This document shows, piece by piece, positions 1 to 64,000 of a stretch of DNA of 64,000 nt. The position numbers and the translations under genes are program-made. The stretch comes from Bacteroidales bacterium (lineage in GTDB: Bacteria; Bacteroidota; Bacteroidia; Bacteroidales; Tenuifilaceae). The stretch covers positions 62,001-126,000 of the forward strand of contig JAFGDZ010000069.1 in the NCBI GenBank assembly GCA_016931855.1. Reading direction: 5' to 3'. Numbering within the stretch: the first letter of the stretch is position 1; each line of letters starts with the position of its first letter. A model generated the notes under the pieces. That model was not told the origin of the DNA, did not search any database, and saw only the letters and a program-made list of their open reading frames with translations.

Positions 1-1
1 A

Positions 2-1150
2 CTTATTGATACACACGCCACAAACGGCGCCGATTACCAATACGTAATGACCATTATATCCACCCATCATCAAACACTGGAAGAGCCGTGGAGCAAACTC
101 TACATGAATAGCATGGAGCCATTTCTATACCGAGAGATGCAAACCAGAGGGTACGAAATGACCCCTTACGTTGACCCTATGCAGGATACTCCCGAGAGTG
201 GCATTGCCGAGTACGTTAGCTCACCGCGTTACACCGTGGGCTACGCAGGTGCCTTTAACACGCTAGCCTTTTTCACCGAAACACATATGTTTAAACCATT
301 TGCCGATAGGGTACTATCAACAAAAGAGTTTATTGCTGCTGCAATGAAGTATGTTCACCATAATGGCTCACAAATAGCTTTGGCCAAAAGCCAATCAGTG
401 GAAATAACCAAGCGCAAAGAGGTATTTACCCTTAGCTGGACACTCGATTCAACCAAGGTTAATGAGCTTAACTTTAAGGGTTTTGAAGCATCGTACCTTC
501 CCAGCAAGGTTACCAACGGCAAAAGGCTTTTCTACGATAGAACCAAACCCTTTACCAAGCCAATTCCCTTTTACAGATACTTCACACCCAATATCACCGT
601 AAAAAAGCCAAACTACTACATTGTACCACAGGCATGGAGAGAGGTTATTGAAAGACTAAGGGCCAATAATGTTTACATGGAACAGGTAAAGCATGACACG
701 TTGATGCTATGCGGGGTTTACTACATTACCGATTACAAAACCTACCCTCGACCATACAACGGCGCTTACCTTAACTACAACGTTAAAGTTATGGCAACGT
801 CCGATACTATAGCCGTAATGCAAGGCGATTACATAGTTAGAACAAATCAGGAGGCAAATGAGTACATAGTGCAGATGCTTGAGCCTCATGCTCCAGACTC
901 ATTCTTTGCTTGGAACTTTTTCAACTCAATACTCCAACGCAAGGAGTACTTCTCGCCATACATCTTTGAGGAGTTTGCAGAGGAGTGGCTAAAGAAGAAT
1001 CCAGAGCTAAAAAAGGAGTTTGAGCATAAATTGGCTACCGATAAAACTTTTGCAGCAAGCACTTACGCTCAGCTAAGCTTTGTTTACCAAAACTCCCCCT
1101 ACAGCGAAAAATCGTTCATGCGTTACCCTGTGTTTAGGAGTAGGGAATAG
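2..1150 (+). CDS. M14-family zinc carboxypeptidase, C-terminal part (5' end cut by window)
   Basis: The frame is open from base 2, so the gene begins upstream and only about 382 codons are visible. The first residues read LIDTHATNGADYQYVMT, which resembles the DxHxTNGxxYxxxxT segment of M14 (carboxypeptidase A-like) proteins, where the His is a zinc ligand. FFTETHMFKPF further on (about residues 90-100 of the visible part) matches the region carrying the catalytic Glu in this family. The HxxE zinc motif must lie upstream, outside the window. The remaining ~250 residues are a family-specific C-terminal region without a motif I recognise. Bacteroidota homologues are usually secreted or periplasmic, but no signal peptide can be checked here. 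Family assignment is by motif recognition; the substrate is unknown. Confidence 0.7.
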   Translation, partial: LIDTHATNGADYQYVMTIISTHHQTLEEPWSKLYMNSMEPFLYREMQTRGYEMTPYVDPMQDTPESGIAEYVSSPRYTVGYAGAFNTLAFFTETHMFKPFADRVLSTKEFIAAAMKYVHHNGSQIALAKSQSVEITKRKEVFTLSWTLDSTKVNELNFKGFEASYLPSKVTNGKRLFYDRTKPFTKPIPFYRYFTPNITVKKPNYYIVPQAWREVIERLRANNVYMEQVKHDTLMLCGVYYITDYKTYPRPYNGAYLNYNVKVMATSDTIAVMQGDYIVRTNQEANEYIVQMLEPHAPDSFFAWNFFNSILQRKEYFSPYIFEEFAEEWLKKNPELKKEFEHKLATDKTFAASTYAQLSFVYQNSPYSEKSFMRYPVFRSRE

Positions 1151-1295
1151 CCTCGGGAGATAACGGAAGTTACCGGAATTAGAAGCAAGCAGATGACGCA
1201 AGAAGACATAAGAGTTATCGGGAGCTATCGGAATAAAACAGCAAGAAAATAACAGACCCAAAGCATTGCAACCCCCGAAGGGCGGAATAGGATAA

Positions 1296-1318
1296 GGAAG
1301 GTGAGGAAGGTGAGGAAG
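1296..1318. repeat. Short 9-bp tandem repeat GGAAGGTGA (about 2.5 copies)
   Basis: Two perfect GGAAGGTGA units followed by GGAAG lie in the 291-bp gap between the peptidase and flavoprotein genes. The rest of this gap is purine-rich on the plus strand with no ORF or strong hairpin; the only other element recognised is a -7-like box at 1390. Confidence 0.6.
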
Positions 1319-1389
1319 TAAAAAGAAAGAAGAGAGAAGAAGTGAAACTCCCTTTAGTGTCAGCAAATACTGTAGCCATTATTAATGCT

Positions 1390-1397
1390 TATCTTTG
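1390..1397 (+). promoter_or_regulatory. Bacteroidota-type -7 element (TATCTTTG)
   Basis: TATCTTTG fits the TAnnTTTG -7 consensus of Bacteroidota primary sigma factor promoters and sits 44 bp before the TTG start of the flavoprotein gene. No good -33 TTTG is found 19-21 bp upstream, so this is a partial match. Confidence 0.4.
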
Positions 1398-1441
1398 CCA
1401 CGTCTTAATTGGCATTTTGTAAAACATAACCCAGAAAAGAG

Positions 1442-2710
1442 TTGACTAAAAGTTACGACGTTATTGTTATTGGAGGTGGCCCTGCAGGTATAATTGCCGC
1501 TGGTCGTGCAGCAATGCTTGGTGCCAAAGTGGTGCTTTTTGAGAAGATGGAGAAACCAGCCCGTAAGCTTCGTATCACGGGAAAGGGACGCTGCAACATC
1601 ACAAACACCAAAAGCATTGATGATTTTTTTAACGAGATAGAGCCAGAACCAAGATTCCTGAGACAAGCATTTCAAGCCTTTTTTAACAATGATATTATTG
1701 AACTACTCAACTCCAATGGTCTAGAAACAGTTGAGGAGCGCGGTCATAGGGTTTTTCCCGCAAGCGGGAAAGCGTGGGACGTTGCCGAAACGCTAATTAG
1801 CTGGGCAAAAAAACAAGGAGCAACCATTGAGTGCAACACCGCTGTTGATGATATTCTTGTAACCGAGGGTACAGTTTGTGGCGTATCCATACTCCGCAAG
1901 GGAAGCAAAACCGTGCAGAGCGTTACCGCCCAAAGCGTGATTATAGCAACAGGAGGCCTATCCTACCCTGCCACGGGATCAACTGGCGATGGGCTTAGCA
2001 TTGCCTACGAGCTGGGGCACACCATTATGGAACCCATACCCTCGCTGGTTGCTTTGCACACCAAGCCCAACGCGCCATATGCCGATAAGCTAATTATAAA
2101 AAACGTAAACGTTTGGCTAGAAGTTGATGGCAAAAAAGTTGCAGAAGAGTTTGGCGAGGTATTCTTCACCCCCGAGGGTGTTGATGGTGCTACAATTCTT
2201 AGGTTAAGCAAAAAAGCAATTGATGCACTTGACCACAACAAGAAAACCCATGTTGTAATTGACCTAAAGCCAGCCCTAAGCAACGAGAAGCTAGAGAATA
2301 GGCTACAGCGCGACTTGACCGAAGCCTCGAAAAAAACATTCAACGATTTGCTACGCGGATTAATGCCAGCTCCCATTGCACGCTTCTTTTGTACTCAGCT
2401 AAAAATATCGCCAACAAAACCAATAAGGGCAATTACTGCTGATGATTGCAAAACCCTAGTAAACATGCTTAAAGGCGTTAAGCTACGCGTAACAGGCTAT
2501 GGCGGATGGAACGAAGCCATTGTAACCTCCGGAGGAGTTAGCATAAAGGAGATAAACCCCAGCAGCATGGAGTCGAAACTAGTTAACAGGCTCTACTTTG
2601 CCGGCGAGGTTATTGATGTTGATGCCAATACTGGTGGGTACAATTTGCAAATTGCCTACTCAACAGGATGGCTTGCAGGAGAAAATGCTGCAAAAAAAAC
2701 AGCTAAGTAG
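1442..2710 (+). CDS. HI0933/YhiN-family FAD-dependent oxidoreductase
   Basis: Predicted cytoplasmic flavoprotein of 422 residues, the usual size for the HI0933-like (aminoacetone oxidase-type) family. The N-terminus has the FAD-binding dinucleotide fold VIVIGGGPAGIIAAGRAA, then the family signature RKLRITGKGRCNITN (about residues 42-56), a central ATGGLSYPATGSTGDG segment, and the C-terminal second FAD motif LYFAGEVIDVDANTGGYNLQ. The start is TTG at 1442: an in-frame stop (TAA at 1427) lies just upstream and no ATG precedes the Rossmann motif, so a rare start codon is effectively forced. The physiological reaction of this family is poorly defined. The gene is monocistronic and followed by a clear terminator. 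Confidence 0.85.
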   Translation: MTKSYDVIVIGGGPAGIIAAGRAAMLGAKVVLFEKMEKPARKLRITGKGRCNITNTKSIDDFFNEIEPEPRFLRQAFQAFFNNDIIELLNSNGLETVEERGHRVFPASGKAWDVAETLISWAKKQGATIECNTAVDDILVTEGTVCGVSILRKGSKTVQSVTAQSVIIATGGLSYPATGSTGDGLSIAYELGHTIMEPIPSLVALHTKPNAPYADKLIIKNVNVWLEVDGKKVAEEFGEVFFTPEGVDGATILRLSKKAIDALDHNKKTHVVIDLKPALSNEKLENRLQRDLTEASKKTFNDLLRGLMPAPIARFFCTQLKISPTKPIRAITADDCKTLVNMLKGVKLRVTGYGGWNEAIVTSGGVSIKEINPSSMESKLVNRLYFAGEVIDVDANTGGYNLQIAYSTGWLAGENAAKKTAK

Positions 2711-2724
2711 CTATTCTGAACCCA

Positions 2725-2767
2725 TAAAAAAATCGCCCAGCACTATTCCAATGCTGGGCGATTTTTA
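2725..2767 (+). terminator. Rho-independent terminator after the flavoprotein gene
   Basis: An inverted repeat ATCGCCCAGCA / TGCTGGGCGAT with a 9-nt loop is flanked by A- and T-runs, 15 bp after the stop codon. The flanking runs would let it work in both directions. Confidence 0.85.
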
Positions 2768-2812
2768 TTGTTATGTTAGCAGCAAGGCAAGAACAAAAAC
2801 TATACTTTTACG

Positions 2813-2842
2813 TTTAAGGTCATAGTTATTATTGTATATTTG
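2813..2842 (+). promoter_or_regulatory. Promoter of the toxin-antitoxin operon
   Basis: A TATATTTG -7 box (2835-2842) matches TAnnTTTG exactly; TTTA at 2813-2816 is a weak -33 box at 18-nt spacing. The antitoxin ATG follows at 2860, giving a very short leader. Confidence 0.5.
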
Positions 2843-2850
2843 TACAAATA
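2837..2850. promoter_or_regulatory. Perfect 14-bp palindrome, likely autoregulatory operator
   Basis: TATTTGTACAAATA is a perfect palindrome overlapping the -7 box of the toxin-antitoxin promoter and ending 9 bp before the antitoxin start. Antitoxins of this class commonly repress their own promoter through such sites; the position is observed, the role is inferred. Confidence 0.55.
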
Positions 2851-2859
2851 GAAATTGCT

Positions 2860-3096
2860 ATGGATCTGAAAACTAGAAAACTAAATGCAATTAAATACCT
2901 AATTGGTCTTCAAGATGAAAAAGTCTTTAGTAGAATAGAGGCAACGATTCTTCAGAGCAAGAAAGATAGAGAAAGGGAACTCAAACCACTTTCGCAAAGA
3001 CAACTTATTGAAAGAGCAAAAAAATCTAATAAAGATTATACTTCTGGAAAAGTAAAAACGCAAGAAGAATTAGAAATTGAATCCGAAAACTGGTGA
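2860..3096 (+). CDS. Putative antitoxin of a RelE/ParE-type module
   Basis: A 78-residue, highly charged protein (many K, E, R) with no membrane segment. It starts at an ATG right after a palindromic operator and is followed 4 bp later by a RelE/ParE-like toxin, the usual antitoxin-first order. The sequence MDLKTRKLNAIKYLIGL... resembles small Bacteroidota antitoxins encoded before plasmid-stabilisation toxins; no named DNA-binding fold is obvious, though the N-terminal 30 residues could be a ribbon-helix-helix-like or helical binder. Both genes look more AT-rich than the neighbouring housekeeping genes, which suggests horizontal acquisition. The antitoxin role rests mainly on the partner and the operator. 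Confidence 0.7.
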   Translation: MDLKTRKLNAIKYLIGLQDEKVFSRIEATILQSKKDRERELKPLSQRQLIERAKKSNKDYTSGKVKTQEELEIESENW

Positions 3097-3100
3097 TTTA

Positions 3101-3421
3101 ATGAAAATTATTTGGTCTAATTTTGCTTCTGAATCTCTTAAGGAAATATACCTCTATCATAAAGAAGTTGCCAGTGAATCGATTGCAAGAAGATTGAAAA
3201 CTAATATATTTAACACTACAAGGCAACTAATTAAGCACCCACTTTCTGGCCAAATTGAAGAAATATTAGCGATGCTAGAACAAGAACATAGATACCTCGT
3301 GAAAGGAAACTACAAGATTATCTACAGAGAAATTAAAGAAGGAATATTAATCACTGACATTTTCGACACTCGTCAAGACCCAATTAAGATTAACAATCAG
3401 AGTAGAACGCCTAGCCGCTAA
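3101..3421 (+). CDS. RelE/ParE-family toxin
   Basis: A 106-residue basic protein starting MKIIWSNFASESLKEIYLYH, a typical opening for RelE/ParE-superfamily toxins (strand, then the LKEI helix). HPLSGQIEE and the later YLVKGNYKIIYREIKEGIL and DIFDTRQDP match the conserved C-terminal strands, ending in the DxRQDP motif often seen in ParE-like members. The ATG at 3101 follows the antitoxin stop by 4 bp; a longer reading from TTG at 3077 would overlap the antitoxin and is not needed. The cellular target (ribosome-dependent mRNA cleavage or DNA gyrase) cannot be decided from sequence alone. Confidence 0.8.
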   Translation: MKIIWSNFASESLKEIYLYHKEVASESIARRLKTNIFNTTRQLIKHPLSGQIEEILAMLEQEHRYLVKGNYKIIYREIKEGILITDIFDTRQDPIKINNQSRTPSR

Positions 3422-3490
3422 CAAGCAGTTAGTTTTACTCGGGCTGATGATACAGATGTAGATATTTTATTGCTTTTAACTAACTTTTTA

Positions 3491-3506
3491 ACGGCGGATA
3501 ACGCCG
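3491..3506. other. Short GC hairpin downstream of the toxin-antitoxin pair
   Basis: CGGCG-GATAA-CGCCG can form a 5-bp hairpin in the 133-bp gap between convergent genes. There is no following T-run on either strand, so it is not a convincing terminator. The rest of the gap holds nothing recognisable. Confidence 0.3.
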
Positions 3507-3554
3507 CTGACGGTTAACTCACCAGCGTAAGTAACTGCCTACCGATATGGGTAA

Positions 3555-4166
3555 CTACCTAATCAAAAAATCGAGCATAAGCCTATCGCCAAGGTAAGCC
3601 GTAAGCCTATCGCCTATTACAACAGAGCCAACACCAGCAGGGGTGCCAGTAAACAGCAGGTCGCCAATACGAAACGACACATATCCCGAAACATAGGAGA
3701 TAAGCTTATCGAAGCTAAAAAGCATATCGGCAGTATTTCCACGCTGAACAACCACACCGTTCTTTTCCAATCGGAACTCAAGGTTAGTTAGGTCGCCCAG
3801 CTCCTCCTTGGGAATAAAGGGGCTAACGGCAGCAGAGTAATCAAAAGCTTTGGCTATTTCCCAGGGTAACCCCTTCTCCTTACACGTTTTTTGCAAATCG
3901 CGAGCAGTAAAGTCAATGCCCAACCCCACCTCGGAGTAGTACCTGTTTGCAAATCGCTCGGAGATGCTTTTGCCCAGTCGGCATATTTTTAGTACCACCT
4001 CCAGCTCATAGTGCAAATCGTTAGTAAAACTGGGGTAATAAAACGCGTTGTTGTTCCTAAGTAAGGCTGTATCGGGCTTAATAAAAAATACGGGAACGTC
4101 AGGAACTGGAGAGCTCATCTCCTTTGCGTGCTCAGAGTAATTTCGTCCTATACAAATTATCTTCAT
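3555..4166 (-). CDS. Fumarylacetoacetate hydrolase (FAH)-family protein
   Basis: A 203-residue enzyme of the short FAH/2-hydroxyhepta-2,4-diene-1,7-dioate isomerase type. MKIICIGRNYSEHAKEM at the N-terminus is the family's opening motif. PDTALLRNNNAF, the acidic metal-binding residues in HYELEVVLKI (ExE) and the later DFTARDLQ are present, as is the C-terminal LLFTGTPAGVG. Family members hydrolyse or decarboxylate 2-oxoacid-type substrates using Mg2+/Mn2+. The ATG at 4166 is chosen because it starts the family motif; an 18-residue extension from 4220 is unconserved in character. It follows the exonuclease gene by 60 bp on the same strand. The real substrate is not known. Confidence 0.85.
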   Translation of the reverse strand: MKIICIGRNYSEHAKEMSSPVPDVPVFFIKPDTALLRNNNAFYYPSFTNDLHYELEVVLKICRLGKSISERFANRYYSEVGLGIDFTARDLQKTCKEKGLPWEIAKAFDYSAAVSPFIPKEELGDLTNLEFRLEKNGVVVQRGNTADMLFSFDKLISYVSGYVSFRIGDLLFTGTPAGVGSVVIGDRLTAYLGDRLMLDFLIR

Positions 4167-4226
4167 AATAGGTATTCGAATAAGGATTAATGGATTAACG
4201 CAGTAGCTCCATAGCCACACACGCCA

Positions 4227-4994
4227 CTACTTATTCCTTAGCTTAAGGTAAATATTAGTTAGCACCTTTTTGGTGTAAAGGGGAAAGTCGCCATTCATCA
4301 TCCAAGCGTAGTAGCTGGGCTCCTTTTCAAAAATCTCGGCAACAGAACGGCCCTTGTACTTACCAAAGTTAAACACCTCTACATCCTTGTCGTCAAGCAC
4401 TATTCTGCCAGCAAAATCCACGTTACGTGTATGCGAGCTGAAAGAGGCAAGCCACTCCACATCGTTCTCTAAATCTGGATACCTATCCAGCTGAGCCTTT
4501 AGCACCTCATAGGTGGCAACGGTATCGGCTTCGGCGCTATGGGCATCGGTTAAATCCTTTTGGCAGTAGAACTTGTAAGCAGCCTCAAGGGTACGCTTCT
4601 CCATTTTGTGGAAAATGGTTTGCACATCAATAAACCGGCGTTTGTGAAAATCGAAATCAACCCCAGCGCGCAAAAACTCTTCGGCTAGTAGGGGAAAATC
4701 GAACTTATTTGAGTTAAAACCAGCAAAATCGCATCCTTCAAGCGTCTGTGCCAACGACTTGGCAATTTCCTTAAAGGTAGGCTCGTCCTTTACATCCTCA
4801 TCGGTAATACCGTGAACCGCCGTGGCTTCCTTTGGAATAGGAATGGTTGGGTTAACCCTACGGCAACGCACCTCCTCTTTCCCGTCGGGAAAAATTTTTA
4901 CCACTGCAATTTCAACAATTCTGTCGTTGGTAACATCAATACCAGTTGTTTCTAAGTCGATAAAGGCAAGGGGATTGCGTACATTAAGTTTCAT
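4227..4994 (-). CDS. DnaQ-like DEDDh 3'-5' exonuclease with C-terminal DUF3820-like domain
   Basis: A 255-residue nuclease. The N-terminal ~175 residues hold the DEDDh catalytic set: FIDLETTG (D13, E15), the D99 of NSNKFDFPLL, and HSAEAD (H152, D157). This is the fold of DNA polymerase III epsilon and relatives. The C-terminal ~50 residues (VFNFGKYKGRSVAEI...YYAWMMNGDFP) look like the small DUF3820 domain that Bacteroidota exonucleases often carry. It could act in proofreading or in RNA/DNA trimming; it is not fused to a polymerase. The neighbouring gene on the same strand upstream is dnaN, separated by a terminator and a heptamer repeat block. Confidence 0.85.
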   Translation of the reverse strand: MKLNVRNPLAFIDLETTGIDVTNDRIVEIAVVKIFPDGKEEVRCRRVNPTIPIPKEATAVHGITDEDVKDEPTFKEIAKSLAQTLEGCDFAGFNSNKFDFPLLAEEFLRAGVDFDFHKRRFIDVQTIFHKMEKRTLEAAYKFYCQKDLTDAHSAEADTVATYEVLKAQLDRYPDLENDVEWLASFSSHTRNVDFAGRIVLDDKDVEVFNFGKYKGRSVAEIFEKEPSYYAWMMNGDFPLYTKKVLTNIYLKLRNK

Positions 4995-5029
4995 TGGGAT
5001 AAGGAGTATGGTTAAAGGATTGAAATAGA

Positions 5030-5108
5030 CGTTAGATGTTAGACGTTAGATAAAAACAATATTAATTTGACCGTCTAAAATCTAGAATCTAGAATCTAGT
5101 GTCTAAAA
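5030..5108. repeat. Heptamer repeat block 1 (NGTTAGA then TCTARAA units)
   Basis: Three 7-bp units CGTTAGA, TGTTAGA, CGTTAGA (5030-5050) are followed after a 23-bp spacer by five in-phase units TCTAAAA, TCTAGAA, TCTAGAA, TCTAGTG, TCTAAAA (5074-5108). The two groups are partly complementary. The block lies between the exonuclease start and the dnaN terminator. Confidence 0.85.
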
Positions 5109-5111
5109 TAA

Positions 5112-5152
5112 AAAACGCCGTCCTACCAGTTTACCTATGCAGGACGGCGTAT
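5112..5152 (-). terminator. Rho-independent terminator of dnaN
   Basis: A 10-bp perfect stem ACGCCGTCCT / AGGACGGCGT is followed, reading the minus strand, by a T-run. It lies about 20 bp after the dnaN stop codon. Confidence 0.85.
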
Positions 5153-5170
5153 AGTGTAGCCATTATAAAA

Positions 5171-6301
5171 TTAAGAACCAATCATCATTGGCATTAGTAG
5201 CATAAGAATATCCTCATCGGCATTCTCTGTTCCCATAGGGAAAATAAGACCTGCGCGCGATGGATCGGAAAGTGATAGCACCACATCAGATGATGGAATG
5301 TTTGCTAGGATCTCTATTAGGAATACCGATTTGAAACCGATTTCCATATCGTCGCCCTCGTACTGACAGGTTAGTCGCTCCTGTGCAGAAATGGAGAAGT
5401 CTAGATCCTGAGCCGAAACCACAAGCTGATTACCAGTTAAGCTAAGCTTAATAAGGTTACTTGCCTGGTTTGCGAAGTTAGCAACACGACGAAGCGAGTT
5501 GTAAACATCAAGCCTATCGGCTACAACCTTATTGGGATTATCGGAAGGAATAACCGAGTTGTAGTTTGGATAAGTACCTTCAACCAAGCGGCAAATCATG
5601 GTGTAATTGGCCATGGTGAAAATGGCATTCTTATCGTCAAAATCAACAGCAACAGAGCCAGTTTCCTTTGCAAGAACGTTCTTTAGCAGCGATGCAGGCT
5701 TCTTGGGTAGAATAAACGAAGCGGTTTCATCTGAACGCACATCCATTCTTCTGTAACGCACCAGTTTATGAGCATCCGATGCAACAAATGTAATATGCTC
5801 TGGAGAGCATTCCAGAAGAATACCATTCATTACAGGGCGCAACTCATCGTCGGCAGTAGCAAAAATGGTTTTGGTAATACCAGTAAGCAGCGCATCGGCA
5901 GGGAACTTAACGCCAACCTTCTTTTCTGCCTTAATCTCGGCACGAGCAGGAAAATCATCGGCAGGTTGCCCTACAATGTTAAAGTGACCGTTCTCTGAGT
6001 TTACAACAATTGCGTAAGTATCCGCATTGATATCAAAGGTAAGCGGCTGCTCTGAGAACTCCTTAAGGGTGTCAACCAGAATTTTATAGGGAATAGCAAT
6101 TTCGCCGCCCTCGGTAACATTCTCAAGGCTAAGCTTAGTTACAAGAGTTGTCTCCAAATCGGAGGCAGTAATTTCCAGCTCATTACCCTTTAGCTTAAAC
6201 AAAAAATTATCGAGAATTGGCAGGGTGTTCTTGCTGCTGATAACCCTGCTAACCACCATTAGGTGGCTAAGCAACTCGGTGCTAGAAACAACGAATTTCA
6301 T
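5171..6301 (-). CDS. dnaN: DNA polymerase III beta subunit (sliding clamp)
   Basis: A 376-residue protein, the usual length for the bacterial beta clamp, which forms a ring around DNA and tethers polymerase III and repair factors. MKFVVSSTELLSHLMVVSRVI and KNTLPILDNFLF at the N-terminus, the central IVGQPADDFPA, VASDAHKLVRYRR and YPNYNSVIP, and the C-terminal DILMLLMPMMI are all hallmark clamp segments; the last matches the (Y)LLMPMR-type ending. Three tandem clamp domains of ~120 residues are consistent with the length. It has its own terminator. dnaN is not beside dnaA here, which is common in Bacteroidota, so it does not by itself mark the replication origin. Confidence 0.97.
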   Translation of the reverse strand: MKFVVSSTELLSHLMVVSRVISSKNTLPILDNFLFKLKGNELEITASDLETTLVTKLSLENVTEGGEIAIPYKILVDTLKEFSEQPLTFDINADTYAIVVNSENGHFNIVGQPADDFPARAEIKAEKKVGVKFPADALLTGITKTIFATADDELRPVMNGILLECSPEHITFVASDAHKLVRYRRMDVRSDETASFILPKKPASLLKNVLAKETGSVAVDFDDKNAIFTMANYTMICRLVEGTYPNYNSVIPSDNPNKVVADRLDVYNSLRRVANFANQASNLIKLSLTGNQLVVSAQDLDFSISAQERLTCQYEGDDMEIGFKSVFLIEILANIPSSDVVLSLSDPSRAGLIFPMGTENADEDILMLLMPMMIGS

Positions 6302-6464
6302 CAGCTGATAGTTTTATTTTTTTGATTTAGTAACTTTTGCTTATTCTTTTCCTATTTCTTCGATACTTAGCTGCGTTATTCACTGATTATCAGACAGCCT
6401 TTTCTCCTAAAAATAGAAACCAATATTACGAATTTTTAGGCAGAAGGACAAACGCCCCTTGGTA

Positions 6465-7454
6465 CTATTTAGGAATAAAAGCCGAAAGATCTTTAAGGAT
6501 TGGGTGGATTGCCACGTAACGCACTATGTATAATGTAGAATCGGCATTAACCGAGACATAGATTCTATCCAGATCGAACTTCACTGGCCGTCCAAACTCA
6601 TCTAAATACTCATCAACGGGAATAGGGTAAGTGCGTATGGTTACCATTCTGCCAGCAGTAGTTTGGGCATTTAGCATATGCTCTGGCTCCGAAAGCTTAA
6701 CAGCGGCAACGGTTTGGGCATCGGTTTCAAATTCAAACCTTTCCAAGGTGATATCGGCTAAGGCTTTTAGGAAGCGCTTTACAGCCAGTGTATCGAATGG
6801 AGCAACGGCCGTATTGTGATACAAGTTTCGCAAAGCGATGTTGGGCTGCGTTACCACAGAGAACGACATCTCCGGATTACGAATAACATCTACATCAACC
6901 TTAGCAACAGGTTCCCCATTGAAAGGGGCCAGAGTATTTCCTCTCCAGAAACTGGGGTTGGCAATAAAGAAATCGGCTGCAATACCTTTGGAACCAGCCA
7001 CTCGCAGCGCAAAGGGACGTTTGGCTCCATCTACCAAACCAATAGTGCCCATATATAGCATAGATGTGGCCATAACCCTAAAACTTCTAATCACCCTACT
7101 TCCGCTATACAGCTTAACCTGAGTACCTGCAGAATAAATAGTAGAAATTATGCTATCGGCAACAACTGAAGGAACAGGTGCTCCGGTCTCGATCCGTGAA
7201 AGGGCGACCAAAAAGGTTGCCATTACCTTGTGGCTAATAGAACTGTTTTGCTGGGATAACCACTGATTGCCAACTCTTTCCAGCGCTACACTTTGCGATC
7301 CAGAAGCCATAGTAATCTTAGTAATTGCTGCAGTATCGGAGATGGCAAAAGCTCTTTCTGTGCGGCTCACCGTTCCGTTTCCCATTCTAAAAAATAGAAG
7401 GGAAACTGCAATTGCAACCAAAGCAAAAAACCACCAGTAGCGAAAGATTTTCAT
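6465..7454 (-). CDS. DUF4340-domain membrane-anchored protein
   Basis: A 329-residue protein with one N-terminal membrane segment (about residues 7-24, WWFFALVAIAVSLLFF) and a large extracytoplasmic part. Sequences such as AAITKITM...VALERVGNQWL and KVMATFLVALSRIE fit the repeated DUF4340 unit, a family often found directly after GldG-like ABC transporter genes. It lies 156 bp downstream of gldG on the same strand; a heptamer repeat block separates them. A role as an accessory of the GldFG-type transporter is inferred from context only. Confidence 0.75.
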   Translation of the reverse strand: MKIFRYWWFFALVAIAVSLLFFRMGNGTVSRTERAFAISDTAAITKITMASGSQSVALERVGNQWLSQQNSSISHKVMATFLVALSRIETGAPVPSVVADSIISTIYSAGTQVKLYSGSRVIRSFRVMATSMLYMGTIGLVDGAKRPFALRVAGSKGIAADFFIANPSFWRGNTLAPFNGEPVAKVDVDVIRNPEMSFSVVTQPNIALRNLYHNTAVAPFDTLAVKRFLKALADITLERFEFETDAQTVAAVKLSEPEHMLNAQTTAGRMVTIRTYPIPVDEYLDEFGRPVKFDLDRIYVSVNADSTLYIVRYVAIHPILKDLSAFIPK

Positions 7455-7476
7455 TTTACAAGGTTAAAAAGAAAGA

Positions 7477-7619
7477 TTTTAGATGTTAGACTTGAGACGT
7501 TAGAAGTTAGACTAACTAAACACCAATCACAAAACACCTGTTTTAACGAGTCTCAGGATTTAAAACTTTAAATTCAGATAACGCTCTATCTTTTAACGTC
7601 TCACGATTCACTATTCACG
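7477..7619. repeat. Heptamer repeat block 2, three word classes
   Basis: In order: TTTTAGA, TGTTAGA, CTTGAGA, CGTTAGA, AGTTAGA (7477-7511, in phase); ACACCAA, TCACAAA, ACACCTG (7520-7540); then TTTAACG, TCTCACG, ATTCACT, ATTCACG (7592-7619, in phase). The last units cover the final two codons and the stop of gldG. Confidence 0.85.
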
Positions 7620-9320
7620 TCGACTAAACCTATAGCGCCTAACGTAAAACCAGGCTACACCTAGTAATACTAATAGTAACGACGGGAGTGCAAGGTTTAT
7701 TACCTGCCACTTAAGGCGCTCCTCCGAAATCTTCTTTTTGTCCAACAACCTTAGCTTAAACTCCTTCGATCTTAAACCTAAAAGACCTGCATCATCGGTT
7801 AGGTACGACACCAGATTAACCATAAACTCCTTATTACCGAACGTTTGCTTTGTGTACCTATCGTAGCCTAAGGGTGTTATAAGTGCCCCATCGGGGCGCA
7901 GGCGAACGTCGTTACGAATAATATCGGCATCGGCAATAACGGCCATCTTTGTGCTCACCCCTTTAGGTTTTAGGGTAAAGGGAGCACCATTGTTATAGGG
8001 CGATAGCGGACGATTGGTAAAATTGGAGGGAAACTCGCCCTCAAGCACAACCGCAACAGGCAGGTTCGAAATGTGGTAATCGCGTTCGCGAGGGCTCATC
8101 TCTATTTGCGAAAGGCTCACAAAAAGTGGTGCTTGCAGCTCACGACTATTCTGCGATGTGGACAATAGCACCGTTTTGCTTATGCCATTCTCATCGCTCA
8201 CCAAATCGATGGAGCTTATAAACTCAGTTTTTACCAAATTCAGGTTTCGGGTAACCGGATGATTAGCAGGTGGTGCTAGCAGCGGATAAAAAGGCCAAGG
8301 TGCAGGAGCAAAACGAGGATCTTGTCCGGCCAAGGCCACGTTAACAGGAATTACAGCGCATTGAATATCCTGCACAAGCCGTGAGTTAAGCCTAACACCA
8401 TAACGGAATAGCATGTCGTCCAGGTTATGCTGATTGGGCATTGCAATGGTACTAGCTCCACGCGAAAGGCTATCGGCATTAACCCGAACAGGATCAACAA
8501 GCCAAATCATTCTTCCTCCCTGCATAACGTACTGATCGAGCACAAGCTTATGCGTTTCGGGAATTGGAGCAGTTGGTCCAGCAACTACCACAATGCTATA
8601 ATCCTTTAGCTGCCCAACGTTACCATTTAGCTCCACATAATCAACCTTAAAACGGCCCGAAAGGGTTTGCGCCAAATCGCCCGTTTGGAACTGATTCAGC
8701 TCGCCATGCCCCTCAATAAAGGCAAGCTTAGGGAGAGTATCGATGCTTAAACGCTCTATGGCATCAATAAAAGTAAACTCAAAAGCCTGAATGGAACGGT
8801 TTATATTCTCGTCACCCGATAGGGCGGGGTTATTCTTTAGTAAGTTCAGAGGCAGCTCTTTTCCCTTATAGCTTATCATTGCGCCAGGGAATAGAACCTT
8901 TTGAATGCTGCCACCCTCCTTGTCCCTATCGTAAATATTGGTAGGTTCAATACCTCGGTTATACAGCTCGGCATAAATAGCCTCGCGCTCCTTAGCATTT
9001 CCCGACTCCGAAGGGTTTACAAAAACGTACTGAAGGTTCTCATGTGCATAAATCCTAAATTCGTCCAGCGTTTCGCGCAGGCTTCGCTGCATTTTTGAAA
9101 AGCCTATGGGCAGTTCCCCTTCAAGGTAAACCTGAATATAAACAACGTCGTTTAGGTTAGATAGTATTTGTTTGGAAACAGGCGAAAGGGAGTATCGCTT
9201 TTCAGATGTTAAGTCGATTCTCCAAAACAGCTGTGTTGAGATAAACATCAGTAGTAGCACGGTTGCTGCCGATACCAAAAGGTTCACCATGCTTTTTCTC
9301 TTTTCTGAACGTTTGGTCAT
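7611..9320 (-). CDS. gldG: GldG: gliding-type ABC transporter, periplasmic substrate-binding-like component
   Basis: A 569-residue protein, typical GldG length. An N-terminal membrane segment (about residues 12-31, LLVSAATVLLLMFISTQLF) is followed by RIDLTSEKRYSLSPVSKQIL, the characteristic GldG opening, and an ABC-2-associated periplasmic domain (LAFIEGHGEL, VVVAGPTAPIPETHKLVLDQY). A second membrane helix lies near the C-terminus (about residues 542-561). GldG works with permease GldF and ATPase GldA; in gliding Bacteroidota the trio supports motility, but many non-gliding species have it too. gldF lies 86 bp upstream on the same strand; no gldA is seen in the window. The final Arg-Glu-stop is encoded within a heptamer repeat. 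Confidence 0.92.
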   Translation of the reverse strand: MTKRSEKRKSMVNLLVSAATVLLLMFISTQLFWRIDLTSEKRYSLSPVSKQILSNLNDVVYIQVYLEGELPIGFSKMQRSLRETLDEFRIYAHENLQYVFVNPSESGNAKEREAIYAELYNRGIEPTNIYDRDKEGGSIQKVLFPGAMISYKGKELPLNLLKNNPALSGDENINRSIQAFEFTFIDAIERLSIDTLPKLAFIEGHGELNQFQTGDLAQTLSGRFKVDYVELNGNVGQLKDYSIVVVAGPTAPIPETHKLVLDQYVMQGGRMIWLVDPVRVNADSLSRGASTIAMPNQHNLDDMLFRYGVRLNSRLVQDIQCAVIPVNVALAGQDPRFAPAPWPFYPLLAPPANHPVTRNLNLVKTEFISSIDLVSDENGISKTVLLSTSQNSRELQAPLFVSLSQIEMSPRERDYHISNLPVAVVLEGEFPSNFTNRPLSPYNNGAPFTLKPKGVSTKMAVIADADIIRNDVRLRPDGALITPLGYDRYTKQTFGNKEFMVNLVSYLTDDAGLLGLRSKEFKLRLLDKKKISEERLKWQVINLALPSLLLVLLGVAWFYVRRYRFSRRE

Positions 9321-9330
9321 ATATATAAGA

Positions 9331-9400
9331 CGCTAGATGTTAGATTTTAGACATTAGAGGTGAGATGTGAGCGAACGAAACACTAAACACCAAACACCAA
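9331..9400. repeat. Heptamer repeat block 3, ten units in one phase
   Basis: CGCTAGA, TGTTAGA, TTTTAGA, CATTAGA, GGTGAGA, TGTGAGC, GAACGAA, ACACTAA, ACACCAA, ACACCAA follow each other with no phase break in the gap between gldG and gldF. Two different word classes (xxTAGA and ACACYAA) share the same 7-bp register. Confidence 0.9.
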
Positions 9401-9406
9401 TTAACC

Positions 9407-10138
9407 CTACCATTTTCTACTTTGCAATTTAGCCTTAGTCCCAATAAGGAAAAGAGCAGAAACGCCAATAAAGTAGGCCACATCGCGGGTATCAATAACA
9501 CCCCTACTAATAGACTTGTAATGTGCCTCTATGCCCATGTTTACTATTGATATGGCCTTTCCGCTTAGCGGAGCAATGTTGGCAATTGCCTGAAAGCCGG
9601 AATACAAAAAAAACGCAATGGCCATACTTAGGATAAAGGACACTATTTGATTATCGGTTAGGCTCGACACAAAAATTCCCACCGCAGCATATACCGATGC
9701 CAGTAGGAATAGGCCTATAAATGATCCCCAGGTTGCACCAAAATCAATGTTACCCTTTGGGCTCCCCAACTGGCTTACGGAGTAAAAAAAGATGAGGGAA
9801 GGAATAAGTATAATAAGCACTAGCACAACTGAAGCAAAGTATTTCCCAAGAACCAGCTGAGTGTCAGAAATTGGTCGGGTTAAAAGCAGCTCAATGGTAC
9901 CAGTACGCTTCTCCTCGGCAAAGGTTTTCATTGTTACTGCAGGTACTAGGAATAGGAATACCCACGGAGCAATAATAAAAAGAGTATCGATTGTTGAATA
10001 ACCGCTATCGAGTACGTTAAGTTCACCTGGGAAAACCCACATCAGCAAGCCATTTACCAGTAAAAAAACTATGGCCGCAATGTACCCTGTTAGCGTTGAG
10101 AAGAAGCTATTAATTTCTTTTGATAGGATGGCGTACAT
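9407..10138 (-). CDS. gldF: GldF: gliding-type ABC transporter permease
   Basis: A 243-residue polytopic membrane protein with about six hydrophobic helices, an ABC-2-type permease. The motif PAVTMKTFAEEKRTGTIELLLTRPI (central, about residues 63-87) is the conserved cytoplasmic loop of this permease class. It should pair with GldG and an ATPase encoded elsewhere (GldA). It is the first gene of the local gldF-gldG-DUF4340 group on the minus strand. Whether the complex moves the cell or exports something else is not settled by this sequence. Confidence 0.92.
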   Translation of the reverse strand: MYAILSKEINSFFSTLTGYIAAIVFLLVNGLLMWVFPGELNVLDSGYSTIDTLFIIAPWVFLFLVPAVTMKTFAEEKRTGTIELLLTRPISDTQLVLGKYFASVVLVLIILIPSLIFFYSVSQLGSPKGNIDFGATWGSFIGLFLLASVYAAVGIFVSSLTDNQIVSFILSMAIAFFLYSGFQAIANIAPLSGKAISIVNMGIEAHYKSISRGVIDTRDVAYFIGVSALFLIGTKAKLQSRKW

Positions 10139-10144
10139 GGAATA

Positions 10145-10279
10145 AGGTTAAAGGGTTAAAGAATTAAAGTTAAAGGTTAAAGGATTTAAGTTAAGGGTTA
10201 AAGGTTAAAATTCAAGATTGAGGCAGTGACCAAATCTTTTAACTTTTAACGTTTAACGTTTCACTATTCACTATTCACG
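10145..10279. repeat. Heptamer repeat block 4 with inverted arms
   Basis: The left arm (10145-10208) is rich in GGTTAAA-type words with several phase slips. A 29-bp core with CAAGATTGAGGCAGTGAC follows, then six in-phase units TTTAACT, TTTAACG, TTTAACG, TTTCACT, ATTCACT, ATTCACG (10238-10279), which are complementary to the left arm. The last units run into the end of the SpoIID-like gene. Confidence 0.85.
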
Positions 10280-11458
10280 ATTTAATGTATCAACAGCAAT
10301 GCTATCGGTTTCAAGGTTCTCCTTGGGTTGAATATCGGAGAAGTTTACTATGCGAACATCGGTATAGTAGAAGTGAATAATCTCCTCGAAAGTACGCTTT
10401 TTACGTGCTTGCTGCATGGCCCCTTCTTGGCAAAGGCCAACACCGTGTCCATAACCTCGCCCACGCAGCCTAATTTGGCTCTGCGATATATCAATAGTAA
10501 AGAATGTGGAGCGCAAATTAAACTTACTCCTAAAGTCGGCAAAGGGAATGGTTACGCCACCTATAGTGTAGTTCACCTTACGTTGCTTTTCCTTGTAAAC
10601 ATAATCATCGGGAGATAAATTGGCAACCTTTACCCCTTTTTCCTCTAAAAAGGCTTTCCAATCGTCCATTGGAATACGCGCTTCCCATGTAGCGCCCCGC
10701 GAGCTCCGGCAGTAGGGATCGTTAACGGCCTTAAGATAAGGAAGCGATTTTAGCCAAACATCTTCGGAGTTCACAGTTTCACCGCCACAGTTGGCATGGA
10801 ATGCAGCCGTTATTGGCTCATTGTTGGAATCAACAATAATTAGACCTTTGGTTTCCTGTGTTGCTTTTAGAATTTCAGGATCGCGAACAGAACGGCCTTT
10901 GTATGCCTGGCAATGCACATTATCGCAAAGGTTAAACCCCTCTCCCACATGCTTATCCAAATGACTAAGTGCAAAAGTACGGGCAATTAGCGACTGCGCC
11001 TTGTAGAACTCCAGCTCAGCACCAGGCCCAGCCTCAGAGTCAACCACACCAGCAATGTACTTGTCCTGTTCGACCAAATTTATGGCCATTAGCCTGTTAA
11101 ACTCAACATAAAAGGTTAGGTTATCGTCGTAAACCCGGAGTGGCTGTGCCGGCATTATGGGTTTAAATCGGATAATGCCCTTATCGGTTTGAGCAACAAT
11201 AGATGCTCGGCGCCAAGTACCATAATTCTTTGAAACATCACGAACAAGCACCGAATCGCCCGAGCGAGAGATGTAAAGAATCTGATTCACCTTTAAATCA
11301 ACTGTCAAATCGCCAGCAATAAGCTTGTACCCTTCGGTTTCGGGTGTTATAAGTACCGTTTGAAGCGCAAGGTCGTTAAATAGGCTAATGCTTAGCTTTT
11401 GCGCCGATACGGTTACCGCAACAAAGGCAAAAACAAGGAATACTAGGCTCTTTCTCAT
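10271..11458 (-). CDS. SpoIID/LytB-domain protein (secreted, peptidoglycan-related)
   Basis: A 395-residue protein with an N-terminal signal peptide (MRKSLVFLVFAFVAVTVSAQ). The SpoIID/LytB core is clear: YIAGVVDSEAGPGAELEFYKAQSLIARTF, AFHANCGGETV, and the C-terminal RGRGYGHGVGLCQEGAMQQA with FYYTDV. In Firmicutes SpoIID is a lytic transglycosylase; Bacteroidota members are presumed periplasmic cell-wall enzymes. It lies 29 bp after lpxB and is probably co-transcribed with it. The last residues (Asn-Arg-Glu-stop) are encoded by heptamer repeat units, so the native C-terminus may have been altered by the repeat. Confidence 0.88.
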   Translation of the reverse strand: MRKSLVFLVFAFVAVTVSAQKLSISLFNDLALQTVLITPETEGYKLIAGDLTVDLKVNQILYISRSGDSVLVRDVSKNYGTWRRASIVAQTDKGIIRFKPIMPAQPLRVYDDNLTFYVEFNRLMAINLVEQDKYIAGVVDSEAGPGAELEFYKAQSLIARTFALSHLDKHVGEGFNLCDNVHCQAYKGRSVRDPEILKATQETKGLIIVDSNNEPITAAFHANCGGETVNSEDVWLKSLPYLKAVNDPYCRSSRGATWEARIPMDDWKAFLEEKGVKVANLSPDDYVYKEKQRKVNYTIGGVTIPFADFRSKFNLRSTFFTIDISQSQIRLRGRGYGHGVGLCQEGAMQQARKKRTFEEIIHFYYTDVRIVNFSDIQPKENLETDSIAVDTLNRE

Positions 11459-11487
11459 TCTTCTCGGGAATAGTTAAACTGCTAATA

Positions 11488-12612
11488 CTAACCGTTAGAT
11501 ATCTCGCTCACAATAGCGCTGCCAACTCGTTGCGAAGCTCCGCTTCCGCCAAGCATCTTCTGTAGCTTCTTAAAGTCGTCGAGCATGGTCTCCCTATGTC
11601 GCGAACCAGGGAGAAGGCGGCTAACCTCATCGCGAAGCCTATGCTCATTCAGCTCAAACTGTGTTAGCTCCACAACGGCCTCTCTATCCATTATTAGGTT
11701 TACCAGCGATATGTACTTAACCTTAATAACAATCCAAGCAATAAGCACCGATATTAGGCTTCCTTTATAGCAAACCACTTCGGGCGTATTTAGCAGTGCC
11801 GACTCAAGAGTTGCTGTTCCGCTGGTTACCAAAGCAACGGTGCTATGCTTAAATAGCGGGTAGGTTTGGTTGTAGATAAGGCTAACGCGACTATCGGTTA
11901 AGTAGGGCTTATACACATCAAGGCCTAGCGATGGAGCTCCGGCAATAACAAACTGATAGTCGGGGAAGTGCTTTACCATAGTAAGCATAACGGGAAGGTT
12001 ATGCTTAATTTCCTGCTTACGGCTGCCAGCCACAAGGGCTATAATTGGCTTAGACAAAAGCCCGTTGGATTCAACAAATTCGGCAAACGACTTATCCAAG
12101 TCGGTGCGTTGCTCAATGGCATCAAGCAACGGGTTACCGTAAAATTCGGCCGTTACTCCATGCTTTTCAAAGTAAGGAATCTCAAAGGGGAAAATAATAA
12201 AAAGCTTATCAACGTGCTGCTTAAGCTTCTTAACGCGCCCCTCTTTCCAAGCCCAAACCTTTGGCGCAATGTAATAGAACACCTTAAAGCCTTGCTCCTT
12301 TGCAAACTGTGCTATCCGTAAGTTAAAGCCAGGGTAATCTACAAGAATAACAGCATCGGGCTTAAAATCAACAATATCGGCCTTACAAAGATTCATGTTT
12401 GCCGATATGGATTTAAGGTTCATCAAAACCTCAACAAATCCCATAAAGGCCATATCCCTATAGTGCTTTGTAAGGGTTCCCCCTTGAGCAGCCATTAAAT
12501 CGCCACCAAAGTAACGAAACTCAGCCTGCGGGTCGCTGGCCTTTATGCCGCGCATTAAATTAGATGCATGAAGATCGCCAGAAGCCTCTCCAGCAACAAT
12601 ATAGTATTTCAT
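11488..12612 (-). CDS. lpxB: Lipid-A-disaccharide synthase
   Basis: A 374-residue glycosyltransferase that joins UDP-2,3-diacylglucosamine and lipid X to make the lipid A disaccharide at the inner membrane. Family motifs are present: YYIVAGEASGDLHASNLM at the N-terminus, FMGFVEVL, VDYPGFNLRIA, YYIAPKVWAWKEGRVKK, FPFEIPYFEKHGV, GNPLLD, and ALVAGSRKQEI, plus the C-terminal TSGTATLE. It confirms a Gram-negative outer membrane with LPS. The lpxB-surE neighbourhood is recurrent in Bacteroidota; here a small membrane protein gene lies between them. Confidence 0.96.
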   Translation of the reverse strand: MKYYIVAGEASGDLHASNLMRGIKASDPQAEFRYFGGDLMAAQGGTLTKHYRDMAFMGFVEVLMNLKSISANMNLCKADIVDFKPDAVILVDYPGFNLRIAQFAKEQGFKVFYYIAPKVWAWKEGRVKKLKQHVDKLFIIFPFEIPYFEKHGVTAEFYGNPLLDAIEQRTDLDKSFAEFVESNGLLSKPIIALVAGSRKQEIKHNLPVMLTMVKHFPDYQFVIAGAPSLGLDVYKPYLTDSRVSLIYNQTYPLFKHSTVALVTSGTATLESALLNTPEVVCYKGSLISVLIAWIVIKVKYISLVNLIMDREAVVELTQFELNEHRLRDEVSRLLPGSRHRETMLDDFKKLQKMLGGSGASQRVGSAIVSEISNG

Positions 12613-12843
12613 TCAAACCTTTATTTTGATTCAAATAGCAAGTGTTAAGCGAAACTTAAAACACATAGTGCTGCTTACCAGGTTTATACGCTAAACTTTA
12701 TGCGGTAAATTACAATAAACTTAACGCTAATTACACCAAACAATACAGCCCAATTACGTTAAAAAGCATGCCCGTGTAGGATGTAGCCAAAATTCGACCC
12801 GAAATATACTACCTAACTTTGAATTAGCAAGGATAAATGGGTT

Positions 12844-13134
12844 TTAGGATAAAAACTTTATAATGATAATGGTAGCTGCAAAAATTATGGTGGACAGCAA
12901 TGTTCCCCTCGCTGAGTATAGCTTGTTGGTCCAGATAAAGATAAAAAAGATTAGCAGGTTAGGTACAACCGCTAAGCTTAGCACTTTTGTTATGGTTTGT
13001 TGAATCCACATGATTTCAACAAATGCAGTAAATTTTTGGCCGGGGTACCAAACAAGGAAAATGGTAAAAAAGGTTATAACTGGAGCTAACGTACCAAGTG
13101 CAAGTCCTAATTTTTGAGAGTCGAATTTTTTCAT
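12844..13134 (-). CDS. Small predicted membrane protein of unknown function
   Basis: A 96-residue protein with three hydrophobic segments (about residues 12-31, 48-68 and 76-94). The region FLVWYPGQKFTAFVEIMWIQQTITKVLSLAVVPNLL is distinctive and resembles small Bacteroidota inner-membrane proteins found between surE and lpxB, but I assign no family. It starts 117 bp after surE and ends 231 bp before lpxB, all on one strand. The position suggests envelope biogenesis; that is context only. Confidence 0.65.
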   Translation of the reverse strand: MKKFDSQKLGLALGTLAPVITFFTIFLVWYPGQKFTAFVEIMWIQQTITKVLSLAVVPNLLIFFIFIWTNKLYSARGTLLSTIIFAATIIIIKFLS

Positions 13135-13251
13135 CTGCTTGTGCTTTAATTACTAGTGACAGATGGAACTCGCCATAGCTGAAAAAACTATTGTTAAACA
13201 GCAATGGGGCACCAAAAGAATTATCAGAAAACGCCTTTAACAAAAACCTAA

Positions 13252-14094
13252 CTACAACGCATTGTGCTTTACATTGGGCTTAGCTAACGATTGGGTATCT
13301 GCAGAAAAATCCCACTGTTTAATGCGCTCCAATTCGGCATACGCAGTAAGGTCTATGTGAATAGGCACAACCGAAACGTAGCCGTTATTCAGCGCCCACT
13401 CATCGGTATCGGTAGCGTTAGGCTCGCTGTTGTGGAAATAGCCGGTAAGCCAAAAGTAGTCGTAACCATGCGGGTCGGTACGCTTCTCAAACTCCTCGCG
13501 CCATACTCCCCTATTCTGGCGACACACCTTAATCCCTTTTATAGCATCAACAGGCAAAACGGGAATGTTAACGTTAAGACAAGTGTCTGTAGCCAAACCC
13601 TTTTCAAGAACCTGCTGTACAATCTGCCTACCAAAGGCAACGGCGCCGGAAAAATCGGCATCGGATGAGAAGTCGAGCAGCGAGAAGCCTATTGAGGGGA
13701 TTCCGTACAAGCAGCCCTCTATGGTGGCCCCCATTGTACCTGAGTAGAAAATGCTAACCGATGAGTTTGAGCCGTGGTTTATACCAGAAACTAGCAAGTC
13801 GGGCTGAACGGTGAATATCTGGTTCATGGCCAGCTTTACGCAGTCGGCAGGAGTTCCATCGGCCGAGTAGTACTCAACGCCCTCAACCTCGCCTTTACGT
13901 TTCTTAAGTCGTAACGGAAGCTTTGAAGTTATGGCATGGGACATGCCAGAGTTCCCCTCATCGGGAGCAACAACTACAATGCGCCCAAAAGGTTTTACCA
14001 TCTCCACAAGAGCCTTAATGCCCTTTGCGTTTATACCATCGTCGTTTGTAACTAGAATTACAGGTGTTCTATCCCCCCTTTGCTGTTCGCTCAT
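13252..14094 (-). CDS. surE: 5'/3'-nucleotidase SurE
   Basis: A 280-residue metal-dependent nucleoside monophosphate phosphatase. ILVTNDDGINAKGIKAL carries the Asp-Asp metal ligands near the N-terminus; APDEGNSGMSHAIT, YSADGTPADCVKLA, PDLLVSGINHGSN and YSGTMGATIEGCLYG are family hallmarks. SurE acts on 5' and 3' nucleotides in the cytoplasm and has a stationary-phase survival role in other bacteria. A good -7 box (TATCTTTG) lies just upstream. It appears to head a surE - small membrane protein - lpxB - SpoIID-like group. Confidence 0.96.
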   Translation of the reverse strand: MSEQQRGDRTPVILVTNDDGINAKGIKALVEMVKPFGRIVVVAPDEGNSGMSHAITSKLPLRLKKRKGEVEGVEYYSADGTPADCVKLAMNQIFTVQPDLLVSGINHGSNSSVSIFYSGTMGATIEGCLYGIPSIGFSLLDFSSDADFSGAVAFGRQIVQQVLEKGLATDTCLNVNIPVLPVDAIKGIKVCRQNRGVWREEFEKRTDPHGYDYFWLTGYFHNSEPNATDTDEWALNNGYVSVVPIHIDLTAYAELERIKQWDFSADTQSLAKPNVKHNAL

Positions 14095-14114
14095 TTCTAA
14101 AAAAATATTTTTTA

Positions 14115-14145
14115 CAAAGATAGTGATTTATTGGCTTACAGCTAA
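14115..14145 (-). promoter_or_regulatory. Promoter of surE
   Basis: On the minus strand a TATCTTTG -7 box (14122 to 14115) matches TAnnTTTG; TTAG at 14145-14142, 19 nt upstream, is a three-of-four match to the -33 TTTG. The start codon is 20 bp downstream. Confidence 0.6.
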
Positions 14146-14215
14146 ATACCACTAGTGTTAACGTCCATTAAATATCAAAATAACAATACCTTACACTACC
14201 AAAAAGCATGGCAAT

Positions 14216-15301
14216 TTACACGTTAGGCATCTGCCTTTTCCTGTAGTGCATAGAATTCCCCTGCTCGCCGTAGCCCACCTCATCGCCAGTAAGGTGAATG
14301 CGCGCCTCGAGGCAGTTTTTGCAATCGTCGGCAGCATCGTCCATACAGGGCTTGTTGTCGTACAGTTTGTAATCGTTGCGGTAGGTTCCAGGGGTGATAT
14401 TGGGCATAACTACATTTGCGCCAACTTTTATTCCCTTTTCGCGTCCAAGCGGGTCTATGGCTTGTAGTGCTGTTGGTGCGGCAATGTTTATATCCTTCAT
14501 GATGATTCTAAGAAGGGCTATCATTTTAATTCCTAGGTTAAACCGCTCCTCTAGGGGAAGCAGCTGATTCCGATACTGCCACAAAGGGGTATCGGGGTGC
14601 TCAACGTATGGCCCCATGCCCACCATATCGATATCCATGTTTCTGAGCCACATTAAATCGTCGGCTAGGTCGCCAATGGTTTGAAACGGAAGCCCAATCA
14701 TTACACCCGTTCCAACCTGATACCCTGCTCTGCGCAGGCTATGCAGGCACTCTATTCGCTGCTCAAAGCTGTGGTGCTTGTCGTTGGGATGGAGCTTGTA
14801 GTACAAGTTGCGGTTAGAAGTCTCAATACGAAGTAGGTACCGTGAGGCACCATGCTCAAACCACCTACGGTAGGTCTCCTCTGTTTGCTCGCCCATTGAG
14901 AGGGTAATACCCAGCTCACTATTGGTTGCCCTATGAATTTTGTCGAGTAAGCGTTCAACCCTAAGCACAAACTCCTTTGTATCAACCTCACCAGTTTGTA
15001 TGGCAAGGCTACCATACTTATTCTCCCATGCGAATTTTGCAACATCAACAATCTCGTCATCGGTAAGGCTATAGCGCTTAGGACTAGTATTCCCAGAGCG
15101 AATACCGCAGTAAAAACAGTTTTTGCTACACACATTCGACATCTCAATTAACCCGCGGAAGTAAACCTTTCTCCCAACGTACTGCTCCTTAACCTGAGCC
15201 GCCTTTTTGTAGATAATATTACGCTGTTCGGCATCGGCTTGCAGCAGCATTACTAAATCCTCTCGCGTAAGCTCGTCCTTGGATAAAATACTCTCAATCA
15301 T
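14216..15301 (-). CDS. hydE: [FeFe]-hydrogenase H-cluster radical SAM maturase HydE
   Basis: A 361-residue radical SAM enzyme. FRGLIEMSNVCSKNCFYCGIR has the CxxxCxxC cluster motif (C58, C62, C65). AIQTGEVDT, GITLSMGEQTEE, RYLLRIETSN, GTGVMIGLPFQT and DMVGMGPYVEHPDTPL match HydE rather than the related biotin synthase or PylB. HydE makes an iron-containing precursor for the diiron subcluster of [FeFe]-hydrogenase and acts with HydG and HydF. The ATG at 15301 begins the conserved part; a 16-residue extension from 15349 looks spurious. HydE stands alone here, about 28 kb from hydG and 47 kb from hydA, and presumably serves both the catalytic and the sensory hydrogenase. Confidence 0.92.
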   Translation of the reverse strand: MIESILSKDELTREDLVMLLQADAEQRNIIYKKAAQVKEQYVGRKVYFRGLIEMSNVCSKNCFYCGIRSGNTSPKRYSLTDDEIVDVAKFAWENKYGSLAIQTGEVDTKEFVLRVERLLDKIHRATNSELGITLSMGEQTEETYRRWFEHGASRYLLRIETSNRNLYYKLHPNDKHHSFEQRIECLHSLRRAGYQVGTGVMIGLPFQTIGDLADDLMWLRNMDIDMVGMGPYVEHPDTPLWQYRNQLLPLEERFNLGIKMIALLRIIMKDINIAAPTALQAIDPLGREKGIKVGANVVMPNITPGTYRNDYKLYDNKPCMDDAADDCKNCLEARIHLTGDEVGYGEQGNSMHYRKRQMPNV

Positions 15302-15636
15302 TGTTATACCTATTGCAAAGTTGATTTTTGGGGCTGGTAAAGATAGCACTATCTAAATTAGAAGAAACGCTGAGTAGGGCTATTGGTTCAACCATCATCA
15401 GAAAAAGTTGTAACAAGCTCTGCAAAACGAAAATACGAACTAAACGGCTGTTTAAAAGATTAGCACAGGCTTGCCAACACAACATTCAGGAACACCTGTT
15501 AACTGGGTATTTTAAATTGGCAATGCCACAAAACCACATCTCAATACCATGTTATTAAACCACTTAATAAGCCTTGGCAATTTGCCGAAATTCGGTTAGG
15601 TTTGCAATCGTTTTCGAGTGAATAAAAAAGATAATC
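15302..15636. other. Divergent intergenic region between hydE and the acyl-CoA synthetase gene
   Basis: This 335-bp region separates divergent genes. A promoter-like pair for the plus-strand gene lies at 15574-15604. I found no TAnnTTTG box for hydE on the minus strand. A small imperfect palindrome around TTGTAACAA (15409-15417) is the only other symmetric element seen. Confidence 0.4.
15574..15604 (+). promoter_or_regulatory. Putative promoter of the acyl-CoA synthetase gene
   Basis: TAGGTTTG (15597-15604) matches the TAnnTTTG -7 box exactly. TTGG at 15574-15577, 19 nt upstream, is a weak -33 box. The ATG follows 32 bp downstream. Confidence 0.5.
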
Positions 15637-17694
15637 ATGATTAACAATCAGTTACTAAACCCTCGCAGCATTGTTGTTGTGGGCGGTTCCGACGATATTC
15701 AGAAACCAGGTGGTAAGGTACTTAAAAACCTTATCGACCATAACTTTAAGGGTTCTCTTTACGTTGTTAACCCTAAGGCCGAAACAGTTCAGGGGATTGA
15801 GGCGCATAAAGATGTTGCCGCTTTACCCGAGGTTGACCTAGCTATAATTGCCATTGCGGCTAAGTTCTGCCCTGCAACGGTTGAAGTGCTTGCCAAGCAG
15901 AAAAACACCAGAGCTTTTATCATTCTATCTGCAGGATTCCATGAGGAGAGCGAAGAGGGTGCAAGGCTTGAGGAGCAAATTGTTGCCACCATCAATTCGG
16001 TTAATGGTTGCCTAATAGGCCCTAACTGCGTTGGGGTTATGAACTCTAACTACGCTGGGGTGTTCACCACTCCTATTCCCGTGCTAGACCCTAAGGGAAT
16101 TGACTTTATATCGGGTTCAGGAGCAACCGCCGTTTACATTATGGAAACAGGTATTCCTAACGGACTACCCTTTGCCTCGGTTTACTCAGTAGGTAACAGC
16201 GCCCAAATGGGTGTAGAGGATGTTCTGGAGTACCTCGATAACAGCTTCGACCCACAAAGCAGCTCGCGCGTAAAGCTGCTTTACGTGGAAAGCATCAACA
16301 AACCAGAGAAGCTGCTTAAGCATGCATCGTCGCTAATTCGCAAGGGGTGTAAAATTGCCGCCATCAAATCTGGTGGTTCCGAGGCGGGTAGCCGTGCAGC
16401 AAGCTCACATACCGGTGCACTAGCAAGCAGCGATGTTGCCGTAGAGGCCTTGTTCCGCAAAGCAGGTATTGTACGTTGCAATGGCCGCGAGGAGCTTGCC
16501 ACAGTTGCCGCTGTATTCCTTCACCCAGAGCTACAGGGTAAGCGTGTTGCCATTATTACTCACGCTGGTGGCCCAGCAGTTATGCTTACCGATGCCCTTT
16601 CCAACAACAAGCTAGAGGTTCCATCTATTACTGGACCAAAGGCACAGGCGCTGCTATCGAAGCTATTTGCCGGTTCATCGGTTGCAAACCCTATTGATTT
16701 TCTTGCAACGGGCACCGCAGAGCAGCTAGGCCATATTATTGATGCCTGCGAAAACGACTTCGACAACATCGACGCAATGGCCGTAATATTCGGAAGCCCA
16801 GGGCTATTCCCTGTTTACGACGTTTACGACCTACTGGATAAAAAGATGGGCGAGTGCAAAAAGCCTATCTACCCAATACTTCCATCCATTATCAACGTTA
16901 AGGATGAAATTGCGCACTTCCTTGCAAAGGGTCGTGTAAACTTCCCCGACGAGGTTGCCTTTGGTAACGCCCTTGCTAAGGTTTACCACACACCAAAGCC
17001 AGTTGCCCAGAACATTGCCCTTCCTAAGGTTGATGAAAAGGCAATTCGCAACGTTATAGACAATGCACCCAATGGCTACCTAACGCCCGAAGCCGTTCAG
17101 CAGCTACTTGATGCAGCTGGCATTACCAGAGCAGGCGAAGCAGTTGTTACTACACGCGAGGATGCAGTAAAAGCAGCCAAGCAACTTGGATTCCCTGTAG
17201 TGATGAAGGTTGTTGGACCGGTTCACAAATCCGATGTTGGCGGCGTTGTGCTAAACGTTAAGGATGAGGAGACTGCAGCCCACGAGTTCGACCGCATGAT
17301 ACAAATTAAGGACACCACAGCCATTCTGCTGCAACCCATGCTAAGCGGGGTTGAGCTATTTGTGGGCGCTAAACGCGAAGACAAATTTGGGCACATGGTT
17401 CTTTGCGGACTAGGCGGTATTTTTATTGAGGTTCTTAAGGATGTAAACGCAGGTCTTGCCCCTCTAACAAAAGAGGAGTCGCTAGACATGATTCACCGCC
17501 TTAAGGGTTACAAAATACTACAAGGCGTTCGCGGACAAGAGCCCGTTAACGAAGAGCACTTTGCAGAGATGGTAACCCGCGTTTCGGCACTAGTTAAAGT
17601 AGCTCCAGAAATTTTTGAGATGGATCTTAACCCGCTACTTGGCCGCAAGGAGCGCGTTGTTGCCGTTGATGCACGTATCAGAATAGAAAAATAG
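15637..17694 (+). CDS. ADP-forming acyl-CoA (acetate-CoA) synthetase, fused alpha-beta subunits
   Basis: A 685-residue single-chain NDP-forming synthetase that converts acyl-CoA + ADP + Pi to acid + CoA + ATP. The N-terminal CoA-binding domain has RSIVVVGGSDD and the GPNCVGVMN segment; the phosphorylated His lies in AASSHTGALA (H258), preceded by KSGGSEAGS. After a linker (~residue 460) the C-terminal ATP-grasp part shows GFPVVMKVVGPVHKSDVGGVVLNV, LLQPMLSGVELFVGAKRE and FEMDLNPLL. This is substrate-level ATP generation typical of peptide- and amino-acid-fermenting anaerobes. Together with the aminotransferase and VOR/KOR-type operon downstream it forms a coherent amino-acid degradation route (inference). 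Confidence 0.92.
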   Translation: MINNQLLNPRSIVVVGGSDDIQKPGGKVLKNLIDHNFKGSLYVVNPKAETVQGIEAHKDVAALPEVDLAIIAIAAKFCPATVEVLAKQKNTRAFIILSAGFHEESEEGARLEEQIVATINSVNGCLIGPNCVGVMNSNYAGVFTTPIPVLDPKGIDFISGSGATAVYIMETGIPNGLPFASVYSVGNSAQMGVEDVLEYLDNSFDPQSSSRVKLLYVESINKPEKLLKHASSLIRKGCKIAAIKSGGSEAGSRAASSHTGALASSDVAVEALFRKAGIVRCNGREELATVAAVFLHPELQGKRVAIITHAGGPAVMLTDALSNNKLEVPSITGPKAQALLSKLFAGSSVANPIDFLATGTAEQLGHIIDACENDFDNIDAMAVIFGSPGLFPVYDVYDLLDKKMGECKKPIYPILPSIINVKDEIAHFLAKGRVNFPDEVAFGNALAKVYHTPKPVAQNIALPKVDEKAIRNVIDNAPNGYLTPEAVQQLLDAAGITRAGEAVVTTREDAVKAAKQLGFPVVMKVVGPVHKSDVGGVVLNVKDEETAAHEFDRMIQIKDTTAILLQPMLSGVELFVGAKREDKFGHMVLCGLGGIFIEVLKDVNAGLAPLTKEESLDMIHRLKGYKILQGVRGQEPVNEEHFAEMVTRVSALVKVAPEIFEMDLNPLLGRKERVVAVDARIRIEK

Positions 17695-17700
17695 CACGCC

Positions 17701-17859
17701 ATGAAGCTACGGGAAAAAGCAAAAAACCTCACAACCAACGAGCGGTTACTCCTAGGCATGGTACTAGTTGCCATTATTTTGGTTGCCATGCGATGGAATA
17801 CCATTTCGGAAGAGGTGGTAGAGAGCTTCTCGCGGCTTTTCGGCGGCAGTTCAAACTAA
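17701..17859 (+). CDS. 52-residue predicted single-pass membrane protein
   Basis: A short ORF starting ATG 6 bp after the acyl-CoA synthetase stop and ending just before a terminator. The product begins MKLREKAKNLTTNERLLLGM, has one hydrophobic helix (about residues 17-31, LLLGMVLVAIILVAM) and a short amphipathic C-terminus ending RLFGGSSN. The tight spacing and the shared terminator indicate co-transcription. No family is recognised. It could anchor or modulate the synthetase, or be a small membrane peptide with a separate role. Confidence 0.6.
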   Translation: MKLREKAKNLTTNERLLLGMVLVAIILVAMRWNTISEEVVESFSRLFGGSSN

Positions 17860-17869
17860 CAACCAGCAC

Positions 17870-17905
17870 AATCCCCTTACCCTCTATGGATAAGGGGATT
17901 TCTTT
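17870..17905 (+). terminator. Rho-independent terminator after the 52-residue ORF
   Basis: A 10-bp perfect stem AATCCCCTTA / TAAGGGGATT with a 10-nt loop is followed by TCTTT. Confidence 0.8.
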
Positions 17906-18003
17906 AAACGCACGAAATAGCCATAAATAAAGTCTCACATACCCGCGCTAGATGTTTATTTACGGTCTATTTCCCTAGCATCACTTTTACAAAAAATAAG
18001 CAG

Positions 18004-18696
18004 ATGAAACGTAACGACTTTATTGTACTCCTTGTTGTAGCAATAGTGCTTCTCCCCTTCTTTATATCAGCAGAAGTATTTAACACCTACGAAACCTTTA
18101 ACGCCGAGCACGGCATGGTAATGAGCTTTATAAAGTTTGCCATACTTGCCACCTTTGGCGAGGTTATAGGCCTTCGTATTCGTACAGGGAAGTACAACCA
18201 ACCCGGATTTGGGATTGTTCCCCGCGCAATAGTATGGGGATTCCTTGGTCTAACCATAAATATGGCATTCGCCATTTTTAGCAAGGGTACCCCAGCCTTT
18301 TTACAGTACATGGGCGTAACCAATGCCACCCAGCTACTACAAGAATCGTTATCGGTTGGGAAAATTCTTGTAGCCCTTTCCATTAGCGCTACGCTAAACC
18401 TAATTTACGCGCCAGTAATGATGACCCTCCATAAAATAACCGACACGCACATACTAAAAAATGGAGGAACAGTTAAAGGACTTTTAAAACCAATAAACGT
18501 TGGAGAGATAATGGCCTCCATGGATTGGCGCGTACAGTGGAACTTTGTTTTTAAAAAAACGATTCCCTTTTTCTGGATACCTGCACACACAATAACGTTC
18601 ATTCTACCACAAGATTACAGGGTTCTGTTTGCAGCAGTACTAGGAATTGCGCTTGGCGTTCTATTGGCAATAGCTAGCTTGAAAAGCCGCAATTAA
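18004..18696 (+). CDS. Mpv17/PMP22-like polytopic membrane protein
   Basis: A 230-residue protein with an N-terminal hydrophobic segment (about 7-22) and three to four further helices. The C-terminal part (WNFVFKKTIPFFWIPAHTITFILPQDYRV followed by a final helix) resembles the Mpv17/PMP22 pattern of an aromatic/Pro-rich loop then a terminal helix, which Bacteroidota homologues carry. Function in bacteria is unknown; the eukaryotic relatives are organelle-membrane channel-like proteins. It stands alone on the plus strand between two terminator-bounded genes. Family assignment is by pattern only. Confidence 0.55.
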   Translation: MKRNDFIVLLVVAIVLLPFFISAEVFNTYETFNAEHGMVMSFIKFAILATFGEVIGLRIRTGKYNQPGFGIVPRAIVWGFLGLTINMAFAIFSKGTPAFLQYMGVTNATQLLQESLSVGKILVALSISATLNLIYAPVMMTLHKITDTHILKNGGTVKGLLKPINVGEIMASMDWRVQWNFVFKKTIPFFWIPAHTITFILPQDYRVLFAAVLGIALGVLLAIASLKSRN

Positions 18697-18708
18697 TTGT
18701 TATATTTG
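18678..18708 (+). promoter_or_regulatory. Putative flavodoxin promoter
   Basis: TATATTTG (18701-18708) matches TAnnTTTG; CTTG at 18678-18681 lies 19 nt upstream as a near -33 box. A leader of about 120 nt would precede the flavodoxin ATG. Confidence 0.5.
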
Positions 18709-18833
18709 CTTCTCTCGATTTAGTAAACCCAAAAGCAGTAATAGTAATAGGATACAGATAGCATTTCATTGCACACCAGCATGTAACTCACTCTAAAACC
18801 TGTTACTCCAAACCGAATTAATTGATTTGCTTT

Positions 18834-19355
18834 ATGAAAAAAGTAGGTATTTTTTATGGCCCAGTAGGCGGCTCAACCGAAAGAGTTGCAAAAAAGATTG
18901 CCGAAGCATTTGGCGCCAACAACGCCGATTTAATTCCTATTAGGGATTGCAAGGCTGCTGATGTAGAGAAGTACCAGAATATTATTTTTGGCTGCTCAAC
19001 CATTGGCAAGGAAACCTGGGATGCCGACAGGCCAAAGCCAGACTGGGATGCGTTCCGCTCTGAGCTAGACAACATTAAGTTTGCGAGCAAAAAGGTTGCA
19101 CTTTTTGGCCTAGGCGACCATATTACCTACGCGCTTCACTTTGTTGATTCTATGGGCGAAGTTGCCAAAATCATTACCCCCCTTGGTGCAGATATTGTTG
19201 GTAAAGTGCCTACCTGCGAGTACGATTTCCGCGAATCGGAAGCTGTTATTGATGGCGAGTTTATTGGCCTACCCATTGATGAGGATTTTGAAGCAGAAAA
19301 AACCGATGCACGCGTTAAGAACTGGGTGCTTCGCTTAAAAAACCTTTTCGAATAA
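18834..19355 (+). CDS. fldA: Long-chain flavodoxin
   Basis: A 173-residue FMN electron carrier. MKKVGIFYGPVGGSTERVAKKIAEAF holds the phosphate-binding loop for FMN (the usual TGxTG read here as GPVGGSTE). IIFGCSTIGKETWDADRPKPDW and VALFGLGDHITYALHFVDSMGEV match the two ring-binding loops, including the long-chain insertion. The start at 18834 places the motif at the N-terminus; a 4-residue extension from 18822 is unlikely. Flavodoxin would substitute for ferredoxin with the 2-oxoacid oxidoreductase or hydrogenase when iron is scarce (family knowledge). It has its own promoter-like site and terminator. Confidence 0.92.
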   Translation: MKKVGIFYGPVGGSTERVAKKIAEAFGANNADLIPIRDCKAADVEKYQNIIFGCSTIGKETWDADRPKPDWDAFRSELDNIKFASKKVALFGLGDHITYALHFVDSMGEVAKIITPLGADIVGKVPTCEYDFRESEAVIDGEFIGLPIDEDFEAEKTDARVKNWVLRLKNLFE

Positions 19356-19378
19356 ACATTCTGGAAACCAAAACTATA

Positions 19379-19409
19379 AAAGCCAACCTTTAGGGGTTGG
19401 CTTTTTTTA
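19379..19409 (+). terminator. Rho-independent terminator of the flavodoxin gene
   Basis: The stem AGCCAACC / GGTTGGCT with a 6-nt loop is followed by seven T residues, about 25 bp after the stop. Confidence 0.88.
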
Positions 19410-19706
19410 TGCTACAAGCCCAAGCCTAGAACAAGGGTTATGAACTCATAAATATTCTACCACTTTGTTTAACAAACAAAAACACCCGCACTGTTTCTGT
19501 TTCACTTTTCAAGAATAACGCTAAAGATTACCTTAAACTGATTCTAAATTTATGTTAATCAGTAACAGTTTGTAACGAAAAGCCCTTAAATTCCTTTTAT
19601 CTTCAAGTAATCTTTGCTATTATTGTAATCTGAAAATTAGGGTGACTATACACAATGAATCCCCCTTGTAAATAGTTTGCAAACCACAGGTAAACAGTAC
19701 ATTATC
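19410..19706. other. Leader region upstream of the aminotransferase gene
   Basis: About 300 bp without a gene. It is AT-rich. No exact TAnnTTTG box was found (the nearest is TAATCTTTG near 19605-19613, one base too long), and no riboswitch-like fold was recognised. Confidence 0.35.
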
Positions 19707-21029
19707 ATGAAAGATACTCCAATCCCATTTAGCTTAGTAAAAGAAAAGATTGCAGCCTCTGGGTTAGCCAAGGTTGGTCGTGCATCAATAAGGGAAACCG
19801 TTCGCTTAGTAAGCGAAATTGAAGCAGCCTCTGGCATTAAGTTCGTTAGAATGGAAATGGGCGTACCGGGCCTAGCTCCTGCTAAAGTTGGCATTGATGC
19901 AGAAATTGAAGCCCTACGTAGCGGTGTTGCTCAAATTTACCCTGTTATTGACGGACTTCCTGCGCTAAAAAAGGAGATATCGCGCTTTGTTAAGAACTTT
20001 ATTAACATTGATGTTGATGCCCGCGGATGTATCCCAACCGTTGGCTCCATGCAGGGTGGAATGGCCAGCTTCCTTTTAACCAACAGGCTACACGCCGAAA
20101 AGGACACCGTTCTATTCATCGACCCAGGATTCCCTGTACAGAAGCAGCAGCTTAAGGTTTTGGGTATGAAGTACGAAACCTTTGATGTGTACAACTTCCG
20201 CGGCGAGAAGCTAAAGGCAAAGCTGGAGCAGTACCTTTCTAAAGGTAATATAAGCACCATTATCTACTCAAACCCTAACAACCCATCGTGGATTTGCTTC
20301 ACTGAAAACGAGCTAAAAACCATTGGTGAGCTAGCCACGCAGCACGATGCTATAGTTATTGAGGATCTTGCATACTTTGCAATGGACTTCCGTAAAGATC
20401 TTTCAAAACCAGGGCAACCACCCTACCAAGCCACTGTAGCTAACTACACCGATAACTGGATGATGCTTATTTCCAGCTCAAAGGCATTTAGCTACGCAGG
20501 CCAGCGCATTGGCTGCTTGGTAATAAACAACAAGCTATACTCGCGCCGTTTCCCCGATTTAAAGCGCTACTTCTCATCCGATGAGTTTGGGCACGCCATG
20601 ATTTACGGTGCGGTTTACGCCCTGTCATCGGGAACCACCCACTCAACCCAGTACGGCTTAGCCGCCATGCTAAAAGCGGCAAACGATGGCAACTTCAACT
20701 TTGTTGAGGAGCTAAAAGTGTATGGGAATAGAGCTGCTGCAATGAAAAAAATGTTTACCAGCAACGGTTTCAATATAGTTTACAATATGGACGAGGATAA
20801 GCCATTAGCCGATGGATTCTACTTTACCATATCGTACCCAGGCCTTTCTGGCGAAGATTTGATAGAAGAGCTGCTATACTATGGCGTAAGTGCCATATCT
20901 TTGGCAATTACTGGAAGTGAGCGCACCGAGGGCTTACGCGCCTGCGTATCGCAGGTTGCAGATAGCCAGCTGCCCGATTTGGAATTCCGTCTTAAGAAGT
21001 TCCATGAGCACCATCCAGCTAGCGCTTAG
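19707..21029 (+). CDS. PLP-dependent class I/II aminotransferase
   Basis: A 440-residue fold-type I PLP enzyme. Conserved elements are YPVIDGLPALKKEIS (substrate side), YSNPNNPSW (Asn stacking on PLP), VIEDLAYFAMD (Asp contacting the pyridine N), and SSSKAFSYAGQRIG with the Schiff-base Lys K259. It would convert an amino acid to its 2-oxoacid; the specificity is not evident. It directly precedes the four-gene 2-oxoacid:ferredoxin oxidoreductase operon, with a 72-bp gap, which strongly suggests that its product feeds that enzyme. The ATG at 19707 is preferred to one 10 codons earlier because the segment KDTPIPFSLVKEKIAASG begins the conserved region. Confidence 0.85.
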   Translation: MKDTPIPFSLVKEKIAASGLAKVGRASIRETVRLVSEIEAASGIKFVRMEMGVPGLAPAKVGIDAEIEALRSGVAQIYPVIDGLPALKKEISRFVKNFINIDVDARGCIPTVGSMQGGMASFLLTNRLHAEKDTVLFIDPGFPVQKQQLKVLGMKYETFDVYNFRGEKLKAKLEQYLSKGNISTIIYSNPNNPSWICFTENELKTIGELATQHDAIVIEDLAYFAMDFRKDLSKPGQPPYQATVANYTDNWMMLISSSKAFSYAGQRIGCLVINNKLYSRRFPDLKRYFSSDEFGHAMIYGAVYALSSGTTHSTQYGLAAMLKAANDGNFNFVEELKVYGNRAAAMKKMFTSNGFNIVYNMDEDKPLADGFYFTISYPGLSGEDLIEELLYYGVSAISLAITGSERTEGLRACVSQVADSQLPDLEFRLKKFHEHHPASA

Positions 21030-21101
21030 TTTTAAACCATTACCGTTTTTTCGTTCTAACAAGATAGTTTCAAATAAACTTTCATAATCAACAGATAAGT
21101 T

Positions 21102-21335
21102 ATGGCAAAAGTTAAAGGTGCAATCAAGGTTGACGTTGAGAAGTGCAAAGGTTGTGGCCTATGCGTTGTTGCCTGTCCGTCCAAGGTTATCGACCTTGCA
21201 AGAGAGGTAAACGGCAAAGGGTACAACTATGCATATATGGCTAATCCTGATGCTTGTATCGGATGTGCGAACTGTGCTATAGTTTGCCCCGATAGCGTAA
21301 TTGAAGTGTATAAGGTTAAAGCCGAAATGGCTTAG
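21102..21335 (+). CDS. 2-oxoacid:ferredoxin oxidoreductase, delta (2x[4Fe-4S] ferredoxin) subunit
   Basis: A 77-residue ferredoxin-like subunit with two CxxCxxCxxxC motifs (C15, C18, C21, C25 and C52, C55, C58, C62). It passes electrons from the TPP subunit to external ferredoxin. It is the first gene of a delta-alpha-beta-gamma operon of the VOR/KOR type; the gene order and the separate small ferredoxin match Bacteroidota 2-oxoisovalerate or 2-oxoglutarate oxidoreductases. The gap to the alpha gene is 45 bp. Confidence 0.92.
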   Translation: MAKVKGAIKVDVEKCKGCGLCVVACPSKVIDLAREVNGKGYNYAYMANPDACIGCANCAIVCPDSVIEVYKVKAEMA

Positions 21336-21380
21336 TACCTGAGTTCACGTAATGTGATTTAACAAAAATACTCATAAGCA

Positions 21381-22466
21381 ATGGCAGAGTACAAACTAAT
21401 GAAGGGGAACGAGGTTATTGCCGAGGCAGCCATCCGTTGCGGATGCGATGCATACTTTGGCTACCCTATTACCCCACAATCAGAAATTCTTGAAACATTA
21501 ACACTTCGTCAGCCTTGGCTAGAAACCGGAATGGTAGTTCTACAAGCCGAGAGCGAAGTGGCTGCAATCAACATGGTATATGGCGGTGCTGCTTGCGGTA
21601 AAAAAGTAATGACCTCATCATCAAGCCCAGGTATAAGCCTTAAGCAAGAGGGTATTACCTACTTAGCTGGTGCTGAGCTACCCTGTTTAGTTGTTAACGT
21701 GGTTCGTGGAGGTCCCGGTCTTGGTACCATTCAACCTGCACAGAGCGACTACTTCCAATCAGTAAAAGGTGGTGGCCATGGCGACTATAAGCTAATTGTT
21801 CTTGCACCAGCATCGGTTCAGGAGATGAACGACTTTGTTGACCTTGGCTTTGAGCTAGCATTCAAATATCGTAACCCAGCCTTGATTCTATCTGACGGTG
21901 TTATTGGCCAGATGATGGAAAAGGTTAAGCTTAGCCCCGTTAAGCCACGCTGGACCAACGAAGAGGTTATTAAGCTAAACGGTTCATGGGCAACAACAGG
22001 TAAAACTGCTGATCGTCCACGTAATGTTGCTACATCACTTGAGCTTGACTCTGCCCGCCAGGAGCAGTTCAACCACAAGCTGCAAGCAAAGTACAAAGAG
22101 ATCCAAGAGAAAGAGGTTCGCTTTGAGAAAATTGCATGCGACGATGCCGAGTACCTTTTCGTAGCATATGGCTCATCGAGCCGTATTTGCCAAAAAGCAA
22201 TTGACCTTGCTCGCGAAAAGGGTATCAAGGTTGGACTACTTCGTCCTATCACCCTTTTCCCTTATCCAACTAAGGCAATTCAGGAAATGGCCGAGAAGGT
22301 TAAGGGTATCCTAGCCGTTGAGATGAGTGCGGGCCAAATGGTTGAGGACGTTCGTCTTGCGGTTAACGGTAAAGTTAAAGTTGAGCACTTTGGTCGTTTT
22401 GGCGGTATGATTCCTAGTCCTAACGAAGTAGTTAAAGCGCTAGAAGATCTAATCATTAAAGGGTAA
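21381..22466 (+). CDS. vorB: 2-oxoacid:ferredoxin oxidoreductase, alpha subunit (VorB-like)
   Basis: A 361-residue alpha subunit. MAEYKLMKGNEVIAEAAIRCGCDAYFGYPITPQSEI is the typical opening, where the Pyr domain binds the TPP pyrimidine ring. MTSSSSPGISLKQEGITYLAGAELP and VVRGGPGLGTIQPAQSDYFQ are family hallmarks, and the C-terminal part (LLRPITLFPYP) is domain II. This subunit type is usually labelled 3-methyl-2-oxobutanoate (branched-chain) oxidoreductase VorB in Bacteroidota; a 2-oxoglutarate-specific KorA is hard to exclude by eye. The gap to the next gene is 6 bp, so translation is probably coupled. Confidence 0.88.
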   Translation: MAEYKLMKGNEVIAEAAIRCGCDAYFGYPITPQSEILETLTLRQPWLETGMVVLQAESEVAAINMVYGGAACGKKVMTSSSSPGISLKQEGITYLAGAELPCLVVNVVRGGPGLGTIQPAQSDYFQSVKGGGHGDYKLIVLAPASVQEMNDFVDLGFELAFKYRNPALILSDGVIGQMMEKVKLSPVKPRWTNEEVIKLNGSWATTGKTADRPRNVATSLELDSARQEQFNHKLQAKYKEIQEKEVRFEKIACDDAEYLFVAYGSSSRICQKAIDLAREKGIKVGLLRPITLFPYPTKAIQEMAEKVKGILAVEMSAGQMVEDVRLAVNGKVKVEHFGRFGGMIPSPNEVVKALEDLIIKG

Positions 22467-22472
22467 CGAACA

Positions 22473-23237
22473 ATGTCAGACATTAAAGATATCATAAAGG
22501 ACGAGAACCTAGTTTACAAAAAAACTAAGGTTTTAACCGACAACGTAATGCACTACTGCCCAGGCTGTAGCCATGGCGTTGTACACAAGCTCGTAGCCGA
22601 AGTAATTGAGGAGATGGGCATTCAGGAGAAAACCATTGGTATTAGCCCTGTTGGTTGCTCTGTACTAGCATACAATTACTTGGATATTGACTGGCAAGAA
22701 GCGGCTCACGGTCGTGCGCCAGCCCTTGCTACTGCGGTTAACCGCCTACATCCAGAGAAGTATGTATTTACTTACCAAGGCGATGGAGACCTAGCATCTA
22801 TTGGTACTGCTGAGATCATGCACGCATGTAACCGTGGCGAGAATATCGTTGTTATTTTTATCAACAACGCTATCTACGGTATGACCGGAGGACAAATGGC
22901 CCCAACTACCCTAGAAGGTATGAAAACCGCTACATCTCCTTACGGCCGTGATATTAAGTTGAACGGACATCCACTTATTATTACCGAGCTAATTGCTCAG
23001 CTTCCTGGCACATCGTACGTAACCCGTCAGGCTGTTCACACTCCTGCTGCGGTTCGTAAGTGCAAAAAGGCTATCCGCAAAGCATTTGAGAACATCGGAC
23101 AGAAAAAGGGAACCTCGTTTGTTGAGGTAGTTTCTACCTGTAACTCAGGCTGGAAGCTAAGTCCTGTAAAATCTAACGAGTGGATGGTTGAGAATATGTT
23201 CCCTGTTTACAAACCAGGTGATCTTAAGGACGAGTAG
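22473..23237 (+). CDS. 2-oxoacid:ferredoxin oxidoreductase, beta (TPP-binding) subunit
   Basis: A 254-residue TPP-binding subunit. HYCPGCSHGVVHKLVAEV has the CxxC pair near the N-terminus typical of subunits that hold a cluster-proximal site. GDGDLASIGTAEIMHACNRG followed by ENIVVIFINNAIYGMTGGQMAPTT is the GDGx(~27)NN TPP/Mg2+ motif. It catalyses oxidative decarboxylation of a 2-oxoacid to acyl-CoA together with the alpha, gamma and delta subunits. Third gene of the operon. Confidence 0.9.
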   Translation: MSDIKDIIKDENLVYKKTKVLTDNVMHYCPGCSHGVVHKLVAEVIEEMGIQEKTIGISPVGCSVLAYNYLDIDWQEAAHGRAPALATAVNRLHPEKYVFTYQGDGDLASIGTAEIMHACNRGENIVVIFINNAIYGMTGGQMAPTTLEGMKTATSPYGRDIKLNGHPLIITELIAQLPGTSYVTRQAVHTPAAVRKCKKAIRKAFENIGQKKGTSFVEVVSTCNSGWKLSPVKSNEWMVENMFPVYKPGDLKDE

Positions 23238-23274
23238 TATCCTAATGGTTTAACCAGATTAACACTAGAGAAAA

Positions 23275-23817
23275 ATGACAGAAGAAATCATCATAGCAGG
23301 GTTTGGTGGCCAAGGTGTACTCTCAATGGGTAAAATTTTGGCTTACTCTGGAATTATGCAGGATCAGGAAGTTGCATGGATGCCATCATATGGCCCAGAA
23401 ATGCGCGGTGGTACTGCTAACGTAACCGTAATTTTGAGCGACAACCGCATTAGCTCTCCTGTTCTACAGGAGTTTGACACAGTGATCATTCTTAACCAAC
23501 AATCGATGGACAAGTTTGAGAAAGCTGTAAAACCAGGCGGTGTGCTTATTTACGACCCCAACGGCATTGTCCGTCACCCAAAGCGTAAGGACATCACAAT
23601 ATACAAGGTTGAAGCGGCAGAAGAGGCAACTCGCATGCAAAGCGCAAAAACTTTTAACATGATTGTTCTTGGTGCGTACCTAAAGGTAAGGCCAATTGTT
23701 AAAATGGAGAACGTAATTAAAGGTCTTGAGAAATCGCTTCCAGAGCGTCATCATCACCTAATTCCGCTTAACAAGCAAGCAATTGACCGTGGAATGGAGA
23801 TTGTAAAGGAGGCTTAA
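23275..23817 (+). CDS. 2-oxoacid:ferredoxin oxidoreductase, gamma subunit
   Basis: A 180-residue gamma subunit. EEIIIAGFGGQGVLSMGKIL is the glycine-rich opening shared by POR/VOR/KOR/IOR gamma subunits, which bind part of CoA. PSYGPEMRGGTANVTVILSD is the second hallmark. It closes the four-gene operon and is followed by a strong terminator. In this enzyme class the gamma chain forms a heterotetramer with the three preceding products in the cytoplasm. Confidence 0.92.
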   Translation: MTEEIIIAGFGGQGVLSMGKILAYSGIMQDQEVAWMPSYGPEMRGGTANVTVILSDNRISSPVLQEFDTVIILNQQSMDKFEKAVKPGGVLIYDPNGIVRHPKRKDITIYKVEAAEEATRMQSAKTFNMIVLGAYLKVRPIVKMENVIKGLEKSLPERHHHLIPLNKQAIDRGMEIVKEA

Positions 23818-23839
23818 CTAGCCCTTCCCTTATAGGAAT

Positions 23840-23868
23840 AAACAGCCCAGCGAAAGCTGGGCTGTTTT
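23840..23868 (+). terminator. Rho-independent terminator of the 2-oxoacid oxidoreductase operon
   Basis: An 11-bp perfect stem AACAGCCCAGC / GCTGGGCTGTT closed by a GAAA tetraloop and flanked by T-rich sequence. Confidence 0.88.
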
Positions 23869-23944
23869 GGTATATAATATACTAACAATAAGCGCCTAGC
23901 GTAAAAAAATCAAAAATAATTTTCAAGCATAAGCACACAACAGG

Positions 23945-25312
23945 TTACTCCACCTCAACAACATCAAGTCCAGAGTGTTTAGCACGGCCTACCCCCTTGT
24001 TCTTCCAGTTACCAAAGCGGTAGTAGATCATAGAGCCAACCATTCCGCTAAACCAAGCAATGGGAATGGCCCACCAAATGCCATCCTCGCCCATAACGCT
24101 GCTTAAGGTATAGGCCAAGGGGATACGAATTATCCAAAGGGAGAAAAGGCTAATAAACATAGGTATTAGGGTGGCTCCTGCACCACGCAGCACTCCTCCA
24201 AAAATAAACATGGTTGAGTAAAACACATAGAACACGCTCACAATAACCAAGTAACGCTGCCCTATTTCAACCACATGCGGATCGGTTGTAAAAATGCCCA
24301 TTAACCACTCCCCTTGTATAATTATGAAGATGGTCATTATAACGCAAATGGCCAGAGACATTTTTAGGGTAGCAATAAGCCCACGCTTAACCCTATCAAA
24401 ACGCTTAGCCCCAATATTTTGGCCAACAAAGCCAGCCAATGCTGCGGCAAAGTTCATGGCAGGCATTGATGCCAGCGAATCAATCCTACTTGCAGCGGTA
24501 TAAGCGGCAATAACGTTGGTTCCAAACGTGTTTACAATGCCCATTAGCGCCATCATCCCTAGCGCAACAAAGGTTTGCTGAAAGCCAGAGGGTAAGCCAA
24601 TACGAATACTCTCAATAAAAAGCGCTTTATCAAACTTCATCCCCTTTACATGGAACCCAAAAAGGTAGTGCGTTCGGTTAAGGTGAACTACAGCCGTTGC
24701 AAAAGCACCCGCTTGCGCTAACACCGTTGCCCAAGCAGCACCTGCAATACCCCACTTAAAAACTAGGACAAACAGTAAGTCGAATGCGATATTAAAGATG
24801 GTTGAAATAATTAGGTAGTAGAGCGGTGTTTTTGAATCGCCTATTCCTCTAAGTATCGATGCGGTTCCGTTAAACCCGAAAAAGGTAACCATCCCTGCAA
24901 GGTAAATGTTAAGGTAGGTTTTTGCCTGCGGCATAAGCTCCTCGGGTAGCTGGAGTAGCGTAAATAGCCACTCGCTACTTAGAATACCAACTATTGATAT
25001 AAAAACACCAGCAAACAGCAGGAATATATTTATGGTATCAGCAGCGCGCTTAACCTTATCGTAATCCTTTGCACCAAAGTACTGCGATATTACCACCGAT
25101 GCGCCACTACCAATTCCAATTACAAGTGCAATTACAGCATATATTATGGGAAATGAAGCACCAACTGCAGCTAATGCCTCTTTGCCCAGAAACTTTCCAA
25201 CTATAACGCTATCAACAATATTGTAGAGCTGGTGAAAAACGTTTCCAAGCAGCATGGGAACTGCAAACTGAAATATTAGCTTTCCTTCGTTACCTTCGGT
25301 TAAATCCTTCAT
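23945..25312 (-). CDS. MATE-family multidrug/toxin efflux transporter
   Basis: A 455-residue protein with about twelve hydrophobic helices in two halves, as in MATE antiporters. The N-terminal FAVPMLLGNVFHQLYNIVDSVIVGKFLGKEALAAVG is the family signature, and the second half repeats a related pattern (GLPSGFQQTFVALGMMALMGIVNTFG). MATE proteins export organic cations or metabolites in exchange for Na+ or H+. It lies alone on the minus strand; the substrate cannot be predicted. Confidence 0.92.
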   Translation of the reverse strand: MKDLTEGNEGKLIFQFAVPMLLGNVFHQLYNIVDSVIVGKFLGKEALAAVGASFPIIYAVIALVIGIGSGASVVISQYFGAKDYDKVKRAADTINIFLLFAGVFISIVGILSSEWLFTLLQLPEELMPQAKTYLNIYLAGMVTFFGFNGTASILRGIGDSKTPLYYLIISTIFNIAFDLLFVLVFKWGIAGAAWATVLAQAGAFATAVVHLNRTHYLFGFHVKGMKFDKALFIESIRIGLPSGFQQTFVALGMMALMGIVNTFGTNVIAAYTAASRIDSLASMPAMNFAAALAGFVGQNIGAKRFDRVKRGLIATLKMSLAICVIMTIFIIIQGEWLMGIFTTDPHVVEIGQRYLVIVSVFYVFYSTMFIFGGVLRGAGATLIPMFISLFSLWIIRIPLAYTLSSVMGEDGIWWAIPIAWFSGMVGSMIYYRFGNWKNKGVGRAKHSGLDVVEVE

Positions 25313-25434
25313 CTCATTTTAGTAGCCTGCAAAGTTGCCGATTTTTAAATGGAATCAAAAAAAAGATTGGAGATTTTAGTGGGGGAAGATTCAAGATTTA
25401 AAGTTCCAGGTTTAAGAGAACTATACACTACCAA

Positions 25435-25518
25435 ACACTATACACCATACACCATACACCATACACCATACACCAAACACTATACACCAAACACTAAACA
25501 CCAATCACCAAGCACTAT
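25435..25518. repeat. Heptamer repeat block 5: twelve ACACYAW-type units
   Basis: Twelve contiguous 7-bp units without phase break: ACACTAT, ACACCAT four times, ACACCAA, ACACTAT, ACACCAA, ACACTAA, ACACCAA, TCACCAA, GCACTAT. It lies between the divergent-facing MATE start and the tryptophanase terminator. An open frame across this stretch is only a by-product of the repeat. Confidence 0.95.
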
Positions 25519-25523
25519 AAACC

Positions 25524-25557
25524 AAAACAGCCGCCCTTGTAACGGAGCGGCTGTTTA
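25524..25557 (-). terminator. Terminator-like hairpin after tnaA
   Basis: A 10-bp perfect stem AAACAGCCGC / GCGGCTGTTT with a 12-nt loop, about 50 bp after the tnaA stop. The T-run on the minus side is short (TTTT within GTTTTGG). Confidence 0.65.
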
Positions 25558-25606
25558 TATAGGGTTTAGGGCTAAGGGAAACAAATAATCTTCCCGCCAT
25601 TAGAAA

Positions 25607-26983
25607 CTACTTACATCTTTCTAGTTCAGCAGTAAAGTGGCGCATAATTGGCGCTTCCCAGGTAATTTCGAACCCACGGGTAATTTGGTTGCGGCGGTCG
25701 AATACGTTCTTTAGCGCAACAGCTATAACTTCCATGTGGTTATTGGTGTACACCCTACGGGGTATAGCCAACCGAAGAAGTTCAAGCTTAGGGTAACGGT
25801 TCTCGCGAGTTTCAGGATCTCTATCGGCTAAAATGGCACCAATTTCAACACCCCGCACTCCTGCCTCAAGGTAGAGTTCAATGGCCAGTGTTTGCGCACG
25901 GAACTGCTCCCTTGGCATGTTAGGAAGCACCTTATTCGCATCAACAAAAATGGCATGGCCACCCACTGGCGTTTGGAACGGGATACCAAACTCCGTTAAC
26001 CTGCTGCCAAGGTACTCTACCTGCTTAATACGGGTTTCCAAGTACTCAAACTCGGTTCCCTCGTCAAGCCCAACAGCAAGAGCGTTCATATCGCGCCCCG
26101 ACATACCACCATAGGTTACATACCCCTCAAACATAATGTTAAAAGTGGAGCAGGCTCTCCATAGCTCTTGGCTACGCATGGCAATAAATCCACCCATGTT
26201 AACAATAGCATCCTTTTTTGAGCTCATGGTCATAGCATCGGCGTAGGAGTACATCTCGGCAACAATCTCCTTAATGGTTTTGCTCTCGTATCCCTTTTCG
26301 CGAATCTTAATAAAGTACGCATTCTCGGCAAAGCGAGCCGAGTCAAATACTACAGGCTTACCGTACTTATTAGCAATTTCGCGGGTTTTACGAAGACACT
26401 CCATAGAAACGGGTTGCCCGCCTGCGGTGTTGTTAGTAACGGTTACAATGATAAAAGGCACCTTGCTAGCGTTTTGCGCCATGTAGGCTTCCAGCTTATC
26501 GGTATCGATGTTCCCCTTAAATGGGTGGTAAGCCTCGGTATCGGAAGCAATATCAATAGTTAAATCTACCGCATGAGCCTTACGGAACTCAATGTGCCCC
26601 TTGGTGGTGTCAAAGTGGGAGTTACCAGGAATGTAGTCGCCCTCTTTAATCATTGCAGAGAAAAGAACATTCTCGGCAGCACGCCCCTGGTGTGTTGGCA
26701 AAAAGTGATCGAAACCTAGAATGCGCTTAATGGCATTTTTTAGGTTATAGTATGATGAGGCACCAGCATAGCTCTCGTCGCCAACCATCATTGCCGACCA
26801 TTGCCTGTCGCTCATTGCGCCAGTTCCCGAGTCGGTTAGCAAATCAATAAAAACCTGCTCACTTTTTAGGTTGAAAAGGTTGTACTTTGCATCCTTAATC
26901 CACTGCTCGCGCTCTGCGCGGGTGCTTTTACGGATTGGTTCAACCATCTTAATTTTAAACGATTCTGAAAAAGGCAGTTCCAT
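25607..26983 (-). CDS. tnaA: Tryptophanase (tryptophan indole-lyase)
   Basis: A 458-residue PLP enzyme that splits tryptophan into indole, pyruvate and ammonia. FIDLLTDSGTGAMSD, PTHQGRAAEN, VTNNTAGGQPVSM and the PLP site MSSKKDAIVNMGGF (K257) place it in the tryptophanase/tyrosine phenol-lyase family. The specificity loop reads GVRGVEIGAIL: tyrosine phenol-lyase has an Arg (ERG) where this has Ile (EIG), and DSARFAENAYFIK also follows tryptophanase. The ATG at 26983 starts the conserved MELPFSESFKIKMVEPI; the upstream 9 codons are not family-like. No TnaC-like leader peptide with a conserved Trp was noticed. Indole may act as a signal; pyruvate feeds fermentation. Confidence 0.92.
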   Translation of the reverse strand: MELPFSESFKIKMVEPIRKSTRAEREQWIKDAKYNLFNLKSEQVFIDLLTDSGTGAMSDRQWSAMMVGDESYAGASSYYNLKNAIKRILGFDHFLPTHQGRAAENVLFSAMIKEGDYIPGNSHFDTTKGHIEFRKAHAVDLTIDIASDTEAYHPFKGNIDTDKLEAYMAQNASKVPFIIVTVTNNTAGGQPVSMECLRKTREIANKYGKPVVFDSARFAENAYFIKIREKGYESKTIKEIVAEMYSYADAMTMSSKKDAIVNMGGFIAMRSQELWRACSTFNIMFEGYVTYGGMSGRDMNALAVGLDEGTEFEYLETRIKQVEYLGSRLTEFGIPFQTPVGGHAIFVDANKVLPNMPREQFRAQTLAIELYLEAGVRGVEIGAILADRDPETRENRYPKLELLRLAIPRRVYTNNHMEVIAVALKNVFDRRNQITRGFEITWEAPIMRHFTAELERCK

Positions 26984-27007
26984 GATTCTATGTTTTATAC
27001 GGTTATA

Positions 27008-27015
27008 CAAAATTA
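27008..27015 (-). promoter_or_regulatory. -7 element upstream of tnaA
   Basis: On the minus strand TAATTTTG (27015 to 27008) matches TAnnTTTG, 25 bp before the ATG. No convincing -33 box is seen at 19-21 nt. Confidence 0.45.
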
Positions 27016-27276
27016 GCCCCTACACCAAAGCTGGATAGGAACATAAGTTACAATAAAAGGATAGATTATCGGGCTAGAAGGTATCCCGATTCTTAATGTT
27101 AAGGAAGGTGTACTTTGCCCTAAAACCTATGGAATAAGAGATGTCCATATTTGGAAGTTTAGGTTTATATCTTAACTGCAAACCTAAGATTTAGAGAGGA
27201 AAAAAACAAGGGAAGTTAAAAGTAAAAAGTGAAAGGTTAAAGGTGTGAATTCAATATAAAGGCAATACCCAAATCT
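27016..27276. other. Intergenic region between ubiA and tnaA
   Basis: No gene was found here. The ubiA-proximal half is built of repeat words: GTTAAAAG/GTGAAAGG-like words at 27206-27243 and a 33-bp core that resembles the core of the block at 10145-10279. The tnaA-proximal half is AT-rich unique sequence. Confidence 0.4.
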
Positions 27277-27332
27277 TTTAACTTTTAACTTTTAACTTTT
27301 AACTATTCTCGATTATCAACTCACGTCTCACT
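27277..27332. repeat. Heptamer repeat block 6: eight units in phase
   Basis: TTTAACT four times, then ATTCTCG, ATTATCA, ACTCACG, TCTCACT follow in one 7-bp register and end 6 bp before the ubiA stop codon. The TTTAACT group is complementary to GTTAAAAG-like words 50-70 bp to its left. Confidence 0.88.
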
Positions 27333-27338
27333 AATGCA

Positions 27339-28211
27339 CTAATAGTAGAAGCTAATAATGTTGAATACCATAAATATTATGCTTGCAATTCCATTTAGGG
27401 TACCAAAAGCTACATTAACTCGGCTAATATCCTTTGGGGTTACTATTAGGTGCTGATAAATTAGCAACGCAATAAAAGCAGATGCCCCAATCCAGTAGAA
27501 TAATCCAGATGCCTGAGCAAAACCAATAAGCACCAGAGCAGCCACAGAAACTAGATGCAAGAAATTGGCTATCCATAACGATTTTAGGCGGCCAAAATAC
27601 GCTGGAATGGAGCGCAACATCTCGTCTTTATCGAACTCCTCATCCTGCAATGAATAAATTATATCGAACCCAGAAACCCAGAATAGCACCAGAATTGAGT
27701 ACAGCACAGGTATTACATGAAAGTGCCCCGTTACCGAAAGGTAGGCACCAAGCGGCGCCAAGGCCAACCCCAAACCAAGTACCAAGTGACACAAAACGGT
27801 AAAGCGCTTGGTATAGCTATACCCTAGTATTACCAGAAGCGCAACTGGCGAGAGTAAAAAGGTAAGCAAGTTAATATGATACGCCGCAACCACAAAAAGC
27901 ACAGAGTTTAAAATGGTAAACAGCATTGCCGAACGTGGGGTTACCTTTCCTGCGGGGATTTCCCTTATAGCCGTGCGCGGGTTGCGCTTATCAATAAACC
28001 TATCCACCACCCTATTGAAGCTCATGGCTGCATTTCTAGCAAACACCATACAAAAAAGCACCAGTGCCAGCAATCGCCAGCTAAAGGGGGTATCGGTGAG
28101 GTAGTAAGCCAGAAAAAACCCAGAAAGAGCAAAGGGCATTGCAAAAACAGTATGGCTAAACTTTACCATTGAGAGGTAATTTTTAGCTGATGATATATTA
28201 AAAGCAGCCAT
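27339..28211 (-). CDS. UbiA-family aromatic prenyltransferase (menaquinone-type, MqnP-like)
   Basis: A 290-residue polytopic membrane enzyme with about eight helices. The two Asp-rich Mg2+-diphosphate motifs are present: NRVVDRFID (about residues 65-73, NxxxD type) and DEEFDKDE (about 190-197). KYLSMVKFSHTVFAMPFALSG-like opening and GYSYTKRFT support UbiA. Bacteroidota that use the futalosine route for menaquinone encode this type (MqnP) to prenylate 1,4-dihydroxy-6-naphthoate; a 4-hydroxybenzoate substrate is unlikely in an organism without ubiquinone. No other menaquinone gene is in the window, so the pathway assignment is inference. Confidence 0.82.
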   Translation of the reverse strand: MAAFNISSAKNYLSMVKFSHTVFAMPFALSGFFLAYYLTDTPFSWRLLALVLFCMVFARNAAMSFNRVVDRFIDKRNPRTAIREIPAGKVTPRSAMLFTILNSVLFVVAAYHINLLTFLLSPVALLVILGYSYTKRFTVLCHLVLGLGLALAPLGAYLSVTGHFHVIPVLYSILVLFWVSGFDIIYSLQDEEFDKDEMLRSIPAYFGRLKSLWIANFLHLVSVAALVLIGFAQASGLFYWIGASAFIALLIYQHLIVTPKDISRVNVAFGTLNGIASIIFMVFNIISFYY

Positions 28212-28381
28212 GAAAAATCAGTTCTATGTTTTCGAAAAAAGAAGCGCTAAGGTAGGTTTCCATCATCAATTTTCAAAAGTTTAAAAAAATGAAAGCCACT
28301 TAATGAAATACTTATTAGATTAGTATGCGTAAAAGCAATGTCACGCTCCTTTTGCAAATCCTATTACATAAACTTATTACC

Positions 28382-30619
28382 ATGCGCTACAAATACATAG
28401 CACTACTTATACTACTCAGCTTTTGCCTACAAAGCGCATGGGGACAAAGCCATATAGATTCTCTCCAGCTGCTAGCCAAAACCGCCAGCGGAGAGAATAA
28501 GCTACGCTACACCCTTGAATTGGGGAACATTTACGTCACAAGCAATCCCGACGAAGCGCTAGAACTTGGGCTAAACGTTCTAATGCAAGCCAAAAGGCAA
28601 GGCTATAAAACGATAGAAGGCGATGCCCTAATACTTATGGGACTAGCAAGCCACAGAGCAGAGGAGATGGAGAACGCGCTACGCTACTACAACAAAGCTC
28701 AAAGTGTATTTGTTGAGATGCGCAATAAAAAGCGGCAGATTGACGCCCTAATTGGCATCTCCGAGATATACGAGATGGCAAAAAACCCCGAACTTGCGGT
28801 TCAATACCTTAACAAAGCCCTAATTATTTCCTCGTCGGAGGAGCTTACTAATGACCAAATATTTCTATACTTTAAAATAGGTAAAATTCTTGTTGGGCAG
28901 GGGAAGTACACCCCCGCATTTAACAGCTACGCAAAGGTTTTAAACCTACTAAACGCCCAAAACGTTGAGCCCAATTTACAAAGAGAGTACAAGGCATTTA
29001 CGCACCGACAAATTGGGAATATATACAAAAATCTGGGACAGTTTTCCGAGAGCCTTAAAGCCTACAAGGAGGCGCTAAGAATTCATGGAACCACAACCGA
29101 CTCTATTGATATATCGCAAATTCACAGAGAAATAGGCTTAGCCTTTTTTCTCCTACAACAACACGACAGCTCCTTTACCTACTTCTCCAGCTCATACCGA
29201 ATTAGCAGCATAATTGATGACGGAATAGGCATGATAGGTGCCTCAATGGGACTTGGCGACATTATGTATGAACAGGAGAAGTTTAATCAGGCTATCTTCC
29301 ACTACAATAACAGCGAACGGATTTCGAGGCTAAATGGCTACACCGAGGGGCAAATCAACAGCCTTGTAAAAGCATCACGAGCATACCAGCTCCTGGGCGA
29401 TTACCACACATCAACCAACTACCTAAACACGGCGCTAAACGTTGCCAACCAGAAGGGGCTAAGCAGTTCCATTGCCGATATCTACAGAAACCTATCGGAA
29501 ATAAGCGAACGAGAGGGCCGATACAAGCAATCGCTGGAGTTTTACAAGCTATGGTCGGATCTCCGCGACTCTATTTATAGCGAGGAGAGCGGACAGAAAA
29601 TAGCCAAGCTGCAAATCCTCTACGAGATATCCCAAAAGGATCGGGAAAATGAGATATTAAGGCAGAACAGCGAGATTCAGGAGCTCCAACTTGCAAAATC
29701 GCGATACCAAAGACTTGTGCTTATTTTTGTGCTAATGGTGTTTTTAGTTATCACCATATCGCTCCTTTGGCTATACAATATTAAAAGGAAGGAAGTAGAG
29801 AAGCAGCGCGAAACCGAACTCCGCATTGTTGAGCTAAACAAGGAGCTGGAGCGGCGCATGATATCAGAAATTAAGAAGCAAGAAAAACAGCAGCTACTGC
29901 TGGCTCAGAAATCAAAGCTAGAATCGCTAGGTACCATGGCTGCAGGCATTGCCCACGAAATTAATCAGCCACTAGGGGGTATTTCAATGGGACTAGACAA
30001 TATCCTACTCCGCCTAAACGACAACACACTAAGTCCAACCTACCTAAAGCATAAGGTTGACACACTCTTTCAGAATGTGGATAGAGTAAAGCGCATCATT
30101 GACCATATTAGAAGCTTCTCGCGAAGTCAAAAAATAATATCGTTCGACAGTATTGATGCCAACTTAGTAATTAGCAACTCGTTACTAATGGTTGGCACTC
30201 AGTTTAAAGATCATGGAATTGACCTTTCAGTAAACCTAAAAGAGAACATGCCGCTTGTTATTGGCGACAAGTATAAGCTAGAGCAAGTGGTTCTAAACCT
30301 TTTATCCAACGCACGGCATGCCGTTGAGGAGCGAGAAGAGCAATCGGATCCATTCAACTACAAAAAACAGATTACCGTTACATCATACGACGATGAAACC
30401 AACGTTTACATCTCAATTAAAGACAACGGAGTGGGTATTAGCCAGCAAAACATTGATAAAATATACGATCCCTTCTTCACTACAAAAAAGGAGGGAGTTG
30501 GAACTGGGCTAGGACTATCCATTGCATATGGTTTTATAAAAGACATTCTTGGCGATATTAAGGTTGATAGCGTTGTTGGCCAGTACACCATTTTCACGCT
30601 TGTTATTCCCAAATCGTAG
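28382..30619 (+). CDS. TPR-containing membrane sensor histidine kinase
   Basis: About 745 residues. Starting at 28382, the product has a signal peptide (MRYKYIALLILLSFCLQSAWGQ); an earlier ATG at 28325 would add 19 residues before it. Residues ~25-400 form multiple tetratricopeptide repeats (e.g. ALRYYNKAQSVF, AVQYLNKALII, SLKAYKEALRIHG) predicted to lie in the periplasm. A membrane helix (about 445-465) leads through a coiled coil to the kinase: phospho-acceptor His in MAAGIAHEINQPLGG (H525), N-box NLLSNARHAV, and ATP-lid motifs DNGVGI and GTGLGLSIAYG. It is followed 107 bp later by an NtrC-type regulator, its likely partner. The stimulus is unknown. Confidence 0.88.
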   Translation: MRYKYIALLILLSFCLQSAWGQSHIDSLQLLAKTASGENKLRYTLELGNIYVTSNPDEALELGLNVLMQAKRQGYKTIEGDALILMGLASHRAEEMENALRYYNKAQSVFVEMRNKKRQIDALIGISEIYEMAKNPELAVQYLNKALIISSSEELTNDQIFLYFKIGKILVGQGKYTPAFNSYAKVLNLLNAQNVEPNLQREYKAFTHRQIGNIYKNLGQFSESLKAYKEALRIHGTTTDSIDISQIHREIGLAFFLLQQHDSSFTYFSSSYRISSIIDDGIGMIGASMGLGDIMYEQEKFNQAIFHYNNSERISRLNGYTEGQINSLVKASRAYQLLGDYHTSTNYLNTALNVANQKGLSSSIADIYRNLSEISEREGRYKQSLEFYKLWSDLRDSIYSEESGQKIAKLQILYEISQKDRENEILRQNSEIQELQLAKSRYQRLVLIFVLMVFLVITISLLWLYNIKRKEVEKQRETELRIVELNKELERRMISEIKKQEKQQLLLAQKSKLESLGTMAAGIAHEINQPLGGISMGLDNILLRLNDNTLSPTYLKHKVDTLFQNVDRVKRIIDHIRSFSRSQKIISFDSIDANLVISNSLLMVGTQFKDHGIDLSVNLKENMPLVIGDKYKLEQVVLNLLSNARHAVEEREEQSDPFNYKKQITVTSYDDETNVYISIKDNGVGISQQNIDKIYDPFFTTKKEGVGTGLGLSIAYGFIKDILGDIKVDSVVGQYTIFTLVIPKS

Positions 30620-30726
30620 TACAATGATGTAACCATTTTGCCTTTTGGCGTAAATCATTTTGGAACACGGAAGGCAATACGTACCTTAACCAATTACTAC
30701 AGTTTCTACAACTCTAATACGAGGCT

Positions 30727-32100
30727 ATGCTAAACATACTTGTTCTTGACGATGAAAAGGTTTTTCGTGACGAGATAACCGAATTCCTTGAGAATGATAA
30801 TTTCAAAGTGTTTTCCGCCGAGAAACCATCGGAAGCCTTTAGCATTCTTGAAATTAACGAGATAGACGTAATGATACTTGACCTCAGGCTTCCTGAGATG
30901 GATGGTATCCAAGTGCTCCAAAAAGTTAGACAAGCATGGCCCGACATTGAGGTTATAATGATTACCGGCCATGGCGACATGGATGCCGTTATTCAGGCCA
31001 TGCGGAACGGAGCAGTTGAGTTCTTTCCCAAACCCTTCCGTTTGCTGGACATGAAAGCAGCCATCCAACGCACCAAGCGCTTCATCAACCTAAACCATCG
31101 GCTTAAGGAGATAAAGCAATCGTACAACTTCCTATCAAAAGAGCTAAGAGAAAACGTTGGTTACGAGATAATTGGCAACAGCAATGCCATTCGCCAAGTA
31201 GTTGACCTAATGAGCCGTGTTGCTAAAGCCGACTCCACATCGGTTCTTATTACAGGCGAAAGCGGTACAGGGAAAGAGCTTGTAGCACGGGGCATTCACT
31301 TTTTAAGCAACCGTAATAGCGCATACTTTCATGCCGTAAACTGCTCTGCTATACCCGACACCCTGTTTGAAAGCGAATTCTTTGGACACAAAAAGGGCTC
31401 ATTTACCGGAGCAACCGAAGACAAGGAGGGCTGGTTTGAGATTGCCCATGGCGGAACCCTTTTCCTTGATGAGGTAGTAGAAATCCAGCCCAACATGCAA
31501 AGCAAGCTGCTACGCGTTCTTGAGGAGCGCAAAATACGCCGCATTGGTGCAGCAAACGATATTCCCGTTGATGTACGTATTATTGCAGCCACCAACCAGA
31601 ACATAAAAAAATTCCTTGAGGAGGGGAAGCTTCGAAACGACCTGTACTTTAGGCTAAACTCCTTTGAAATAAATATTCCTCCCCTACGAGAGCGCCGCGA
31701 GGACATTCCCGAACTGCTCAACTACTACGTAAAGATTTTAAGCACAAAGCTCAATAGAAAAGTCAAGGGCTTTGAGGCGAGCCTAATACGCCGTTTGCAA
31801 TCGTACGATTTTCCGGGCAATGTACGCGAGCTCCGCAACATGGTTGAACGCGCAATTATCCTTTCCGATAACGAAACGCTAACCATTAAGGACTTCGCAT
31901 TCATGGGCATTTCCGACATGGAGGAGCTATTTTTACCCGAACCTGAACTTGAGATTTTTGACCTTGACGAAATTGAGAAGCGAGTTATTCTAAAAGCGCT
32001 TGAACGCTCGGGTTACAAGAAAACAGAAGCGGCCCAGCTGCTAAATATCACACGCCAAGCACTGGATAGACGACTAGAGAAGTATGATATTGATGTGTGA
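30727..32100 (+). CDS. Sigma54-dependent NtrC-family response regulator
   Basis: A 457-residue regulator with three domains: receiver (phospho-Asp D52 in MILDLRLPEMDG), AAA+ activator (Walker A GESGTGKE about 177-184, sigma54-contact loop GSFTGA 224-229, Walker B LFLDEV 245-250, R-finger region LRNDLYFRLN) and a Fis-type helix-turn-helix (KKTEAAQLLNITRQALDRRLEKY). The usual GAFTGA loop is GSFTGA here, a tolerated variant. It activates sigma54 promoters when phosphorylated, most likely by the TPR kinase just upstream. No -24/-12 promoter was recognised nearby, so targets may be elsewhere. Confidence 0.93.
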   Translation: MLNILVLDDEKVFRDEITEFLENDNFKVFSAEKPSEAFSILEINEIDVMILDLRLPEMDGIQVLQKVRQAWPDIEVIMITGHGDMDAVIQAMRNGAVEFFPKPFRLLDMKAAIQRTKRFINLNHRLKEIKQSYNFLSKELRENVGYEIIGNSNAIRQVVDLMSRVAKADSTSVLITGESGTGKELVARGIHFLSNRNSAYFHAVNCSAIPDTLFESEFFGHKKGSFTGATEDKEGWFEIAHGGTLFLDEVVEIQPNMQSKLLRVLEERKIRRIGAANDIPVDVRIIAATNQNIKKFLEEGKLRNDLYFRLNSFEINIPPLRERREDIPELLNYYVKILSTKLNRKVKGFEASLIRRLQSYDFPGNVRELRNMVERAIILSDNETLTIKDFAFMGISDMEELFLPEPELEIFDLDEIEKRVILKALERSGYKKTEAAQLLNITRQALDRRLEKYDIDV

Positions 32101-32142
32101 GGCGTGGGGAAAGGTGAAAACCAAAAGGTTAAACAACTAAAA

Positions 32143-32652
32143 CTAGTCACTAAACACTAACCCCTTATATAAGGTATAGTTCTCATCATCAAAACAAACA
32201 AGAACTACCTTCTCGGGCAAAAGGTTGCCTAGCAAAAAGTTGCGAATGGCACCAATGGCAACTTTGGCAGCCTCAACTTTTGGATAACCATAAATGCCAG
32301 TGCTAATACTAGGAAACGCTATCGTCTTTATGCCATTATCCCGCGCCAGAATAAGGCTATTGGTATAAGCACTAAACAGCAGACTCTCCTCGTTACTTCC
32401 GCCTCCCCGCCAAATTGGGCCAACAGTATGTATTACATACCTAGCCGGTAAATTATAACCATGGGTTAACCTAGCCTCCCCTGTGGGACAACCGCCAATT
32501 GTCCTGCACTCAGCAAGCAGCCCCTTACCAGCAGCGCTATGTATAGCCCCATCAACGCCACCACCACCCAATAAACTTTCGTTAGCGGCGTTCACTATAG
32601 CATCAACATTTACCTTGGTAATATCTCCTTTCAAAACATCAATGTGCACCAT
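32143..32652 (-). CDS. Macro-domain ADP-ribose-binding/deacylase protein
   Basis: A 169-residue protein that is a single macro domain of the YmdB/MacroD type. [34 protein letters not shown] contains the catalytic/ligand Asn-Asn and the GGGGVDG loop; [22 protein letters not shown] and [13 protein letters not shown] form the phosphate-binding part. Such enzymes remove O-acetyl from O-acetyl-ADP-ribose or ADP-ribose from proteins. The last five codons (Leu-Val-Phe-Ser-Asp) are encoded within two heptamer repeat units, TCACTAA and ACACTAA. Confidence 0.92.
32147..32160. repeat. Heptamer repeat pair overlapping the macro-domain gene 3' end
   Basis: TCACTAA and ACACTAA (32147-32160) are in the same word class as the 25435 and 61967 blocks. 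GTGAAA- and GTTAAA-like words lie just left, at about 32114-32134. Confidence 0.6.
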
Positions 32653-32820
32653 AATCCTCCATTCCTAGTTTTGATAAATAAAAATAACTGATTAAATTGA
32701 TATCATCTAGCCAATTCACTATCTGTTTTTTACAAAAACAAAAACCATTTTAACAGGATATAATGTAAAGCAAAACAGCCGCGTTTTAACTCTCGGTAAC
32801 AAAACAAAGGCCTGTACGCT

Positions 32821-32852
32821 GTTGTTCTAAGAGCAAAACTTTACTAACTTTG
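32821..32852 (+). promoter_or_regulatory. Promoter of the lipoprotein gene
   Basis: TAACTTTG (32845-32852) matches TAnnTTTG, with GTTG (32821-32824) 20 nt upstream as a near -33 box. The ATG lies 36 bp downstream. Confidence 0.6.
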
Positions 32853-32887
32853 ATAAGGATTTACTAAACCACAAAAATTTGGAAAAC

Positions 32888-34099
32888 ATGAAAACATGGA
32901 AACTACTATTAATGGCACTTTTCGCAAGTATATTTGCGCTAAGTAGCTGTTCTGATGATGAAGAAGATGTTACCGATGCACTAGAACCCGTTATCACTCT
33001 AAGTGCAGGCAGCAGTCAACAAATCGACTTCCCATCTCTAACCAGTGCAACAAAGAACATTACCTTTAACGTAATGGTACAAGCCGATGGCAAATTGGCC
33101 AATTTCGTTATTAACCAAAAGAAGATGTTAGGTGATGAAATTATTGAAACAACCCCAATTGCTGCTTCAGGTTATGCCGATTTAACAGAATTCACTTACT
33201 CATTTAACATGAACTTTACAAGTGAGCACTTTATTGGCATAGATAGAATTGTGTATGAGTTTGTTGCTACCGACAAACAGGGTCAAGTAGGCGACGAGAG
33301 TTTTACTGTAACCAGCAAAGCGTATGAATCGCCTGCAATTGGTTTTGGCAACCAAAAGGATGAGGTTTCATACAACTTCGAAGCACAGCAACAGTACACC
33401 TTAGCCTTTGCTCTTCAGCTTGATGCTCCTGGCAAAATATTCGCATTCTCGTTACAAAAACGTGAAGTTAGCCAACTAGGAACAGAGGGCGAGTTCGAAG
33501 AAGTTAGCGTTGGAACTGGCTTTGAGGGACAAACTGCATTTACCTACCAATTCTCTCAAGAGTTTACCCAAGTAGCATTCTCTGGTTTAAGCAAGATGGA
33601 ATTTGTATTTACTTTGGTTGACTGGACTGGAAAACAGGTTAAAGACACCCTAGAGGTAAAACGCATTCTTAAGTTCGAAACGGTAAACAATGGCTACATG
33701 TATCATATCCTTGCCCCAGAAACTGGAGCGTGGGATCTTGATGAGGATAAAGCTAGATCTGCTTCAGATGAGTACACCTACAAATCTATGGTAAACGACG
33801 ACGCAGCTGGCTCATTCACAGGAAAGTGGAAAGCAACCATCCCTGTTAAAAATGGCAATGGAACTACCTTTGTAAAAGCCAATGACTACGACTACGCAGA
33901 TGCAACCGCATACGAAGCTCACCAAGCCTATACAGCTGGAACCCCAAGCACCGTTGTAACAGCACCTGCAGTAAACGATATTTACATTGCACGTAGAGAG
34001 AACACCTATTACGTTATAAAAATTACCAATATTGATGCTACTGCTGGTACAAGTACGTTGGGTAATAAAGGAAAGATTGAGTTTGAGTACAAGAAGTAG
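32888..34099 (+). CDS. Surface lipoprotein with two tandem related domains, unknown function
   Basis: About 403 residues with a type II signal peptide (MKTWKLLLMALFASIFALSSC; lipobox LSSC, Cys at 21) followed by an acidic SDDEEDVTD stretch, which resembles the lipoprotein export signal of Bacteroidota surface lipoproteins. Residues ~40-140 and ~150-260 look like two copies of one beta-rich domain: both have a segment on internal sequence NFVINQKKM / AFSLQKREV, then FTYSFNMNFT / FTYQFSQEFT, then RIVYEFVATDKQGQ / KMEFVFTLVDWTGK. The C-terminal ~130 residues differ. I recognise no family. The start at 32888 is preferred to the codon 9 bp earlier because it directly begins the signal peptide. Confidence 0.78.
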   Translation: MKTWKLLLMALFASIFALSSCSDDEEDVTDALEPVITLSAGSSQQIDFPSLTSATKNITFNVMVQADGKLANFVINQKKMLGDEIIETTPIAASGYADLTEFTYSFNMNFTSEHFIGIDRIVYEFVATDKQGQVGDESFTVTSKAYESPAIGFGNQKDEVSYNFEAQQQYTLAFALQLDAPGKIFAFSLQKREVSQLGTEGEFEEVSVGTGFEGQTAFTYQFSQEFTQVAFSGLSKMEFVFTLVDWTGKQVKDTLEVKRILKFETVNNGYMYHILAPETGAWDLDEDKARSASDEYTYKSMVNDDAAGSFTGKWKATIPVKNGNGTTFVKANDYDYADATAYEAHQAYTAGTPSTVVTAPAVNDIYIARRENTYYVIKITNIDATAGTSTLGNKGKIEFEYKK

Positions 34100-34118
34100 A
34101 GTACTTCACTCCATAAAA

Positions 34119-34148
34119 TAAAAAAACCGCCAAATGGCGGTTTTTTTA
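34119..34148. terminator. Bidirectional terminator between the lipoprotein gene and pheT
   Basis: The stem AAAAACCGCCA / TGGCGGTTTTT with a 2-nt loop, flanked by A- and T-runs, lies between convergent genes. Confidence 0.88.
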
Positions 34149-34167
34149 TTTTGGTATAAATCCAAGG

Positions 34168-36618
34168 TTAACGAAGCTGAGCACCAATCTCCTTCTGGAA
34201 TGCTTTTACTAGGTTATCCATGGTTTTATCAATCTGATTATCGGTTAGAGTTTTGGTCTCATCCTGTAGGGTAAACGAAACCGCATACGACTTTTTATTT
34301 GTGCCTAGGTTTGCACCCTGATACACATCGAACAGGTTTACGCGCTTAAGCAGCTTTCGCTCCGTTGCAAAGGCAATTTTGCGTACCTGTGCAAATTCAA
34401 CATTAGAGTCAATAAGCAGAGCAAGATCACGACGTACCTCTGGGAAACGGGCAATCTCCTTAAGGGCAATCTTCACCTTACCAGCCTGTGCGGTTAGCAA
34501 ATCCCAGCGAATCTCCGCAAAGAAAACCTCTGGCTTAATATCCAGCGCATCGCGAAGCTTGCTGTTCACCAAACCAAACCAAACAACTGGCTTTCCGTTA
34601 TCCATAAGCTGTAATCCGTAATCGAAAACATCGTCGGGAGCCTCAACTGCTTCTAGTGAATCGGCATCGTAGCCAAAACGCTTAAGCAGAGCATTTACAT
34701 AGCCCTTAAGCATGAAGAAGCTTACTTGCTGCGACTTTCCTGTCCATGTCTCCTCTGCCCTATCGCCAGTAATCCAAATACCCATCCTAAGCTCCTCGGA
34801 GTACTTTTTAAGGGCGTTATCGGCATTCTCGATATTGGTAAACTTGTAGCAGTTACCAAACTCGTAAAGCTTTAGGTTTGGACTCTTATGGTTGATATTG
34901 CGCTGAATGGTCTCCAAGCCTCCAAACAGAAGGGTTTGGCGCATTCCATTTAAATCGTTGCTTAGCGGATTTAGTATTTTAACCACATTCTCGGGTGTAA
35001 AGGTGGTTAAGCCATCGTAGTATGAGGCTTTGGTTAACGAGTTACACATAATCTCGTTAAAGTTCATACCCGTTAGGTAATCCGATGCTAGGTTTACAAT
35101 CTTGTTCTTATCGGGATGGGTTGAGTACGAAAGCGATGCGTTCACCTTCTCCGGAATCTCGATATTGTTATAGCCATAGATTCTAAGAATCTCCTCAACT
35201 ACATCGGCCTCGCGCTGTACATCAACACGGTACGGGGGAACTACAAGCTGCAAGGTATCGCCATTCTCGCTTACAATTGCAATATCAAGCCCACTTAAAA
35301 TGCGCTTAATGGTAGCAAGCGGAATCTCCTTACCAATTAGTGAGGTTACACGCTTTAGGCTAATGGTAACGTCAAAGTCCTTAACGGGGGTTGGATAAAC
35401 ATCAACAATTTCCGATGATATCTCACCACCAGCAATCTCCTTAATAAGCATAGCAGCACGCTTAAGCGCCCAAACGGTGATGTTTGGATCGCTACCACGC
35501 TCAAAGCGGAACGACGCATCGGTATTTAGCCCGTGACGGCGCGCTGTTTTACGTACCCATACTGGGTTAAAGTGCGCACTCTCAAGAAATATGCTTGTAG
35601 TTGATTCTGATACACCAGATTCACTTCCGCCAAATACACCCGCAATGCACATTCCCTTAGTAGCGTTGCATATCATCAAATCCTCGGCGTTAAGCTTACG
35701 CTCCTGTCCATCGAGGGTAACGAATGGGGTTGCCTCTGGAAGAGTGCTTACCACAACCTTTCCGCCCTCAATCTTATCGGCATCAAATGCGTGTAATGGC
35801 TGACCAATCTCGTGTAGCACGAAGTTGGTAATATCAACAATATTATTGATTGGGTTTAGCCCTATTACGCGAAGGCGGTTTTGCAACCACTCTGGCGACG
35901 GAGCCACCTTTACATTGCTAATGGTAACACCAGTATAGCGAGGGCAAGCCTCGGCGTTTTTAACCTCAACAGGAATAGTTCTGCTTGTGTTATCCACCTT
36001 AAACGAGTCAACAGATGGGCGCAAAGCCTTAACCTCTGACTCCTGAGCAAGGTAAGCCGCCAAATCGCGGGCAACACCAAAATGGGAAGCCGCATCAATT
36101 CTATTAGGGGTTAAACCTATCTCAAGTTGGTAATCATCCTCAAGCTTAAAGTACTCCTTGGCAGGAGTTCCAACAACGGCATCGGCAGGAAGCACCATAA
36201 TACCATCGTGGGATTTGCCTAATCCAAGCTCATCCTCAGCACAAATCATCCCCTCCGATGGCTGACCACGGAGCTTTGCTTTTTTAATCTTAACCTCATC
36301 GTCGCCAAAGTAAAGGGTTGTACCAACAGTAGCCACAAGAACTTTTTGTCCTTTTGCTACGTTTGGCGCACCACAAACAATGGGAAGGGGCTCTCCAGAG
36401 CCAACATTAACGGTTGTACAGCTGAGCTTATCGGCATCGGGATGCTTTTCGCAGGTAAGAACCTCACCAATAACAACACCCTCTAGCCCACCTTTTACTG
36501 CTTGGTGCTTTTCAAGGTTTTCAACCTCAAGCCCAATTGAGGTAAGAATTTCAGCAATACGCTCTGGGTCAAGCTCTACATTTATGTACTGCTTAAGCCA
36601 GTTATAGGAGATTTTCAT
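34168..36618 (-). CDS. pheT: Phenylalanine-tRNA ligase beta subunit
   Basis: An 816-residue subunit, the normal length for bacterial PheT, which forms an alpha2-beta2 enzyme with PheS. The N-terminal tRNA-binding (EMAP-like) domain shows GVVIGEVLTCEKHPDADKLSCTTV; the B3/B4 editing region has GLNPINNIVDITNFVLHEIGQPLHAFDADKI; the core has FRFERGSDP and the C-terminal anticodon-binding FDX-ACB domain starts at FPEVRRDLALLID. It charges tRNA-Phe in the cytoplasm. pheS is not adjacent, as is usual in Bacteroidota. Confidence 0.97.
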   Translation of the reverse strand: MKISYNWLKQYINVELDPERIAEILTSIGLEVENLEKHQAVKGGLEGVVIGEVLTCEKHPDADKLSCTTVNVGSGEPLPIVCGAPNVAKGQKVLVATVGTTLYFGDDEVKIKKAKLRGQPSEGMICAEDELGLGKSHDGIMVLPADAVVGTPAKEYFKLEDDYQLEIGLTPNRIDAASHFGVARDLAAYLAQESEVKALRPSVDSFKVDNTSRTIPVEVKNAEACPRYTGVTISNVKVAPSPEWLQNRLRVIGLNPINNIVDITNFVLHEIGQPLHAFDADKIEGGKVVVSTLPEATPFVTLDGQERKLNAEDLMICNATKGMCIAGVFGGSESGVSESTTSIFLESAHFNPVWVRKTARRHGLNTDASFRFERGSDPNITVWALKRAAMLIKEIAGGEISSEIVDVYPTPVKDFDVTISLKRVTSLIGKEIPLATIKRILSGLDIAIVSENGDTLQLVVPPYRVDVQREADVVEEILRIYGYNNIEIPEKVNASLSYSTHPDKNKIVNLASDYLTGMNFNEIMCNSLTKASYYDGLTTFTPENVVKILNPLSNDLNGMRQTLLFGGLETIQRNINHKSPNLKLYEFGNCYKFTNIENADNALKKYSEELRMGIWITGDRAEETWTGKSQQVSFFMLKGYVNALLKRFGYDADSLEAVEAPDDVFDYGLQLMDNGKPVVWFGLVNSKLRDALDIKPEVFFAEIRWDLLTAQAGKVKIALKEIARFPEVRRDLALLIDSNVEFAQVRKIAFATERKLLKRVNLFDVYQGANLGTNKKSYAVSFTLQDETKTLTDNQIDKTMDNLVKAFQKEIGAQLR

Positions 36619-36717
36619 CCGAGTATATAGTTTATATTATTAACATTCTGGTTATTACACACAAATCGTTCTTCAAGCAACAACAATAGTGAGTTAAAAG
36701 AAATTTGATCTGCACAA

Positions 36718-36725
36718 CAAAAGTA
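36718..36725 (-). promoter_or_regulatory. -7 element upstream of pheT
   Basis: On the minus strand TACTTTTG (36725 to 36718) matches TAnnTTTG about 100 bp before the pheT ATG. The -33 region is poor. Confidence 0.4.
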
Positions 36726-36805
36726 ACCGTTTATACAATACTTCATTTTACTAAAAAGCAAAAATAGCAAATTAGTTTTAGTGATGGGAAGGGGAAAAAG
36801 AAAGA

Positions 36806-36957
36806 CGCTAGATTTTAGACGTTAGATTTTGATAAAAACACTAATGGCTAAGCTTCTTCTTTAACAAGCACCAGCGGGGGCGACAGCTAAATTTTAAATC
36901 TTCAAGGTTTATACGCGATCTCGCTTTCGTCTCACGTCTCACGTCTCACGTCTCACA
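36806..36957. repeat. Heptamer repeat block 7
   Basis: CGCTAGA, TTTTAGA, CGTTAGA (36806-36826) are followed after a ~100-bp unique stretch by TCTCACG three times and TCTCACA (36930-36957). The block lies in the 482-bp divergent gap between pheT and the LiaF-like gene, which otherwise holds only promoter elements. Confidence 0.85.
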
Positions 36958-37002
36958 CTTCCCGTTTTCACCGATAAACTTCCGCCATTCACCGATAGTA
37001 CC

Positions 37003-37033
37003 TTTTATAGACCTATCAATAGCCATACTTTTG
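37003..37033 (+). promoter_or_regulatory. Putative promoter of the LiaF-like / LytS / LytTR operon
   Basis: TACTTTTG (37026-37033) is an exact TAnnTTTG match; TTTT at 37003-37006, 19 nt upstream, is a near -33 box. The first ATG lies 68 bp downstream. Confidence 0.5.
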
Positions 37034-37100
37034 TTTCGTAAGCTTTAGAAAGGCTCAAAAGTACAGTAAAACTAATTTTTCACACTAATACCTATTCACT

Positions 37101-37829
37101 ATGGAACGAGTTGATAACATAGCACCAAAAACCAATAACCAATCGCGCATTATATTGGGTATTGTATTCTTAACCCTAGGAGCACTTCTATTTGCCGATA
37201 ATTTCGACCTGATTAACTGGCACTGGCATCGCATTGTATTCACATGGCAAATGCTGCTAATTGTAATAGGTCTTTTTAGCCTAGTTAAGCCAGAATCGAG
37301 AATAACGGGTATAATCCTTATTGCCATTGGCGGATTTTTTCTTGCTGCCAAACTTTACCACTTCCCATTCACCATTCGCCAGCTATTCTGGCCAACCGTT
37401 TTTGCTGCGCTGGGTTTAATCCTGATATTTAGCCGCAAGGGCTCGCACAAAACCTTTGCTGGCGGTAAAAGCCTAAACCAGGCCGACTTTATTGATGAGG
37501 TAGCTATTTTTGGTGGAGGCGAGCAAAAAATCACCTCAAAAAATTTCCGTGGAGGTAAGGTAACCAACATCTTTGGTGGCTCAACCATAGAGATGCTTGA
37601 AGCCGATTTAGCCCCAGGATCCAACGTACTAGATATGTTCTGTTTGTTTGGCGGCTCAAAGTTTATTGTGCCAACTAACTGGAAAGTACGCATTGAGGTT
37701 GTTTCCATCTTTGGAGGATACTCCGATAAGCGCAAATTCTTAACCCAAAATCCAGAAGGCACTCCAGAAAAGGAACTAGTTATTAGAGGAACCGTTATAT
37801 TTGGAGGAGGCGAAATAAAAAGCCTCTAG
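37101..37829 (+). CDS. LiaF/LiaI-like membrane protein (DUF5668 plus cell-envelope-response domain)
   Basis: A 242-residue protein. The N-terminal ~110 residues hold four short hydrophobic helices (ILGIVFLTLGALLFADNF..., MLLIVIGLFSLV, GIILIAIGGFFLAA, LFWPTVFAALGLILIF) of the LiaI/LiaF-type membrane domain. The C-terminal part is a beta-helix-like domain with repeats IFGGGEQKI, IFGGSTIEM, LFGGSKFIV, IFGGYSDKR and IFGGGEIKS, as in LiaF and related cytoplasmic domains. In Firmicutes LiaF inhibits a two-component kinase in response to envelope stress. Here the gene sits 3 bp before a LytS-type kinase, so an analogous regulatory role is plausible (inference). Confidence 0.82.
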   Translation: MERVDNIAPKTNNQSRIILGIVFLTLGALLFADNFDLINWHWHRIVFTWQMLLIVIGLFSLVKPESRITGIILIAIGGFFLAAKLYHFPFTIRQLFWPTVFAALGLILIFSRKGSHKTFAGGKSLNQADFIDEVAIFGGGEQKITSKNFRGGKVTNIFGGSTIEMLEADLAPGSNVLDMFCLFGGSKFIVPTNWKVRIEVVSIFGGYSDKRKFLTQNPEGTPEKELVIRGTVIFGGGEIKSL

Positions 37830-37832
37830 CAA

Positions 37833-38900
37833 ATGGATAACCCAATTTTAAAGAAACAGTACGGCATATTACTTTATGCAGCATGGTGGATCCTTGTTTC
37901 AGGGATTCACTTTGCTGTTTTACACTATTTTCATAAGCAGGAGATAGCCGTATCAGTAATAGATAGCCTTACAAGTAACATCCTTTTTGCCATACTTTCC
38001 ATTGGCCTTTGGTTTTGGGTTAGATACTCTGATATAGAGCAGAAAAGAATCTGGGTTCTTATTATAAACCACGCAGGTACAGCAGCACTAAGCATTTTTG
38101 CATGGGTATCGCTATCGCAGCTACTGCTGGCGTACATACAACCCAGCAAACCCAACTACTTGCTGTTTTTAAGCGATTCTACACCATGGCGTGCCATTAC
38201 TGGCACCTTTTTGTACATAACCACAATTCTATTCTACTACCTTACAATTTACATTAGCAATTTTAGGGACAAGCTAAGCAAAGAAGCAGAGCTAAAGGAG
38301 CTAGCCCGCGATGCGGAGCTGAACTGGTTAAAGCTGCAAATAAATCCACACTTCTTGTTTAACAGCTTAAACTCCATAAGCTCATTAACCCTATCGGATC
38401 CAGATAAGGCGCAGGATATGATAATAAGGCTATCGGAGCTGCTACGCTACTCGCTAAAGCAAGCCCCTCAAAGCGCTGTTCCTGTTATACAGGAAATTGA
38501 AAATTGCACAAGGTATCTCGATATTGAACGCGTTAGGTTTGGTTCCCGCCTAACCTACAGCATCAACCTAAGCAAAGATGCCGAAGAGGTAAAAATCCCA
38601 TCGATGCTACTGCAACCGGTATTTGAGAATGCCATAAAGCACGGCATTGCATCAACCATTGAGCCAGGGCATATTGACGCCAACATACAGAAGCAAGGGG
38701 GCATTTTATCCATATCCATAACAAACACCTATAACCCTGAAATTATCAGCAGTAAGAGTACAGGCGTTGGCCTGACAAACATAAGGCGCAGGCTAATGCT
38801 TTTCTTTGAGCGCAACGACCTACTATCGGTAACAAAAACCGAAAAATCATTTACCACAACCCTTAGAATTCCAATACTTAAAAGCGATGCAAACATATAG
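37833..38900 (+). CDS. LytS/YehU-type membrane histidine kinase
   Basis: A 355-residue kinase with four to five N-terminal hydrophobic helices (residues ~10-145) and a cytoplasmic kinase of the His_kinase class: the phospho-acceptor His in LKLQINPHFLFNSLNSI (H173), then YLDIERVRFG, and an HATPase domain with MLLQPVFENAIKHGI (N-box) and STGVGLTNIRRRL. It lacks a visible periplasmic sensor domain, so signal input may come through the neighbouring LiaF-like protein. It overlaps the next gene by 14 bp, indicating coupled translation with its regulator. Confidence 0.92.
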   Translation: MDNPILKKQYGILLYAAWWILVSGIHFAVLHYFHKQEIAVSVIDSLTSNILFAILSIGLWFWVRYSDIEQKRIWVLIINHAGTAALSIFAWVSLSQLLLAYIQPSKPNYLLFLSDSTPWRAITGTFLYITTILFYYLTIYISNFRDKLSKEAELKELARDAELNWLKLQINPHFLFNSLNSISSLTLSDPDKAQDMIIRLSELLRYSLKQAPQSAVPVIQEIENCTRYLDIERVRFGSRLTYSINLSKDAEEVKIPSMLLQPVFENAIKHGIASTIEPGHIDANIQKQGGILSISITNTYNPEIISSKSTGVGLTNIRRRLMLFFERNDLLSVTKTEKSFTTTLRIPILKSDANI

Positions 38901-39630
38901 AATTATAATAGTTGAGGATGAGGAACCCGCCAGAGACCTACTAAAGCGCTACCTATCAGCATCAATAAATATTGAGATTATAGGTGAGTTTGCCGATGGC
39001 TTTGAGGCAGCCAAGGCCATCAACAGCCTTAAACCCGACTTGGTTCTGCTTGATATACAGCTACCAAGGCTAACCGGGTTTGAAATACTTGAAATTATTG
39101 AGCACCCCGCAGCCATAATATTCACAACGGCCTACGACGAGTATGCCCTTAAAGCCTTTGAGCGCAACGCAGTTGATTATCTCCTAAAGCCTTTCTCCAG
39201 GGATCGGTTTCTCCAGGCACTAGAGCGTGCTAAGGAGCGAATGGCAGCCAAAAGTGCACCTAACCTAGAAACGCTGGCCGAAAGCCTTACCCCAAACGAG
39301 CCACTTAACCGCATTGTTGTTAAAACAGGAAAGGCCATACAGGTTGTGCCCATTGAGCAAATTGAGATGATTGAGGCTAGCGACGATTATGTTTCCATTT
39401 ACACAAATCAGGAGCGCTTTGTTAAAAAGCAAACCATGAAGTACTTTGAGGAGCGGCTTAACCCCGAAACGTTTATTCGCACCCACCGATCGTACATAGT
39501 AAACATTACCCAAATAGCATCCATAGAACTCTACGAAAAAGATTCGTATATTGGTATTCTGCGTAACGGCAACAAAGTGAAAATAAGCACAAGCGGTTAC
39601 AAAGAGCTAAAGGAGAAGCTAGGTATTTAG
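38887..39630 (+). CDS. LytTR-family response regulator
   Basis: A 247-residue regulator. The receiver domain opens IIIVEDEEPARDLLKRYL and carries the phospho-Asp in LVLLDIQLPRLTGFEIL (D56) and a Lys in DYLLKPFSRDRF. The C-terminal LytTR DNA-binding domain (about residues 140-247) shows IEQIEMIEASDDYVSIYT and FIRTHRSYIVNI. It overlaps the LytS-type kinase gene and is its evident partner. Target promoters cannot be named. Confidence 0.94.
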   Translation: MQTYRIIIVEDEEPARDLLKRYLSASINIEIIGEFADGFEAAKAINSLKPDLVLLDIQLPRLTGFEILEIIEHPAAIIFTTAYDEYALKAFERNAVDYLLKPFSRDRFLQALERAKERMAAKSAPNLETLAESLTPNEPLNRIVVKTGKAIQVVPIEQIEMIEASDDYVSIYTNQERFVKKQTMKYFEERLNPETFIRTHRSYIVNITQIASIELYEKDSYIGILRNGNKVKISTSGYKELKEKLGI

Positions 39631-39669
39631 CAATTTTACACCTCCCCTTTCAACTTTTTTGGCTTACGT

Positions 39670-39700
39670 TTTGTTAGAAAAAATATTGAAAGTACTTTAG
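39670..39700 (+). promoter_or_regulatory. Promoter of the large protease/propeller/barrel gene
   Basis: TTTG (39670-39673) and TACTTTAG (39693-39700, one mismatch to TAnnTTTG) are separated by 19 nt; the ATG lies 33 bp downstream. Confidence 0.6.
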
Positions 39701-39733
39701 GCAAGTTTCAACAACCATCAATCATACAAGGCT

Positions 39734-42700
39734 ATGTTGCAAAGAATTTGGGTAGTAATTTCCCTTGTAGCGCTTTTGGCTATTCCCGAAAGCACAAAAG
39801 CACAGTACTTTGGCCGGAACAAGCCACTTTACAAGAAATTTAGCTACGATGTTTACCAAACACCTAACTTTGAGATATATCACTACTTCAAGAGCGACTC
39901 ACTGGTAAACGCGCTATCGCAATCGGCCGAGAAATGGTACTACATGCACCAGCAAGTGTTTGGCGATACCATAAAAGAGCGTAACCCCATAATTTTCTAT
40001 GCCAACCACGCCGATTTCCAGCAAACCACAGCCATAATGGGCTCCATTGGAGTTGGTACGGGCGGCGTAACCGAAGCGCTAAAGAACAGGGTTATAATGC
40101 CTATAACCGAAACGTGGGCGCAAACGGATCACGTATTAGGTCACGAGATGGTTCATGCCTTTCAGTTTAATTCGCTAATAAATGGCGATTCAACTTCGCT
40201 TAACTCGGTTCGTAACCTTCCGCTATGGATGGTTGAGGGAATGGCCGAGTACCTTTCCATTGGCAGCACCGATGCGCAAACATCTATGTGGATGCGCGAT
40301 GCAATACTTAACAACGACTTCCCCACCCTTGAGGATATGACCCGATATCAGCATAAGTACTTTCCGTACAGATACGGGCACGCATTCTGGGCATTCCTTG
40401 GTAGAACCTTTGGCGATAGCCTTATAAACCCCATTTTTAAGGAAACTGCTAAGCGCGGCTACGACTATGCGCTACGCAAGTACATTGGCCTCGACGAAAA
40501 AACCTTCTCCGTACTGTGGAAAAAAGCGTATGTGGACCACTACAAGGATATGATGAAGGACACAGTGGATAAGCCCGTTGGCAAAAAAATCCTTTTTGAA
40601 GATAACGCAGGGCATATCAACATTTCGCCAGCAATTAGCCCCAATGGGAAATACGTTGCGTTCTACTCAGAAAAAGACCTGTTCTCTATTGATCTTTTCC
40701 TTGCCGATGCGCACACGGGCAAAATCATAAAAAAGCTATCGAGCGTAATTCACCAGAACGAGGTTGATGCGCTTAACTTTATAGAATCTGCTGGAACCTG
40801 GTCGCCAGATAGTAAGCAATTTGCCTTTGTAGCCTTCTCTAAAGGAAAAAACCAGCTGCTTATTGTTGATGTGGAAGAGGATAAACTGGTAAACGAGATT
40901 ATAATTCCCGGACTTCCCTCCTTTAACTACCCAGCATGGTCGCCCAACGGTAAAACCATAGTGCTATCGGGACTTAAAGAGGGCGTTAACGACCTTTATG
41001 CCTACAACTTGGAATCGGGTGCGATAGAAAAAGTAACAAACGACCCTTGGTGTAACGTTCACCCAACATGGTCGGGCGATGGCTCTAAGCTGGTATTTGT
41101 TACCGACAGACCCTTTTCTGGAACAGGCATGCCCGACAAAGGCTACTACCTTGCCGAGGTTGACATAGCCACTAAGGAGATAACCGTACACTACAACGTT
41201 TTTCCCAATGCCAATAACCTTAACCCTGTTTACTCAAAGGATGATGAAAAAATACTGTTCCTATCGAACAGCGATGGGTTTAGGAACCTATTTGAGTACA
41301 ACATTGAAACGGGCGAGGTAAACAGGCTAACAAGCATTCTAACGGGAATTAGCGGGATGACCCCCCTTGCACCCGCAATGAGCATTGCCCGAAACACAGG
41401 AGAGGTAAGCTACTCGTACTACTTTAAAGCGAACTACTCCATTTACCAAGCAGCAGAAACGGAATTTGAAAAAACTCCCGTAGAACCAAGCACTGTAAAC
41501 TTTGTTGCCTCAACCCTACCTCCTTACAATAGGGCTGTAAAAGGAATTATTGATCCACATGTAAACAACCTAGCCGAGGTAAAAACACAACCTGTAGATT
41601 CCTTTAAACGGGTGCGGTTTAAGCCACGTTTCCAGCTCGATTACATTTCCAATATTGGCGTTGGCGTATCATCATCGCCAATGGGAGCAGGCATGGCTGG
41701 TGGTGTAGAGATGCTTTTTAGTGATATTACCGGTGGGCACCTTTTACACACAGGCCTCTCCCTTAATGGAGAAATATACGACTTTGGCGGACAGGTAACC
41801 TACGTGAACAGAAAGAATAGGGTGATGTGGGCAACAACCATATCGCATATACCCTACTCATCGGGTTACTACGAGTTTATTGATGGTGCCCCAGTCCAAA
41901 CAGATCAGGGTCTGTTAGACTCTGATACCATTAACATGTACCATATTAGAACGTTTGAGACCCAAATTGGGGGCATGGTCTCCTTCCCCTTGTCGCAAAC
42001 AATGCGACTAGAGGCAAGCAGCGCCTTAGCTTGGTACAACTATCGGGTTGACGTGTTCTCACACATGTACTATAACGGATACTACGGAGGTTCTAAGCGA
42101 CGCAAAGCCGATGCACCTGATGGCTTTAACATAATCCGCAGCCACCTTGCCTATGTTATTGATAACAGCAACTTTGGAATAGCCTCGCCCATGAAGGGTA
42201 CTCGTATAAGGATACAAGGAGAAAAAATTTTTGGTGAGGTTGACTACTGGGGAACGCTTGCCGATTTTCGCCATTACATATTTGTTAAGCCCATAAGCTT
42301 TGCCTTTAGGGGGTACTACAATGGTAGGCACGGCAACCGAAAAGGGATTGACCGCATATACCCACTATTTCTTGGTTACCCTTGGCTTATTAGGGGTTAC
42401 GAGAGAGGTGCACTCTCCGATCAGATAACCCAAGACCCCACAAAGGTTAATATTAACCAGCTACTTGGCGAACAAATGGGTATTGTAAACTTTGAGATAC
42501 GCATACCGTTTACTGGCCCCGAAAGGCTATCGCTTATTAAGTCAAGCTACTTCTATACCGAGCTGGCTATTTTTGCCGATGCAGGTATTGCCTGGGACAG
42601 GGATCATGCCCCTAGCCTTAAGTGGAAACCCGACAGCTTTGATGATAGAATCCCAATGGTTAGTACGGGTATTAGCCTACGAGTTAACCTATTTGGAATG

Positions 42701-42790
42701 CTTGTTCTTGAGCCATACTATGCCATTCCTTTCCAGCTTGGAGGATTCAAATCGGGTGTGTTTGGGCTGAACTTCTTACCGGGATGGTAG
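39734..42790 (+). CDS. Secreted M1/MA-like zinc metalloprotease domain + WD40-like propeller + outer-membrane barrel
   Basis: A 1018-residue protein with a signal peptide (about residues 1-23, ending STKAQ). The N-terminal domain has a gluzincin site HEMVHAFQ (H137, E138, H141) with a downstream LWMVEGMAEY supplying the third ligand Glu (E168). Residues ~190-590 contain PD40/TolB-type propeller repeats (ISPNGKYVAFYSEKD, WSPDSKQFAFVAF, WSPNGKTIVLSG, WSGDGSKLVFVTD, YSKDDEKILFLSN). The C-terminal ~370 residues resemble an outer-membrane surface-antigen-type beta-barrel, with alternating aromatic strands and a final strand ending GLNFLPGW. It would present a peptidase and propeller on one side of the outer membrane. 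Substrate unknown; the three-part architecture is inferred from motifs. Confidence 0.78.
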   Translation: MLQRIWVVISLVALLAIPESTKAQYFGRNKPLYKKFSYDVYQTPNFEIYHYFKSDSLVNALSQSAEKWYYMHQQVFGDTIKERNPIIFYANHADFQQTTAIMGSIGVGTGGVTEALKNRVIMPITETWAQTDHVLGHEMVHAFQFNSLINGDSTSLNSVRNLPLWMVEGMAEYLSIGSTDAQTSMWMRDAILNNDFPTLEDMTRYQHKYFPYRYGHAFWAFLGRTFGDSLINPIFKETAKRGYDYALRKYIGLDEKTFSVLWKKAYVDHYKDMMKDTVDKPVGKKILFEDNAGHINISPAISPNGKYVAFYSEKDLFSIDLFLADAHTGKIIKKLSSVIHQNEVDALNFIESAGTWSPDSKQFAFVAFSKGKNQLLIVDVEEDKLVNEIIIPGLPSFNYPAWSPNGKTIVLSGLKEGVNDLYAYNLESGAIEKVTNDPWCNVHPTWSGDGSKLVFVTDRPFSGTGMPDKGYYLAEVDIATKEITVHYNVFPNANNLNPVYSKDDEKILFLSNSDGFRNLFEYNIETGEVNRLTSILTGISGMTPLAPAMSIARNTGEVSYSYYFKANYSIYQAAETEFEKTPVEPSTVNFVASTLPPYNRAVKGIIDPHVNNLAEVKTQPVDSFKRVRFKPRFQLDYISNIGVGVSSSPMGAGMAGGVEMLFSDITGGHLLHTGLSLNGEIYDFGGQVTYVNRKNRVMWATTISHIPYSSGYYEFIDGAPVQTDQGLLDSDTINMYHIRTFETQIGGMVSFPLSQTMRLEASSALAWYNYRVDVFSHMYYNGYYGGSKRRKADAPDGFNIIRSHLAYVIDNSNFGIASPMKGTRIRIQGEKIFGEVDYWGTLADFRHYIFVKPISFAFRGYYNGRHGNRKGIDRIYPLFLGYPWLIRGYERGALSDQITQDPTKVNINQLLGEQMGIVNFEIRIPFTGPERLSLIKSSYFYTELAIFADAGIAWDRDHAPSLKWKPDSFDDRIPMVSTGISLRVNLFGMLVLEPYYAIPFQLGGFKSGVFGLNFLPGW

Positions 42791-42797
42791 GAGGAGA

Positions 42798-42909
42798 CGT
42801 GAAAGGTGAAACGTTAAAGGTGAAACGTTAAAGGTTAAAGGTGAGAAGTGAAACGTTAAAGGTGAAAGGTTAAAAGTGAAACGTGAGAAGTGAGAAGTGA
42901 AACGTGAAA
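42798..42909. repeat. Heptamer repeat block 8: sixteen perfect-phase VGTKARA units
   Basis: Sixteen contiguous 7-bp units fit [ACG]GT[TG]A[AG]A without exception: for example CGTGAAA, GGTGAAA, CGTTAAA, GGTTAAA, GGTGAGA, AGTGAAA, CGTGAGA, AGTGAGA. Positions 2, 3, 5 and 7 are invariant; positions 1, 4 and 6 vary. The array starts 8 bp after the stop codon of the preceding gene. Confidence 0.97.
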
Positions 42910-43028
42910 TGGAGAACGGAAGTCGTTGAGAAAAGCTAACTCAAGGCGAGGAAGCAAACGGTTCTTAGACGAGATTAAATGATTGGCTTACAAGTAAACA
43001 CATAACCGCCAACACACACCTTACTATA

Positions 43029-43062
43029 ATTGAACAATCAACTACATTGAACAATCAACTAC
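43029..43062. repeat. Perfect 17-bp tandem duplication
   Basis: ATTGAACAATCAACTAC occurs twice head to tail (43029-43045 and 43046-43062) in the 382-bp gap before hydG's terminator. The rest of the gap (42910-43028) holds nothing recognised. Confidence 0.9.
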
Positions 43063-43119
43063 TTGTAAAATGACCTGCTAAACAAATTAAACACCATACA
43101 CTAATAACTAAATACAGAA

Positions 43120-43157
43120 AAGTAGCCCCCTAGCGTTACGGCTAGGGGGCTGCTTTT
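43120..43157 (-). terminator. Rho-independent terminator of the hydG operon
   Basis: The stem AGTAGCCCCCTAGC / GCTAGGGGGCTGCT (one G-T pair) with a 6-nt loop lies about 16 bp past the hydG stop; on the minus strand the stem is followed by TTTTC. Confidence 0.85.
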
Positions 43158-43172
43158 TATAGATAGGTAACA

Positions 43173-44600
43173 CTAAAAGTACAAATCTCTCTCGCCCTGC
43201 TTAATACGCTCAATGCGGTTACGAATCTCTGCCACATTGGCTTGCGACTCAAGATCGACAAGAGAGCGCTCTATCAGTTTCCATCCTTTTTCCTGAACCT
43301 CAGGGGTAGCATAATCAATTAGATACTCTGTAAGGGTTAGCATGGCATTGGGCGAACAGAAACGCTTGATGAACCCCGGAACAGAGAACTCCATAAAGTG
43401 CTCACCCGTTCTACCCAAACGGTAGCATGCGGTACAAAACGATGGCAGGTAGTCATTATCAACTAAATCTTCAATAATCTCGCCCAACGAGCGGTTATCG
43501 TTAATCATAAACTGCTCACGGTTAAGGTTCTGTTCTTCATTCTTAGTTTGGGCATAAGAACCAAGCTCAAGCTTTGTTCCGCCATCAATTTGCGATACGC
43601 CAAACTGAATTACCTGACGGCGCACAGCAACCGACTCACGGGCAGTAAGTATCATTCCAGTATAAGGAACAGCAAGCCTAAGTATGGCTACTAGCTTCAC
43701 AAAATCGTCGTCGTTAACCACATACTCCGCAGGAGTATTAACCGATGATGCATCCTTAATACGGGGGAACGATATGGTGTGTGGCCCCACGTTGTAACAC
43801 GCCTCTAGGTGGTTGGTATGGCGCACTAAGCCTAGCACCTCGTAGCGCCAGTCGTAAAGACCAAACAGCGCACCAATACCCACATCGTCAAGTCCTGCCT
43901 CCTGTGCCCTATCGAGCGAGGTTAGGCGCCAGTTAAAATCCTTCTTCTTTCCCGAAAGGTGGTAATTGGTGTAAAAATCAGGATGATAGGTCTCCTGAAA
44001 AACCTGATAGGTTCCAATGCCCGACTCCTTAACTATTCTAAAGCCCTCAACATCTAGCGGAGCGGCATTAATATTCACCCTGCGTATCTCACCATTGCCC
44101 TTTTTCACCCCATAAACCAAGCGCACATTATCGGCAATAAACTCTGGTGAGTAGTCCTTATGCTCACCATAAACAAGAATAAGGCGCTTTTGCCCATTAT
44201 CCTCAAGTGCCTCAACCTCCTTAACCAGATCCTCGTCGGCAAGGGTCATGCGCACCGCATCCTTGTTGCTGGTTCTAAAACCGCAGTAGGTGCAGTTATT
44301 GGTGCACTTGTTGCCAATGTATAGCGGAGCAAAAAGCACAATACGATTCCCGTAAACCTTCTCCTTTAGGGTACGCGCACCTTGTAGAATCTCCTCAACC
44401 AGCTCTGGGTCGGTTGTGTTAACCAGCACCGCTGTTTCTTCAAGGTTTAAGCGCTCCTTGTTAAGCGATTTGGCTATGATTGCACGAACCCTTTCCCTTG
44501 TTGGTTTAGCGTTATTGATGTAATCCCAAATCTCCTGCGAATCGATAAACGGTTGCATTGGCTCATCGGCAATGCGGTACTTTTCTGGAGTGAATTTCAT
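43173..44600 (-). CDS. hydG: [FeFe]-hydrogenase H-cluster radical SAM maturase HydG
   Basis: A 475-residue radical SAM tyrosine lyase that supplies the CO and CN ligands of the H-cluster as an Fe(CO)2(CN) synthon. APLYIGNKCTNNCTYCGFR carries the CxxxCxxC motif (C99, C103, C106). The C-terminal auxiliary-cluster motif is FCTACYRLGRTGEHFM with a third Cys in IKRFCSPNA, which distinguishes HydG from the thiamine enzyme ThiH. ATG 44600 begins the conserved MKFTPEKYRIADEPM; 13 upstream codons are not family-like. It is the last gene of an operon with a TonB receptor and a TM1266-like regulator. Confidence 0.95.
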   Translation of the reverse strand: MKFTPEKYRIADEPMQPFIDSQEIWDYINNAKPTRERVRAIIAKSLNKERLNLEETAVLVNTTDPELVEEILQGARTLKEKVYGNRIVLFAPLYIGNKCTNNCTYCGFRTSNKDAVRMTLADEDLVKEVEALEDNGQKRLILVYGEHKDYSPEFIADNVRLVYGVKKGNGEIRRVNINAAPLDVEGFRIVKESGIGTYQVFQETYHPDFYTNYHLSGKKKDFNWRLTSLDRAQEAGLDDVGIGALFGLYDWRYEVLGLVRHTNHLEACYNVGPHTISFPRIKDASSVNTPAEYVVNDDDFVKLVAILRLAVPYTGMILTARESVAVRRQVIQFGVSQIDGGTKLELGSYAQTKNEEQNLNREQFMINDNRSLGEIIEDLVDNDYLPSFCTACYRLGRTGEHFMEFSVPGFIKRFCSPNAMLTLTEYLIDYATPEVQEKGWKLIERSLVDLESQANVAEIRNRIERIKQGERDLYF

Positions 44601-44682
44601 GGCTCTGTTTTTTTGTTGATGATTGGTAACAAACAGCACTCAAACCTATTGGCCAGCATTGCTTGAAATCAACCAGTATCAG

Positions 44683-47085
44683 TTAAAAATCAATTTTTAC
44701 TTTTACAAAGATGTTGCGACCCGCCTCTTGGCTTATTGCACCACGATTGGTTGCAAGGTGGTTACGATAGACCCTATCGCCAATATTCTCAACCCCGCCA
44801 AACAGCTGGGCTTTGGCAAATTTTAGGTTGATGCTTGACGAGCGCACCGTAAAATCGTAACGCGCATAGCCGCTAGTCTCCTTCTCGCCGGTTGCCACCT
44901 TGGTTTGGTCGGCAGCACCAACGGCTACCAGCTCCACACCAAAGTACTTTGGCAAGGTGTACCTAACACCAATACGCCCATTCATGGGAGGTATAAGCGG
45001 TAGGTTGGTATCATTCTCTGTATCCTCGCCCCTAACGTACGCACCAGCACCAAAAAGCACAAGGTTATGGTACACGTTATACTGAAAACCAAGGTCGAAG
45101 CCATAAAGCAAAGCCTTGCTAACGTTAGCGTTTATAAATGCGGCGATAGTATCGGTTGTTCCAGCATTAGCACCAGTGTTAAGCGTGTAAATAAACTCAC
45201 CGGGAGCCTCAACTATCATATCCGATATCCAATTTGAGAATAGGTTAACGGTAAAGCTAAAACGAGGCTTCCATACGCGGAAACCAAGGTCTAGGGCATA
45301 GCCCTTTTCTGGGTTGAGCTCTGGGTCGCCCAACCTAACAAAGTTGCCAAGGTCTATATACTTAAAGCGCTCCTCAAGCGATGGTGCACGGAACGAACGA
45401 CCAGCGCTTAAACTCAAGTCCATATCGCTGGTAAGCGAATAAATGGCGCCCACATTGGCACTCCACGAGAAATCGTTCACCGTTCCCTCCTCAAAAGTGA
45501 TTCGCTGGTTGGGAGGCGTATCATTCCTTACGCCATTCACAATTAGGTAGTCAATATCGTAAGCCCTATCGTTCTCAACCCGTATAGCATCAAACCTACC
45601 GCCAATGGTTAGCTTAAGGCGATTATCCATTAGCCTAAACTCATCCTGAACAAAAAAGCCTGCGCTACCAAATGTCGATTCTGGGTTTGGGGTTTCGCCC
45701 CTAACCATGTTATTGGTTTTAACAATATCACCATTGGTATTTAGGATATCAACCTTAATGTACTTTTCCCTCTGGGTGGTTAGCTTGCGCTGCCACGCAT
45801 CGATACCCGCAATTAGGTTATGCCCATTGGCAAAGTTCCAGTTTGACTGTACCTGTACGCTATGCGTGTTATGCTCGCCCGTTGGGGTAAAAAGCTGCGG
45901 AGTAACTATTTGGGTTGGGGTTGTGGTTACGGTGTTGGGCTTTAGCTCCACATCGCGCAGAATGTACTGATTAAAGTACTTAACGCTAAGTGAGGTTAAT
46001 GCCTCCGATAGGTTCTGAAACTCATACGAGGCAGAGAATAACCTACGATCGATATTAGTATAGGTTGCCTCAGCTGGCCCAGGAAACACTGCCCCGCCAG
46101 GTATTCCCACATCGTTGGCGCTATACTGCTGGAAGTTTAGCTTCACCACCTGATTAGCAAAGGGCTTTGCGCCCACCGATGCCGATAGGTTACCACCCTC
46201 AAACTGGCTATTAGGCAGCGTACCGCTAGGTGTTTTAAGGTTAGAAGCATCGTACATTGAGCCGCTTACGCGAGCATACCAACGCTCAGCTCCCGAGTTA
46301 AGAGTGAGCTTGCGAGTAAACAGTTCGTTTACCGTGCTATATCCGCTGTTTACTCCACCACCAAAGTAGAACTTGGAACCAAAGTAACCATCGCGGGTAA
46401 TAACATTAACAATACCGCCCATGGCACCAGTTCCATAAAGCGATGAGGTTGCACCCTTTACCACCTCAATACGCTCAACATCGTCGGGGTCAACCATGGA
46501 TAGGCCTGCCGTTAGGTCGGTAGCGGTTTCAACCCTGTTACCATCAACAAGGGTAACCAAGCGCTGCTCGCCCATTCCCCTAACGTTTACGCTGGTTGCC
46601 CAAACGCCATCGCCGCTAAGGCTAAGCCCAGGCTCATTCTGCAAAACATTGGAAATGGTTACTGCCGATGAGGCATCAATCTGCGTGCGCCCCACAATGG
46701 CCATGGGTGCAGCCACCTCTTTTAACTTCTGGTTTACGCGTAGGCTCGATACCACCACCTCGCCAAGGGGAATAACCTGCTCCGATAGTAAAATGGACAA
46801 ATCCATATCAGCAGAAACTGTAATAGATTTTGAGTAGCCGTTATACCCCACAGAACTTAGCACAAGCGTGTAGCGGCCATGCGGAATAGCGCTAAAGGCA
46901 AATGTACCCTGCAACGAGGTAACGGTTGAGTAGGTTTTGCCGCCCACCAGCTGCACGTTCACGGCGCTAAGCTTCTGGGTTGTGGTAGAATCGGCTACAG
47001 TACCCCACACGCGGGCAATCTGCGCAAATACCGAAACAAAACCTAAAAGTAGAAATGCAATGGAAAGGCTAATCTTCTTCGTCAT
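44683..47085 (-). CDS. TonB-dependent outer-membrane receptor in the hydG operon
   Basis: An 800-residue receptor: signal peptide (to about residue 21), carboxypeptidase-like regulatory domain (WGTVADSTTTQKLSAVNVQLVGG...GRYTLVLSSVGY), plug domain (about 110-225, with NEPGLSLSGDGVWATSVNVRGM and ERIEVVKGATSSLYGTGAMGG), and a 22-strand barrel ending in NIFVKVKIDF. It takes up a large or scarce substrate, classically iron chelates or cobalamin. It is not followed by a SusD-like gene, so a glycan substrate is less likely. It overlaps the TM1266-like regulator gene by 17 bp and is followed 82 bp later by hydG, so a link to iron supply for H-cluster assembly is a reasonable inference. Confidence 0.9.
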   Translation of the reverse strand: MTKKISLSIAFLLLGFVSVFAQIARVWGTVADSTTTQKLSAVNVQLVGGKTYSTVTSLQGTFAFSAIPHGRYTLVLSSVGYNGYSKSITVSADMDLSILLSEQVIPLGEVVVSSLRVNQKLKEVAAPMAIVGRTQIDASSAVTISNVLQNEPGLSLSGDGVWATSVNVRGMGEQRLVTLVDGNRVETATDLTAGLSMVDPDDVERIEVVKGATSSLYGTGAMGGIVNVITRDGYFGSKFYFGGGVNSGYSTVNELFTRKLTLNSGAERWYARVSGSMYDASNLKTPSGTLPNSQFEGGNLSASVGAKPFANQVVKLNFQQYSANDVGIPGGAVFPGPAEATYTNIDRRLFSASYEFQNLSEALTSLSVKYFNQYILRDVELKPNTVTTTPTQIVTPQLFTPTGEHNTHSVQVQSNWNFANGHNLIAGIDAWQRKLTTQREKYIKVDILNTNGDIVKTNNMVRGETPNPESTFGSAGFFVQDEFRLMDNRLKLTIGGRFDAIRVENDRAYDIDYLIVNGVRNDTPPNQRITFEEGTVNDFSWSANVGAIYSLTSDMDLSLSAGRSFRAPSLEERFKYIDLGNFVRLGDPELNPEKGYALDLGFRVWKPRFSFTVNLFSNWISDMIVEAPGEFIYTLNTGANAGTTDTIAAFINANVSKALLYGFDLGFQYNVYHNLVLFGAGAYVRGEDTENDTNLPLIPPMNGRIGVRYTLPKYFGVELVAVGAADQTKVATGEKETSGYARYDFTVRSSSINLKFAKAQLFGGVENIGDRVYRNHLATNRGAISQEAGRNIFVKVKIDF

Positions 47086-47332
47086 TCTTCTTATTCTTAA
47101 GTACTACCGATTTCACCTGAATACCCTTTAAACGGCCCATTTGACCGGTTAAGGAGCCAATCTCATCGGTTGTTCCTTCAAGAACAAGAGAAATAACGCT
47201 TTGCCCGTTGCTACGAGGCAAACCCTGACGCCCAATAATAATTAGTGAGTGCTTTGAGATGATGTCGTTCAGCTGCTGAACGTTTTCTTTACTCTCAACT
47301 AGGATAAGTGCGGTTCCAACTCTCTTTTCCAT
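47069..47332 (-). CDS. TM1266-like putative [FeFe]-hydrogenase system regulator
   Basis: An 87-residue ACT-like/NikR-C-like small protein. EKRVGTALILVESKENVQQLNDIISKH, then IIIGRQGLPRSNGQSVISLVLEGTTDEIGSLTGQMGRLKGIQVKSVV, matches the TM1266 family annotated as iron-only hydrogenase system regulator, which is typically encoded with hydrogenase maturases. No DNA-binding helix-turn-helix is visible, so how it regulates is unclear; ACT-like folds bind small ligands. It is the first gene of the operon with the TonB receptor and hydG, and has a good promoter. The C-terminus is Lys/Asp/Glu-rich (KKNDEED). Confidence 0.88.
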   Translation of the reverse strand: MEKRVGTALILVESKENVQQLNDIISKHSLIIIGRQGLPRSNGQSVISLVLEGTTDEIGSLTGQMGRLKGIQVKSVVLKNKKNDEED

Positions 47333-47442
47333 CAGACAACCTCTGGATTAGATTCTAATTTGATTTTGATTTGCTGCTTACACCTTGAAGTAGAACGCAT
47401 TCTGCTTCGCAGTCATAAACAGAAAGTCTGTTAATGAGATAA

Positions 47443-47473
47443 CAAAAGTACGGGTTGTTTTTTGATTTGCAAA
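47443..47473 (-). promoter_or_regulatory. Promoter of the TM1266-like / TonB receptor / hydG operon
   Basis: On the minus strand TACTTTTG (47450 to 47443) matches TAnnTTTG exactly and TTTG (47473 to 47470) lies exactly 19 nt upstream: both boxes fit the Bacteroidota consensus. An imperfect dyad AACAA-N9-TTGTT (plus-strand 47441-47459) overlaps the -7 box and spacer. Confidence 0.75.
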
Positions 47474-47608
47474 ATGATTTATGTCAGGAAATTTGCTTAG
47501 AATCCCTAAATCATCAGTAAGCAAAGCACCCTAAACCACTTTTAAAGTCAGAATAAAAGTATCAACCGAATGAGCAACAAAACATCCTGCATTTTTCCTC
47601 CACTTCTC

Positions 47609-47616
47609 TATCTTTG
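47609..47616 (+). promoter_or_regulatory. -7 element of the ABC transporter operon
   Basis: TATCTTTG matches TAnnTTTG 16 bp before the ATG at 47632; the -33 box at 19 nt is poor (CCTG). Confidence 0.45.
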
Positions 47617-47631
47617 CACAAACAACAGACT

Positions 47632-48603
47632 ATGCGAGTTAAACTAGCAGTTTTTGCACTAATCATCTCACTCCTCTCTGCTTGCCAAAGCAATCGGAAA
47701 GCAGAAAGTAGCACGGAACACTTCACCATTGCCACGCTTAAAGGGCCTTCGGCAATGGGAATGATTTGGGTTGTTGATAGCCTTGCCCAACTTGGAACCA
47801 ACGCCACAGGGAAAGCGGTAATCCTTAACGAGCCGCTACAGGTTAGGAAGATGATGCTTGAGGGCGAAGCCGATTTTGCTGTACTGCCCACCACCATGGC
47901 TGCCATTATGTACAACAAAAAGGTGGACTACCAGCTGCTTGCCATTCCCGTTTGGGGAACGCTTTACCTTTTTGGCAGCGATACCACCATACATACCTGG
48001 GAGCAGCTAAGGGGCAAGCGCATAAACGCCATGGCAAAGGGCATGACCCCCGATGTGCTATTCCGCTACCTATTGCAGCAGCACGGCATAAACCCCGAAA
48101 CCGATGTTACGCTCGACTACTCGTTCCCAACCCACATAGACCTAGCCAACGCTGTGGCAGCAAACCGCGCATCGCTTGGCGTAATATCCGAGCCGCTTGT
48201 AAGTCTGGTTGCCCACAAAAACCCTAGCGTTAAGGCAATAATGGACCTTAACAAGGAGTGGATTGAGGCTACAGGCATGGCCATGCCGCAAACCGCGCTT
48301 ATGGTTAAGCGCCAATTTGCCCAGCAGCACCCCGATGTGGTGAATCAGGTATCTGCGGCCTTTGCGCACTCAACCCAATGGGTAAACGCTAACCCCGTGG
48401 CCGCTGCCGAGCTAATTGTTAAGTACGATATTCTACCCAATGCCGCGGTTGCCCAGGCATCAATCCCTCGCTCAAACCTAAGCTACGTTTACGCTATCGA
48501 TATAAAAGAGCAAATAAATGGCTACCTTGAGCTGTTTTACAAAATGAATAGCGATATAGTTGGAGGAAAAGTACCCGATGATGGCTTCTACTACAAGAAA
48601 TAA
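47632..48603 (+). CDS. ABC transporter substrate-binding lipoprotein (NitT/TauT/ThiY-like)
   Basis: About 323 residues with a lipoprotein signal peptide (MRVKLAVFALIISLLSAC; Cys at 18). The mature part has a periplasmic-binding-protein fold of the NitT/TauT/SsuA/Thi5 type: FTIATLKGPSAMGMIWVVD, MMLEGEADFAVLPTTMAAIMYNK, WEQLRGKRINAMAKGMTPDVLFRYLL, and ASLGVISEPLVS. Relatives bind nitrate, taurine, alkanesulfonates or pyrimidines; the ligand here is undetermined. It overlaps the permease gene by about 26 bp. The ATG at 47632 is favoured over one 6 codons upstream because it begins the signal peptide and respects the -7 box. Confidence 0.85.
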   Translation: MRVKLAVFALIISLLSACQSNRKAESSTEHFTIATLKGPSAMGMIWVVDSLAQLGTNATGKAVILNEPLQVRKMMLEGEADFAVLPTTMAAIMYNKKVDYQLLAIPVWGTLYLFGSDTTIHTWEQLRGKRINAMAKGMTPDVLFRYLLQQHGINPETDVTLDYSFPTHIDLANAVAANRASLGVISEPLVSLVAHKNPSVKAIMDLNKEWIEATGMAMPQTALMVKRQFAQQHPDVVNQVSAAFAHSTQWVNANPVAAAELIVKYDILPNAAVAQASIPRSNLSYVYAIDIKEQINGYLELFYKMNSDIVGGKVPDDGFYYKK

Positions 48604-49336
48604 GCTGATAACTGCGCTCTCCATCCTCATTTTGATAGGAGTTTGGAAGATTGCTTCGGGGGTAATCGCCTCCGATTTGGTGCTACCATCGCCAGAGCAC
48701 ACGCTTGCAAGCACATGGCACCTGCTTATATCTCCCGATTTTTTGCTGATTGTTGGAGCCACAATATCACGGGGCGTTCTGGGCTTTATCCTATCCTTTA
48801 TCCTTGGGCTGGCCATTGGAATACTAGCGGGCATGAGCAGCGGTTTCAACGCATTTTTTAAGCCCATTCTGGTAACCATCCGCTCCATCCCCATTATTGC
48901 GCTAATACTACTGGCGCTAATTTGGCTTCAGGTTGATATGGTTCCCGTTTTCATTGCCTTCTTAACCATGTTCCCCTTTATTTGCACCAATGTAATAGAG
49001 GGTATAAAAAACGTTGACCCCGATTTGGTTGAGATGGCGCAAACCTACCGCATATCCCGTTCACGTATTGTAAAGGAGGTTTACATTCCGGCAATCACTC
49101 CCTATATTTTTAGCGGAGCATCAAGCGCAATGGGCATTGGCTGGCGCGCCATTATTATTGGCGAGGTGCTTAGCCTTCCCCAAATGGGCATTGGTACCTT
49201 TATGCAGAATGCCCAAACCTACCTTAAGGTTGATGTGGTTATTGCCTGGACCATTGTTGCCGTTGTTATAAGCTACCTTTTTGAAGTAATAATCCGCCGC
49301 ATTGAGCGTGCCATTGTAGTTTGGAAGAAACCATGA
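48578..49336 (+). CDS. ABC transporter permease (NitT/TauT-like)
   Basis: A ~252-residue inner-membrane permease with about six helices. The EAA loop is DLVEMAQTYRISRSRIVKEVYIPAITPYIFSG (about residues 154-185), the ATPase-docking motif of the NitT/TauT class. Two adjacent ATGs (48578, 48581) follow a GGAGG at 48562; both are possible. It overlaps the binding-protein gene at its start and the ATPase gene by an ATGA overlap at its end. Together the three make one importer. Confidence 0.9.
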   Translation: MMASTTRNKLITALSILILIGVWKIASGVIASDLVLPSPEHTLASTWHLLISPDFLLIVGATISRGVLGFILSFILGLAIGILAGMSSGFNAFFKPILVTIRSIPIIALILLALIWLQVDMVPVFIAFLTMFPFICTNVIEGIKNVDPDLVEMAQTYRISRSRIVKEVYIPAITPYIFSGASSAMGIGWRAIIIGEVLSLPQMGIGTFMQNAQTYLKVDVVIAWTIVAVVISYLFEVIIRRIERAIVVWKKP

Positions 49337-50040
49337 GCCTAACCATACAAAACCTAAGCAAGGAGTTTAACGGTGTTACCCTTTACAACGATTTTAGTAT
49401 CGATATAAAAGAGGGTACCATAACTTGCATACTTGGCCCATCGGGATGCGGAAAGACTACGCTGCTAAACATGATTAGCGGCACGCTAAAACCCGACCAA
49501 GGAACCTTTACTGGCTTTGATGGCAAAGTGCAATCGTACATTTTTCAGGAACCCCGACTACTCCCGTGGAAAACCGTTGAGCAGAACCTAGCCTTTGTGC
49601 TTAACCACATTGAGGATACCGAGACCAAGGAGAAGCTAATTAAGCAGTTCTTGCGCCTTGTTGAGCTAGATAAGTACTCCCACTATTACCCATCGCAGCT
49701 TAGCGGAGGAATGAAGCAACGGGTAGCCATTGCCCGTGCCTTTGCTTACCCATCGGATATAATCCTTATGGATGAACCACTTAAAACCCTCGACTTTAAG
49801 CTTAAGCAAACGCTAATGAAGGCCTTTGGCAAGCTGTGGCAGCTAGATAAGCGCACCGTGCTGTTTGTTACTCACGATGTTGAGGAGGCGCTTACCCTAG
49901 GCAACGATATCTACCTATTTAGCAAGCAACCCGTTACCATAAAACAGAAGTTCACCATTAACACCCCTATTGCAGAACGAAGCATTGATTCCGATGAACT
50001 TGTACAACTAAAAAGGAATATACTACGTGAGATGGATTAG
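49333..50040 (+). CDS. ABC transporter ATP-binding protein (NitT/TauT-like)
   Basis: A 235-residue ATPase with Walker A GPSGCGKTT, Q-loop YIFQEPRLLPWKTV (the LLPW text is typical of NitT/TauT ATPases), signature LSGGMKQR, Walker B DIILMDEP and switch THDVEEAL. The usual F-G-A-L-D D-loop context reads LKTLD here. The ATG at 49333 overlaps the permease stop as ATGA; the TTG at 49321 is inside the permease. It powers import by the preceding permease and lipoprotein. Confidence 0.93.
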   Translation: MSLTIQNLSKEFNGVTLYNDFSIDIKEGTITCILGPSGCGKTTLLNMISGTLKPDQGTFTGFDGKVQSYIFQEPRLLPWKTVEQNLAFVLNHIEDTETKEKLIKQFLRLVELDKYSHYYPSQLSGGMKQRVAIARAFAYPSDIILMDEPLKTLDFKLKQTLMKAFGKLWQLDKRTVLFVTHDVEEALTLGNDIYLFSKQPVTIKQKFTINTPIAERSIDSDELVQLKRNILREMD

Positions 50041-50049
50041 ATGCTTTCA

Positions 50050-50697
50050 CTACTCCTTTAATCGCTCATAGCCCACGTAAATACGCCAAACACCCAGCAC
50101 TATTAGTATCACTGCACTAATAGGGAATCCACCCGTACTACTAAGCGTCAGTAGGATAAACACGGAGCCCAGAATTGCTAGGGTGTAACCAATAGTTAGG
50201 TTTTGCTTGCCGCTATTCTTAATCTGAACCTTGAGCATTTCGCTATCACTCTTATCAATGGCGAGGTTTTCCTCAAGTTTTTCGGTAATTTCCCCTTCTT
50301 CAAAACCCTCCTTTTTAAGGTAGGTCATGTACTCAAAGGCGCTCTCTTTAAGGTTATCGTTCTCGTTGAGAATTGCGAAGATATCAACCCCATTCTCACG
50401 CAAATCGAGCTTGATGCTCTCAATGGACTCTCCTTCCTGAATGCGCTCCTTAACGTGATCCTGCATCTCATAAAGAGACATCTCGGCATAGTTGGGCCGT
50501 TCTGGCTCATCCTTTTTTACACCCACTAGAAAATCGGTAATAAGCAGAGCTTCAGCATTCATCCCCCTTCCTAAAAGTTCCTTCTGTAGCAAGGGAATTG
50601 CATCCAGACGTAAATCCTGTGGGCGTTGTGCTATTTGGAGCAGTTTCTCATTGGATACGCCTTGGTAGTAGGCCTCAATATCATTCAAATTACTCAT
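50050..50697 (-). CDS. Uncharacterised protein with coiled N-terminal part and two C-terminal membrane helices
   Basis: A 215-residue protein. Residues 1-165 are hydrophilic, acidic and helical (LNDIEAYYQGVSNEKLLQIAQRPQDLRLDAIPLLQKELLGRG at the start, then several Glu-rich helices), with a hint of repeated ~30-residue units. Two hydrophobic helices follow (about 172-188 and 192-208). The start pattern PQDLRLDAIPLLQKELLGR resembles that of Bacteroidota proteins with no assigned role. It is convergent with the ABC operon, only 9 bp away. No function is proposed. Confidence 0.7.
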   Translation of the reverse strand: MSNLNDIEAYYQGVSNEKLLQIAQRPQDLRLDAIPLLQKELLGRGMNAEALLITDFLVGVKKDEPERPNYAEMSLYEMQDHVKERIQEGESIESIKLDLRENGVDIFAILNENDNLKESAFEYMTYLKKEGFEEGEITEKLEENLAIDKSDSEMLKVQIKNSGKQNLTIGYTLAILGSVFILLTLSSTGGFPISAVILIVLGVWRIYVGYERLKE

Positions 50698-50820
50698 ATG
50701 TGGAGCAAGTTACGTTGAACCAAATGTGAACTAAAGATAATCACAAAATCTGTCGATAAACAGGTGATATCAATCAAATAAGTTGTTTGGGTTTTAGCTC
50801 AATGTACCCATTATGTTTTG

Positions 50821-50828
50821 TATGTTTG
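50821..50828 (+). promoter_or_regulatory. -7 element upstream of the LysE-type gene
   Basis: TATGTTTG matches TAnnTTTG 44 bp before the ATG at 50872. A second near match (TATGTTTT, 50812-50819) overlaps it; TTTG at 50786-50789 could be the -33 box of the second, at 22-nt spacing. Confidence 0.4.
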
Positions 50829-50871
50829 CATCACAAAAGTTCACAATTTACTTATTGATGCTAAAGGGTAT

Positions 50872-51507
50872 ATGACATCACATCTTTTAATCACCTATGT
50901 GGTTCTTGTAATAATTACCACCTACTCACCAGGACCTGCCGTTTTCTTTATTCTAACCAACTCTACCCTTTATGGCTGGCGCAAAGCGCTATACGCAGCA
51001 CTAGGTAATATTAGCGGCTTACTTTGCCTTGGTATTATATCCTTTACCGGATTAGGCACAGTTCTTACCGCATCGCAATCCATTTTTGATATAATAAAGT
51101 ATGCTGGTGCGGCTTACCTAATTTACATGGGCGTTAAGATGCTGATGGATAAGAACTCAAACTTCTCGGCTGATAATATAGGCTCTGGCGCACTAACCAT
51201 ATCATCCCGAAAGCTTTACTTTAAGGCCATGACGGTTGCGCTTAGCAACCCTAAGGCTATCGTTTTTCTCACCGCACTTTTCCCCCAGTTTATAAACACT
51301 AGCAACAGCCTCCTACCCCAATTTGTAGTGCTTTTAGGTATCCTGATACTCTTCTCGTTCACAGCGCTAATGACATACGCCGTATTAGCTCATCAAGCAA
51401 AGGGTTGGATTACCAAGCCAAGTAGGGCGGGCTACGTAACCAAAACGGGTGGCTCGGTATTTATATTCTTTGGTATTATACTGGCACTTTCGGGAAGAAA
51501 GAGCTAG
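50872..51507 (+). CDS. LysE/RhtB-family amino-acid exporter
   Basis: A 211-residue membrane protein with about six helices. TTYSPGPAVFFILTNSTLYGWRKAL is the family signature near the N-terminus (PGP plus the following polar helix), and KAMTVALSNPKAIVFLTALFPQF is the second conserved block. Family members export amino acids such as homoserine, threonine or lysine. ATG 50872 is preferred; the 18 codons upstream are not family-like and overlap the promoter region. It shares a bidirectional terminator with the amidohydrolase gene. Confidence 0.88.
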   Translation: MTSHLLITYVVLVIITTYSPGPAVFFILTNSTLYGWRKALYAALGNISGLLCLGIISFTGLGTVLTASQSIFDIIKYAGAAYLIYMGVKMLMDKNSNFSADNIGSGALTISSRKLYFKAMTVALSNPKAIVFLTALFPQFINTSNSLLPQFVVLLGILILFSFTALMTYAVLAHQAKGWITKPSRAGYVTKTGGSVFIFFGIILALSGRKS

Positions 51508-51540
51508 GGCATTCTTGCTATGTCATATATTTTAAACAAT

Positions 51541-51580
51541 AAGGGGTGTAAACAGCAATGCTTACACCCCCTTTTCTTTT
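51541..51580. terminator. Bidirectional terminator between the LysE-type and amidohydrolase genes
   Basis: The stem AAGGGGTGTAA / TTACACCCCCTT, with a 10-nt loop, is followed by TTCTTTT on the plus side. It separates two convergent genes. Confidence 0.82.
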
Positions 51581-51591
51581 GCACCAGCCAA

Positions 51592-52911
51592 CTAGTTTGT
51601 AGCCAAAGCATACCACTTTGCCATATACTTTTTAGGATTTTCTACTGATATTTTATCAAACATCGCTGCTCCAAGAGTCTTCTGCATTCGTTGCAAGTAC
51701 TGCTCAAAGGAGTCGTTAAAGAACATATCAAGGAAGAAATCGGAGCCATACAGCACCTTATCCTGTATATCGGGATTGCTATTGTAAATGGCTTTGGCCG
51801 CCTCAATGGTAGGCACATCGCTCATGCACGACAAGTCGGTGTAGCAGTTGGGGTACTTCTTTAACAGCCTAAGGATATCAGCCTGCCAAACATCGCTACC
51901 GCTACCAAAATGGGCTAAAACAAGTATCAAATTGTTGTACTTCTCAAGCACTTTTTCCCACACAAGCGGATTATTAAGCACACCGGCACGCTCGCGTACC
52001 ATCACCGTAAAACCATCCCTAAGGCCTTTGCTAAAAGTGTAGGCACCACTGTAGGCTACAGCCTCAGCCTTTCCGTCGGGAACTATATACCCGTTCACAT
52101 CAATACTCATTGCTGGGGTGGCAAAACCGCCATAGGAACAATGGGATACCACAGGAATTTGATTCTTGCTACAGAACTCGAAAACGGAATCGGGGCCAAC
52201 CAGAACCTTATCATATGGAGAGAAACCATTGGGAGGGTACACCTTAACACCTGCAAAGAGCTTGCCGGCACCAACATTACTCAGGTACGACTTAACATTG
52301 GAGCGCCGTGGGTCAACGCCAAGAAAAGGAACAAGCCTATCCTTGTACTTTGCATTTTTTGCTAGCTGCTCTATCTGCTCATATTGTATGGTAAAGCCAT
52401 CCTTTGATGCGCCCAACATTTTGCTTGGAGCCGACTGCTCCGATAGCTTTGCCAGAAAATCCATTAGCAGCTTACCATCGTTATCGGCAAGGAGCATAAG
52501 GTTCTGAGCAACGGTAGGACTACCTTTTGTGGCACTTCCTTTTAGTAAACCGCTCTGCTTGGCATCGGCAAGTAGCTGGTGTATTGGCTGCATATGGTCG
52601 TTGCTTGCCGAATCTAGCAAAAAATCGCCATCAAACATCAACGGGAATAGCTTATACTGGCGCTTATAGTTCTTGTCCAGCATATCGAATATCTTCTCGC
52701 TGTCGCCAGTAAAAATCTTGATAAGCTGCACCAGCTTTTTAATCTTAATCTTAACCTTTTTCTGCTTATCGACCGAAACCGCATTTAGGCTAAGCGTATT
52801 TCCCTTTTCATCGGTCAAAAGGCTAACCGACTCGTTAAGTTCCTCCAGGATGGCTTTCCATCCAACGGTTAAAATGTTAAATACATGGCAATGGCAATCG
52901 AAACGTTCCAT
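51592..52911 (-). CDS. Amidohydrolase-family metal-dependent hydrolase next to the graspetide genes
   Basis: A 439-residue protein of the amidohydrolase (TIM-barrel) superfamily. The N-terminal metal site is RFDCHCHVF (HxH); later candidates are K in AGVKVYPPNGF, H in VVSHCSYGG, H in LVLAHFGSG and D in VLYGSDFFLD, in the order expected for this fold. Homologues are mostly labelled amidohydrolase 2/membrane-associated hydrolases without a defined substrate. It lies 96 bp after the second graspetide ligase on the same strand, with no terminator or clear promoter in between, so it may be co-transcribed with the RiPP genes. A hydrolytic or maturation role in that cluster is speculative. Confidence 0.82.
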   Translation of the reverse strand: MERFDCHCHVFNILTVGWKAILEELNESVSLLTDEKGNTLSLNAVSVDKQKKVKIKIKKLVQLIKIFTGDSEKIFDMLDKNYKRQYKLFPLMFDGDFLLDSASNDHMQPIHQLLADAKQSGLLKGSATKGSPTVAQNLMLLADNDGKLLMDFLAKLSEQSAPSKMLGASKDGFTIQYEQIEQLAKNAKYKDRLVPFLGVDPRRSNVKSYLSNVGAGKLFAGVKVYPPNGFSPYDKVLVGPDSVFEFCSKNQIPVVSHCSYGGFATPAMSIDVNGYIVPDGKAEAVAYSGAYTFSKGLRDGFTVMVRERAGVLNNPLVWEKVLEKYNNLILVLAHFGSGSDVWQADILRLLKKYPNCYTDLSCMSDVPTIEAAKAIYNSNPDIQDKVLYGSDFFLDMFFNDSFEQYLQRMQKTLGAAMFDKISVENPKKYMAKWYALATN

Positions 52912-53007
52912 AGCATTGGGTTTTAGTTAATTGTTGGGATAAGAAAGAATTATATGAGTGATGCTAAATATCCTATGCTGTATAAATATTACGAACAAAC
53001 ACCTGCA

Positions 53008-54012
53008 CTAAATATCAATACTCCTTTTCCTCCTCTTAATTCCACTGTTGAGCAGAGAATCGGCTATGGCCTCGGAGATGGGCAAACCTGGGTTCTCCTC
53101 CAACCAAAAGAACTCGCCCGAAGGATTTACCTCAAGGAAAATGTACCTATCATCATCTGTAACAATCATGTCAATGGCACCATAGTTCAAGTTAAAGTAA
53201 TCCATAAGCTTTAGCAGCTTGTGCTCGATATCGGAAGGAAGCGTAAACACTTTCCAATCGCGAATAAGGGTGTGCCCCATTTTTCGCCAATCGTTCTTAG
53301 CCCTATCGTAATCGGCAGAGTTTATTGAGGCTGCAAACACCCTATCGCCCACAATGGTAATTCGCAGCTCCAATTTTTTAGCGATATTGCGCTGAAAGGT
53401 CATTGGGCAATACTGCAAACCCTCTAAATCGCTCAAATCATCGGCAGTAATAGGATTGGTAAACACAACATTTTCAACGCCTTTATCATATATAGCAAAG
53501 GATGCCTGCATTTTGGTTATCACCTCGCCATTAAGCTCATGGTAAAACGATGGTACCGCTTCGGCACTATTGGTAATAAGGGTTTCGGGAATTTCTAAAC
53601 CCAGTGCAGCGGCAACCTTTAGCTGCAGCTGTTTGCATCCTGCTTGCTTTAGATCCCAGTAGTTATCGAGTTGGAACGCATCAAGGGAACTAAGCATCCC
53701 AAAGAAAGTGCGGCGGCTCTCCTCAACAGAAGGAACCTTGAACTTATCTTCTAAAACTGTTCCTAAATGGCTTCCTAGGGCTAAACGGCGGTACCAAACC
53801 GATTCCAAGTTGGTTAAATCGAAGCACTCTCCATCGGCCAGCAGCTCTATTTTCCACCTATTGTTTACATACTCAATATTTAACGATGAGGCTAATGGGT
53901 ACTTATCGGTATTAAAGCGTATAGGAATGCCACCCTTTTTTATAATTGCTTGCGACACATTCTCTATACAGCTATTATCGTTGGTTTTGGTTATAATCAG
54001 TACTTTCTTCAT
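53008..54012 (-). CDS. ATP-grasp graspetide (omega-ester/amide) peptide ligase, MvdC/MvdD-like, second gene
   Basis: A 334-residue ATP-grasp enzyme of the microviridin-type RiPP maturase family. The N-terminus is VLIITKTNDNSCIENVSQAI with RFNTDKYP; VWYRRL (about 72-77) and YCPMTFQRNIAKKLELRITIVGDRVFAASI are family hallmarks. The ATP-grasp Mg2+ site is FLEVNPSGEFFWLEENPGLPI near the C-terminus. These ligases use ATP to join Thr/Ser or Lys side chains to Asp/Glu side chains on a leader-bearing precursor. It follows the first ligase by 10 bp and is last in the core operon. Which of the two forms esters and which amides cannot be decided by eye. Confidence 0.92.
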   Translation of the reverse strand: MKKVLIITKTNDNSCIENVSQAIIKKGGIPIRFNTDKYPLASSLNIEYVNNRWKIELLADGECFDLTNLESVWYRRLALGSHLGTVLEDKFKVPSVEESRRTFFGMLSSLDAFQLDNYWDLKQAGCKQLQLKVAAALGLEIPETLITNSAEAVPSFYHELNGEVITKMQASFAIYDKGVENVVFTNPITADDLSDLEGLQYCPMTFQRNIAKKLELRITIVGDRVFAASINSADYDRAKNDWRKMGHTLIRDWKVFTLPSDIEHKLLKLMDYFNLNYGAIDMIVTDDDRYIFLEVNPSGEFFWLEENPGLPISEAIADSLLNSGIKRRKRSIDI

Positions 54013-54022
54013 AAATTCTAGG

Positions 54023-54991
54023 TTATTTATGGGCTTTTCTAATTAGGGTTGATGCAATTGCTTGAGCAATGGGAAGATTCAGGTCTCGCTGGAGCATTCC
54101 CCATTCGCCAGTAGGATTAACCTCAAGGAAAACGTACTCTCCCTTTGCTGATTTTATTAAATCGATAGCACCAAAAAGTAATCCCATGGATTTCATGTAG
54201 CTATCTAACTGCAGTTTAATGGGCTGCGGTAGCTCATACGCCTGCCAGCAGAACTCATCAGTAGCTGCCAACCTACAATCAACCTGTCCGCTCTTTGAGC
54301 TTGATGCATCCATTTTTCCTGTAAAAAAGGCGCCATCAACATATATAACCCTTAGCTCATACTCCTTTTCAATGAGTTCCTGAAACATGAGTGGACAAAG
54401 GCTAACTAGAGCGGCATCTTCTAAATCGTCGGCAGTAACCCTGCTTGTATGCAGGAACAATCCCCCTCCCTGCATTGATGTGCTAAGGGTTGTTTGCATT
54501 TTAACTACAATATTCCCGTTGTTCGCATTGTAGAAGCTACGCAAATCTTGCTGGTTGTTAGTAATCATAGTCCTAGGTATTCTCAACCCAATGCGCTGGG
54601 CTACCTGCAGCTGAACCGACTTGCTGCTTGCGTAGGAAACTACATTTAGCGGGTCTATCCAGGTAACATGATTAAGAGTATAGAAAAAACCCTTAAGGGT
54701 TTCCAGCGACTCGTGAAAGCAGCCCTTGCGGTAGGCTTCGTCTATAGATGGGTCAACCTTTGGGGAAAAGAATTTGCGCAGCCATACACCTTGAACATCG
54801 CCCGGTGCAATGCGCTGCTCCTTATAGCAAATGGTGCTAGAACTAGACCCATTAAAGGCTTGGGTAAGCTCAATGCTCAACGGGAAATCATTGGTATTTA
54901 TGCGAATAGACTCAAAACCTTTCTGTTCGAGACTTGATTTAACCAGGTCAACTGTGTAGTAATCCTGCTGATGGGTAAAAAGGAGAAACAT
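54023..54991 (-). CDS. ATP-grasp graspetide peptide ligase, MvdC/MvdD-like, first gene
   Basis: A 322-residue paralogue of the following gene. The N-terminus is FLLFTHQQDYYTVDLVKSSL with RINTNDFP; VWLRKFFSPK (about 70-79), VVKMQTTLS, CPLMFQELIEKEYELRVIYVDGAFF and the metal site FLEVNPTGEWGMLQ are conserved. The central basic segment binds the precursor leader in characterised graspetide ligases. It lies 88 bp after the precursor gene. The two ligases are clearly divergent (VWLRK versus VWYRR; TGEWGML versus SGEFFWL), consistent with different bond specificities. Confidence 0.92.
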   Translation of the reverse strand: MFLLFTHQQDYYTVDLVKSSLEQKGFESIRINTNDFPLSIELTQAFNGSSSSTICYKEQRIAPGDVQGVWLRKFFSPKVDPSIDEAYRKGCFHESLETLKGFFYTLNHVTWIDPLNVVSYASSKSVQLQVAQRIGLRIPRTMITNNQQDLRSFYNANNGNIVVKMQTTLSTSMQGGGLFLHTSRVTADDLEDAALVSLCPLMFQELIEKEYELRVIYVDGAFFTGKMDASSSKSGQVDCRLAATDEFCWQAYELPQPIKLQLDSYMKSMGLLFGAIDLIKSAKGEYVFLEVNPTGEWGMLQRDLNLPIAQAIASTLIRKAHK

Positions 54992-55079
54992 AGATTATTC
55001 CTATTAAAAAAGTTATCGTTTTACATTATTGCTAAAAGCAAAACATAAAACGATAACAACAAATTAGTCCAATGACCTT

Positions 55080-55268
55080 CTACATCAATTCTTCTTCAAT
55101 GCCTTCATCATCATCAGAAGGATACTTCATTGTTACATTCTCATCATCGTCAGATGGAGCTTTCATTGTAACTTTAGGTCTAGGAATGCAAATTGCTCCT
55201 TTTACATTTTTTTCTTCTTCTTGGCTCAACTGATTTTCCAAAAAGCGTGCGAAAAAAGGCTTTTTCAT
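55080..55268 (-). CDS. Double-core microviridin/marinostatin-like graspetide precursor
   Basis: A 62-residue precursor. The leader MKKPFFARFLENQLSQEEE carries the PFFARFLE motif, the recognition helix of microviridin-type leaders. The core region has two copies of a 12-residue unit: residues 34-43 TMKAPSDDDE and 46-55 TMKYPSDDDE. Spacing T(i), K(i+2), S(i+5), D(i+6), D(i+8), E(i+9) equals that of the tricyclic microviridins, so each core could hold Thr-Asp and Ser-Asp esters and a Lys-Glu amide. Marinostatin (TMRYPSDSDE) is the closest known core but has Arg for Lys. The likely product class is a serine-protease inhibitor (known for the family). The tail after core 2 is GIEEELM. First gene of the operon, with two ligases downstream. 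Confidence 0.93.
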   Translation of the reverse strand: MKKPFFARFLENQLSQEEEKNVKGAICIPRPKVTMKAPSDDDENVTMKYPSDDDEGIEEELM

Positions 55269-55323
55269 AATTAAGTTAATTTAAGGGTTAATAAAGAATG
55301 CTTAAATATAACACCTTTTGTCG

Positions 55324-55355
55324 CAAATTTACACTTAATGATCATTTTTAACACA
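55324..55355 (-). promoter_or_regulatory. Putative promoter of the graspetide operon
   Basis: On the minus strand TAAATTTG (55331 to 55324) matches TAnnTTTG; TGTG (55355 to 55352) lies 20 nt upstream as a near -33 box. The leader before the ATG would be about 50 nt. Confidence 0.55.
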
Positions 55356-55463
55356 CAATTAGCATACAGATAATATTGTGCAGAAGAAGTATTATCAAAC
55401 TAAAACACACATAATCTATGATAAACAAGGGAATAGGACTGCAACGTTTTAGGCTAGTATAGC

Positions 55464-55497
55464 CATAAAAAAAGAAAGGCTACCCAACAGGCAGCCT
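55464..55497 (-). terminator. Rho-independent terminator of the outer-membrane barrel gene
   Basis: On the minus strand GGCTGCC-TGTTG-GGTAGCC (one G-T pair) is followed by TTTCTTTTTTT, about 25 bp after the stop. Confidence 0.85.
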
Positions 55498-55522
55498 CAA
55501 AGCAAATGCCATAAAAACTATA

Positions 55523-56077
55523 CTAAAAGATGATAAACCGATAGCCAAAAGTAACGCCAATAGGACGTAGCCTCCCCTTGAACTCAACACCCTCATTCAG
55601 TTCTAAATCGTCCATGTAATCGCGGTATTCAGAACTTCTAATTGGGACTAATAACGACACAGTCCAATAACCAATAGACTCGGGCTTTAGCTTAAAGTCC
55701 AACCCAACGCCAACGGTTGGTCCATAAAAAATTTTGTTATGCCTGCTATCGCCAACCACTACCACAACGGAATTGTATCCATACATTGCAATACCAGAAA
55801 AAGTGAGTGCCGATTTAGGCTTACCAGATAAGAACCTAACCTTAACCCCTGCATTGTAGCCTATACCCGCAATTGCCCATCCAGCACCTGCAAATAATCC
55901 TACGTTTTTAGTGGGATATGCCGTTAAGTTACCGCCTATTCCACCATAATCAAAACCAAACCCAACTCCGAAAGAGAGTACATCGGGCTTTACAGGATGT
56001 GAAATAGAATCTTGTGCGCTAATTGCACCTGATAAGAAAAAGAGCAAGACAATAAATAAAACTTTTAGAATCCTCAT
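55523..56077 (-). CDS. Predicted outer-membrane beta-barrel protein, unknown function
   Basis: A 184-residue protein with a signal peptide (MRILKVLFIVLLFFLSGAISAQ). The mature part alternates polar and aromatic residues as in small eight-stranded porin-like barrels (LSFGVGFGFDYGGIGGNLTAYPTKNVGLFAGAG, later GYWTVSLLVPI) and ends with the aromatic strand GVTFGYRFIIF, the usual C-terminal barrel signal. ATG 56077 is chosen because it starts the signal peptide. It has its own terminator and is separated from the graspetide operon, so no link is claimed. Confidence 0.78.
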   Translation of the reverse strand: MRILKVLFIVLLFFLSGAISAQDSISHPVKPDVLSFGVGFGFDYGGIGGNLTAYPTKNVGLFAGAGWAIAGIGYNAGVKVRFLSGKPKSALTFSGIAMYGYNSVVVVVGDSRHNKIFYGPTVGVGLDFKLKPESIGYWTVSLLVPIRSSEYRDYMDDLELNEGVEFKGRLRPIGVTFGYRFIIF

Positions 56078-56494
56078 AAACAAATAATTAAAATACATTA
56101 CACCTGTAATAAATAACTAACAAACCTAATAACCTATTTAAAGCATAGTTAATATCCAACGTAACACGTTCTATTTCTAAAATACAGCCAATTACGTTCT
56201 ACATAACTGGTTTTAGCATCAGCACAAAATTCTTAATGCGCAAATTGGAATACTCTAATAGCAGCTCATGCTAGCCAATTAACCGTCAACAAGCACTACC
56301 ATATTGTTAGTGTCCTGAACTTGGGCATAAAAAAAGCGACAAAAAGCAATGTAAGGGGCTAATCAGGGCTGTTTTTTATAATGAAGAGCCTTTTTTGCAT
56401 ATATCGCTAGCTATCTATATACTAAATACTTAAACAAATATACTGCCAATACAAATATGGTAAGCATCAGTCCAATAAGAGAACCAAAACAAAT
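56078..56494. other. 417-bp gene-free region upstream of the barrel gene
   Basis: No ORF with protein-like features, no tRNA and no clear terminator were found. The region is AT-rich with scattered poly-A runs (56330-56345). It may hold a promoter for the barrel gene; no exact TAnnTTTG box was identified. Confidence 0.35.
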
Positions 56495-57430
56495 CTAATA
56501 AATTAATTCATCAACCTCACTAAGCCCAGAGCTAAGCTGCTCCTTTAGTACGTGCGGATTTAGCAGGTTAAGATTAAAGCACACAGCCTTTTGAAAAAGC
56601 AGAGTGCCCTCATCGCTATGTAGAGTACCATCAAAATCTAATATATGTATCTCTACGTCCGCTTCGCGCTGCGCATCAATTGGGGTTCCCCCGCTAATAA
56701 TGGCCATGGCTTTGTAGCTGCGCTGCCCCCACAATAGGGTTACGGCATAAATTCCCGTTGGAGGAACTAGCTTTCCAGCCTCCTCTACCTGAACCCGCAG
56801 AGAGGGGAAGCCTACCTGAGTAAAGATATTGCTTCCGCGCCCTAAAGCGCCAATTATCATATACTGATGGTCGAGATAGGCGTTGGCTCTTTGAATACGC
56901 CCCTCCTTTAGCGCCTTGCGAATGGTTGTTGAGCTAACCGTTTCGTGATGAATATCCTGCTCCGGAATCTCCTCAACGCCAAAGTTGAGCTCCTGGCTCA
57001 AGGTGTATAAATTGCTAAAATCGCCCTGCCTATTGTGCCCAAAGTGGTGGTTAAAGCCCACTATAATATACTTGGCATTTAGCGTGCCCACAAGCAACTT
57101 GCGAATAAAATCTTCGGAAGTAACTTTTGAGAATTCAAGGGTAAACCGTACTAGTATAAGATGCTTTAGCCCAGCCTTCTCAAGCAGTACTATCTTCTCC
57201 TTTTGCGAGCAGATAAACTGCAAATCGCGTCCCTGCGTTTCGGGATAAAGCACCTTGCGCGGATGCGGATAAAAGGAAACCAGTACCGACTCGCCATCAA
57301 TTTGCCCGGCAATTTCGTTTAATCGGTTTAGTATGGTTTTATGGCCTACGTGAACACCATCAAACGCCCCTGTTGTAACAACGGGATTCTTTATTCCGGT
57401 AGCATTCTCAAACCCAAAGTGGACTTGCAT
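56495..57430 (-). CDS. ribF: Bifunctional riboflavin kinase / FAD synthetase
   Basis: A 311-residue enzyme that converts riboflavin to FMN and then FAD. The N-terminal FAD synthetase domain has TTGAFDGVHVGHKTIL (the GHxxxL-type nucleotidyltransferase motif) and the SSTTIRKALKEGRI segment. The C-terminal kinase domain has GRGSNIFTQVGFPSLRV and LVPPTGIYAVTLLW with the acidic EVHILDFDGTLHSD-like part (here EIHILDFDG). It supplies flavin for the flavodoxin, HydB and the flavoprotein in the window. It lies 115 bp downstream of rex on the same strand. Confidence 0.94.
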   Translation of the reverse strand: MQVHFGFENATGIKNPVVTTGAFDGVHVGHKTILNRLNEIAGQIDGESVLVSFYPHPRKVLYPETQGRDLQFICSQKEKIVLLEKAGLKHLILVRFTLEFSKVTSEDFIRKLLVGTLNAKYIIVGFNHHFGHNRQGDFSNLYTLSQELNFGVEEIPEQDIHHETVSSTTIRKALKEGRIQRANAYLDHQYMIIGALGRGSNIFTQVGFPSLRVQVEEAGKLVPPTGIYAVTLLWGQRSYKAMAIISGGTPIDAQREADVEIHILDFDGTLHSDEGTLLFQKAVCFNLNLLNPHVLKEQLSSGLSEVDELIY

Positions 57431-57545
57431 TAAAAGCGGATATTTGATGCGAGTAAAAGGAATACACTACAAACATGCATGTCATCAAAAGTAGAAAAAG
57501 CGGCCCTACAACTAGTCTCTGCGTAGCCAACACTAGCTCTCTATT

Positions 57546-58166
57546 CTATTTCTGCTCCTTAACAAAGTAGGCTACCTTTTCCAGCGAGGTAATCATATCA
57601 AACTCCTCAAGAAAAACGGATGAAGGAACGTTAAGTGGCGTTGTGGTAAAGTTTAGTATTCCCTTTACTCCGGACATAACAAGCATCTCGGCTATGGCTG
57701 TAGCGGTATCGGGTGGCGAGGTAATTATACCAATTGTAATACCCTGCTTCTTAATTACGTTTTGCAGCTCCTTAATTGGAAAGCAGTTAACGCCCGATAT
57801 TACGCGGTCAACTTTATTGGGGTCAATATCAAAGGTAGCAACAATGTTAAGCTTTGGGCGCTTGCCGTTAAAGTATGTGGTAACGGCTCGGCCAAGGTTT
57901 CCCATGCCTACTACAGCTACGTTTAGCCCATAAGGATGGTCTATTAACTTTCCAATAACCTCAATAAGCTCGTGCGCATCGTAGCCCTTCTTTTTTAGGC
58001 TTGAATAGCCTATTAACATTAAATCTCTACGAACCTGAACGGCAGTAATATTGTGCAAACCAGCAAGTTCGTGAGAATAAATATGCGTCTTGCCTTTCCC
58101 TAGGCATTCTAGTAAGGTGCGGCGATACTCGCTCAACCTCTCAACGGTTTTTTCAGGTAGCTTCAC
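57546..58166 (-). CDS. rex: Redox-sensing transcriptional repressor Rex
   Basis: A 206-residue NADH/NAD+-sensing repressor. The N-terminal winged helix has LPEKTVERLSEYRRTLLECL and the recognition helix ITAVQVRRDLMLIGY; the Rossmann domain has VAVVGMGNLGRAV (GxGxxG, about 87-92) followed by the acidic ATFDIDPNKV. Rex leaves DNA when NADH rises and typically controls fermentation and hydrogenase genes. It lies 160 bp after the REC-histidine kinase gene on the same strand, close to the hydrogenase genes. No clear Rex operator (TTGTGAA-N4-TTCACAA type) was found in the promoters seen. Confidence 0.94.
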   Translation of the reverse strand: MKLPEKTVERLSEYRRTLLECLGKGKTHIYSHELAGLHNITAVQVRRDLMLIGYSSLKKKGYDAHELIEVIGKLIDHPYGLNVAVVGMGNLGRAVTTYFNGKRPKLNIVATFDIDPNKVDRVISGVNCFPIKELQNVIKKQGITIGIITSPPDTATAIAEMLVMSGVKGILNFTTTPLNVPSSVFLEEFDMITSLEKVAYFVKEQK

Positions 58167-58326
58167 GCTGTTTATATTTGAATAAGGTTATCAACACTAA
58201 AATACAACACTCTTGTTATTAGGCGAGCGTTCAACTTACAAAAATGCAACTTTTAAGATAAATAATGCTAAAAAGGTTTAATGTAGTACCAATAAAGTTT
58301 TGCGCAATGCAAAAATCATTAGGTAT

Positions 58327-59463
58327 TTACCCCTCTACCAGTGGATTTATTGGTAGGTAAACACTAAATACAGAGCCCTGTCCTAGCTGGCTATCCACCT
58401 CAACCCTACCATTATACATTAGAACCAAGCGTTTAACAATGCTTAAGCCCAAGCCGCTACCCGTTACCTCGCGGGTTTTGGCATTCTTTATTCGGGAAAA
58501 CTCATGGAAAAGCTTTGGAATATCGGCATCATCAATACCTATACCTGTGTCCTGAACCGTAATAACAACATTGGTATCCTGTTGCTTTATTGTGCATAAA
58601 ACTTTTCCCCCAACATTGTTATACTTTACTGCATTCGATATTAGGTTGTTAAACACAATCACCATCTCATCGGAATCGGCATTGTAGGTGCAGCCATCAT
58701 CGGCAGCAAGCGACATGGTAACGTCGCGCTGTATGGCAAGGGGCATCATGGTATCCATTGCCGATTTGGCCACAAGGCAAAGATCCAGCTCGCGAAGCTC
58801 ACGCTTCTTCTTCCCCGACTCAATGTGAGTAAGGTCAAGCAAATCCATAATCATGGTTCGCATGGATTTTACCCGTGCTAGGGAGCGGTCTATCATCTCG
58901 TCGTAAGCAGTCATACTGGAACCCATTTGCTTCTCCTGCATAATGTTAAGGTACCCCTCAATGGCGTTAAGCGGAGCTTTTAGCTCATGCGATAGTACCG
59001 ATAGGAACTGGAAGCGAACCTGTTTTCCTTCCTTGTGCATTTTACGGGTCATCCGCCTAAGGAAGTAGTGCTTTGAGATGTTTTCCATTGATGATTTTAG
59101 CTCCTGAGGGGTAAAGGGTTTAGGAACAAAATCATATGCACCAATGGTAGTTGCTTTAACGGCAAGCTCCAGCGATGCGTACGAGGTAATCATCATAACC
59201 AGAATATCAAGCTGGTTGTTATTAATAAACTCCAAAACCTCAACGCCCTGTATGCCTGGCAGCTTATTATCGAGCAGTACTATGGCTGGCGGAGTTTTCT
59301 TTATAAACTCAAGCGCCTCCTCGCCAGTTGCTGCTTCAATTACGTTAAACCCAATATCATCGTCCATAAAAGGGTACGATACGGTGAAGTTTCGTAGTAT
59401 TCTTGATACTCCAGAACGAATACCGGGCTCATCGTCAACCACCAGTACGTCTAACGCTTCCAT
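58327..59463 (-). CDS. REC-histidine kinase hybrid of the hydrogenase locus
   Basis: A 378-residue protein with a receiver domain first (VLVVDDEPGIRSGVSRIL, phospho-Asp D65 in VLLDNKLPG) and a histidine kinase second (H159 in FLSVLSHELKAPLNAIEGYL; N-box NNLISNAVKYN; DTGIGI; GSGLGLSIVKRL). There is no sensor, membrane or DNA-binding domain. Such REC-HK proteins take a phosphoryl group on the receiver and change the kinase activity. It starts 1 bp after the preceding lone receiver gene, so the two are co-translated, and both follow the hydrogenase-like sensor kinase. A phosphorelay from that sensor is a reasonable inference. Confidence 0.88.
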   Translation of the reverse strand: MEALDVLVVDDEPGIRSGVSRILRNFTVSYPFMDDDIGFNVIEAATGEEALEFIKKTPPAIVLLDNKLPGIQGVEVLEFINNNQLDILVMMITSYASLELAVKATTIGAYDFVPKPFTPQELKSSMENISKHYFLRRMTRKMHKEGKQVRFQFLSVLSHELKAPLNAIEGYLNIMQEKQMGSSMTAYDEMIDRSLARVKSMRTMIMDLLDLTHIESGKKKRELRELDLCLVAKSAMDTMMPLAIQRDVTMSLAADDGCTYNADSDEMVIVFNNLISNAVKYNNVGGKVLCTIKQQDTNVVITVQDTGIGIDDADIPKLFHEFSRIKNAKTREVTGSGLGLSIVKRLVLMYNGRVEVDSQLGQGSVFSVYLPINPLVEG

Positions 59464-59464
59464 G

Positions 59465-59863
59465 CTATAGCTTTAAGAGTTTAAGAATATCCTTATGCAG
59501 CTGCTCGGGCCGAATGCCCTTTTCAAGGTACAAATCGGCACGTATCCACTTGCGCTCCTCCTCGGAGCTTATGCCAAAGGACATTCCGGTTTCCGATGAA
59601 ACGGCCGTTGCTATAATGATGGGCACATCGGGGTACTTCTTCTTCATCTTATAGCTAAGGATAAAGCCGCTATCGTCGTTCTCCATCATAAGATCCAGAA
59701 TGGCCAAATCGGGTTTTAGGTTTGCAAGCAGCTGCTCGGCTTCCTTTTGGCTCTCGGCAGTAACCACCTTAAAGCCGAATCGTTCTAGCTGAAATTTTAT
59801 CTGAAATAGATAGTCGATATCGTCATCTACCAGCAGAATTGTTTTTTTAGCCTCTACACCCAT
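59465..59863 (-). CDS. Stand-alone receiver (REC) protein
   Basis: A 132-residue single receiver domain: ILLVDDDIDYLFQIKFQLERFG at the N-terminus, phospho-Asp D57 in LAILDLMMENDDSG, a Thr in IIATAVS, and a Lys in YLEKGIRPEQL. It carries no output domain, so it acts as a shuttle or target of a kinase. It lies 38 bp after the sensory-hydrogenase kinase gene and 1 bp before the REC-histidine kinase gene. Its partner is presumably one or both of them. Confidence 0.88.
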   Translation of the reverse strand: MGVEAKKTILLVDDDIDYLFQIKFQLERFGFKVVTAESQKEAEQLLANLKPDLAILDLMMENDDSGFILSYKMKKKYPDVPIIIATAVSSETGMSFGISSEEERKWIRADLYLEKGIRPEQLHKDILKLLKL

Positions 59864-59901
59864 TGCTTTTGATTTTTACAATCCAATTATTAACTATCCG
59901 A

Positions 59902-61893
59902 TTATGAATCAGCTTCCATAGAATCTCGGGGCAGTATAATCCGGAATACGGTTCCGGTTTGCCCCTTGTGCGAATCGGTATTGGACTCTACCTCTATCCG
60001 CCCCTTGTGCATTTTAACAATCCCATAGGTAGTAGCCAGCCCCAAACCCGTTCCCTTTCCAATCCCCTTGGTGGTAAAAAACGGGGTGTAGAGCTTGTCC
60101 ATGTTCTCCTCTGGTATGCCCACACCAGTATCCTTTACGCTAAAAGCAACCTCGGTATCATTACCCTCAACCTCAACTACAAGGATACCCCCATTGGGCA
60201 TTGCCTCTATAGCGTTCTTATTAAGATTGGTAAGCACCTGCATCATCTGCTCGTAGTCCAAGTTTGCCTTTAGGTTGCTGCCCCTACAAATAACTCCCGT
60301 TTTAATATTATCGGGCTTAACCACTGATGCTAAGCTATCCTCGGCCAGCTTTTTAAGGTCAATCTCCTCCAGCTTAACCTGATTCTTACGCGCAAAGTTA
60401 AGCAAACCGCTTACAATCTTCTTGCAGCGCTCTGCTTGGGCCGATATTAGCTCCAAATCCTGCCTAAGAGGGTCGGTTGTGGCACACTCATCAAGCAGAA
60501 TATTGCTATACATTAGCACCACACCCAAAGGGTTGTTCAATTCATGAGCAATGCCCGCCGATAGCTGCCCCATATGCGCGAGCTTCTCGGAGTGCTTAAG
60601 CGCTTGCTGCACCTTAGCAAGCGTTTCGTTAGATATGGCCAAATCCTTTATTGAGTCGTGCAGCTCCTCAATGGTATAGGGCAAGCACATCTCAACCTCG
60701 GCAAGCCCCTCAACAATGGCTATGGCATGTTCTAAGCAGGTATCGTAGCCACAGGCGCCACAGTTTAGGTGGTCGCGGGGCGAAAACTTGCCCATTGAGG
60801 CAAGCACCTTATTAACCTGTTCCTCTGAGGGTAATGGCATTCGCCTATCGTTGGGACTAAAGGATTGTGTTAGGTTGATATTGGCAAACTCGTTAAAATG
60901 AGCCTCCCACTGCTTCCTCTGCTGGGGCTGTAGCTTATGCTGAACATAGGAGCTAACGTAGGTTCTGCGCTCAAAGCGCTTACCGCCAGCGGTCATCCCT
61001 GGCCCCATAATACACCCCTCGCAGCAAAGTAGCTCAAGGTTCTGACTCTGCAAATTACCCGATTCAAACTCCTTTATAGCCTCCTGAAAACCAATGCGCC
61101 CTTCGGCAACAAGCACATTTCCCTCAACAATATCATCAAGAATATTAACGGTTTGAATCAAACCCCGGCTAACGGGGAATATTGCCCCACGTCCTGCGCG
61201 AGGCGGGTCAAAATCAGAGGCGGTAACCGATTGGGAGTCGATACCTGCATGCTCCAGCATCCCCCTAAGCTCACGGAAGGTAAGCACCTCATCAACCTCA
61301 GCCGATTCGGCCTTTTTGGCAATGCATGGGCCAATAAACACAACCTTTACATCGTTACCCAGCATCTGCTTTACCACGCGTAGCATGGCCACCATGGGCG
61401 ATACTATTGGGGCTAAATGCTTTACCAAATCGGGATGATAGTATCGTATGTACGAAACTATTGCGGGACAATCGGATGAGATGTAACCATTACCAGTCTT
61501 CTCGTTAAGCAGCTTCTTGTAGGCGCTGGCAACCAAATCGGCACCAAACCCCACCTCAAAAACATGGCTAAAGCCAAGCGCCCGCACCATGCCAACAAAC
61601 TTGCGGTAATCCTTTACCTCGGAGAACTCGGCAGGAAACGACGGCGCTACCATTGCCACCACTTTTTGCCCCGATTGCAGTAGCTGCTTTACCTCGAGCC
61701 GCGAAAGAATAAACACCTTTGCATCCTGACTGCAAACCTTAATGCAGTTGCCGCAGCCAATGCAACGATCGGCAATAACCTCAGCCTGCCCATTAACTAT
61801 TTTAATGGCCTTGGCTGGGCACTCGCGCACACAGGTGTAGCAAACCCTACAGAGCTCCTTTACGGTGTAAACTAGCTTTTTATGCTGATCCAT
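59902..61893 (-). CDS. Sensory [FeFe]-hydrogenase module fused to a histidine kinase
   Basis: A 663-residue soluble fusion. Residues 15-54 hold two [4Fe-4S] motifs (C15, C18, C21, C25; C44, C47, C50, C54). Residues ~75-310 are an [FeFe]-hydrogenase large domain in which all four H-cluster Cys ligands are kept: C142 (SSDCP), C190 (GPCIAKK), C290 and C294 (LLCCEGC). The catalytic L1 reads SSDCP instead of TSCCP, so the proton-relay Cys is Asp; the L2 Met is Gly, as in sensory hydrogenases. A further 4-Cys cluster domain follows (C378, C381, C386, C403) and then a kinase (H450 in LSAGIAHELNNPLGVV, DTGVGI, GTGLGL). Likely an H2 or redox sensor. There is no PAS domain, unlike classic HydS. Confidence 0.88.
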   Translation of the reverse strand: MDQHKKLVYTVKELCRVCYTCVRECPAKAIKIVNGQAEVIADRCIGCGNCIKVCSQDAKVFILSRLEVKQLLQSGQKVVAMVAPSFPAEFSEVKDYRKFVGMVRALGFSHVFEVGFGADLVASAYKKLLNEKTGNGYISSDCPAIVSYIRYYHPDLVKHLAPIVSPMVAMLRVVKQMLGNDVKVVFIGPCIAKKAESAEVDEVLTFRELRGMLEHAGIDSQSVTASDFDPPRAGRGAIFPVSRGLIQTVNILDDIVEGNVLVAEGRIGFQEAIKEFESGNLQSQNLELLCCEGCIMGPGMTAGGKRFERRTYVSSYVQHKLQPQQRKQWEAHFNEFANINLTQSFSPNDRRMPLPSEEQVNKVLASMGKFSPRDHLNCGACGYDTCLEHAIAIVEGLAEVEMCLPYTIEELHDSIKDLAISNETLAKVQQALKHSEKLAHMGQLSAGIAHELNNPLGVVLMYSNILLDECATTDPLRQDLELISAQAERCKKIVSGLLNFARKNQVKLEEIDLKKLAEDSLASVVKPDNIKTGVICRGSNLKANLDYEQMMQVLTNLNKNAIEAMPNGGILVVEVEGNDTEVAFSVKDTGVGIPEENMDKLYTPFFTTKGIGKGTGLGLATTYGIVKMHKGRIEVESNTDSHKGQTGTVFRIILPRDSMEADS

Positions 61894-61904
61894 CTAAGGA
61901 TTAA

Positions 61905-61994
61905 GGTTAAAGGTTAAAAGATTAGGAGAAGATGTTTGATGTTAGATAATAGATATAAGGAACTAAACACTATACACCAAACACTATACACTAC
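61905..61994. repeat. Heptamer repeat block 9 between hydA and the sensor-kinase gene
   Basis: GGTTAAA twice, AGATTAG, GAGAAGA, TGTTTGA, TGTTAGA, TAATAGA, TATAAGG, a one-base slip, then ACACTAT, ACACCAA, ACACTAT, ACACTAC (61967-61994). The last unit contains the hydA stop codon. It occupies nearly the whole 97-bp gap. Confidence 0.85.
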
Positions 61995-63724
61995 ATCAGC
62001 ACATCGCGTTTGGTGTAACGGGTGTGGAGGTACTTTTTACTTAAGTCACTACCAGGAGCTTCCAAAAAGCGCTCGTACATATCGGTAACCATTGGATTTT
62101 TGTGAGCTACCTTAATGGTTTCCACCTCATCAATCTCATAAATTGATTTGGTGCGCGCTTTCACATCCTTCTCACTGGATCCAAAGGGTTGTCCTCCTCC
62201 GTTTACGCAGCCACCGGGGCAGGCCATAACCTCAATAAAATGGGCTTTAATCTCACCCGCTGCAACGGAGTCTAGCAGCGCTCTAAGGTTTCCCATTCCT
62301 GAAACCAGAATGGCCGTTAGCTTCTTATTCCCTATTTTAACTTCAACCTCTTTTATGCCTCCATTTGAGCGCAAATCGGCAATTTTGGGCTGCTGCATCT
62401 CCTTCCCGGTTATATAGTAATGGAGCGTACGGAAAATTCCCTCCGTTGCTCCGCCCGATGCGCCAAACAGCTTCCCTGCCGAGCTGCGCATGCCCAGTGG
62501 GCTATCGGGCTGCTGCGGCTCTATGCTATGAATATCAATGCCATACAAACGAATAAGCCTAGCCAGCTCCCGCGTAGTAATAACTGCATCAACATCGGAT
62601 ATGGCCTTTTGGGTCATCTCCTCCCGCTGCGCCTCAAACTTTTTGGCAACGCATGGCATAATGGCCACGGAGTAAATACCGTTTGGGTTTATCCCCTCAG
62701 CTGGTGCAAAGAACGATTTAATGATACTTCCCATTATCTGCTGCGGCGATTTACAGGTTGAAATCAGGGGCAAAATCTCGGGTTTAAACTGCTCGGCATA
62801 CTTTATCCATGCAGGGCAGCAGCTGGAGAACATGGGCAAAAACTGATTGGTTTCGATACGCTTTTTAAGCCCCATTGCCGACTCCAGTATGGCCACATCG
62901 GCACCAAAGGTAGTATCAAAAATGTACGAGAAGCCCATTTTGCGTAGCGCAGCGTTAATTACGCCGTTTATATCCTTACCTGCCTTAATACCAAACTCCT
63001 CGGCCAACGATACCGACACCGATGGGCCATACTGCACAACAACCTTTTGATGCGGGTTATTTAGCGCATCAAGCACATCGTCGAGGTTGGACCGCTCATG
63101 CAGCGCACCCGTTGGGCATACCATAACGCACTGTCCGCAGCTAATGCAGCTGGAGAAGTTTAGATCCCGATTCATGGCCGTTCCCACAACCGTTCGGCTC
63201 CCGCGGTTAACAAACTCAAGGGTTGACACACCTTGCACCTCATCGCAAATCCTAATGCAACGGCCACAGAGTATGCACTTTGCAGGGTCGCGCACCACAC
63301 CTGGGCTTGATAAGTCTAGCCTGTGCTTGCCCTTTTTACCTGATATGCGGCGCTCCCTAATGTTTAGCTCAACGGCCAAATCCTGAAGTTCGCAGTTCTC
63401 ATTGCGTTCGCAGTAAAGGCAATCGTCGGGATGGTTGCTAAGGAGCAGCTCCAGAATGGTTCGGCGCGCCTTAACTACTCGTGGCGAGTGGGTTTTAATC
63501 TTCATCCCCTCCTCAACTGGGTGCGAACACGATGGTACAAGCCCGGCTTTCCCCTCAACCTCAACCACACAAATTCTACAGGCGCCATTGGGCGAAAGCC
63601 CCTTAATGCTACAAAGGGTGGGAACACGTATTCCGTTGCGTAGCAAAGCCGATAGAATGGTTTCGTCTCTACGCACTTGTAATTCCTTGCCGTTAACCTC
63701 AATATTTAGCTGCATATCACTCAC
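61991..63724 (-). CDS. hydA: [FeFe]-hydrogenase catalytic subunit HydA
   Basis: A 577-residue enzyme that makes or uses H2. It has a plant-type [2Fe-2S] domain (C38, C49, C52, C66), a His-Cys3 [4Fe-4S] site (H98, C102, C105, C111), two ferredoxin [4Fe-4S] motifs (C150-C160 and C193-C203) and the H-cluster domain with all three signatures: SSCCPAW (C302 proton relay, C303 ligand), MPCVAKKFE (C358) and MACPGGCVNGGGQP (C502, C506). This is the long multimeric type that works with a NuoF-like HydB and NuoE-like HydC on NAD(H) and ferredoxin. The hydB end lies 3 bp upstream. The final stop codon is inside a heptamer repeat. Confidence 0.97.
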   Translation of the reverse strand: MSDMQLNIEVNGKELQVRRDETILSALLRNGIRVPTLCSIKGLSPNGACRICVVEVEGKAGLVPSCSHPVEEGMKIKTHSPRVVKARRTILELLLSNHPDDCLYCERNENCELQDLAVELNIRERRISGKKGKHRLDLSSPGVVRDPAKCILCGRCIRICDEVQGVSTLEFVNRGSRTVVGTAMNRDLNFSSCISCGQCVMVCPTGALHERSNLDDVLDALNNPHQKVVVQYGPSVSVSLAEEFGIKAGKDINGVINAALRKMGFSYIFDTTFGADVAILESAMGLKKRIETNQFLPMFSSCCPAWIKYAEQFKPEILPLISTCKSPQQIMGSIIKSFFAPAEGINPNGIYSVAIMPCVAKKFEAQREEMTQKAISDVDAVITTRELARLIRLYGIDIHSIEPQQPDSPLGMRSSAGKLFGASGGATEGIFRTLHYYITGKEMQQPKIADLRSNGGIKEVEVKIGNKKLTAILVSGMGNLRALLDSVAAGEIKAHFIEVMACPGGCVNGGGQPFGSSEKDVKARTKSIYEIDEVETIKVAHKNPMVTDMYERFLEAPGSDLSKKYLHTRYTKRDVLM

Positions 63725-63727
63725 TTT

Positions 63728-64000
63728 TTACTTAAAGAAAACTGCCGAGAACTTACATACATCCTGACAAACGCCGCAGCCAATACACTTATCCTCAATA
63801 ATAAAGTATGACGACCGTGGCGTACCAATAATGGCATTGGAAGGACACTTACGAGCACAGGCCGTACAGCCCGTACACTTCTCAACATCAATATAAAAGG
63901 TGCGCAAATCGCGGCAAACGCCGGCACGGCACTTTCTATCAAAAATATGCTCCTCGTACTCCTCCCTAAAGTGCTTAAGCGTGCTAAGCACAGGGTTTGG
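63728..64000 (-). CDS. hydB: NuoF-like hydrogenase subunit HydB, C-terminal end (5' part beyond window)
   Basis: The frame is open to the window end, so only the last ~90 residues are visible. [18 protein letters not shown] and CRAGVCRDL match the C-terminal part of NuoF/HydB, which binds flavin, NAD(H) and an Fe-S cluster upstream. After it come two [4Fe-4S] motifs, [12 protein letters not shown] and [11 protein letters not shown], typical of the hydrogenase-associated version rather than of respiratory NuoF. It ends 3 bp before hydA, so the two are translated together. HydC should lie further upstream outside the window. Confidence 0.88.

Follow-up and report, generated by a model that had tools for sequence, protein, structure and literature searches.

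What do a short peptide gene and the two ATP-grasp ligase genes behind it make in this genome, and do the two tandem cores of the peptide set the locus apart from the graspetides already described? The three genes lie on the minus strand of the window (the whole 64,000-nucleotide stretch of DNA that was analysed) and are transcribed in the order precursor, first ligase, second ligase, with 88 bases between the precursor and the first ligase and 10 bases between the two ligases. We interpret them, with a probability of roughly 0.92, as a multicore microviridin cluster that works in the manner of class II. Matters of observation are the gene content, homology and conservation, the types of the ligases and the spacing of the motifs.

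Table 1. Features of the cluster in window coordinates; L021, L081 and L085 are loci in other genomes.
Feature	Position	Strand	Basis
Candidate -7 promoter TAAATTTG, 55 bases before the start codon	55324..55331	-	weak
Precursor, microviridin-type, 62 aa	55080..55268	-	NF033738, PF12559, sequence
Leader helix motif PFFARFLE, residues 4-11	55236..55259	-	translation
Core 1, TMKAPSDDDE, residues 34-43	55140..55169	-	translation; identical 10-mer in L021, L085
Core 2, TMKYPSDDDE, residues 46-55	55104..55133	-	translation; identical 10-mer in L081
First ligase, MdnB/MvdC-type ATP-grasp, 322 aa	54023..54991	-	TIGR04185, PDB matches, clade
Second ligase, MdnC/MvdD-type ATP-grasp, 334 aa	53008..54012	-	TIGR04184, PDB matches, clade

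The precursor reads MKKPFFARFLENQLSQEEEKNVKGAICIPRPKVTMKAPSDDDENVTMKYPSDDDEGIEEELM in translation, and consists of a leader with PFFARFLE, followed by KGA, which is a possible leader-cleavage motif, and then by two cores. PFFARFL is named in a passage of PMC8939145 as the ligase-binding leader motif of microviridin-like precursors. The translation confirms the leader and the pair of cores that the earlier note had picked out in a 62-residue ORF; the "12-residue core repeats" of that note are real as repeats, but each core is a 10-mer recurring at a period of 12 residues, with Asn-Val forming the two-residue linker that joins core 1 to core 2. At the DNA level the two 10-mers are identical at 24 of 30 bases, and both follow the proposed spacing T, K+2, S+5, D+6, D/E+8, E+9, with Asp at +8. 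Across all six frames of the window, the pattern T.K.PSD.[DE][DE] has two matches, against none in 100 base-shuffled windows, and the core motif is therefore not due to chance. The precursor also scores well above the cut-offs of two families, NF033738 (microviridin/marinostatin inhibitor family; 58.4 bits, cut-off 26) and PF12559 (Inhibitor_I10; 32.8 bits, cut-off 21).

The two ligases, 30% identical to each other, match different models: the first is hit by TIGR04185 (MvdC type) with 390.8 bits (E 4e-117; equivalog cut-off 425), and the second by TIGR04184 (MvdD type) with 440.6 bits (E 3e-132; equivalog cut-off 475), and the fact that both stay under the NCBIfam equivalog cut-offs counts against our reading. 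Among solved structures in the PDB, the nearest to the first ligase are AMdnB 7m4s (E 1e-85) and 5ig8 (E 3e-83), and the nearest to the second are 5ig9 (E 5e-91) and CdnC 7mgv (E 3e-80). The PDB label of 5ig8 and 5ig9 is just "ATP grasp ligase", the peptide chain of 5ig9 being named Microviridin, and we take the two to be MdnB and MdnC of the microviridin J pathway. Both window ligases align nearly end to end with the solved enzymes, and all three frames of the cluster are open and of full length. In the ligase tree, the first ligase is placed in an MdnB-type clade of 30 (support 99/97) and the second in an MdnC-type clade of 28 (100/93), and within these clades each belongs to a group of 10 from Bacteroidota and genomes of the same order or class (95/90 and 100/100, respectively), both groups being separate from the cyanobacterial enzymes. 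The tree holds 60 of 145 rows, hand-picked to thin similar cyanobacteria, and includes long rows of unsure placement; L021 and L085 join in its MdnB part, and this joining may be false. With the precursor families over their cut-offs and the ligases in two clades, the two-ligase cluster with a double-core precursor stands as first described, and a single-ligase graspetide of another group, of the plesiocin or thuringinin type, is ruled out on the same grounds.

The cluster has the marks of the microviridin/marinostatin family (graspetide group 1), namely a PFFARFL-type leader, TxKxPSDx(D/E)(D/E) cores and a lactone ligase of the MdnC/MvdD type (5ig9 and CdnC as best matches, clade support 100/93, below the TIGR04184 cut-off). 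It also has that of the tricyclic microviridins, a lactam ligase of the MdnB/MvdC type (7m4s and 5ig8, 99/97, below the TIGR04185 cut-off), while marinostatin clusters are marked by being without an MdnB-type ligase. For class II, passages of PMC13039773 describe precursors, especially frequent in cyanobacteria, that have as many as five cores in a row and double-Gly motifs and are often accompanied by a C39 transporter. The window precursor has two cores, in line with the two or more per precursor of that class, but it carries KGA and GG is absent from it, and no C39 transporter, which is found near class II precursors often though not in all cases, was detected among ten scanned neighbours. 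Since the literal GG is absent, we file the cluster as a multicore microviridin working like class II, and not as strict class II; GG is present somewhere in 81 of the 88 precursors that we gathered, and the KGA of the window precursor, set against that number, counts against our reading.

The cores had been regarded in the earlier note as a hybrid, distinct variant, a view that we do not share: the consensus TX1KYPSDX2(D/E)(E/D), as given in an excerpt of PMC5934393, already has Asp or Glu at +8 and +9 and covers both cores, core 1 deviating from it in Ala for Tyr, and exact copies of the 10-mers occur elsewhere, TMKAPSDDDE in L021 and L085 and TMKYPSDDDE in L081 (a Phycisphaerae MAG). A further form, TMKWPSDDDE, is found in L082 (a Planctomycetota MAG). 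Nor does the locus itself appear distinct, as tandem cores are usual among the gathered relatives: counted with a loose pattern in which PSD was fixed, so that the residues at +4 to +6 (P, S and D) carry no weight, two or more core motifs are present in 64 of the 88 precursors, one in 23 and none in 1. The same count, together with the multicore precursors in print, supports the view of the locus as a multicore graspetide. Within the resulting 220 core motifs, T is present in 219, K+2 in 215, D/E+8 in 218 and D/E+9 in 213, and the ending DE, as in the window, is the second commonest (64/220).

The precursor family is present in 8 of 395 genomes of the phylum, including the window's own, and a match to the first ligase with an E-value of 1e-30 or below in 3 of 148 relative genomes (its own and two of the same order). 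The leader and the repeats, the conservation of which had been put forward as a check, both recur in homologues, including a genome of the same order (G107, L004/L021) with a full cluster and a four-core precursor; the first core of the latter, TMKAPSDDDENVT, is that of the window, and its first and second cores are each followed by an NV linker, as in the window. In the other genome of the same order, G090, there is only one ATP-grasp ligase, a more distant one, and the small protein encoded next to it (L022:9397-10661) is of another kind: it is 115 residues long, carries three repeats of the PSDSD type, P(S/T)DSD, and is without the PFFARFL leader. This is a different graspetide-like cluster.

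A genome-collection scan with the first ligase, whose queries were a single protein plus six short peptide patterns and which therefore favours close matches, yielded 68 loci, mostly cyanobacterial, the best being L029 (Bacteroidales MAG, 51%) and L030 (Bacteroidetes MAG, 49%), both with two-core precursors. Both ligase types were found in 62 of the 68 loci, in every case the first type followed by the second on one strand; the other six (L042, L082, L093, L094, L095 and L096) are without one or both ligases. No precursor was seen under the first pattern in 6 of the 68 loci, of which L085 gained one under a looser pattern. The 88 distinct precursors, mostly cyanobacterial, also take in the window, seven relative-genome stretches, and L009, L011 and L018. 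The L085 precursor (Bacteroidetes MAG JAEUUL010000014.1, 4271-4975, plus strand) is 234 residues long and has seven PSD core motifs, six of which fit the full T.K.PSD.[DE][DE], with irregular spacers, a diverged leader (DPLFAKFLENQ) and an NF033738 score of 99 bits; seven motifs exceed the "up to five" stated for class II precursors in the relevant passage of PMC13039773. At L030 (1090-8610 of Bacteroidetes MAG JAOQAE010000005.1), the two-core cluster lies beside a LanC-like gene and four small GG-containing, Cys-rich ORFs, and its ligases are followed immediately downstream by a C39-VKOR-thioredoxin fusion, an arrangement in which two RiPP systems possibly have one common peptidase.

A Pfam scan of the ten neighbour proteins of the window cluster (47614-52911 and 55523-59463) gave matches for eight: an amidohydrolase, a LysE-type translocator, a riboflavin kinase/FAD synthetase, three components of a binding-protein-dependent ABC system (substrate-binding protein, permease and ATPase), a protein combining a CoA-binding domain with a DNA-binding N-terminus, and a sensor kinase that also carries a receiver domain; the neighbours at 50050-50697 and 55523-56098 had no Pfam match. 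Neither a C39 peptidase nor a peptidase-transporter nor an acetyltransferase was identified by Pfam among the ten, which again counts against our reading. According to passages of PMC8939145, loci of this type do not usually encode the peptidase, and small-residue variants of GG are cut motifs too. The amidohydrolase (51592-52911) and the 191-aa ORF (55523-56098) had no tblastn match at 1e-3 in 75 loci (the seven relative-genome stretches and the 68 loci of the scan) and therefore do not look like conserved cluster genes. As for the candidate promoter, TAAATTTG fits what we take to be the Bacteroidota -7 consensus, TAnnTTTG, but the window has 72 matches to that motif where chance would give 68.8, and the motif by itself proves nothing.

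Elsewhere in the genome, the single C39 match over cut-off belongs to an ABC transporter encoded on contig C49 next to a radical SAM gene; this transporter may serve another peptide. The stretch in question (L099:848-7950), with its radical SAM protein, C39 peptidase ABC transporter and HlyD-type protein, is possibly another peptide-maturation locus of the same genome. Contig C36 (L028:13013-16589) carries a grasp-with-spasm RiPP cluster with a SPASM maturase (TIGR04193, 292.8 bits), an ATP-grasp protein (TIGR04192, 272.3 bits) and a small GG-containing protein that matches TIGR04149. The third ATP-grasp of the genome (L003/L028) is a maturase of this cluster, located beside its SPASM partner on another contig, and is not part of the microviridin system.

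For the ring pattern, leader cleavage, export and target, we infer the following from the family. The PFFARFLE helix of the precursor would bind and activate both ligases; in each core the second ligase, a predicted ester former, would link Thr to Asp(+6) and Ser to Asp(+8) by esters, and the first, a predicted lactam former, would next close the Lys(+2)-Glu(+9) amide, so that as many as six waters would be lost in total. Each core is predicted to be tricyclic, given the presence of both ligase types and of Lys+2 and Glu+9, and the product would most likely consist of two tricyclic cages, each having Met at the specificity position. Removal of the leader would probably take place near KGA, by a peptidase whose gene probably lies elsewhere in the genome and for which the C39 ABC transporter of contig C49 is a candidate, and the peptide would be exported as a serine-protease inhibitor. 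In both cores Met occupies position 5, which, as stated in sections of PMC7823629, governs specificity in microviridins, an F5M variant inhibiting subtilisin with an IC50 of 0.09 umol/L; such a residue points to putative targets of the subtilisin or elastase type rather than trypsin.

The mature product may be one covalently continuous double cage, with two Met-P1 tricyclic units only two residues apart acting as a compact bivalent protease inhibitor, a tentative proposal that we place somewhat short of an even chance. Release of two separate single-core peptides by a cut in the Asn-Val linker would still fall under the main reading, as a variant of it. In some other RiPP classes, the cyanobactins among them, tandem cores are separated by cleavage, and the same linker in the L021 precursor could mark a cut site, but the ten scanned neighbours include no peptidase gene, there is no double-Gly between the cores, two residues would leave little overhang, and multicore products, plesiocin and chryseoviridin, are reportedly made in this class. 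We consider separate release less likely than not.

Two further readings compete with the main one. If the MdnB-type ligase were idle on these cores, only esters would form and the cores would be bicyclic, as in marinostatin, which has the same PFFARFL leader and no amide according to passages of PMC7823629; the DDDE run offers several acids as possible other ring partners, and lactam linkages are described as lost in chryseoviridin systems in part of PMC8939145. We find this outcome unlikely, given that the cluster has, between its precursor and MdnC-type genes, a full-length gene grouping with the MdnB types, that both cores have Lys+2 and Glu+9, and that marinostatin is tied to the absence of MdnB in the former source. 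It is very improbable, too, that the cluster is decaying or silent, with its leader site changed from GG to GA, its export genes lost and its presence in relatives rare (the 3 of 148 genomes above), as the three frames are open and full length, the ligases match solved enzymes nearly end to end, and the variant cut motifs and missing peptidase gene are in keeping with the passages of PMC8939145 mentioned above.

Overall, the multicore microviridin cluster of the window is small and complete-looking, and adds a member to a known family and no new system, leaving the picture of the microviridins unchanged; its differences are modest, namely KGA for GG, the Asn-Val linker, two cores and no export gene of the expected kind found among the scanned neighbours. 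Judging by the nearest named ligases, those of L029 and L030, its host probably belongs to the Bacteroidota. With no more than two cores, joined by a linker of two residues, it lends itself well to asking whether multicore microviridins are released joined or cut.

The marinostatin core is presumably of the TMxYPSD type, with Met at the specificity position like the window cores, and with Arg at +2 where they have Lys. The two systems have the PFFARFL leader motif in common, as far as it is described in PMC7823629, and differ in the MdnB-type ligase of the window cluster. The chryseoviridins of Chryseobacterium gregarium share the microviridin-group leader, and their CdnC (7mgv) matches the second ligase at E 3e-80; unlike the window, their locus has four distinct precursor genes, with lactam losses in the group, according to portions of PMC8939145. 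A further known system is the AMdnA/AMdnB/AMdnC system of Anabaena PCC 7120, which likewise combines a PFFARFL-type leader, several cores per precursor and ligases of both types; it has three cores, on each of which the MdnC homologue places up to two lactones in the account excerpted from PMC5934393, whereas the window precursor has two, carries KGA in place of the class II GG and had no C39 transporter in its scanned surroundings. Counterparts among the Bacteroidota are the two-core clusters L029 and L030 and the four-core cluster L021, with first and second ligases 51/53%, 49/59% and 38/45% identical to those of the window, respectively. Cores differ in number and spacing between these loci and the window, all three have KGG where the window has KGA, and L030 has a C39 domain gene directly downstream of its ligases, where none was found in the window; in gene order, leader type and the spacing of the core motif they agree with it, and L021 shares with it the core TMKAPSDDDENVT.
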